Shown: in pieces, positions 1 to 32,140 of the stretch
Layout: every line of letters begins with the position of its first letter
How positions within the stretch are numbered: position 1 is the stretch's first letter
Source of the DNA: a virus
IMG/VR virus record: IMGVR_UViG_3300030012_001483
Coordinates: 1-32,140 of that record
Reading direction: 5' to 3' (one strand)
DNA: 32,140 bases
Made by a program: the position numbers and the translations under genes
The notes under the pieces: generated by a model
The model's database searches: none
Told to the model about the DNA's origin: nothing
The model's input: only the letters and a program-made list of their open reading frames with translations

Positions 1-77
1 CTAAAGTCAACACGGTAGTCGATTTCTTTTTCGGCGGATCGTCTAAAAAGAATCAAGAACAAAATAAAAATAAATAA
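1..77 (+). CDS. C-terminal end of an unidentified gene (partial)
   Basis: The reading frame whose codons begin at base 3 is open from the window edge to a TAA at 75-77. It encodes about 24 residues, with a hydrophobic VVDFFFGG stretch followed by a polar, Lys/Asn/Gln-rich tail ending NKNK. The other two plus frames stop within the first 45 bases. The stop lies two bases before the next ATG in the arrangement TAATTATG, which recurs at other genuine gene junctions here and supports this as a real gene end. The hydrophobic patch could be the end of a membrane protein, but too little is present to name a family. Confidence 0.55.
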   Translation, partial: KVNTVVDFFFGGSSKKNQEQNKNK

Positions 78-79
78 TT

Positions 80-451
80 ATGGGAATAAATTCAACAGCA
101 ACATCTTACGACTTTGGTCAACTAGGTAGTGCATACTTAGCTGTTAGTACTAGTAATGATTTAACTCCACCAGATGGTATGGTTATTGTAGCTATAACAA
201 TGGTAGGAGATGATATAGCATTTGATAAACTAACTTGCGATACTAGTAATTCAGTCGTGTATAGTGGTACAGAAACTAACAATACTTATTTTGGTATGGT
301 TAATGGTAATACTGGTGGAAATAGCGAAGCTGTAGTAGCTGATGGGACACCAAAGTTTCCAGCTGGCTTAACTATATATGGAAGATGGACAACAGTTTCG
401 TTACAAGCTGCTGATGCTGATGGTGGTATAATCTGTTACTTTGGATTCTAA
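80..451 (+). CDS. Small beta-rich probable virion protein
   Basis: A 123-residue protein, low in charge and rich in Gly, Thr, Ser, Val and Ala, with alternating hydrophobic residues typical of beta-sandwich structural proteins. It has no signal peptide or transmembrane segment. The segment near residues 91-105 (FPAGLTIYGRW) resembles, from memory, small proteins in uncultured marine phages found near head genes; no function is known to me. The start follows an A/T-rich leader with no Shine-Dalgarno and is two bases after the preceding stop. Its stop overlaps the next ATG (TAATG), so the two are probably translationally coupled. A head decoration or head-fibre role is possible but inferred only from composition and context. 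Confidence 0.75.
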   Translation: MGINSTATSYDFGQLGSAYLAVSTSNDLTPPDGMVIVAITMVGDDIAFDKLTCDTSNSVVYSGTETNNTYFGMVNGNTGGNSEAVVADGTPKFPAGLTIYGRWTTVSLQAADADGGIICYFGF

Positions 452-825
452 TGGGACTAGGTAACAATATGAGCGTTGGTAAAGCTAAAGGCAAATCAAA
501 AGCTATAGTTAGAAAAAGACATAAAGAAGTTAAAGAAGCGGTAAACTTTGTTCAGTTTTCTCATGGACCTAAAAAAGCCGGTGTACTTGAAGCTTGTTCA
601 GTTTCTTCTGGAGACATGACTTTGCAAGGATTCACTAACAATACATCTGCTGGTTTTCCTTTTGTTCCAGGTGATTACTTTTATACAAAGAAAAGAGCTA
701 ACCCAAAATTTTATGTAGCAAATGGTTTTTATAAAGTAGGGCCTAATTCTAAAGGTACTTTTTATAGTGCAGAAATAAGAAATGGACAAGTAATTTCTTC
801 TCCTAGAGTAGTAACTTGTCTATAG
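451..825 (+). CDS. Small basic protein of unknown function
   Basis: A 124-residue protein with a strongly basic N-terminal region (residues about 9-28, rich in Lys and Arg) followed by a mixed region with many aromatic residues (FPFVPGDYFYTKKR). The basic head could bind nucleic acid or an acidic protein surface; the rest looks like a small beta domain. The first ATG overlaps the previous stop as TAATG, favouring coupled initiation. A second in-frame ATG at 469 would give a protein starting MSVGKAKGK, and this could be the real start because the first six residues look dispensable. I do not recognise a named family. The last codons overlap a copy of the candidate promoter motif that precedes the next gene. 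Confidence 0.7.
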   Translation: MGLGNNMSVGKAKGKSKAIVRKRHKEVKEAVNFVQFSHGPKKAGVLEACSVSSGDMTLQGFTNNTSAGFPFVPGDYFYTKKRANPKFYVANGFYKVGPNSKGTFYSAEIRNGQVISSPRVVTCL

Positions 826-829
826 TAAT
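810..829 (+). promoter_or_regulatory. Candidate phage promoter/operator motif, divergent copy
   Basis: The sequence has GTAACT at 811-816, five variable bases, then ATAGTAA at 822-828. Both conserved blocks and the spacing are identical to the copies before 10482 and 20924. It overlaps the end of the upstream gene and lies 22 bases before the ATG at 851. The centre lacks the ACTAT inverted-repeat arm seen in the other two. A promoter role is inferred from recurrence and position only. Confidence 0.4.
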
Positions 830-830
830 A

Positions 831-850
831 ATTAAATTAAATTAAATTAA
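831..850 (+). repeat. (ATTAA)x4 tandem repeat abutting a start codon
   Basis: Four perfect copies of the pentamer ATTAA occupy exactly the 20 bases before the ATG at 851. This is the whole ribosome-binding region of the next gene, so there is no Shine-Dalgarno. Slippage here would alter the A/T leader without touching any reading frame. Confidence 0.9.
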
Positions 851-1123
851 ATGAGTAAAAAAGAAAAGTTAGTTGACTTAAAGACTAAAGCAGAAAAAAT
901 ATCTGACGAACACTTAAAAGATATACAAGAAAAAGTAAATATGGTTAATAATCTACAATACAATATAGGTAAAGTAGAAGCGCAAAAACATAACCTATTA
1001 CACGAGCTAGCTTTAGCTCAAAACAAAATCATAGAGATGCAAGACGTTTTACAAAAAGAGTATGGTACTAATGACGTTAATATAGCTGACGGAACTATTA
1101 ATTGGAAAGAAGATGAAAAATAA
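851..1123 (+). CDS. Small coiled-coil protein
   Basis: A 90-residue, highly charged protein predicted by eye to be one long helix or coiled coil over residues about 1-70, with heptad-like Leu/Ile/Val spacing. A short C-terminal part contains EYGTNDVNIADGTI and ends acidic. Similar small coiled-coil proteins with an EYGTNDxNIxDG tail occur, as far as I recall, in many marine phages, including cyanophages, with no assigned function. The start follows four ATTAA repeats. The 3' end overlaps the next gene by 11 bases. It may be a small assembly or adaptor protein; nothing in the sequence fixes the role. Confidence 0.75.
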   Translation: MSKKEKLVDLKTKAEKISDEHLKDIQEKVNMVNNLQYNIGKVEAQKHNLLHELALAQNKIIEMQDVLQKEYGTNDVNIADGTINWKEDEK

Positions 1124-1337
1124 TATCATTAGAAAAATAACTATAGGCAAAGATTATAAAAACGACGCTATGCATTATGCTGTAGATCAAGAGGTTTATG
1201 GTGGTCATAAGATTTGTGATATTGTAGAAGAAGAAGATAAATATTCTATTTATATTAGAAAAGACAAAGTAGTTATACCTTGGAAAGATTTTAATAAAAA
1301 CATGGCAATATCAATTGAGTATAACTTAGAATATTAA
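1113..1337 (+). CDS. Conserved small phage protein of unknown function
   Basis: A 74-residue protein with IGKDYKNDAMHYAVDQEVYGGHKI near the N-terminus and IPWKDFNKNMAISIEYN at the C-terminus. The alternating pattern suggests a small beta-sheet fold. I recall similar short proteins from uncultured marine phages but no function. It starts 11 bases inside the preceding coiled-coil gene and its stop overlaps the next start as TAATG. It is therefore tightly embedded in the pre-terminase operon and probably translated by coupling. Confidence 0.7.
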   Translation: MKNNIIRKITIGKDYKNDAMHYAVDQEVYGGHKICDIVEEEDKYSIYIRKDKVVIPWKDFNKNMAISIEYNLEY

Positions 1338-1924
1338 TGAATGCTTATAAAGATTTTATTATCTCTCCTGTTGGCGAGCGTTATAATAATACTAAACAAA
1401 TTGATGACAAAGAGTTAATATTAAATACTGAAATATTTAATCATCAATATATAAATAGGCTAGCAAAAGTAATCGCTACTCCACTATTATTTCAATCACC
1501 TTTAAACGTAGGTGATGAAGTAATAGTACATCATAATATATTTAGAAGATGGCATGATGTTAAAGGTAGAGAAAGAAACAGTAGATCATATTGGAAAGAA
1601 GATAAATATATAATATCAGAAGATCAAATATATTTATATAAAAAAGATAATTGGATAGCCATGCCTGGTTATAGTTTTGTAAAGCCAATAAAATCAAATA
1701 ATAAATTATCTATAAATATAGAACAACCATTAGTTGGTATTATAAAATATACAGATAATACTTTTGATATTAATACATTAGTTGGTTTTACACCTAGCAG
1801 TGAATATGAGTTTGTTATAAACGGAGAAAGATTATATAGAGTTATGAATAAATTTATTACAATTAAATATGAATATCAAGGAAACGAAGAAGAATATAAT
1901 CCAAGCTGGGCAAAAAGCAGTTGA
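1337..1924 (+). CDS. Probable tandem GroES-like co-chaperonin
   Basis: A 195-residue protein whose two halves both look like the GroES (Cpn10) fold. Residues about 5-101 contain AKVIATP, then NVGDEVIVHHN and EDKYIISEDQIYLY. Residues about 111-180 contain SFVKPI, LVGIIKY, LVGFTPSSEYEF and INGERLYRVMNKFITIKYE. By eye these match GroES landmarks: the N-terminal VIVK strand, GEVLAVG, VGDIVIFN, and the final EEVLIMSESDILAIV strand pair. The length is about twice that of GroES. Phage co-chaperonins such as T4 gp31 work with host GroEL to fold the major capsid protein, so a place upstream of the head genes makes sense. The usual mobile loop is not obvious. The assignment rests on pattern matching, not a search. 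Confidence 0.55.
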   Translation: MNAYKDFIISPVGERYNNTKQIDDKELILNTEIFNHQYINRLAKVIATPLLFQSPLNVGDEVIVHHNIFRRWHDVKGRERNSRSYWKEDKYIISEDQIYLYKKDNWIAMPGYSFVKPIKSNNKLSINIEQPLVGIIKYTDNTFDINTLVGFTPSSEYEFVINGERLYRVMNKFITIKYEYQGNEEEYNPSWAKSS

Positions 1925-2141
1925 AGAATTAATTAAAGTAGCTAAAGAGCCTATTGTAGATTCAGACGATGATATATCAGCTGATAGATTAAAGAATGCG
2001 GCTGCTACAAAGAAGCTAGCTATATTTGATGCTTTTGAAATACTTAATCGTATAAACGAAGAAGAGAATATGCTTGAAGGTAAAGTTGAAGAAAAAAAAG
2101 AGGTTAAGTTTAAAGGTTTTGCAGAAGGTAGATCAAAATGA
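1869..2141 (+). CDS. Small helical protein in the terminase small subunit position
   Basis: A 90-residue protein, predicted mostly helical, with an N-terminal helix (about residues 9-27), an acidic break (VDSDDD) and a second helical stretch containing ADRLKNAAATKKLAIFDAFEIL. It ends with a basic tail, KGFAEGRSK. The start lies 56 bases inside the preceding gene in another frame. No later in-frame ATG leaves a sensible protein, so the overlap is probably real. The stop overlaps the TerL start as ATGA. Its size and place directly before TerL suggest a terminase small subunit or packaging adaptor, but no DNA-binding helix-turn-helix is obvious, so this is a positional inference. Confidence 0.65.
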   Translation: MNIKETKKNIIQAGQKAVEELIKVAKEPIVDSDDDISADRLKNAAATKKLAIFDAFEILNRINEEENMLEGKVEEKKEVKFKGFAEGRSK

Positions 2142-4375
2142 ATTACGAGCAAAGTTTATATAAAATAGTAGAGCCAATAAGGCTAAATACTATTAAAAGA
2201 TTAAACAAAGGCAGAAAGTGGGAGTATGGATATAATAAAGAAAATAATGTAGTTGTTATATCAAGGACTGGTATGATTGGCAATGTCATAGAAATACAAG
2301 GCTTAAAAATAGCCCTGCCTAAGCAGCCAAGCAATATATATAGTTGTAGCAAAGACAACGCTAAACAAAAATGGAAACAGTTTCCAGCTAATCCAGCTTT
2401 TAAAAAGATTAAAACCGTGTTTGACTGGCAAGATTATCCAGATGATTTTAAACAAGATCATTATGAATATATAGACGAAGAGTTTAAAAGAAGAGAAGAA
2501 GGGTTTTGGTTTATGAATAACGGTAAACCAACTTATATTACAGGAACACACTATATGTATTTACAATGGAGTAAAATAGATGTAGGTGCACCAGATTATA
2601 GAGAAGCAAACAGACTGTTCTTTATATTTTGGGAAGCTTGTAAAGCAGATGAAAGAAGTTATGGGATGTGTTATTTAAAAAATAGACGTTCTGGTTTTTC
2701 TTTTATGAGTTCAGCTGAAACTGTTAATTTAGCTACATTAGCTAGTGATAGTAGATTTGGTATATTATCTAAGACTGGTGCTGATGCAAAAAAAATGTTT
2801 ACGGACAAAGTAGTGCCTATTAGTTTAAATTATCCTTTCTTCTTCAAGCCAATACAGGACGGTATGGACCGACCAAAGTCCGAACTTGCTTACAGGGTAC
2901 CAGCAAAAAAGTTTACACGTAAAAAAATACGAGAGCGTGAAGAAATGGACGACGTTGAAGGATTAGATACAACTATAGACTGGAAGAACACTGGTGATAA
3001 TAGTTATGATGGTGAAAAGCTAAACTTGTTAGTTCACGATGAAAGTGGTAAGTGGGAAAGGCCTGACAATATAAAAAACAACTGGAGAGTTACAAAAACT
3101 TGTTTAAGATTAGGTAGTAGAGTAGTTGGTAAGTGCATGATGGGTAGTACTAGTAATTCTTTAGAGAAAGGTGGTGATAATTTTAAAGACTTGTATAATA
3201 ATTCTGATGTAACAAAACGTAATCGCAATGGACAAACCAAATCAGGACTTTATTCTTTGTTTATACCCATGGAGTGGAATTATGAAGGTTTCATCGATGA
3301 GTACGGTCAGCCTGTATTTAACACTCCTACACAACCAACGTTTGATCCCCATGGCGTAGAAATAGATTACGGAGTAATAAATCACTGGGATAATGAAGCT
3401 GATGGACTAAGAGACGATCAAGACGCTTTAAATGAATTTTATAGACAGTTTCCTAGAACTGAAGAGCATGCGTTTAGAGATGAAACAAAAAATAGTTTAT
3501 TTAATCTTATAAAAATATATGAGCAAATAGATTATAATGAAGGTAATAAAAACTCTTCAGTAACTACAGTTGGTAACTTTCAATGGACAAACGGTGTAAA
3601 AGATACAAATGTAGTTTTTAATCCAGATCCTAATGGTAGGTTTAATGTTAGTTGGGTGCCAAGTGCTAAATTACAAAACAACGTTATATTAAAAAATGGC
3701 GTAAAATACCCAGGCAACGAACATATGGGAGCATTTGGCTGCGACTCATATGACATATCTGGAACTGTAGACAATAAAGGATCTAAAGGCGCTTTGCATG
3801 GTTTAACAAAGTTTTCAATGGAAGACGCTCCAGCAAATACTTTTTTTCTTGAATATATAGCAAGGCCACAAACGGCTGAGATATTTTTTGAAGATGTTTT
3901 AATGTCTTTAGTATTTTATGGTATGCCAATACTTGCAGAAAACAACAAACCAAGATTACTGTACTATTTACGTAGAAGAGGTTATAGGGGCTTTAGCATG
4001 AACAGGCCAGATAAAATATGGAACAAACTTTCGATATCTGAAAAAGAAGTCGGTGGTATACCAAACTCTAGTGAAGATATAAAACAAGCTCACGCGGCCG
4101 CTATTGAAATGTATATCAATGATCACGTTGGTTTATTACAAGACGGTACTTATGGTACTATGTATTTTAACGAAACGTTAAATGATTGGTCTAAATTTGA
4201 TATAAACAAAAGAACAAGGTATGATGCGTCAATAAGCTCAGGTCTAGCTATAATGGCTTGCAATAGACACTTGTATAGACCTAATCCAAAGCAAAAACCA
4301 AAACCATTAAATTTAACTATATCAAAATATAATAACAAAGGATTTTCATCAAAGATAATTAAAAATAAAATATGA
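2138..4375 (+). CDS. terL: Terminase large subunit (packaging ATPase and nuclease)
   Basis: A 745-residue motor protein that translocates DNA into the prohead and cuts concatemers. The N-terminal ATPase shows a Walker A-like KNRRSGFS at 181-188; it is atypical in lacking the classic GKT/S, as many terminases are. A Walker B strand is at 296-302 (LNLLVHDE, catalytic D301/E302), and a motif III-like MGSTSNS lies at 335-341. The C-terminal RNase H-like nuclease has its first acidic residue in GCDSYDIS (D536), a probable second in ILAEN (E601) and a probable third in RYDASISSG (D696). The length is slightly above the usual terminase range because of inserts between domains. The start overlaps the previous stop, and the stop overlaps the portal start (ATGA). 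The call is secure. Confidence 0.93.
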   Translation: MNYEQSLYKIVEPIRLNTIKRLNKGRKWEYGYNKENNVVVISRTGMIGNVIEIQGLKIALPKQPSNIYSCSKDNAKQKWKQFPANPAFKKIKTVFDWQDYPDDFKQDHYEYIDEEFKRREEGFWFMNNGKPTYITGTHYMYLQWSKIDVGAPDYREANRLFFIFWEACKADERSYGMCYLKNRRSGFSFMSSAETVNLATLASDSRFGILSKTGADAKKMFTDKVVPISLNYPFFFKPIQDGMDRPKSELAYRVPAKKFTRKKIREREEMDDVEGLDTTIDWKNTGDNSYDGEKLNLLVHDESGKWERPDNIKNNWRVTKTCLRLGSRVVGKCMMGSTSNSLEKGGDNFKDLYNNSDVTKRNRNGQTKSGLYSLFIPMEWNYEGFIDEYGQPVFNTPTQPTFDPHGVEIDYGVINHWDNEADGLRDDQDALNEFYRQFPRTEEHAFRDETKNSLFNLIKIYEQIDYNEGNKNSSVTTVGNFQWTNGVKDTNVVFNPDPNGRFNVSWVPSAKLQNNVILKNGVKYPGNEHMGAFGCDSYDISGTVDNKGSKGALHGLTKFSMEDAPANTFFLEYIARPQTAEIFFEDVLMSLVFYGMPILAENNKPRLLYYLRRRGYRGFSMNRPDKIWNKLSISEKEVGGIPNSSEDIKQAHAAAIEMYINDHVGLLQDGTYGTMYFNETLNDWSKFDINKRTRYDASISSGLAIMACNRHLYRPNPKQKPKPLNLTISKYNNKGFSSKIIKNKI

Positions 4376-6759
4376 GATTAGAACATTCTATATATTTTCC
4401 ATCACAAGCGGTTAGCGACATGGAGAAGCTAAGTGAAGACTATGGTTTAAAAGTAGCAAGAGCTATAAGGCATGAGTGGTTTTCAGGTACAACATCAAAG
4501 TATAATAACTATAAAAGTAGTTTTCATACACTAAGATTATATGCTAGAGGAGAACAGTCTATACAAAAATACAAAAATGAATTATCTATTAATGGAGATC
4601 TATCTTATTTAAATTTAGACTGGAAGCCAGTTCCTATTATACCAAAGTTTGTTGACATTGTAGTTAACGGTATGGCTCAAAGAAATTACGAAATAAATTG
4701 TTTTTCCCAAGATCAATATGGCATAAGTCAAAGAACAAAGTATATGGAGTCTATGCTAAGAGATATGAGATCTAAAGATTTTAATCAATTAGTTCAACAA
4801 AGATTTGAAATAGATTTATACGAAAACGATCCTGAATCACTACCTGACACAGAAGAAGAATTAGCGCTACACATGCAGCTTAATTACAAACAAGCAGTTG
4901 AGTTAGCTGAAGAGCAAGCTATAAATGTTTTATTAGAGAATAGTGATTATGATCTAGTAAGAAGAAGAGTGTTGTATGATATAACAGTATTAGGTATAGG
5001 TGCAACAAAAACAACGTTTGACTTTAGCAGTGGGGCTAGAGTACAATATGTTGATCCAGCTGAAGTAGTTTATTCTTACACAGAATCTCCTTACTTTGAT
5101 GATATTTATTATGTTGGAGAGGTAAAAGAAGTTCCTATAAATGAATTAGTAAAAGAGTTTCCAAAATTAACTGAAAGCGAAATAGAAGATATATACAAAA
5201 AATCTACTTACCCAATAAACAGTAATTATAAAAAATCAAATAGAGATAGAAACAAAGTTTCAGTACTTTACTTTAATTATAAAACTCATATGAATGATGT
5301 TTATAAATTAAAGCACATGCCTAGCGGAGGAGAAAAGGTAATACCTAAAGATGATCAATTTAATCCACCTGTAGAAAGCATGGATGGTAATTTTGAAAAA
5401 CTAGAAAGAGCTGTTGAAACTTTGTATGAAGGAGTTTACTTAATTGGTTCTGATAAACTACTAAAGTGGCGCATGTGTCCTAACATGATGAGGACAGATT
5501 CTGATTTTGGCAAAGTTAAAATGAATTATCAAATAGTAGCGCCTAGAATGTATGAAGGTAGAATAGAGTCTATAGTTAGTAGAATATCTAGCTTTGCTGA
5601 TATGATACAACTAACTCATTTAAAGTTGCAGCAGGTTATGGCTCGTATGGTACCTGATGGCGTTTACTTAGATGCTGATGGTTTAGCTGAAATAGATTTA
5701 GGTAACGGAACAAATTATAATCCGCAAGAGGCTTTAAATATGTTTTTTCAAACTGGTTCTGTTATTGGTAGAAGTTTTACTTCTGAAGGAGATATGAATC
5801 CTGGTAAAGTACCAATACAACAAATAAACAACGGCGTTAATAGTGGTAAAATACAAAGTTTAATTCAAACTTATAATTACTATTTACAAATGATTAGAGA
5901 TGTAACTGGCTTAAACGAAGCTAGAGATGCAACAACTCCAGATAAAAACGCTTTAGTTGGTGTACAAAAATTAGCAGCAGCTAACTCTAATACAGCTACA
6001 AGGCATATATTACAATCAATGATGTATGTTACAGCTGAGGTAGCAGAGTGTTTATCACTACGTATAGCTGATATAATAGAGTACTCACCAACAAAAGATG
6101 CTTTCATAAGATCTATAGGAGTTCACAACGTTGCTACACTTCAAGAAATACAAGAGCTACATCTTCATGACTTTGGTATATTTATAGAGTTAATGCCAGA
6201 TGAAGAAGAAAAAGCTATATTAGAAAATAATATACAGGCAGCATTGCAACAGCAATCTATAGATTTGGATGACGCAATAGATTTACGTAATGTTAGAAAT
6301 GTTAAACTTGCTAATCAATTATTAAAAGTAAAAAGAAAAAAGAAAATGCAAAGAGATCAGCAAATGCAACAACAAAACATACAAGCTCAATCTCAAGCTA
6401 ATCAACAAGCACAAGTCGCTGCGGCTCAAGCTGAAATGCAAAAGAACCAAGCTAAAATGCAATCAGATGTTCAGTTAGAACAAACTAGAAATCAGTTAAA
6501 AACTCAATACTTACAAGCTGAAGTGCAAGGTAAAAAAGAATTAATGCAATTTGAGTTTCAATTAAACTCTCAACTTCAAGGTATGAAACAAGAAACTAGC
6601 AATATGCTAGAGTCTATGAGGGAAGATAGAAGAGATCAGAGAGTTAATATGCAAACAAGTGCACAAAAAGAAATGATACAACAAAGAAAACAGGGTAATT
6701 CACTTAATAATTTTGAATCATCAGGTAATGATATACTTACGGAGGGTACAGATATGTAG
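4372..6759 (+). CDS. Portal protein
   Basis: A 795-residue protein directly after TerL and before scaffold and capsid, the classic portal position. The portal dodecamer is the vertex through which DNA enters and leaves and on which the tail is built. Residues about 490-570 (GKIQSLIQTYNYYLQMIRDVTGLNEARDA and the following Ala-rich helices) look like the portal stem/crown helical region. From about residue 664 to 790 the protein is a long Gln-rich, charged coiled coil, comparable to the C-terminal barrel extension of P22-type portals. Length is in the P22-like range. It is translationally coupled to TerL by an ATGA overlap. Family assignment relies mainly on context plus this helical layout. 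Confidence 0.85.
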   Translation: MRLEHSIYFPSQAVSDMEKLSEDYGLKVARAIRHEWFSGTTSKYNNYKSSFHTLRLYARGEQSIQKYKNELSINGDLSYLNLDWKPVPIIPKFVDIVVNGMAQRNYEINCFSQDQYGISQRTKYMESMLRDMRSKDFNQLVQQRFEIDLYENDPESLPDTEEELALHMQLNYKQAVELAEEQAINVLLENSDYDLVRRRVLYDITVLGIGATKTTFDFSSGARVQYVDPAEVVYSYTESPYFDDIYYVGEVKEVPINELVKEFPKLTESEIEDIYKKSTYPINSNYKKSNRDRNKVSVLYFNYKTHMNDVYKLKHMPSGGEKVIPKDDQFNPPVESMDGNFEKLERAVETLYEGVYLIGSDKLLKWRMCPNMMRTDSDFGKVKMNYQIVAPRMYEGRIESIVSRISSFADMIQLTHLKLQQVMARMVPDGVYLDADGLAEIDLGNGTNYNPQEALNMFFQTGSVIGRSFTSEGDMNPGKVPIQQINNGVNSGKIQSLIQTYNYYLQMIRDVTGLNEARDATTPDKNALVGVQKLAAANSNTATRHILQSMMYVTAEVAECLSLRIADIIEYSPTKDAFIRSIGVHNVATLQEIQELHLHDFGIFIELMPDEEEKAILENNIQAALQQQSIDLDDAIDLRNVRNVKLANQLLKVKRKKKMQRDQQMQQQNIQAQSQANQQAQVAAAQAEMQKNQAKMQSDVQLEQTRNQLKTQYLQAEVQGKKELMQFEFQLNSQLQGMKQETSNMLESMREDRRDQRVNMQTSAQKEMIQQRKQGNSLNNFESSGNDILTEGTDM

Positions 6760-6792
6760 TCTCTTATTTTTAATATTTTATAAAATTTTATT

Positions 6793-7959
6793 ATGACAGA
6801 AGAAAATAAAGAAGTTGTTGAAGAAACAACTGAAGAACAAAACGAAAATCCTATAGAAGAAGCTATAGAAGAAGTTATAGATGAATCTAAATTTGATAGC
6901 GCTGGTGATCCAGATGTTATTAAAATAGATTTAGACGCGCCTCTACCTGAACAAAAAGAAGAGGTTGTTGAAGAACAAAAAGAAAACGTAGAAGAAGTTG
7001 TAGAAGAAGTAACTGAGGAATCAGTTATGCAAGAAGTTACTGATAGCAAGCCAGATGAAGTTGAAAAAATTCAAGATCAAGCTATAGATGCTATTGATGA
7101 ATCATTAGCAACTGGCGATCCTCTTCCAGAAAATATACAAAAGCTTGTAGACTTTATGGAAGAAACAGGTGGTGATATACAAGACTACGTGAATTTAAAT
7201 AGAGATTTAACTGGACTAGATGACTCAGATATATTAGATGAGTATTATAGATCAACAAAATCTCATTTGTCAGCAGAAGAAAGAAACTTTTTATTAGAAG
7301 ATACTTTTGGTATCGATGAAGAGTTAGATGATGAAAAGACAATACGTAAAAAGAAAATAGCCCTTAAAGAGCAAGTTGCCGAGGCTAGAGCCCACTTAGA
7401 CAGGCAAAAGTCTAAATATTACGAAGAAATTAAAGCTGGCTCTAAGTTAACAGCTGAACAGCAAGAAGCTATTAATTTCTACAATCAATACAATGAAGAT
7501 TCTGAAAAACAAGAAGAATTGTTTCAAGCAAGTCATCAATCATTTTTAAATAAAACAGATAATTTATTTAACGATAACTTCAAAGGTTTTGAGTATAATG
7601 TCGGAAATAAAAAATATAGGTTTAATGTTAAAGATGTTAATAAAGTAAAAACAACTCAAAGTGATCTTAACAATTTTATAAATAAATTTGTTGGTGAAGA
7701 TAATTCAACAATAGAAGACGCTGAAGGTTATCATAAATCTTTATTTACGGCTATGAACGCTGATGCTATTGCTAAGCATTTTTACGAGCAAGGCATAGCG
7801 GACGCTACAAAAGATAGAGTTGCTAGAGACAAAAACATAGATTTAAATCCTAGACAAACACACGGCGAAACTAACGTTGGTGGTATTAAAGTTAGGGTTT
7901 TAGGTCAATCTTCTTCTGATATTAAAAACAGATCTTTTAAAATTAGAAAGAAAAATTAA
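6793..7959 (+). CDS. Capsid scaffolding protein
   Basis: A 388-residue protein between portal and major capsid. Residues 1-90 are extremely acidic, with repeated EEVVEE-type runs. The centre (about 110-260) is helical and charged. The C-terminus becomes basic (NRSFKIRKKN). An acidic, helical, low-complexity body with a basic C-terminal tail is the usual design of internal scaffolding proteins such as P22 gp8 and T7 gp9, where the basic tail contacts the capsid protein. No protease catalytic motif is visible, so I favour scaffold over a protease-scaffold fusion. It starts behind the A/T-only leader TTTTATTATG without a Shine-Dalgarno, 33 bases after the portal stop. Confidence 0.8.
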   Translation: MTEENKEVVEETTEEQNENPIEEAIEEVIDESKFDSAGDPDVIKIDLDAPLPEQKEEVVEEQKENVEEVVEEVTEESVMQEVTDSKPDEVEKIQDQAIDAIDESLATGDPLPENIQKLVDFMEETGGDIQDYVNLNRDLTGLDDSDILDEYYRSTKSHLSAEERNFLLEDTFGIDEELDDEKTIRKKKIALKEQVAEARAHLDRQKSKYYEEIKAGSKLTAEQQEAINFYNQYNEDSEKQEELFQASHQSFLNKTDNLFNDNFKGFEYNVGNKKYRFNVKDVNKVKTTQSDLNNFINKFVGEDNSTIEDAEGYHKSLFTAMNADAIAKHFYEQGIADATKDRVARDKNIDLNPRQTHGETNVGGIKVRVLGQSSSDIKNRSFKIRKKN

Positions 7960-7977
7960 CTTTAAAAATTATAAATT

Positions 7978-9474
7978 ATGGCAATAAATGCGGGTGGTAA
8001 TTTAAACAGCGTGCCTTCTCCTGGTAAGCAGGCAACAGCTGGAAATTACTTAGATTTTACAGACGGGACGAATGACTTCGCCCAACAATATTTACCAGAC
8101 TTAATGGCTCAAGAAGCTGAAGTTTTCGGACCGAGAACTATTTCAGGTTTTTTAGCTAAAGTCGGAGCTGAAGAAGCTATGCAAGCTGACCAAGTAATTT
8201 GGTCTGAACAGTCAAGACTACATTTATCTTATAAAGGTAAAGTATCTGGCGCTAATACAGTATTAATACAGTGTGATATCGACGAAAACAACTTTGATGC
8301 TGACGGTATTTCTGATACAGATAACGGAGTTGGTAGACACGGTGTTAGAGTAAATGATACTGTTATAATCGCTGGTGCTAACAACGGCGCTAACAAATGT
8401 TTAGTAATGGGTGTTAATGGTGATTCTATAATAGTTAAGCCTTACACTACAGCTAATATTTCTACTGCTGACAGTGCTGACAAATCGGTTACTGTACTGG
8501 TTTATGGATCTGAATTTAGAAAAGGATCTACTTACCAAACAAGTACAGACGGTAGTACTATTACAGCCGCTGACTCTAGAACTGCTAATGAACCTGACTT
8601 CAAAACTTTTTCTAATAAACCAATTATTATGAAAGATTATTACGAAGTATCTGGATCTGACGCTTCAAGAATTGGTTGGGTAGAGGTTACGTCTGAACAA
8701 GGACAATCAGGGTATCTTTGGTATTTAAAAGCCGAAGCTGATACAAGAGCTAGATTTACAGACTACGTTGAAATGTCAATGTTAGAATCAGTAAAAGGTG
8801 TTGTTGCTACTTCAACAGCTGACGAAGCTCTTAGCAGTGGAAAAGCATTTGGTACTCAAGGTTTATTTGACGCTATTACAGATAGAGGTAATGTTACTAC
8901 TGGTGTTACTGGTGTTAACGCTGCTACTGATTTAGCTGAGTTTGACGCTATTCTAAATGAGTTTGACAAGCAAGGTGCTATTGAAGAATACATGATGTTT
9001 ATTAACAGAGCTACTAGCTTAGCGATGGATGACATGTTAGCTTCGATGAACTCTTACGGCGCTGGAGGTACTTCTTACGGAGTATTTGAAAACGACGAAG
9101 ATATGGCATTAAACTTAGGTTTCTCAGGTTTCCGAAGAGGTTCTTACGACTTCTACAAGTCTGACTTTAGATACCTAAATGATAAAGCTACAAGAGGTGG
9201 TATTAACGACGCAGCTGGAGCTGAAGCTATTAGAGGTGTTATTATACCAGCAGGTGTTTCTACAGTTTATGACCAACAAATGGGTAAAAACTTAAAAAGA
9301 CCTTTCTTGCACGTTAGATATAGAGCTTCTGCAACTGATGACCGAAGAATGAAAAACTGGGTTACTGGTTCTGTTGGAGCTGCTACATCTGCTTTAGATG
9401 CAATGCAGTTACACTTTTTAACAGAAAGATGTTTAGTATGTCAAGGTGCTAACAACTTTATGTTAATGAAGTAA
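7978..9474 (+). CDS. Major capsid protein
   Basis: A 498-residue protein immediately after the scaffold, consistent with an HK97-fold major capsid protein: N-terminal arm (FAQQYLPDLMAQEAEVFGPRTISGFL), a central spine-like helical region, and a C-terminal P/A-domain-like part ending CLVCQGANNFMLMK. It is low in Lys runs and rich in Ala, Gly, Asp and Thr. It is the only gene here with many C-ending codons (TTC, GAC, AAC, TAC), consistent with selection for very high expression. It starts after AAATTATG with no Shine-Dalgarno and is followed at once by a strong terminator. Size and place fit crAss-like and related marine phages; the fold itself is inferred. Confidence 0.87.
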   Translation: MAINAGGNLNSVPSPGKQATAGNYLDFTDGTNDFAQQYLPDLMAQEAEVFGPRTISGFLAKVGAEEAMQADQVIWSEQSRLHLSYKGKVSGANTVLIQCDIDENNFDADGISDTDNGVGRHGVRVNDTVIIAGANNGANKCLVMGVNGDSIIVKPYTTANISTADSADKSVTVLVYGSEFRKGSTYQTSTDGSTITAADSRTANEPDFKTFSNKPIIMKDYYEVSGSDASRIGWVEVTSEQGQSGYLWYLKAEADTRARFTDYVEMSMLESVKGVVATSTADEALSSGKAFGTQGLFDAITDRGNVTTGVTGVNAATDLAEFDAILNEFDKQGAIEEYMMFINRATSLAMDDMLASMNSYGAGGTSYGVFENDEDMALNLGFSGFRRGSYDFYKSDFRYLNDKATRGGINDAAGAEAIRGVIIPAGVSTVYDQQMGKNLKRPFLHVRYRASATDDRRMKNWVTGSVGAATSALDAMQLHFLTERCLVCQGANNFMLMK

Positions 9475-9485
9475 GACTATTTATT

Positions 9486-9519
9486 TATAAGGGCGGTCTA
9501 GTATCGCCCTTATATTTTT
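9486..9519 (+). terminator. Rho-independent terminator after the major capsid gene
   Basis: A perfect 10-bp stem pairs 9486-9495 (TATAAGGGCG) with 9505-9514 (CGCCCTTATA) around a 9-base loop, followed by a run of T at 9515-9519. It lies 11 bases after the capsid stop. It would end a transcript carrying the head genes; the next gene at 9544 would then depend on read-through or an unseen promoter. Confidence 0.88.
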
Positions 9520-9543
9520 ATTAATTATATTATATATTATATT

Positions 9544-10374
9544 ATGGCAAAGAAAAAAATAACTAAGGTTGAAGAACCTGTAGTTGAAGAAACAGTGGTT
9601 GTAGAAAAACAACCTAAGGTTGAAGCTCCTAAAATAAAAGCTAAACCAAAAGATAGTTGGGAAATAAAAGATAGAATATATTATTTAAAAGGTAGTAAAA
9701 AACCTTTATCTTATTCTATAAGAGCTTCTAATTTATTTTGGTTTGATGAAGAAAAAGGATATGAAAGAGAAATAAAATACTGTCAAAATCAAAGAACGGT
9801 ATTTGTTGATGAAATGAAAGGTGATCAAAGATTAGAGCATATTGTTTTTAGAGGAGGTAGTCTTTTTGTTGAAAAAGAAAAAACAATATTACAAAAGTTT
9901 TTATCTTTATATCACCCTCACAATGGTAATATATTTTACGAATACAAGCCTGTTGAGGTAGCGGCTAGCCAAATAGAAACATTAGAACTAGAGGCAGATG
10001 CTATATTAACTGCTAGACAAATGGATATTGATTTAGCTGAAGCTATCATGCGAGTAGAAAAAGGATCTGAAGTTTCTAAGATGAGTTCTAAAGAGTTAAA
10101 AAGAGATTTACTACTATTTGCTAGAAAAAATCCTGTTTTATTCTTAGAATTAGCTACTGACGATAATGTTGTTCTTAGAAACTTTGGTATAAAAGCTGTT
10201 GAAGATGGAATATTAAGATTATCTGACGATCAAAGAAATTTTATTTGGACATCAACTGATAGAAAAATAATGACAGTTCCTTTTGATGAACATCCGTACA
10301 CAGCGTTAGCTCATTGGTTTAAAACTGATGAAGGTATGGAAATATATTCAAATATAGAAAAAAGGATGAAATAA
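9544..10374 (+). CDS. Conserved phage structural-module protein, unknown role
   Basis: A 276-residue protein alone between two terminators. Residues 1-36 are a Lys/Glu/Val/Pro-rich low-complexity head. Residues about 40-130 look beta-rich (DRIYYLKG, LFWFDEEKGYEREIKY, HIVFRGGSLFV). From about 145 the protein is helical and contains MSSKELKRDLLLFARKNPVLFLELATDD at 180-207, then NFGIKAVEDGIL, ending FKTDEGMEIYSNIEKRMK. The C-terminal half is familiar to me from uncultured marine phages, where it follows the capsid gene, but it has no firm function. An auxiliary capsid or assembly protein is plausible from position. It begins after TATATTATATTATG without a Shine-Dalgarno. Confidence 0.75.
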   Translation: MAKKKITKVEEPVVEETVVVEKQPKVEAPKIKAKPKDSWEIKDRIYYLKGSKKPLSYSIRASNLFWFDEEKGYEREIKYCQNQRTVFVDEMKGDQRLEHIVFRGGSLFVEKEKTILQKFLSLYHPHNGNIFYEYKPVEVAASQIETLELEADAILTARQMDIDLAEAIMRVEKGSEVSKMSSKELKRDLLLFARKNPVLFLELATDDNVVLRNFGIKAVEDGILRLSDDQRNFIWTSTDRKIMTVPFDEHPYTALAHWFKTDEGMEIYSNIEKRMK

Positions 10375-10393
10375 TATTTTTTTAACTAATATT

Positions 10394-10427
10394 AATAGCC
10401 ACTCATTACGGGTGGCTATTTTTATTT
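10394..10427 (+). terminator. Rho-independent terminator ending the head block
   Basis: A perfect 9-bp stem pairs 10394-10402 (AATAGCCAC) with 10412-10420 (GTGGCTATT) around a 9-base loop, followed by TTTATTT. It sits 19 bases after the preceding stop and about 30 bases before a candidate promoter motif, so it appears to mark a transcription unit border. Confidence 0.88.
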
Positions 10428-10451
10428 AGGGGCTAACCTTCCGCTTTATTA

Positions 10452-10471
10452 TGTAACTATATAATAGTAAA
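10452..10471 (+). promoter_or_regulatory. Candidate phage promoter, copy before the connector/tail unit
   Basis: GTAACT (10453-10458), ATATA, then ATAGTAA (10464-10470). The middle holds the inverted repeat ACTAT-ATA-ATAGT and a TATAAT at 10460-10465 that could serve as a -10 box. It differs from the copy at 20896-20913 in two bases only. It lies after a terminator and 11 bases before the ATG at 10482. No -35 hexamer is evident. Confidence 0.6.
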
Positions 10472-10481
10472 ATAAACAACA

Positions 10482-11228
10482 ATGGCAGTAGATATAAATA
10501 GAGTTTATCAAAAAGTTTTAGCTTTGGCAAATAAAGAGCAAAGAGGTTATATAACACCTCAAGAGTTTAATTTGTTTTCAGACAAAGCTCAATACGAGAT
10601 ATTTAATAATTACTTTCACAAAATAAAAGTAACAGAAAGAAAACTTAAAGCACAAGAAGATTATGCTGACGAATTAGAGATGATAGAAGAAAAACTACAC
10701 TCTTTTCATGTAGATGAAACTGTTACTACTGCTACAGCTAGTTTAACGCTACCAAACAGTACTCATAAAATAATAAATATAACTAGAAAAGGAAACGAAG
10801 TAACGCAGGTAAATAAACACCAAATAGCTTATACTGAAAATAATCCTTTATTAAAAGCTAATCTAACTAGATCTGTTTTTGTTAGAGAAGATTCTAGCAC
10901 GGTAACAATATACCCATCACCATCACCGTCAACTTACGATACGTCTACTGACACTACTAATGATTCCCCTGATGTAACGTTTGAAGCTGAGGCTTTTGAA
11001 GTTAGTTATTATAAAAGACCTACGCCGCCTAGTTGGGGATATATAGTAGTAAACGGAAAACCATTACACGACGCTAACAATACTACTAATTTTGAACTAC
11101 ACGAGTCTGAAGAAGAAAACTTAGTAGATAAAATATTATTATTAGCTGGTATAACAATGAAACAACCTGATTTACAAACAGTGGCTGCAGGTAACATGCA
11201 GTTAAACAAACAAGAACAAAATAGTTAA
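10482..11228 (+). CDS. Head-tail connector / ring-like protein
   Basis: A 248-residue protein, first gene of a new transcription unit. The N-terminal helical segment (INRVYQKVLALANKEQRGYITPQEFNLFSDKAQYEIF, from residue 5) is followed by a long helix to about residue 75. A beta-rich middle contains YPSPSPSTYD and SYYKRPTPP, and a C-terminal helix ends QPDLQTVAAGNMQLNKQEQN. An N-terminal 'INRVYQKVLxLxNKEQxGYITPxEFN' head followed by a beta domain is typical, as I recall, of connector or ring proteins in marine and crAss-like podoviruses. Its stop is two bases before the next ATG (TAATTATG). Role inferred from pattern and place between capsid and nozzle. Confidence 0.68.
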   Translation: MAVDINRVYQKVLALANKEQRGYITPQEFNLFSDKAQYEIFNNYFHKIKVTERKLKAQEDYADELEMIEEKLHSFHVDETVTTATASLTLPNSTHKIINITRKGNEVTQVNKHQIAYTENNPLLKANLTRSVFVREDSSTVTIYPSPSPSTYDTSTDTTNDSPDVTFEAEAFEVSYYKRPTPPSWGYIVVNGKPLHDANNTTNFELHESEEENLVDKILLLAGITMKQPDLQTVAAGNMQLNKQEQNS

Positions 11229-11230
11229 TT

Positions 11231-12160
11231 ATGGGATTATTAGACGGAACAACTCAATCTACTTATTATAATTCAAGTAACTCTGCTAATTACGGAAACT
11301 ATCAGTTTGTTACATTAGAAAATATTATAAATGCTTTTATGTATGCTTACGTAGGTGAAGGTAAAATAATATCTAAAGCAAACAGAACAGATGTACAGTT
11401 TCACGCAATGAGAGCTATTCAAGAGCTTACTTATGATGTACTACGATCTTTTAAATCTCAGGAAATAGAAGTACCTAATACTTTATCAATGATACTACCT
11501 CAAGACTATGTTAACTATATTAAAATAGTAAGAGTTGGTGATGATGGTTTAGAAAGAGTATTATATCCTGCTAGTAAAACTTCAGATCCTTTTGCTATAA
11601 AACAAGCGGCTGACGGAACTTATGACTTTACACAAGACTCAGATAGCGATGGCGATATAGATAGTGATGACACGCCTTCTACATCTTTGATAGAGCAAGT
11701 TCCAAGTAACACTTCAACTAACTTTCAAAATACAGTGCCTGTTGATTATGAGCTATACGATATTGATTATGCTTCTGATGTAGAACTGTCTGTAGAAGGA
11801 AGAAGATACGGATTAGATCCTCAGTTTTCTCAAATAAATGGTAGCTTTTTTATAGATCAACTAAGAGGTTTAATAAAATTTAGCTCAAGTTTATCAGGGC
11901 AAACTATAACATTACATTACGTTAGCGATGGTTTAGGTACAGACTCTGAAATGGTAGTACATAAGTTTTGTGAAGAAGCTTGTTACAAACATATAATGTA
12001 TGGTATATTATCTACTAGATCTAATATACCAGAGTATATAGTTCAAAGATATAAAAAAGAAAGATTTGCTGAAACTAGAAAAGCAAAAATAAGATTATCA
12101 AATATTAAGATAGAAGAATTTACACAAGTACTAAAAGGTATGGGTAAACAAATTAAATAA
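11231..12160 (+). CDS. Head-tail connector protein with a calcium-type loop
   Basis: A 309-residue protein in the T7 gp11 / P22 gp4 / crAss ring-protein position directly before the giant nozzle. The N-terminal helical part contains TLENIINAFMYAYVGEGKIISKANRTDVQFHAMRAIQELTYDVLRS. A LPQDYVNYIKIVRV strand pair follows, and the C-terminus is a helical stretch (VHKFCEEACYKHIMYGILSTRSNIPEYIVQRYKKERFAETRKAKIRL). Residues 136-147 read DSDSDGDIDSDD, a textbook DxDxDGxIxxxD calcium-binding loop inserted after a strand. Junctions on both sides are TAATTATG. The connector assignment is moderate; calcium binding is inferred from the loop alone. Confidence 0.7.
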   Translation: MGLLDGTTQSTYYNSSNSANYGNYQFVTLENIINAFMYAYVGEGKIISKANRTDVQFHAMRAIQELTYDVLRSFKSQEIEVPNTLSMILPQDYVNYIKIVRVGDDGLERVLYPASKTSDPFAIKQAADGTYDFTQDSDSDGDIDSDDTPSTSLIEQVPSNTSTNFQNTVPVDYELYDIDYASDVELSVEGRRYGLDPQFSQINGSFFIDQLRGLIKFSSSLSGQTITLHYVSDGLGTDSEMVVHKFCEEACYKHIMYGILSTRSNIPEYIVQRYKKERFAETRKAKIRLSNIKIEEFTQVLKGMGKQIK

Positions 12161-12162
12161 TT

Positions 12163-15100
12163 ATGCCGGAAATTAAACATACATTTACAGCCGGTAAGAT
12201 GAACAAAGATCTTGATGAAAGACTTGTTCCTAACGGTGAATATAGAAGCGCTTTAAACATACAAGTTAGAACCACAGATGGTGACTCTGATGGTATAGGT
12301 AATGCTGGTACTGTACAAAATTTAGAAGGTAATTCAGCTATAGGAGAAGCATTTAAAACAAACGGTTATGACGGGCTAAAAACTAAGTTTATAGGTAGTG
12401 TTTCAGACGAAAAAAGCGATAAGGCTTATTTTTTCGCAGCGGCCCCTACGCCTGAACTTGGTATATTAAGAGGAATCCCATTATCAAACGATGGGTTAAC
12501 AGGGTTTTTTGCTGCCGAATTAAAAACTTCTAGGACAACTTGGGTTGACAGTATAATAGAAGTTGATACTAATTTACAAGAAGCCGTGCCTGTTTTTCAA
12601 GACGTGTTTGCTGTAACAGCTTCTAAATTTGATTTATTTTTTAACGTAGCTCAAAACCCACAAGGTGCTTTTGCTTCAACTCAAACTGTAGATTACCCAA
12701 CAGGAAGCTACACTTCGATTTTAGTTAAAGACGCTTCTGGTATTAGACCTGGTATGATAATGCACGCTCAGCTTTTGGAATCTGGCACTGTTACTGATTT
12801 GTTATTTGCTGACGCCACAACAGATTCTAATATACCAGGTGTTGAAGTAGTAGATGTTCAGTTTAACGACTCGGGAACTGATGATCGTATAATACTACTA
12901 GAACAACAAACGGCCGACTTATCTCTAGCAACTCATTATAAATTTATACACAAAGAAAGAGTTTTAAATTTTGATTATTATAAATTAATCACTAGCATAA
13001 ACATTATAGATGATTTATTATTTTATACAGATGGTGATGATGAGCCAAAAAAAATAAATATAAAAAGATCTAAAGAAGGAACTGAGTCAAACAATTACAC
13101 TTCAGATCCACAGCACACAAAGCTTTTTGTTAACGGAGATCCACAAATTAACGAACTTCAAATAATAACCGATGTAGAAGGTACATACCCTGCTGATGTT
13201 CAAAAAGAACACGTTACTGTAATACGTAAAAAGCCTATTAACGCCCCAACTCTTTTTATGCAAACAACAACTAGATCGGTTGATGTTAATTTTAGTTTAG
13301 AGTATGCTTTTGTTGATCCAAGCTTAGTGCCAATAACTCCAGGGCTTGGAACGCAAAGAGTAGTAGGCGGTATTAATGAAGATATATTGAGTAGTATATT
13401 TATAAACGATATACTAGAGTTCACTGATTTTACGTCTAATCCTGGAGCACCGGTAACTATTAGAGCAAAAGTAATAGATGTTAGTGGAGGTAATTTAGAC
13501 GCAGGTGAAATATTAGTTGAAATAGTTTTTATTGATGAAGACTTAAGCGAACTAAATCAGTTGTTTCAAGTTAAATTAGAGCAAAACAGACCTTTATTTC
13601 AAACTAAATTCGGAAGATTTGCGTATAGATATCAATACGAAGATAATGAATATTCTGCTTTTTCTCCATGGTCTGAGCTAGCTTTTTTACCAGGTAGTTT
13701 TTTATATACTCCTAGCAAAGGATTTAATGATGGTATGACTAATAATGTTAGGCAATTAATTGTTAAAGATTTTATACCACACGATTCTGTTAGACCAAGT
13801 GATGTTAAAGCTATAGATATACTTTGGAAAACTACAGATAATGCTAACGTTTACATTATAAAAACCATAACTAGAGAAATAAACAGTGAGTGGGAAGGTT
13901 TTGCTTACGATAACGTTGATGGCGATACAACTGGTCGTATACAAATCACTTCTGAAATGATACATCGAGTCTTGCCATCCAATCAATTATTAAGATCTTG
14001 GGACAACGTGCCTAGAACAGCTAAAGCTCAAGAAGTAACTGGTAGTAGAGTTGTTTATGGTAATTACAAACAAGGTTATGATATTAACACTGCTGTAGGT
14101 TTAAAACAATATATAAGATCAAGACCAGTGAATATTGGATCTCCTAATAAATCTATTAAAACCCAGAGAGAATATAAATTTGGTATGGTATTTGGAGATA
14201 AATATGGAAGAGAAACTCCAGTTATAGCAAATGGCTACATGTCAAGTGAAGATACGAGTGTATTTGGAGACATTTCAGTAGAAAAAAATTTATCAGCTTT
14301 ATCAAATAAATTTACAGTTCAACAAGATTGGGATGAAAACCCTACTAAATTAGATTGGATTGATTACGTAAAGTATTACGTAAAAGAAACATCTAATGAA
14401 TATTATAATTTAGTATTAGATAGATTTTATAATGCTGAAGACGGTAATATTTGGTTATCGTTCCCTTCTGCAGATAGAAATAAAGTTGACGAAGAAACTT
14501 ATTTAATATTAAAAAACGAACACGGTAATCAAAATCCTGTAGAAGAAAAGGCAAAATATAAAATAATAGCCATATCAAATGAGGCTCCAGATTATATAAA
14601 AAAAGACCATAGGGTTTTTGGTAAATATAAAATAAGTAGAAACGTAGTTTATGATTTTGTTTATAATACAGATAGTGGTGTGCCTGAAGGTTTAATTAAA
14701 ACTAAAAAAGTTACATTTAGAAGATCAAGATGGGAAGCTGATAATATAAAAAACTCTGATTTCAAGGGTGAAAAAATGGGTAGAATAGTTGCAGAGTGGA
14801 CTTCACCTGCTGGAACATTAATTACGTTTAGATCTCCTTATAAAAAAATATCAAGAGTTATTGAGCTTAGAGACGGCGTCGATGATGAAAATGGTAACTT
14901 AGACATTGACTCTCAAAAGCAAGGGGTTGTTTTTGCTGAAAGTTTTAAAAAAGAAGAAGTAGACGCGTATGATTATTTTGCTAATGTTTTAGGTTATGCT
15001 AGTGATATAAATGCAGATAATGTAGATGGTATAGCTTTTACTGACAACTTAGCAGGCGGCTACAATACATCTGGAGATGATTATATAACATATTTTGTTG

Positions 15101-18100
15101 AAATAAAAGACGAAGTAGTAGAAAACAAGCCTGAGTTTGATGGTAGATTTTTTGTTAAAATAGAAAGAGACGACATATTAAATAGAAAAGTATTAAAGCA
15201 ACAAGTTGGTGATTGGACTGTTGATGAGGTTTTTGAATTTGGTTATATATCAACAGAAACGTCTAATCCCGGCGTTGCTGCTGCCCCAGGAACTGATTAT
15301 TCTACGGTAAACTGGAATGATTATGATACAACTTTTACATTAAGTGATACTAATCCAGAAAACGTTATAGGTAGTGGAGAAAATATTTATTTAAATACTG
15401 TTGGTCAAAACGTAGAAACCATAAATGAAACACTTAATTTTAATTTTGGTTCTCAAAACGATCAAGCTGGTGACTCAAGTATTAGCGCTTTCTTTGATCA
15501 ATCAACAGCTATTGAAACAGAAAACTTTTTAAGTTGGTGGGCTGGCGGCCCTGAAGAAGACCCAGCTATAGCAAATAGAACGTCTGCTATATTTATAGAC
15601 AATATGAACACTGTTTCTTACGACTTTAACTCTTCATCAAATTTTGGTGATATTGAGTTAGGCGCAAGATCAAACGGTATAAGTTTTATTGATGTATTCC
15701 CATCACAAACTTACTATGCGGCTGATATTGATGCACTTATAGGTCAAAACGATTTAGTAAATGCGCTTAATGATCTTAATGCTCTTGATAGTGTTGGCAA
15801 TGCTTTTGATAATATTGAGAATTTTGCAGGTTATTTATATTATCAACAAATAGACACGTCGATTAGCTCGACAAACCAGTGGCAGGCGTTAGCTACAAAT
15901 GGAGTTATGTGTAAAAGGCTTAACGGTCTTCATGCTAGGCCGGGTGCTGTTGCAAACCATAGAAACGCCATGTGGCTTTCTGTTATAGGTCCTAAAGGTA
16001 GTGTTTTATGGAAAAATAGTGAAGACTTAGCTGGTAATAATCTAGCTACGTTTAAATCAATTATGCAGACAGAAGGTACTCTTTTTAGATTTAGAGGAGA
16101 TCCTAACCCCAACGTTTACAAAGTTCAAAAAAATTTAATTTTAGATATTGATTCAACTACAAATTTTGATTACTATGGACCAATAAACCTTGAAATTTTT
16201 TCAACAGATATTTTTGGTAAATCTTACAACTTTATGAATTATCCAACAGATACTGATGACGACTCTTCATTTAAAGAAAGGCACAGCATATTAGTTCATT
16301 TTGTTAGAATAGATTCAAATGGTAATCCAGCTGATGGCGAAGGTGTTGATGTTAGCGTTTGGGACCCAAGATCAACAGTTCAACACAATGGAGTTGGGTC
16401 TATTGTTATAGATGTTCTCGAACCTTTAGATGAAGAACTTTCAACAGAGTCTATGCAGACTAACTCAGCTTGTTGGGAAACAGAGCCAAAAGAAGAAGTT
16501 GATTTAGATATATATTACGAAGCTAGCGACTGTATACCTATTAAATTAAAAAGTAATAATATACAATCTTTTATTAAATCTTCTAGTAACATAGAAAACG
16601 CTAGCGTAGTAACTGGTTACCAAAGAATATCAAGTAGTGGCAATGTAGATTTATCTATTTCAGAGCTACCAGTTTATGCCTGTGAAGTCTATGGTGATGA
16701 TGGCGTTAAATTAAAAACTTTTGAAAATGGTAATTTGTCAGATTATAATACTACAGTTAATGACTCTGGTACATTTGGAATAGCTATAAATGATGTTATA
16801 CAATTTGTACATAAAAGTGGATTAGTTACTAGAGCTAAAGTTATCGATCACTATACTACAGATACTTATAATAATGTTCAAATTTCTAAGCCAGCTACAA
16901 GAATAAGTACCTTTACAACTAATTTAGTAGGTGGAAGTAACACGTTTGCTATTAACGCAGCTCAAGGTGACGTTGGAGCTATTTCTGTAGGTATGGAAGT
17001 TATATTAACAACTGCAAGTGGAGAAAATACAGCAGATACTATATTTGGTAGTCTGGCTTTTATAATAGAACCTGGATCTTTTGTTACTAGTTTAAGCGGC
17101 GATTCAGAATTACTTGTTACATTAAGTAAACCCATAAGTTCAAACTTTAATAACACTGTGGTTGACGCGACAAACCTTTTTATTAACTTTATACAACCAA
17201 CTGGAATATTTAAATTAGAAAAAGAAGTGTGGAAATACCCTGTAGACTTAGCTTGGTTTAACTGTTATTCATTTGGTAATGGTGTAGAGTCAGACAGAAT
17301 AAGAGATGATTTTAACGCTCCGCAAATAGACAATGGCTGCAGAGTGTCATCTACGTTTTTAGAATACGGAGAAGAAAAAATAGGTAGCGGTATGATATAT
17401 TCTGGTTTATACAACTCTATTTCTAGTGTCAATAACTTGAATGAGTTCAACATGGCGGAAAAAATAACTAAAAATTTAAATCCTAGTGTAGGCTCAATAC
17501 AAGCCATGAAGACCAGAGATACAGATGTTATTGTATTTGCAGAAGATAAAGTTTTAAGAGTTCTTTCTAATAAAGATGCCGTATTTAACGCTGATGGTAA
17601 TACTAATTTAACAGCTACTAGTAAAGTTTTAGGAACAGCAATACCATATGTTGGTGATTATGGCATATCTAAAAATCCAGAATCATTAGCTGTAGATCAA
17701 TACAGAATGTACTTTACAGACAAACAAAGAGGTGCTGTGTTAAGATTATCAAGAGATGGTTTAACGCCTATATCAAACGTTGGTATGAAATCTTATTTTA
17801 GAGAAACCTTAAAAGACTGTGAGTTTATTGTAGGTAATTTTGATATTGTAAATGGAGAATATAATATTAGCTTGGCTTTAACAGAAGAAGCTAACGAATG
17901 CTCTACTAATAACTGCCCACTAACAGTGCCTCAATCAATAACTGTTTCTTTTAATGAAGGTAGTAAAGCTTGGGTTAGTTTTAAATCTTTTGTTTTTTCA
18001 ACTGGGTTGTCTTGTAATGGTAAATACTTAACTACGCCAATGGCCGTTGGCAATATAAGTAATCTTAACGATATATGGATGCATTACAGTGAAGATGCTA

Positions 18101-18885
18101 CTAGAAATAAATTTTACGATAAGCATAGAGACTCTGAGATAGAGGTTATATTTAATGACGAGCCTAGTATTGTTAAGTCATTTAAAACTTTAGGTTACAC
18201 AGGTTCCCAAGCTCAAGTAAATAAATTTAGCACTGAAGCCGAAAATCCTAGCGAAGAACCTTCTTACACAGATGGTGAATTTTACAATTTAGCATTTAAA
18301 CCAGGTTGGTATGTAGATTCTTTTAATACTAATTTACAAGAAGGCAATGTTTCAGAGTTTATTAATAAAGAAAACAAATGGTATAATAAAATAACAGGAG
18401 TTGAAACTACATTAAATAATTTAGATGCTAGTGAAATATCTGTTCAAGGTATAGGATTTCCATTAGCTATAGTGAGTAGTGATACTGTTGGAGCTACAGA
18501 CTATTCACAAACAAACACTAGTATAATTGTAGTAGCAGAACCGCTTGTTATTGGAAATATAACTAGCACACAATTAGGATATGGCATTGGTTATTCTCTT
18601 GATGAAGTGCCACAAGGTGGCATTCCACCTTATAGTTATTCTTGGGGATTAGTTGGTACACTTGTAGCAAGTCAATTTACTGATGAGTTTCCAACTGGGT
18701 TTTTTCCTAATCTTAATACTGGCGGCGCACCAGTGTCAGAAACAAGTTTTAATGTTACACCATCTTTTAACAATCAAACTTTTAATAATGGAGGCGTTGT
18801 GCAGTGTACGGTAACTGATAGCTCTGATACTCCACAATCTGTAACAATAACTTCATCACTAACTGAATTTATATACCCTGAATAA
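12163..18885 (+). CDS. Giant tail nozzle / muzzle-like protein
   Basis: A 2240-residue protein, the largest tail component. Its N-terminus (FTAGKMNKDLDERLVPNGEYRSALNIQV) has the 'GG/GK-hydrophobic-D...P.G.Y..ALN' look of podovirus nozzle proteins (T7 gp12, crAss muzzle) and of many marine phage 'stabilisation' proteins. Most of the chain is beta-rich with little helix. Residues about 1690-1920 contain FAEDKVLRVL, MYFTDKQRGAVLRLSRDGL and GMKSYF, suggestive of beta-propeller blades as in the T7 nozzle. The last ~115 residues carry PPYSYSW and VQCTVTDSS, a PKD/Ig-like domain. It is about three times longer than T7 gp12. Starts at TAATTATG after the connector. It forms or caps the tail tube; whether it also binds the cell surface is conjecture. 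Confidence 0.75.
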   Translation: MPEIKHTFTAGKMNKDLDERLVPNGEYRSALNIQVRTTDGDSDGIGNAGTVQNLEGNSAIGEAFKTNGYDGLKTKFIGSVSDEKSDKAYFFAAAPTPELGILRGIPLSNDGLTGFFAAELKTSRTTWVDSIIEVDTNLQEAVPVFQDVFAVTASKFDLFFNVAQNPQGAFASTQTVDYPTGSYTSILVKDASGIRPGMIMHAQLLESGTVTDLLFADATTDSNIPGVEVVDVQFNDSGTDDRIILLEQQTADLSLATHYKFIHKERVLNFDYYKLITSINIIDDLLFYTDGDDEPKKINIKRSKEGTESNNYTSDPQHTKLFVNGDPQINELQIITDVEGTYPADVQKEHVTVIRKKPINAPTLFMQTTTRSVDVNFSLEYAFVDPSLVPITPGLGTQRVVGGINEDILSSIFINDILEFTDFTSNPGAPVTIRAKVIDVSGGNLDAGEILVEIVFIDEDLSELNQLFQVKLEQNRPLFQTKFGRFAYRYQYEDNEYSAFSPWSELAFLPGSFLYTPSKGFNDGMTNNVRQLIVKDFIPHDSVRPSDVKAIDILWKTTDNANVYIIKTITREINSEWEGFAYDNVDGDTTGRIQITSEMIHRVLPSNQLLRSWDNVPRTAKAQEVTGSRVVYGNYKQGYDINTAVGLKQYIRSRPVNIGSPNKSIKTQREYKFGMVFGDKYGRETPVIANGYMSSEDTSVFGDISVEKNLSALSNKFTVQQDWDENPTKLDWIDYVKYYVKETSNEYYNLVLDRFYNAEDGNIWLSFPSADRNKVDEETYLILKNEHGNQNPVEEKAKYKIIAISNEAPDYIKKDHRVFGKYKISRNVVYDFVYNTDSGVPEGLIKTKKVTFRRSRWEADNIKNSDFKGEKMGRIVAEWTSPAGTLITFRSPYKKISRVIELRDGVDDENGNLDIDSQKQGVVFAESFKKEEVDAYDYFANVLGYASDINADNVDGIAFTDNLAGGYNTSGDDYITYFVEIKDEVVENKPEFDGRFFVKIERDDILNRKVLKQQVGDWTVDEVFEFGYISTETSNPGVAAAPGTDYSTVNWNDYDTTFTLSDTNPENVIGSGENIYLNTVGQNVETINETLNFNFGSQNDQAGDSSISAFFDQSTAIETENFLSWWAGGPEEDPAIANRTSAIFIDNMNTVSYDFNSSSNFGDIELGARSNGISFIDVFPSQTYYAADIDALIGQNDLVNALNDLNALDSVGNAFDNIENFAGYLYYQQIDTSISSTNQWQALATNGVMCKRLNGLHARPGAVANHRNAMWLSVIGPKGSVLWKNSEDLAGNNLATFKSIMQTEGTLFRFRGDPNPNVYKVQKNLILDIDSTTNFDYYGPINLEIFSTDIFGKSYNFMNYPTDTDDDSSFKERHSILVHFVRIDSNGNPADGEGVDVSVWDPRSTVQHNGVGSIVIDVLEPLDEELSTESMQTNSACWETEPKEEVDLDIYYEASDCIPIKLKSNNIQSFIKSSSNIENASVVTGYQRISSSGNVDLSISELPVYACEVYGDDGVKLKTFENGNLSDYNTTVNDSGTFGIAINDVIQFVHKSGLVTRAKVIDHYTTDTYNNVQISKPATRISTFTTNLVGGSNTFAINAAQGDVGAISVGMEVILTTASGENTADTIFGSLAFIIEPGSFVTSLSGDSELLVTLSKPISSNFNNTVVDATNLFINFIQPTGIFKLEKEVWKYPVDLAWFNCYSFGNGVESDRIRDDFNAPQIDNGCRVSSTFLEYGEEKIGSGMIYSGLYNSISSVNNLNEFNMAEKITKNLNPSVGSIQAMKTRDTDVIVFAEDKVLRVLSNKDAVFNADGNTNLTATSKVLGTAIPYVGDYGISKNPESLAVDQYRMYFTDKQRGAVLRLSRDGLTPISNVGMKSYFRETLKDCEFIVGNFDIVNGEYNISLALTEEANECSTNNCPLTVPQSITVSFNEGSKAWVSFKSFVFSTGLSCNGKYLTTPMAVGNISNLNDIWMHYSEDATRNKFYDKHRDSEIEVIFNDEPSIVKSFKTLGYTGSQAQVNKFSTEAENPSEEPSYTDGEFYNLAFKPGWYVDSFNTNLQEGNVSEFINKENKWYNKITGVETTLNNLDASEISVQGIGFPLAIVSSDTVGATDYSQTNTSIIVVAEPLVIGNITSTQLGYGIGYSLDEVPQGGIPPYSYSWGLVGTLVASQFTDEFPTGFFPNLNTGGAPVSETSFNVTPSFNNQTFNNGGVVQCTVTDSSDTPQSVTITSSLTEFIYPE

Positions 18886-18886
18886 T

Positions 18887-20458
18887 ATGGCTAACTATAC
18901 AGTAACAAAATTTCAAACAACAGAGAGCGTAGGTGATTCTATATTTTTTAACAATATGGTTACATCTGGAACTGTAACAATAACACCTAAGTCTAGGTAT
19001 GTTGTTTCAGCTTCTGATTTTTCTATTTCAAGTTTACCAACTGGAATAGAATCTGTTGTATTTACAGATAGCACAACAGCTGGACAACCTGGTAATACTG
19101 TAGTGGCAACATTTACTTTTTCTTCAGATTTTTCAGTAACAAACAATGTTAACATAGGGCTAGATATACAAGGCGATGCTAAAGTATATAATCCAGAAAC
19201 ACAAGCTGTAAGTTACATTATTGACTTAATAGATCAACAATCAGATAATTTTAATGGTGCGTCTGCTGTTACTTCGTCTGAAAGTTCAACAGTTAGCACA
19301 ACTGGGTCTTTAACTGACCCTGTTAGAATTTATACAATATCTGGATCTATAACAAAAAACACTTTAACTAAAATAGCTTCTTTAAATATAACTAATGATC
19401 CTGGTGGTTTTTATTTTAAAACAAAAACATACTTAACTTATATTAATTTATTACCTTCCCAATTAATATTAAAACAAACTGGCGTTACTAGAGATTCTTC
19501 TAATAAAATAACAGCTATTAATTATGATGTGCTATTAAAGCTTTCTGCTTCAATAACGTCTACTGGTATAGCTAAAATAAATTATAATGCATTAACTATA
19601 CCTGAAGTAAAAAAAGAAATAATCTCTGTAGATTTTGGTAGTGATGAAGTTTCAAATCTTGGTGGTAACAAAAAAATAAGAGTTTATGGAAATGCTGGCG
19701 CTGAGTTTGATTTAGTTGTAATTAAAAATAGCGATAAGTCATCTATAATAACTGGTAACAAATCTATAGAAGTAAGCGAAGGTTATACAAAAATAATAGA
19801 TGTTTTAGATGTTACAGCTGGTGGTACAGTTCAAGGGATTAATAAAAAAATAAATAATAGTTTACAAAAAGGTATTACATTTTGTGAAATTAATCAAGCT
19901 TTTCCTGCTGGAACTGACACTTATAGCATCAATATATATCCAAGAAATGGAACTACATTAGGGTCAAAAATATCAACGTCTTTTCCTAATTATACAATAA
20001 GTCAATTTGCTAATCCAACTTTAACTTTTAATGCTCAAGTTGGAACAGGTGCTGGTTATACAGTAGCAGCTACTAGAACAGATTACGTAGGTAGACCAAA
20101 CAAAAAAATATCAGATTTAAAAGCGTTAACAAACTTACCTGCTCAAAATGCTGCTTATATTAGAGCACAGTTTGACTTTACGTACGTTGCCACAAGAACA
20201 CATAGCAATACTTTTAAGTCAGTAGCTAATCCTGTGTGGTCCAGTACTAACGCAACAACATCTCACTGGAGTAACTCAGTAAGAACCACAAACGGTGGGA
20301 CTCACGTTGAAATGTTTAATTTAAAAACAGTATATGGTGACGCGGGCGCTGGGGCTAATACTATAGCCACGATAACTGGAACAATAAGAATACTAAAGTA
20401 TGGAAACGCTAGTACTACAATGATATTAGATACAGGCAAATTTTTAACATGTAATTAA
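18887..20458 (+). CDS. Beta-rich virion protein of unknown function
   Basis: A 523-residue protein starting one base after the nozzle stop (TAATATG). It is dominated by Ser, Thr, Val, Ile and Asn in short alternating strands, with almost no helical stretches and no transmembrane segment. An Ig-like or fibre-like multi-domain arrangement is likely: strand-rich units around residues 1-100, 140-230 and 240-290, and a different C-terminal domain from about 390 containing PVWSSTNATTSHWSN. No catalytic motif was seen. Position suggests a tail-associated protein assembled on the nozzle, such as an adhesin or appendage. I do not recognise a named family. Confidence 0.7.
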   Translation: MANYTVTKFQTTESVGDSIFFNNMVTSGTVTITPKSRYVVSASDFSISSLPTGIESVVFTDSTTAGQPGNTVVATFTFSSDFSVTNNVNIGLDIQGDAKVYNPETQAVSYIIDLIDQQSDNFNGASAVTSSESSTVSTTGSLTDPVRIYTISGSITKNTLTKIASLNITNDPGGFYFKTKTYLTYINLLPSQLILKQTGVTRDSSNKITAINYDVLLKLSASITSTGIAKINYNALTIPEVKKEIISVDFGSDEVSNLGGNKKIRVYGNAGAEFDLVVIKNSDKSSIITGNKSIEVSEGYTKIIDVLDVTAGGTVQGINKKINNSLQKGITFCEINQAFPAGTDTYSINIYPRNGTTLGSKISTSFPNYTISQFANPTLTFNAQVGTGAGYTVAATRTDYVGRPNKKISDLKALTNLPAQNAAYIRAQFDFTYVATRTHSNTFKSVANPVWSSTNATTSHWSNSVRTTNGGTHVEMFNLKTVYGDAGAGANTIATITGTIRILKYGNASTTMILDTGKFLTCN

Positions 20459-20460
20459 TT

Positions 20461-20883
20461 ATGGCAACTATTTTAACTATAAAATTCCCAAGATCAAACT
20501 ACCCTTCACTTCAAGTTGGAGATACTGCTTATTGTATCTACAGTAGTAACATTGAGCAGTCAGGTGGTTTTACAGCATCAGCAATTGACCCGGCTATTAA
20601 CGAGCAAGACGTTTTAACTAAAGTAGGAACTGTTAGTCTTATAGACTATGAAACAACTTTAACAGATGGAACGTTAACTACAACTATAGCTATTAGTGTA
20701 GAAGAAAATGAAAATACTTTTGCGCAGCCTGGCTCTAGTGATTTTTTTTTATTTTCTAAAGACAACGTAGTTAACCTATCATCTTTGCTAGGGTATTTTG
20801 GCTCTGCTGTATTTAAAAACAATAGTTCAGATAAAGCTGAGCTGTACTCTGCTTCCTGTGAAGTATCAGAAAGTAGTAAATAA
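20461..20883 (+). CDS. Small structural protein of unknown function
   Basis: A 140-residue protein, beta-rich, acidic to neutral. It ends with SSLLGYFGSAVFKNNSSDKAELYSASCEVSESSK, a C-terminal pattern I recall in small proteins of marine phage structural modules. It begins at a TAATTATG junction with the previous gene and is the last gene before the candidate promoter at 20896-20913, so it closes the connector/nozzle unit. It is probably a minor virion component; no enzymatic motif is visible. Confidence 0.68.
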   Translation: MATILTIKFPRSNYPSLQVGDTAYCIYSSNIEQSGGFTASAIDPAINEQDVLTKVGTVSLIDYETTLTDGTLTTTIAISVEENENTFAQPGSSDFFLFSKDNVVNLSSLLGYFGSAVFKNNSSDKAELYSASCEVSESSK

Positions 20884-20894
20884 ACATCAATAAA

Positions 20895-20914
20895 TGTAAC
20901 TATAATATAGTAAA
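20895..20914 (+). promoter_or_regulatory. Candidate phage promoter, copy before the ejection-protein unit
   Basis: GTAACT (20896-20901), ATAAT, then ATAGTAA (20907-20913). The core ACTATA-A-TATAGT is a perfect inverted repeat, and TATAAT at 20901-20906 could be a -10 box. It lies in a 40-base gap, 10 bases before the ATG at 20924. The match to the copy at 10453-10470 extends beyond both blocks. Confidence 0.6.
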
Positions 20915-20923
20915 TTAATAAAA

Positions 20924-21727
20924 ATGGCAGATAATAATTTTACAGGTGGGTATCAGTTTCACGATCCTGACTTTAATATTAATCTTGACGCAGTAAATTT
21001 AACACCTAATATGGAAGAAAATAATTTAGGAAGTACTTTAAATCAAGCAGGCGGCTTTTTAGGAGGCGTTAGTAAATTCTTAGGATCCGCTGCTGGTCCT
21101 ATAGGAATAGGATTGTCTTTAGCTGGTAGTATATTCGGGGCGGTTAGTGCTAAAAGAGCTAGAGAAAGGGCTAGAAAAAAAGCTAGAAAAGCTAAGCAAA
21201 GATTAAAAGAAAGAATGGATGTTTATAAAAATCTTGATACTAGTAATCCGTATTTAAATATGGAAAATACTATGGAAGATTTAACTATAAACCAAAAGCA
21301 GGCTCAGTTTCAAGCTCAACAGTTCGCGCAAAGCCAAGCTAATATAATGGGTGAATTAAGAGGAGCAGCTGGTGGTAGTGGTGTAGCCGCGCTAGCTCAA
21401 TCATTAGCGCGACAAGGTCAGATAGCAGCACAGCAATCAGCCGCTGATATAGGTAGACAAGAGGCCGCTAATCAAATGGCTGAAAGACAAATGGCTAGTA
21501 ATATACAATCTATGGAAAGACAAGGTGAAGTTTACTCAAGAAGCTTAAAAAAAGAACAAGCAGAAACATTGTTAGGCATAGAGCAACAAAACTTTGCTGC
21601 TGCTAAAAACGCTCAAGCGCGGGCTGAGCAAGCTAGAATACAAGCTTTAACCGGTGGAGCCGCTAATATGTTCAACATGTTTGCTGGGTTTGGTGGTAGT
21701 GGTAGTAGTGGTAGTAGTGATAGTTAA
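20924..21727 (+). CDS. Internal virion (ejection) protein, T7 gp14-like
   Basis: A 267-residue protein, the first of three predicted ejection proteins. Residues about 43-75 form a Gly/Ala-rich hydrophobic segment (GGFLGGVSKFLGSAAGPIG onward) able to enter a membrane. Residues 77-97 are intensely basic (Arg/Lys alternating with Ala). Residues 118-245 are a Gln/Ala-rich helical coiled coil with a flexible GGSG break near 150. The tail is GGSGSSGSSDS. Short length, one membrane-type segment, and an Ala/Gln helix before two larger proteins match T7 gp14, which forms the outer-membrane part of the DNA ejection channel. No sequence identity to T7 is claimed; the match is by layout. Confidence 0.68.
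   Translation: MADNNFTGGYQFHDPDFNINLDAVNLTPNMEENNLGSTLNQAGGFLGGVSKFLGSAAGPIGIGLSLAGSIFGAVSAKRARERARKKARKAKQRLKERMDVYKNLDTSNPYLNMENTMEDLTINQKQAQFQAQQFAQSQANIMGELRGAAGGSGVAALAQSLARQGQIAAQQSAADIGRQEAANQMAERQMASNIQSMERQGEVYSRSLKKEQAETLLGIEQQNFAAAKNAQARAEQARIQALTGGAANMFNMFAGFGGSGSSGSSDS
21695..21718 (+). repeat. GGT/AGT triplet repeat encoding a Gly-Ser tail
   Basis: Tandem GGTAGT and GGTAGTAGT units near the 3' end of the gene encode the terminal GSGSSGSS linker-like tail of the small ejection protein. The repeat is perfect over two nine-base units at 21701-21718. Confidence 0.8.
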
Positions 21728-21751
21728 TAATAAATAAAATAAATAAACAAT

Positions 21752-23104
21752 ATGAACAAAGCTCTAGTACAAGGCGCGAGGCAAGTAGCCGAAGCTAAAT
21801 ACGCTGGTGATTTAGTTAAATCAGAAGGATTAACCGCTATATCTGGTTATTTATCTGATGGTTTGTCTAAAGTTTTTCAAGAAAGAAATAAAGAGTTTAA
21901 TAATATAATGAACTCTACTTTAAATAGTAATCAAGGCATGTCGCCTGAAATGTATAGCAATCTATACGATAAGTTTCAAAGAATGAGAGGAGAGTTTGTT
22001 TACTTAAATAAAAAAGACAGAGCTATGATGATGTCTAAGTTAGGTGAGTTTTCTAATGGTATAGAGCAAAATGAAGATTTTAAAACTGAATTAGCCGGAG
22101 ATCTTTCTGATTCAAGCGTTATAGGTGATAATCCAGTTGAAGATTTAGGAGAAGAAACTGCTACAGATTTACAAAATATAGTAACTGGTAATAGTGAACC
22201 TATAATAATTGACGGGCAGGCTGGTCACTTGATGAACGATACTGAAGGTAATCAGTACGCCGGATTAACTTTTTCTCAGGCTTTTGCTAAACATAGAAAA
22301 TCACAAAAAGCTATACATGGTATGGATTACTCTAAGTGGACTAATTTTATGTGGGCTGGCAGTAAAAGTTACAAGCCTGACGGTAAAATGACAGAGTATC
22401 ATCCATTTACTACAGATGATCAAGAAGCTGGTGCGCCTAAAACAGGTAATCCATATGATGGTAAAAAATGGGTTTCTAATACAGAAATAAAAGGAATAGT
22501 TGATAGTAATAAAGTTGACGTAGAAAGTCAAGACACAATGACTAGTTTATTAGAAGGTATTACAAATGAAGCTAGCAACTTAAAACCAGGTGATAATGCT
22601 GATTTTAATGTACAAAAATATACTAATCTAGTAAAAAACAATATTATAGATAAAGGAAAATTAAAATCTTTAGCTAAAGATAAAATATTTGGTGATAGAT
22701 CTTTTAAACAAGATCTTAAAGAAGCCATACAAACATCGACATATCAAGAGCTAGGCATTCCAAAAGAATTAATAGAAAAGCTAGATCCAACTGATAATGG
22801 AAGAATAACTAGAAGAGATTCAAGGAGAATTACTAGAGAAATATTAAAAAACGATGATTTACTAAAAACTTATTTAACAGACTATTACGTTAAAGCATTA
22901 GAGCAAAATTTTAATTCTAATATTAGTAATGATGTTCTGAACTACGTAGCTCCGCAACAAGAAGAAGAAGAAGAAAAAGACATAGATTTACAAGGCGGTG
23001 ATATCGATGATGATGGTGTTTATTCACCAACCGAAGTGGTAAAAACTAGTGGTGGTAGCTTATACCAAAACCGACCAATAGGCTTTGGAGGATCTATGAA
23101 ATAA
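21752..23104 (+). CDS. Internal virion (ejection) protein with EF-hand-like loops, T7 gp15 position
   Basis: A 450-residue protein, soluble and mostly helical by composition, with a Gly-rich C-terminal tail (QNRPIGFGGSMK). It occupies the place of T7 gp15, between a gp14-like and a giant gp16-like protein. Two calcium-type loops are visible. At residues 345-356, DPTDNGRITRRD is flanked by helix-like PKELIEKL and SRRITREILKN, a full EF-hand layout with Asp instead of Glu at position 12. At residues 417-428, DIDDDGVYSPTE has the canonical DxDxDG and a Glu at position 12. Residues 403-409 are an acidic run. No catalytic motif. Starts after an A/T leader without a Shine-Dalgarno. Confidence 0.7.
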   Translation: MNKALVQGARQVAEAKYAGDLVKSEGLTAISGYLSDGLSKVFQERNKEFNNIMNSTLNSNQGMSPEMYSNLYDKFQRMRGEFVYLNKKDRAMMMSKLGEFSNGIEQNEDFKTELAGDLSDSSVIGDNPVEDLGEETATDLQNIVTGNSEPIIIDGQAGHLMNDTEGNQYAGLTFSQAFAKHRKSQKAIHGMDYSKWTNFMWAGSKSYKPDGKMTEYHPFTTDDQEAGAPKTGNPYDGKKWVSNTEIKGIVDSNKVDVESQDTMTSLLEGITNEASNLKPGDNADFNVQKYTNLVKNNIIDKGKLKSLAKDKIFGDRSFKQDLKEAIQTSTYQELGIPKELIEKLDPTDNGRITRRDSRRITREILKNDDLLKTYLTDYYVKALEQNFNSNISNDVLNYVAPQQEEEEEKDIDLQGGDIDDDGVYSPTEVVKTSGGSLYQNRPIGFGGSMK

Positions 23105-23139
23105 ATAAATATTAATAACGGGTAACTAACGAAACAGTA

Positions 23140-26100
23140 ATGATAGAATATATACTAAATGGCAAGGCTATAAATGTTAAGCCAGAACACGAACAATACT
23201 TTTTAAAAAATAATCCTAGTGCAACTAAAAAAACTAGTTTTCTTAAAGGCGAGGAAGGTTTAATACCAGATGAGCTAGAGTTTTGGAAAAAACCTAACCA
23301 GCCGGGAAAGTCGCAAGAGGCGGGTCAGCCTCAAACAAATCAACAAACAAATACGGATTCATCTTCGGAAGCTGGTTCTTCGGATTCAGTAGAGACATAT
23401 GAATTAAACGGAAAAAAAATTAACGTAGCTGGAAAGCACAAGAACTACTTTTTAAATAATAATCCTACAGCTAAGAAATATAAAAAGACTACTGGCGAAA
23501 AAGCAAGAGATACTTTTAACAACTGGTGGAATAACACTTTTGTAGGAGCTGCTATGTTAAGAGGTGATATACAAGCTTATGATACTGGTGAAGCTGGTGA
23601 CTTAATGGCAAAAGTAGGTACTGGAAATATGACAATGGGTGATGTTCAAGAGTGGGTTAAAGCAAACGAGTATAAAGCAAAAAACTATAAAGAATCGGCT
23701 AAAATGTTAGCGTTTCAAAAAAAATATTTTGAAGAGGGTGCAACATGGAGTGCTTTTTGGAAAGGATTAAAAGCAGATCCAGCTATGACAGCTGAGTTAC
23801 TTATACAATCGTATAGCACAATGTATCATACTTTTAAAGACTCAGAGAAAGCTAGAAAAGAAACAGCGGTTGGTGCTATAACTGGGTTTGGCGTTGGTAG
23901 TAAATTTAAAAAAATAGGTAGATTTTATGGAGCAATGACTGGAGGTATGGGCGCCCTTGCCGCTGAAATGGAATCATCATTAGCATTTGGAGAATTTATA
24001 CAAGAAGAATTAAATGAAAGAGGTTTAGATTTTACAGACAAAAATATATATAATTTATTAAACTCTAGTGAAGGACAAAAAATAAAAAATAGAGCGGTGG
24101 GTAGAGGTGCTGCTATTGGTTTAGTTGAGGCTATGGCTGGTGGTGGGGCAATGTTAGCTTCTCGTAAAGCATTACAGATTGGTGCTAAACTTAGCCCCGT
24201 TAAAAAAGGTTTTAGAAAAACAGCAACAGGCGCTGCTACTCAGTTATCAGCTGGTACTGTTGGTGTAGGAGTTGAAGCGTTAGGTGGCGGTACTGGTGAA
24301 ATATTAGGTAGGATAGTAGCAGGTCAAGATATGGATCCTGCTGAAATAGGATTTGAAGCTGTAACAGGAGTAGCTGGTGCTCCATTAAGCGTTGGTACCG
24401 CAATGCTTACTAATAAAAATCCTATATACAAAGTAAATGGCGCTAGAGTTTCTTACAAACAACTTCAAGACTTTGTTGACACAGCTAGCGAAGTAGATAT
24501 AGCTAGCGCTAATATACAAATAAAAAACGATCCTACTGGCATAGGAAAAAGAGTTTCTAAAATACAACAAAGAAATGTATTTCAAACACAAATAGATCCT
24601 AGAGTAAGTGGTGATGATAGAAATAAATTAGTCGATCTTGAAATGCAAAGACTAGATTTATTAAGCAAGCAAGAATCTAAAACAAATCAAAACTCTTTAA
24701 AAGATATTAACAAGCAAATAGATGAGATAACCGAAAAGTATAAAGATGTTGATATAACTTCACCAGACGTTGCTAAAAGAAGAAAAACTCGTACAGAAGT
24801 TAAGCAAAATGCTATTATAAATAGGTTAGGTAATACAATTAAATTTGCTGAAGACAATGCTAATTTAGTTGGCAAAGATTTAATAATGGCGGAGTCAGAC
24901 GTTGATGCTCAAGCATATCACGACATGGCTGTTCAAGAGTATAATGAAAGAATTGACGGTGAAATACAAAAGGTACAAAAAAGTAATCTTAGTGTTAAAG
25001 AGCAAAATGAGGCTATACAAAAATTAAATAATAAAAAAATAAAAGATGCTGATGTTAAAGGAGCTGATGGTTTTGTTGTTGGCGATGTTATAATAATTAA
25101 CAAAGATGTAGCATCAAGCACTGGTCAAATAAACGTTGGTGCTCACGAAATACTTCATGCCGTTGTAGCTAAGCATATGCAAAGCTTGAGCGTTGAAGAG
25201 AGAACTAAATTAATTTCTGGCTTTTTAGACGTACTAACAACTGAACAAAAAGAATATATACAAAATAAAATAGATGCTAGAAATAGAGCGTTTAACGAAG
25301 GTATAGATATAAAATCTGATGAAGAAGTATTAACTATATTTTCTGATGGTATAACAAAAGGTGATATAACTTTTAACGAAGGTGTGTTTGATAAAATTAA
25401 AAACTTTATACAAGAGCTACTTAGAAGAGTTGGTATTATAAAAGAGTTTGCTAATGGTAGGCAAGTTTATAATTTTTTAAAAGACTATCAGAAAACAGTA
25501 GATGAAGGTGGTTTGTTAAGCAAGCGAGCGCAAAGGTTGGCTGATGGTGGTGTTGATATAACTGAAACTACTTTTAGTAGAAGTATAGATACTAAAAAAA
25601 TGTCTGATGCTATAGATCAACACGTACCTAAAGATATAACTACTAACGAGCAGTATTTAACTAGAGACCCTAAAACTGGATTAAGCCCTCATGATAATGT
25701 TTTAATTGAAATACTAAGTAAAAATACCCTTGATGGTTATTTAACTAACTTAATTATAGGAGATAAAAGATTAGGTGGCGTTACAGATACGAAAACATTA
25801 TTAGAAGATACTAAGTTTGAGTTGTTAAGAAAAATAAGAAGTGAGTATAAGCCTACTTTAGAAGATGGTAGTTTTAGAAGTTTGTTTAGTTACATATACG
25901 GAAAAAAAGAACAAAGAGGTTTGGGCGGTATAGCGGTTAGAGCTTTAGGTAATATGAAGAAAAAATATCTTCAAAGACCAGATGCTGGCGCAGCACCAAT
26001 AGATATATCAACGCCTGAAGGTAAAGTGACTAGACAGATAGCTGATACTGAAGCAGAAACTTCTTTTGATACACAAGATCTTAGCGTGCCAAAACGGGCT

Positions 26101-29100
26101 AAAGAAGCAAGGCAAACTAAACAACAAGAACAAAGCTTAGAAACAGAAGTAGAAGGCAAGTTAGTTAGTGAAGAACTTAAGTTTACTAAAGAAACAAACG
26201 ATAAAATAAATAACGAAATAAATAAAGTTAATTACGATACTAATCAGCCTTACGAAAATGTTAAGCAAGACATGATGAGTCAAGAAAACCCTAGTGCAGA
26301 TGTTAGGTCTGAGGTAAAGCCTACTGGTATTTTATTTAAATCGTTTGAGATAATAGCTAAAGATGTATTTGGTGTTGATGCTAAATCTACTATGGCTAGA
26401 AAACAAAACTTAAGTAAACAAGAAAATGAATCTGCTAGAAAAGTTATTGCTGACGGTGCTAAAAAAAATAAATCAATAAAAAAGTTTTTAGAAGATATAC
26501 TACCAGATACTAATTTTAATCCTAAAAGTAAAAAGTCTTTAGGTACGTGGGCTGGATTAATACGAGCTTTATATGAACCAGTTTTAAAAGACGGTAAACA
26601 GATTAGATACAATAACATAGTAGCAAGAAAATTAAACTTAGATAAGTTTACAGAAGCAGAGATTGCTGATATGTTTGGCTTAACTCCTGACTATGAATTA
26701 CTACCTTGGAAAAAAGGTTTTAAAGATGGTATGATTAAAGGCGTTGTTGTTGGGGCTGCTGGTTTGTCTATTAATCAATCAATTAGAAAAGCAGCTGACG
26801 CACCAGCTTCGCCTATTAGTATAGGTAAACCAGAGACATCGTTTAGTAGAAGCGTTGAAGAAGGTTTTTATATGGATCACAACGATTTAGCTAAACATTT
26901 TTCAAAAAAGACAGGTGTCCCTGTAGAAGTATTATTAAGCTTTACTAAATATAAAGATCAAAAAGCTACTTATAATGGAATATTTAATCCAGAGACTGGT
27001 GAAACAGTTATGGAGGCTAAGATAAGATTTACTATAAAATTTTTACAAAAATACCCGCAGTTTAGAGAACACTTAATTAACTCTGGAATAGGTGGTGTTA
27101 GTAGATCAACTTATGGAAGTGTTGAATTTATTATGAACATCATTGAATCAGCAATACCATCAAGCAAAAAAGAAATACAATTAATTAGATATAAATATCT
27201 TGTTGATAAAAAGCAGAGATCTAAAAATATAAACTTAACAAAAGAAGAGCAAGCTATAGAGAATAAAAAGCTAGACAATCTTAAAGAATACTTTATGGCT
27301 ATTGAAGAGTTTATAAAAGAAACTCCAGAGGCAGCAGCATTATTTATATCATTTTATCAAGATGGTGGGGCCGCTGGTATGGGTAGCACCGTTAGAGTTT
27401 CGTTTCCTTACAGAATATATACTATCGATCAAAGAACACGTAAACCTAACTTCACTGATCCTATGAGAGAAGAGCACAATCATCCAGCTAATCAAATACA
27501 TTCAGCTCTTTTGTTTGCTGCTATGGAAGGAAATGTTAATGAAACTTTTGATGGAACAAGAGCTTCTGTTATGCAAGGAGCTATTACGTTAGATGCTGAT
27601 AACTTAGTTAACAAGGGCGCTAAAAATATATATGGTGAAAAATTAAATTTAACTAGTGCTGCTCCTGAAGTTTGGTTTAAAAAAATACTACCTAGAATAC
27701 TTAGTGGAGAATTAAAGTTAGCAGATGGTATGGGTGCGGTTGTTAGATTAGCTATACAAGGTGTTAATTTAAACGAGCTAATGATAGTTGGAGAAAACCA
27801 AACTATAGCAGAATACTTTGGAGTTGGATTAGATATTAAAAACCTAACAGACACTCAAATAGAATCTTTAATACCAATTCAAAATGACTTGATAATAAAG
27901 CAAATGACTGGTGAGGTAACTAAGCAAGATGCTACAAATGATATAAAAAAGTTATCTAAGATTAAAAATAAATCTACACTTCAGCAAATAAAAAATAGTA
28001 GAAACATAGTAAAAGCTTTTGATAATAGAAGTAAGTTTAGTAGATCTGAAAAAGAAGTTGGTATGTCTATATTTGACTTTGATGACACTTTAGGTTTTAC
28101 TAAGTCCGGAGTTAGAGCTACTATACCTAATCCTGATAACACGCCTAAGCCAAAACGTAAAGTTATATTTTTAGCAGGTGGTGCTGGTAGTGGTAAAGGT
28201 AATGTTATTAGACAACTTGGTTTAGAACGTATGGGCTTTAAAATAGTTAACTCTGATATATCATTAGAGTGGTTAAAGAAAAACTCTGGTTTACCTGCTG
28301 ATATGCGAGACTTAACTAAACAACAAAGAAGCACGCTTGGAAAGCTTGGTGCTCAAGCTAGAAAAATAGCTAGAGGCAAAATGATGAAATACCAAGGTAA
28401 TGCTAATGGTGTAGTTGTTGATGGTACTGGAGGTAGTGTTAAATCAATGCAGAAGCTCGTAGATGAGTTTAAATCTAAAGGGTATGATGTTAGTATGCTG
28501 TTTGTAGATACTTCATTAGATGTAGCCTTACAGCGTAATAGAGCTAGACAGGAGCGTTCGTTATTAGACATTATAGTAAAGCGTAATCATGAAGCCGTAC
28601 AGAATAATAAGTCTACGTTTCAAAGTATGTTTGGCAATAGATTTATGGAGGTCAATACTGACAAATTAACTATGACTAGCCCTATGCCTAGTAAGCTAGT
28701 AAATCAAATGCAAGACTTTGTTAATAGCTACGAAAAGGTTAGACTTGATGCGGCAGAGTTTGCAGAGCAAGGCGATACTATACTAGAGCAAGGAGGAACA
28801 TTTGACTTTTCTGAATTTAATGATGTTGTTGATGGTACGCCAGGGCCTTTACTTGATAAAGCTAGGCAAAGAATAGATAAGTTTGGAAACAAAGATGTAT
28901 TTGTTTTAACAGCTAGGCCTTCAGCGTCTGAGCAAGCTATACAACAGTTTTTAAAATCTCAAGGCGTTAATATACCAGTAGAAAATATAACTGGTTTAGG
29001 TAACAGTACTGGAGAAGCTAAAGCTTCTTGGGTTTTAGAAAAGTTTGCAGAAGGGTATAACAATATATATTTTGCTGACGACGCTATACAGAATGTTGAT

Positions 29101-31284
29101 GCTGTTAAAAAGGTGTTAGATCAACTAGATGTTAAGTCAGATGTTGTTCAAGCTAAAACTAAATTTAGTAGATCAGCTAGTGATCAATTTAACGCTATAA
29201 TAGAAGAATCACAAGGCACGAGTAGATCAAGAACTTTCTCTTATCAAGAAGCTAAAAAGATGGGTAGAAACAAAGGTTGGTTTAGAATATTTGTACCACC
29301 ATCAGCTGAAGATTTTAAAGGTTTATTATATAGATTTTTAGGTACAGGTAAACAAGGTGATAGGCATATGGAGTTTTTTAAAGCAAATTTACTAGATCCG
29401 TTTGCTAAAGGTATAAGAGCTTGGAATATATATAAACAAGAGATGGTTAATGAATACAAGACTTTAAAAAAATCTCTTCCTGAAGTAACTAAATCTTTAA
29501 CTAAAAAAGTAAGAGGAACTGGATTTACTGTTGATGATGCTATAAGAGTTTTCTTATGGGATAGAGCTGGTATAGAAGTTCCTGGTTTAGATTTACAAAC
29601 AAAAAACAAGTTAATTGATTACGTTAATAAAAACACTGAAGTAAAAGTATTTGCTTATAATTTAAGCAATATATCTAAAGTAAAAGAAGGCTACGTCGCA
29701 CCAGATACTAACTGGTCTTTAGGTAGTATATCAACTGATTTAAATAATGCTGTTAATAAAATAGGTAGAAAGCAATTTTTACAAGAATACTTAGATAATG
29801 TTCAAGCTATATTTACTCCTGAAAACATGAATAAAATAGAAGCTCTATATGGTACTAACTTTAGAGATGCGTTAGAAAATATATTATATCGTATGGAAAA
29901 CGGTGGTAACAGAAGAGTTTCTACTGACAAGAACGTTAACCGTATGTACACATGGATTAATGGTTCTATTGGTGCTATAATGTTTTTTAATATGCGATCT
30001 GCTTTACTGCAAACTATATCTTCAGTTAACTTTATAAATTGGAATGATAATAACATATTTAAAGCAGCGGCCGCATTTGCTAATCAACCGCAGTTTTGGA
30101 AAGACTTTGCAATGTTATTTAATTCTCCACAATTAAAACAACGTAGAGCTGGAATACAAATAGACGTTTCAGCATCAGAGTTATCAAGAGCTTTTGCTGA
30201 TGGCAAAGGTACACCTCAAACTCTTATAAGTTATTTATTAGAAAAAGGTTTTACACCTACGCAAATTGCTGATAGCACAGCTATTGCTTTTGGTGGCGCT
30301 TCGTTTTTTAGAAACAGGTTTAAAACTTATTTAAAACAAGGATTATCAGAACGGCAAGCTAAAGAAAAAGCAATGTTAGATTTTCAAGAAATAGCAGAAG
30401 AAACACAGCAATCATCAAGAGAAGACTTAATATCAATGCAGCAAGCTGGTCCTTTAGGTAGGTTAATATTAGCGTTTCAAAACGTTACAATGCAGTATAC
30501 ACGTTTAACTAAGAAGGCTTTGGCTGACTTGTATTACGGGAGAGGTGATATTAAAACTAATATATCTAAAATAGTATACTACGGGGTTGCTCAAAATATT
30601 ATATTTGCATCGCTGCAATCTGCTTTAGCTATGATAATGTGGGGTGATGATGAAGAAGAAATAGAAAATAGAACAACAAGAACTTTAAATAGTGCATTAG
30701 ATTCTTTCTTACGTGGTACTGGTATATACGGAGCTATAATATCTACTATAAAAAATACTATAATACAAGCTGAAAAACAAAAGAAAAAAGGCTGGGGTAG
30801 AGAAGATGGTAGAACATTATTAGAAATAGTAAACCTGTCCCCACCTCTAGGTAGTAAATTAAGAAAAATATACAACGCTATAAAGACAGAGCAGTATAAT
30901 AAAGGTGTTAGCGAAGAGTTAGGGCTAAGAATAGAAAATCCTACTATATATAAATGGGCCAGTATAATTGAAGCTTTAACAAACATACCAACACAACGGC
31001 TTGTTAAAAAAGCTAATAACTTAGAAGAAGCCATAACTGGTAATCATGAAATGTGGCAAAGAATAATGTTAGGTTTAGGTTGGAGCAAGTGGGACATTGA
31101 TGTAAAAGATGAAGAGCTAGAGGCTGCTAAAAAAAGAGCTAAAAGCAAAAGAAATAAAAACAAACAAAAAGATTCTAAAAAAGAAAAAGTAAAAAGAGTT
31201 AGATGTGTTGCTATTAAAAAAAGCGGTGGTAGATGCAAAAACCAAACAAAGAACAAAAGCAAAAAATGTTATGCGCACCAATAA
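23140..31284 (+). CDS. Giant polyvalent ejection protein: zincin, nested HAD-kinase, Cys3His tail
   Basis: A 2714-residue protein in the T7 gp16 position, probably packaged in the virion and injected with DNA. In order: a duplicated ~28-residue element (4-31, 87-114); a Gly-rich, membrane-active-looking region (240-425); a zincin-like domain with HEILH at 669-673 and a possible third ligand near E728/E729; an uncharacterised region 816-1220 with a hydrophobic stretch near 1198-1215; a region 1239-1630 with EEHNHP at 1444-1449; a HAD phosphatase begun by DFDDT at 1646-1650, interrupted by a P-loop kinase (GGAGSGKG, 1680-1687) and resumed with T1924, K1961 and D1980/D1981; a long helical region 2013-2660; and C2689, C2699, C2710, H2713. 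[TSK]FSRS motifs at 812, 1235, 1633 and 2009 sit at domain borders. No lysozyme or transglycosylase motif was seen. Confidence 0.8.
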   Translation: MIEYILNGKAINVKPEHEQYFLKNNPSATKKTSFLKGEEGLIPDELEFWKKPNQPGKSQEAGQPQTNQQTNTDSSSEAGSSDSVETYELNGKKINVAGKHKNYFLNNNPTAKKYKKTTGEKARDTFNNWWNNTFVGAAMLRGDIQAYDTGEAGDLMAKVGTGNMTMGDVQEWVKANEYKAKNYKESAKMLAFQKKYFEEGATWSAFWKGLKADPAMTAELLIQSYSTMYHTFKDSEKARKETAVGAITGFGVGSKFKKIGRFYGAMTGGMGALAAEMESSLAFGEFIQEELNERGLDFTDKNIYNLLNSSEGQKIKNRAVGRGAAIGLVEAMAGGGAMLASRKALQIGAKLSPVKKGFRKTATGAATQLSAGTVGVGVEALGGGTGEILGRIVAGQDMDPAEIGFEAVTGVAGAPLSVGTAMLTNKNPIYKVNGARVSYKQLQDFVDTASEVDIASANIQIKNDPTGIGKRVSKIQQRNVFQTQIDPRVSGDDRNKLVDLEMQRLDLLSKQESKTNQNSLKDINKQIDEITEKYKDVDITSPDVAKRRKTRTEVKQNAIINRLGNTIKFAEDNANLVGKDLIMAESDVDAQAYHDMAVQEYNERIDGEIQKVQKSNLSVKEQNEAIQKLNNKKIKDADVKGADGFVVGDVIIINKDVASSTGQINVGAHEILHAVVAKHMQSLSVEERTKLISGFLDVLTTEQKEYIQNKIDARNRAFNEGIDIKSDEEVLTIFSDGITKGDITFNEGVFDKIKNFIQELLRRVGIIKEFANGRQVYNFLKDYQKTVDEGGLLSKRAQRLADGGVDITETTFSRSIDTKKMSDAIDQHVPKDITTNEQYLTRDPKTGLSPHDNVLIEILSKNTLDGYLTNLIIGDKRLGGVTDTKTLLEDTKFELLRKIRSEYKPTLEDGSFRSLFSYIYGKKEQRGLGGIAVRALGNMKKKYLQRPDAGAAPIDISTPEGKVTRQIADTEAETSFDTQDLSVPKRAKEARQTKQQEQSLETEVEGKLVSEELKFTKETNDKINNEINKVNYDTNQPYENVKQDMMSQENPSADVRSEVKPTGILFKSFEIIAKDVFGVDAKSTMARKQNLSKQENESARKVIADGAKKNKSIKKFLEDILPDTNFNPKSKKSLGTWAGLIRALYEPVLKDGKQIRYNNIVARKLNLDKFTEAEIADMFGLTPDYELLPWKKGFKDGMIKGVVVGAAGLSINQSIRKAADAPASPISIGKPETSFSRSVEEGFYMDHNDLAKHFSKKTGVPVEVLLSFTKYKDQKATYNGIFNPETGETVMEAKIRFTIKFLQKYPQFREHLINSGIGGVSRSTYGSVEFIMNIIESAIPSSKKEIQLIRYKYLVDKKQRSKNINLTKEEQAIENKKLDNLKEYFMAIEEFIKETPEAAALFISFYQDGGAAGMGSTVRVSFPYRIYTIDQRTRKPNFTDPMREEHNHPANQIHSALLFAAMEGNVNETFDGTRASVMQGAITLDADNLVNKGAKNIYGEKLNLTSAAPEVWFKKILPRILSGELKLADGMGAVVRLAIQGVNLNELMIVGENQTIAEYFGVGLDIKNLTDTQIESLIPIQNDLIIKQMTGEVTKQDATNDIKKLSKIKNKSTLQQIKNSRNIVKAFDNRSKFSRSEKEVGMSIFDFDDTLGFTKSGVRATIPNPDNTPKPKRKVIFLAGGAGSGKGNVIRQLGLERMGFKIVNSDISLEWLKKNSGLPADMRDLTKQQRSTLGKLGAQARKIARGKMMKYQGNANGVVVDGTGGSVKSMQKLVDEFKSKGYDVSMLFVDTSLDVALQRNRARQERSLLDIIVKRNHEAVQNNKSTFQSMFGNRFMEVNTDKLTMTSPMPSKLVNQMQDFVNSYEKVRLDAAEFAEQGDTILEQGGTFDFSEFNDVVDGTPGPLLDKARQRIDKFGNKDVFVLTARPSASEQAIQQFLKSQGVNIPVENITGLGNSTGEAKASWVLEKFAEGYNNIYFADDAIQNVDAVKKVLDQLDVKSDVVQAKTKFSRSASDQFNAIIEESQGTSRSRTFSYQEAKKMGRNKGWFRIFVPPSAEDFKGLLYRFLGTGKQGDRHMEFFKANLLDPFAKGIRAWNIYKQEMVNEYKTLKKSLPEVTKSLTKKVRGTGFTVDDAIRVFLWDRAGIEVPGLDLQTKNKLIDYVNKNTEVKVFAYNLSNISKVKEGYVAPDTNWSLGSISTDLNNAVNKIGRKQFLQEYLDNVQAIFTPENMNKIEALYGTNFRDALENILYRMENGGNRRVSTDKNVNRMYTWINGSIGAIMFFNMRSALLQTISSVNFINWNDNNIFKAAAAFANQPQFWKDFAMLFNSPQLKQRRAGIQIDVSASELSRAFADGKGTPQTLISYLLEKGFTPTQIADSTAIAFGGASFFRNRFKTYLKQGLSERQAKEKAMLDFQEIAEETQQSSREDLISMQQAGPLGRLILAFQNVTMQYTRLTKKALADLYYGRGDIKTNISKIVYYGVAQNIIFASLQSALAMIMWGDDEEEIENRTTRTLNSALDSFLRGTGIYGAIISTIKNTIIQAEKQKKKGWGREDGRTLLEIVNLSPPLGSKLRKIYNAIKTEQYNKGVSEELGLRIENPTIYKWASIIEALTNIPTQRLVKKANNLEEAITGNHEMWQRIMLGLGWSKWDIDVKDEELEAAKKRAKSKRNKNKQKDSKKEKVKRVRCVAIKKSGGRCKNQTKNKSKKCYAHQ
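23149..23481 (+). repeat. Duplicated N-terminal element in the giant protein
   Basis: Residues 4-31 and 87-114 are a direct protein repeat sharing Y-x-LNGK-x-INV, then H-x-x-YFL-x-NNP-[ST]-A. DNA positions are about 23149-23232 and 23398-23481. They are separated by a Gln/Ser/Gly-rich linker. Such paired short elements at the N-terminus could be virion-docking or sorting signals; function unknown. Confidence 0.85.
24892..25494 (+). other. Zincin-like metallopeptidase domain within the giant protein
   Basis: Residues about 585-785. A strand-like VVGDVIIINKD is followed by GAHEILHAVVAKH, giving the HExxH zinc motif (H669, E670, H673). Downstream SDEEVLTIFSDGI offers a Glu (728 or 729) as a third ligand, in gluzincin style. 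Zincins are a recurrent component of phage polyvalent proteins. The motif is clear; activity and target are inferred. Confidence 0.72.
25573..29175 (+). repeat. Four spaced FSRS motifs in the giant protein
   Basis: FSRS is encoded at 25573-25584, 26842-26853, 28036-28047 and 29164-29175 (residues 812, 1235, 1633, 2009), preceded by T, S, K and K. The first three codons are TTT AGT AGA in all four. The final Ser uses four different codons (AGT, AGC, TCT, TCA), which points to selection on the peptide. The intervals are 423, 398 and 376 residues. Confidence 0.9.
28063..29154 (+). other. P-loop kinase nested inside a HAD phosphatase domain
   Basis: Residues about 1642-2005. HAD motif I is FDFDDTL (D1646, D1648). 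Thirty residues later a P-loop NTPase begins: Walker A GGAGSGKG (1680-1687), then VNSD with D1706, VVVDGTGG, and VDTSLDVALQRNRARQERS, a zeta-toxin / polynucleotide-kinase-like pattern with a basic lid. HAD motifs resume after ~1880: motif II FVLTAR (T1924), motif III GEAKASW (K1961), motif IV YFADD (D1980/D1981). The insertion is where HAD caps usually sit. A nucleic-acid-end or nucleotide substrate is conjecture. Confidence 0.78.
31195..31281 (+). other. C-terminal Cys3His zinc-binding-type module of the giant protein
   Basis: The last 29 residues hold C2689, C2699, C2710 and H2713 in the pattern C-x9-C-x10-C-x2-H, inside a Lys/Arg-rich context following a long basic tail. The RCVAIKKSGGRC...CYAHQ form resembles small 'RCxAxTKxGxxC...CxxH' domains (DUF5763-type, from memory). 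It is likely zinc-bound; a nucleic-acid contact is plausible from the charge. Confidence 0.7.
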
Positions 31285-31287
31285 ACG

Positions 31288-31307
31288 TGTAATAATATTA
31301 GAGTAAT
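31288..31307 (+). promoter_or_regulatory. Candidate phage promoter motif, divergent copy
   Basis: GTAATA at 31289-31294, ATATT, then AGAGTAA at 31300-31306. Spacing is the same as in the two strong copies, with changes in both blocks. It lies in the 37-base gap between the giant gene and the 59-residue gene, 15 bases before that ATG. Weaker than the copies at 10453 and 20896. Confidence 0.35.
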
Positions 31308-31321
31308 TAAAAATTAAAAAT

Positions 31322-31501
31322 ATGGTAAATTGGATAAATTCCTGGAGAGCAGGTAATAAAAAAGAAATATACGAATTAACATTTAGATTAGGAACTTGGA
31401 CTATATTTGAAGTTATGTTTTGCCCTTGTGTAAAGTGTAATAACGATAAAACTTGTTCTAAATTTAGATTCATGATTTTAAACTTTGGTTTTGAAATATA
31501 A
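31322..31501 (+). CDS. Small cysteine-motif protein
   Basis: A 59-residue ORF, ATG at 31322, TAA at 31499-31501. It starts MVNWINSWRAGNKKEIYE and contains C34, C36, C39 and C45 in the arrangement C-x-C-x2-C-x5-C, a possible zinc-knuckle or metal-binding cluster, flanked by hydrophobic strands (WTIFEVMF and FRFMILNFGF). The upstream leader is A/T-rich with no Shine-Dalgarno. The next ATG follows two bases after its stop, the same spacing as other junctions in this genome, and codon use matches its neighbours. These features support a real gene despite its size. Function unknown; a tail assembly cofactor or a host-directed small protein are both possible. Confidence 0.68.
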   Translation: MVNWINSWRAGNKKEIYELTFRLGTWTIFEVMFCPCVKCNNDKTCSKFRFMILNFGFEI

Positions 31502-31503
31502 CA

Positions 31504-32140
31504 ATGAAGTTTATAGGTCAACATATATTTGATTATATAGCTAGGTTTCGTAACGACGTATTCCTAGAAGATATCTCCACTGGCACAATAGCTAGTGGAG
31601 GTAACCTTGGCCTAGACGCGAATAATAAAATAGTAAAAGCAGATACTGAAGCAGGTGAGTTATCTTTTAATGGTAGTACTGCTAATGGCGTTTTAACTTA
31701 CGGTAACGCTACTACTATAGATGTTGAGTCTACATTTACGTATGATTCGGCGACTAGTCTTGTTAATATAATTAACTCAGCCCCACCACAGGTAAATCTT
31801 GACTTCAGTGGAAGTGGAGTTCAGGGACCAAAATTACTTTTTAATATGAGTCAAGCTAGTGGCTCAGATAATGATATTTTAGGCACTATTGTTTGGAAAG
31901 GAAAAAATGATAGTGGTAGTGGGTCATTAACGACTTTCGCTAATCTTGATGGTAGAATAGAAGACGCTAGCGCTGGTGACGAGGCTGGTGAATTAAAATT
32001 AACAGTACTAACTAATAGTACTGAAAATAGACAAGCACTTACAGCAACAGGTTTAGGTACTAGTAGTAGAGTTGATGTTAGCTTGGGTCACGGCGCGACT
32101 TCAACAACAACAACTGCTGGATCGCTTGAAGCTAATGGAA
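31504..32140 (+). CDS. Tail fibre / receptor-binding protein, N-terminal part (cut by window edge)
   Basis: An open frame from ATG at 31504 to the window end without a stop, 212 codons visible. The N-terminus MKFIGQHIFDYIARFRNDVFLEDIS is a short helix plus strand of the kind that anchors marine phage fibres to the tail. It is followed by Gly/Ser/Thr/Asn-rich strands (GGNLGLDANNKIVKAD, ELSFNGSTANGVLTYGN and so on), typical of repetitive beta fibre shafts. The place after the three ejection proteins equals that of the T7 gp17 fibre. It starts two bases after the small cysteine protein's stop. The receptor-binding tip lies outside the window. Confidence 0.78.
   Translation, partial: MKFIGQHIFDYIARFRNDVFLEDISTGTIASGGNLGLDANNKIVKADTEAGELSFNGSTANGVLTYGNATTIDVESTFTYDSATSLVNIINSAPPQVNLDFSGSGVQGPKLLFNMSQASGSDNDILGTIVWKGKNDSGSGSLTTFANLDGRIEDASAGDEAGELKLTVLTNSTENRQALTATGLGTSSRVDVSLGHGATSTTTTAGSLEANG

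What the first reader, a model, noticed from the sequence alone, without database searches (positions are those of the whole stretch)
25573..29175. Four evenly spaced FSRS motifs that may be processing sites in a giant ejection protein
[TSK]FSRS occurs at residues 812, 1235, 1633 and 2009, each time at what looks like a border: after the zincin region, before the region containing EEHNHP, seven residues before the HAD domain, and immediately after the HAD domain. Spacing is 423, 398 and 376 residues. The last Ser is written with AGT, AGC, TCT and TCA. AGN and TCN Ser codons are not one mutation apart, so the peptide itself seems selected. The protein also carries its own HEILH zincin. A testable model is that it is a polyprotein cut at FSRS during assembly or after ejection into modules of about 811, 423, 398, 376 and 706 residues. 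Short FSRS-like linkers are, as far as I recall, present in other phage polyvalent proteins, but their purpose is not established.
Basis: partly seen in the sequence, partly recalled or inferred. Interest (0 to 1): 0.85.

Follow-up and report, generated by a model that had tools for sequence, protein, structure and literature searches.

The report
Matched cut-site-like motifs between phage modules
A giant virion protein of a marine flavobacterial-type phage carries the same short peptide at its module borders, and unrelated phages do the same with their own version of the peptide, which suggests that these proteins are polyproteins cut into separate enzymes, though no cutting has been shown.

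Summary
FSRS occurs at residues 812, 1235, 1633 and 2009 of the 2714-aa ORF and nowhere else in the window; shuffles give 0.02 copies. The even spacing is incidental.

FSRS itself is not conserved. A degenerate form, [IV]-[KMQ]-[FY]-S-[KR]-[ST], is over-represented in 64 homologous giant proteins but not in their neighbours. It sits where modules have been gained or lost, 5-8 times above chance, and in AlphaFold low-confidence linkers. All 62 near-complete giants also encode an HExxH zincin.

New here: in unrelated phages and prophages the ADP-ribosyltransferase (ART) module is bracketed by a motif that is alike on both sides within one protein (permutation 0/20,000) but differs between phages (FSR, YSLR, IDFSD, LGTPA, FARG, ILNQ). 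A stand-alone ART ends where the motif would begin. This fits sites of a co-evolving protease better than linkers or docking peptides.

Cleavage is unproven. Cultured or complete zincin-bearing relatives lack repeated FS[KR], and the codon argument is weaker than stated. Best explanation: a modular cargo polyprotein cut at junctions, probably by its own zincin (0.55). I found no description of this junction code in the papers I could search.

The parts
23140..31284 (+). Giant virion/cargo protein, 2714 aa
   Evidence: same gene position and N-terminal similarity as structural giants of cultured flavophages
25144..25158 (+). Zincin motif HEILH, residues 669-673
   Evidence: HExxH in 62/62 giants; invariant in A4
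25324..25326 (+). Glu729, candidate third zinc ligand
   Evidence: invariant in A4
25573..25584 (+). Junction motif 1, FSRS 812-815
   Evidence: AF2 segment with pLDDT below 50
26842..26853 (+). Junction motif 2, FSRS 1235-1238
   Evidence: AF2 segment with pLDDT below 50
27469..27486 (+). EEHNHP (residues 1444-1449) of module 3, fold unknown
   Evidence: EEHxxP in the A3 consensus, H1446 nearly invariant
28036..28047 (+). Junction motif 3, FSRS 1633-1636
   Evidence: AF2 trough of pLDDT 64-69
28057..29154 (+). HAD phosphatase with inserted P-loop kinase, polynucleotide kinase/phosphatase-like
   Evidence: Pfam AAA_33/Zeta_toxin; Foldseek Pnkp and T4 Pnkp
29164..29175 (+). Junction motif 4, FSRS 2009-2012
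   Evidence: AF2 segment with pLDDT below 50
29176..31281 (+). C-terminal module, residues 2013-2714
   Evidence: conserved in the family; weak profile similarity to LPD38-bearing proteins

Best explanation
The giant protein is a modular cargo polyprotein of the virion. Its modules (ejection region with zincin, module 2, EEHNHP module, polynucleotide kinase/phosphatase-like module, C-terminal module) are separated by short exposed linkers that carry a protease recognition peptide, here FSRS and in relatives [IV]xFS[KR]. During head assembly or after ejection the protein is cut at these linkers into separate enzymes, most likely by its own zincin, alternatively by a phage maturation protease. 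All sites in one protein keep the same peptide because one protease must read them all; the peptide drifts between phages with the protease. Shown: the motif, its enrichment, its border position, matching flanks, the invariant zincin motif. Inferred: cleavage, the enzyme, the cut bond (probably just after FS[KR]) and the timing.
For: Enrichment: [ILMV]xFS[KR] 96 vs 17.3+-3.9 shuffled in giants, 7 vs 6.4 in 356 other ORFs of the same contigs. Module gain/loss boundaries: motif within 15 aa at 40/283 vs 4.9+-2.3. An extra module in L018 and L021 is itself bracketed by the motif. All four sites lie in pLDDT troughs. HExxH in 62/62 giants. ART-module flanks in other phages match within a protein: 14.9 vs 11.8+-0.39, 0/20,000; non-FS subset 9/20,000. 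HAD flanks in the home family 15.4 vs 13.1+-0.62, 4/10,000. Own codes recur elsewhere in the same ORF (LGTPA x3, IDFSD x3, FARG x4). A stand-alone ART ends ...TENILE* where F116 reads ...TPDILFSRS. T4-like contigs carry an ART bracketed by FITE|A and ITE, resembling prohead-protease sites cut after Glu (the [LI]xE consensus of T4 gp21 is my own knowledge).
Against: No cleavage product has been seen. Zincin-bearing relatives elemo gp18 and the ctfjg026 giant have no repeated FS[KR]. Many homologues lack the motif at a given site: present in 27/60 before and 34/59 after the HAD. N4 vRNAP has a zincin but is packaged unprocessed (PMC5512222). Flanks share codons more than expected, 38/61 vs 22.5, so part of the matching may be duplicated DNA. 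In the ART set the motif is about as frequent with or without a zincin in the held part of the ORF (loci truncated).
Confidence: 0.55

Rival explanations
1. Recombination linkers: modules spread between phages by recombination, and the short flanking sequence is duplicated or used as microhomology. The peptide has no molecular function.
For: Several ART flanks are identical at the DNA level (LGTPA in L160, IDFSD in L162, VRYSL in L206); 38/61 identical codons vs 22.5 expected. TTTAGTAGA is identical in all four window copies. The motif lies at gain/loss points.
Against: Many matched flanks keep the peptide with different codons (SRAPA in L171, SLRTA in L185, SAR in L164). The family uses AGT, TCT, TCA and AGC for the motif Ser. 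A functionless linker should not keep hydrophobic-x-F-S-basic across homologues that are 20-30% identical around it.
Confidence: 0.2
2. Docking or sorting peptide: the motif binds a virion protein or an unfolding factor, several copies per cargo protein for avidity or ordered threading, without cleavage.
For: Linear motifs in predicted disordered linkers; phage-specific sequence would also arise from co-evolution with a receptor. crAss001 cargo is thought to be partly unfolded during ejection (PMC10172136).
Against: Copies sit flush with both edges of modules rather than at one terminus. The capsid signal known for a polyvalent protein, P1 DarB, lies in its N-terminal 30 residues (PMC9024508).
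Confidence: 0.17
3. The motif is the last strand or first turn of the modules and is kept for folding.
For: In ART modules the residues just before it (N-x-G-x-F ... D-I) are conserved as part of the domain.
Against: The same motif flanks unrelated modules (HAD, ART, the EEHNHP module, the insert in L018), and a stand-alone ART ends before it. The window sites are low-confidence in AF2.
Confidence: 0.07
4. Chance repetition.
For: None of weight.
Confidence: 0.01

Closest known systems
Polyvalent proteins of phages and conjugative elements (Iyer et al. 2017, PMC5512222)
   Same: Very large multidomain phage protein with enzymes and an HExxH zincin in the polypeptide; autoprocessing by the zincin was already proposed there.
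   Different: No polyvalent Pfam domain (LPD, ART-PolyVal, MPTase-PolyVal) is detected in the window protein. In the passages found in that paper no junction motif is described, and the word 'linker' does not occur.
Prohead-protease processing of internal head and ejection proteins (T4 gp21, phiKZ gp175, SPN3US gp245; PMC5694885)
   Same: Phage-specific short cleavage motif shared by several cargo proteins of one phage.
   Different: Those proteases cut after Glu (A-x-E in SPN3US, analogous in phiKZ and T4). Here the motif is FS[KR], repeated inside one giant protein, and no prohead protease was recognised in the window.
Processing of P1 Dar proteins (DarA N-terminus by Pro; DdrB)
   Same: Antirestriction cargo of the head that is proteolytically processed.
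   Different: A single N-terminal cut or an unlocated one; P1 DarB, DdrB and DarA lack a clear FS[KR] junction pattern.
Giant structural proteins of cultured flavophages (phi18:3 gp123, phi38:1 gp101, elemo gp18)
   Same: Same gene position; sequence similarity to family members before the zincin.
   Different: phi18:3 and phi38:1 proteins have no HExxH and no junction motif; elemo has HExxH but no repeated FS[KR].
Polyproteins of animal and plant viruses (own knowledge)
   Same: One protease, one virus-specific recognition peptide at every junction.
   Different: Resemblance only; I know of no tailed phage shown to work this way.

Membership tests
Polyvalent proteins | Very large protein combining several enzyme domains | tested here: met
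   Zincin motif, HAD and P-loop kinase in one 2714-aa ORF
Polyvalent proteins | Zincin-like metallopeptidase with HExxH and downstream Glu | tested here: met
   HEILH and Glu729 invariant in A4; HExxH in 62/62 giants. The fold is not confirmed: model B has no PDB match.
Polyvalent proteins | Recognised polyvalent-associated domains (LPD, ART-PolyVal, MPTase-PolyVal) | tested here: not met
   Pfam finds only AAA/Zeta-type kinase families; C-terminal similarity to LPD38-bearing proteins is weak (probability 38%)
Polyvalent proteins | Carried in the virion and delivered to the host | tested here: inconclusive
   A cultured relative in the same gene position is structural by MS/MS; the window protein itself was not measured
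Prohead-protease substrates (T4/phiKZ type) | Cleavage motif ending in Glu | tested here: not met
   Junction motif is FS[KR]
Prohead-protease substrates (T4/phiKZ type) | Phage encodes a prohead protease | tested here: inconclusive
   None found in window proteins, but the window is a 32-kb fragment
Cleaved polyprotein | Recurrent peptide at junctions, alike within one protein | tested here: met
Cleaved polyprotein | Observed cleavage products | not testable with these tools
   Needs proteomics or biochemistry
Crassvirales | Closest relatives lie inside the order | tested here: not met
   Muzzle domain hit is below its cut-off (25.5 vs 27); terminase and portal relatives are Elemovirus, Pervagoviridae and Pachyviridae, whose records do not list Crassvirales

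The most novel reading that the evidence does not exclude
Tailed phages widely build cargo polyproteins with a phage-specific junction code: each module is bracketed by the recognition peptide of that phage's own cargo protease, so modules can be exchanged between phages only if their ends are re-coded.
Probability: 0.4. Interest if true: 0.9.

Novelty: new variant of a known kind. Interest (0 to 1): 0.74.

Why it matters
How giant phage proteins of thousands of residues pass a narrow tail and then act as separate enzymes is open, and autoprocessing by their zincins has been a conjecture. A junction motif that can be read from sequence gives exact, testable cut sites, lets protease specificity be predicted phage by phage, and offers an objective way to divide polyvalent proteins into functional modules, many of them probably anti-defence enzymes.

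Tried and rejected
Even spacing as a meaningful feature: rejected, it follows module lengths. FSRS as a conserved literal motif: rejected, 8 copies in 64 proteins; FS[KR] is the unit. The motif in other proteins of the same phages: no enrichment, so no sign that the same peptide processes the capsid. P1 DarB/DdrB/DarA, N4 vRNAP, crAss001 gp47/49/50 and phi14:2 giants: no clear FS[KR] pattern. Foldseek of model B against PDB: no match, so zincin and module 2 folds stay unconfirmed. Zincin presence versus motif presence in the ART set: no clear difference, but the loci are truncated. Genome-contig scan with the HAD module: one distant hit. Insert module of L018 against isolated phages: none. Planktothrix phage Pag-Yong1 giant: no FS-type motif, and my anchor search found no ART motif in it. 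The first version of the flank-matching test trimmed part of the motif and contained tandem ARTs; replaced. The first C-terminal profile comparison failed through a wrong option; repeated. Paper searches found nothing on an FSRS or junction motif.

Full report
Observation. The ORF at 23140-31284 encodes 2714 residues and contains exactly four FSRS peptides, at 812, 1235, 1633 and 2009; no other frame of the window has one. Shuffling the protein gives 0.02 copies on average and never more than two.

Context. The window is a whole 32-kb viral record, itself a fragment. Terminase and portal are closest to the metagenome-assembled podovirus ctfjg026 from Manatee Spring and to flavobacterial podoviruses: Flavobacterium phage elemo, Cellulophaga phi38:1 and phi18:3. 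In these phages the last gene of the structural cassette is also a giant protein, annotated from MS/MS as structural in phi18:3. These giants share about 20-25% identity with members of the window protein's family over several hundred residues before the zincin. So the protein is very probably a virion cargo or ejection protein. PHROG and Pfam support terminase, portal and a muzzle-like tail protein.

Homologues. Twenty-two IMG/VR relatives were fetched with the protein and 76 loci with the HAD module, giving 64 distinct giant ORFs. At the four sites the relatives carry related peptides rather than FSRS itself: IKFSKS, MFSKS, KYSKT, KFSKN, IQFSRG. Near module boundaries the consensus is [IV]-[KMQ]-[FY]-S-[KR]-[ST]. 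[ILMV]xFS[KR] occurs 96 times against 17.3+-3.9 in shuffles; 356 other ORFs of the same contigs show 7 against 6.4. FSK is the second most over-represented tripeptide by within-protein multiplicity.

Module borders. Boundaries were defined without the motif, as places where one homologue has at least 60 extra residues between collinear BLAST blocks. The motif lies within 15 residues of 40 of 283 boundaries against 4.9+-2.3 for circularly shifted positions, maximum 13 in 500. In L018 and L021 an additional module of about 430 residues after the HAD has the motif on both sides. AlphaFold models with 22 and 33 sequences put sites 1, 2 and 4 in segments with pLDDT below 50 and site 3 in a trough of 64-69. 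The first of these models is of modest quality (mean 66).

Modules. The HAD motif with an inserted P-loop kinase is polynucleotide kinase/phosphatase-like: the best PDB matches are bacterial polynucleotide kinase and T4 Pnkp, in line with the Zeta_toxin/AAA_33 hits. The zincin motif HExxH is present in 62 of 62 giants, and a downstream Glu is invariant in the 22-row alignment; chance would give a few per cent per protein (own estimate). The zincin fold could not be confirmed.

Beyond the family. Searching for polyvalent proteins elsewhere led to ART-PolyVal modules. In Pseudomonas phage vB_PaeM_USP_18 the ART is preceded by STLFSRDAITNSAAFKRWFG and followed by GDFDPANRDIRFSRSG; F116 has GTFDASTPDILFSRSG; a Pseudomonadota genome has EPRFSLAPP and DIRFSLRRP. 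The stand-alone ART of Dickeya phage JA11 ends GTFKPRTENILE* at that position. Eighty ART loci from IMG/VR show that the peptide differs between phages but is often the same on both sides of the module: YSLR, IDFSD, LGTPA, FARG, FSIRE, ILNQ, RYQR. The formal test gives a mean best 5-mer similarity of 14.9 for same-protein flanks against 11.8+-0.39 for permuted pairs, 0 of 20,000; without FS-type motifs 13.9 against 11.85+-0.59, 9 of 20,000. Some codes recur a third or fourth time in the same ORF. The same test on HAD flanks in the home family gives 15.4 against 13.1+-0.62, 4 of 10,000. Caveats: the ART query itself contained FSRD and FSRS, which favours FS-type hits though not matching as such; the loci are cut at about 12 kb.

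Known-protease anchor. T4-like contigs L172 and L181/L183 carry a small ART that starts KSFTQFITEA or KSFTQFINEA, like neighbouring ORFs (FKQFITEDA, FNQYLTEM), and has ITE where other phages have the FS motif. Cleavage after Glu by T4-type prohead proteases is established; the [LI]xE consensus and the capsid-targeting role of such N-termini are from my own knowledge, as is the reading of these contigs as T4-like. This is suggestive only: the second ITE is one short match in related sequences.

Codons. In the window TTT-AGT-AGA is identical in all four copies and only the last Ser varies. Across the family the motif Ser uses AGT 47%, TCT 29%, TCA 12% and AGC 12%, against 28, 35, 21 and 10% for all Ser. 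This supports selection on the peptide with some DNA-level relatedness. Matched ART flanks share 38 of 61 codons against 22.5 expected: some flanks look like recent DNA copies, others keep the peptide with different codons.

Mechanism. Cleavage sites predict a linker position, placement at both module edges, likeness within one protein, drift between phages and a protease close at hand. All of these are seen, except that the activity of the protease is untested. A docking peptide would not need to bracket every module, and a functionless recombination linker would not keep its peptide through codon change. I therefore favour processing (0.55), with the self-encoded zincin as first candidate and a maturation protease as second. 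Against it: elemo gp18 and the ctfjg026 giant have HExxH but no repeated FS[KR], the motif is missing at many single sites, and N4 vRNAP with a zincin is packaged whole.

Novelty. Autoprocessing of polyvalent proteins by zincins was proposed by Iyer et al. (PMC5512222). I found no description of a junction motif or of its phage-specific matching in the library searched; most subscription papers were not covered.

Noticed in passing
window 23149-23250 and 23398-23499 (residues 4-37 and 87-120): Two copies of Y-x-LNGKxINV ... FLxNNPxA at the N-terminus; 5 of 62 giants have such a unit and no control ORF does. The ctfjg026 giant has its own N-terminal pair (AHSLFE..GYTKG.DA). Possibly packaging tags.
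   Followed up: partly
window 31201-31281: Cys-rich C-terminal end RCVAIKKSGGRCKNQTKNKSKKCYAHQ, a possible small zinc-binding tail.
   Followed up: no
L018:14351-15643, L021:14396-15721, L020:11369-12703: Optional module of about 430 aa with conserved NPWCI and GPKRI motifs, bracketed by FSK in all three; no match in isolated phages.
   Followed up: partly
L212: ART with a stretch of about 28 residues (ESQGDNCGTGAGGFQPGNTCAKGGNGQTK) repeated on both sides, an extreme case of matched flanks.
   Followed up: no
L219:1931-5719: Tunturi_5 phage protein next to the portal gene with several ART-like modules separated by ITAS/VTAA/TTAS-type peptides, perhaps another junction code.
   Followed up: partly
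L172:5076-6660, L181:2911-4537: Several neighbouring small ORFs share a capsid-targeting-like N-terminus (FKQFITE, FNQYLTE, FTQFITE), an apparent internal-head-protein cluster that includes ART-like proteins.
   Followed up: no
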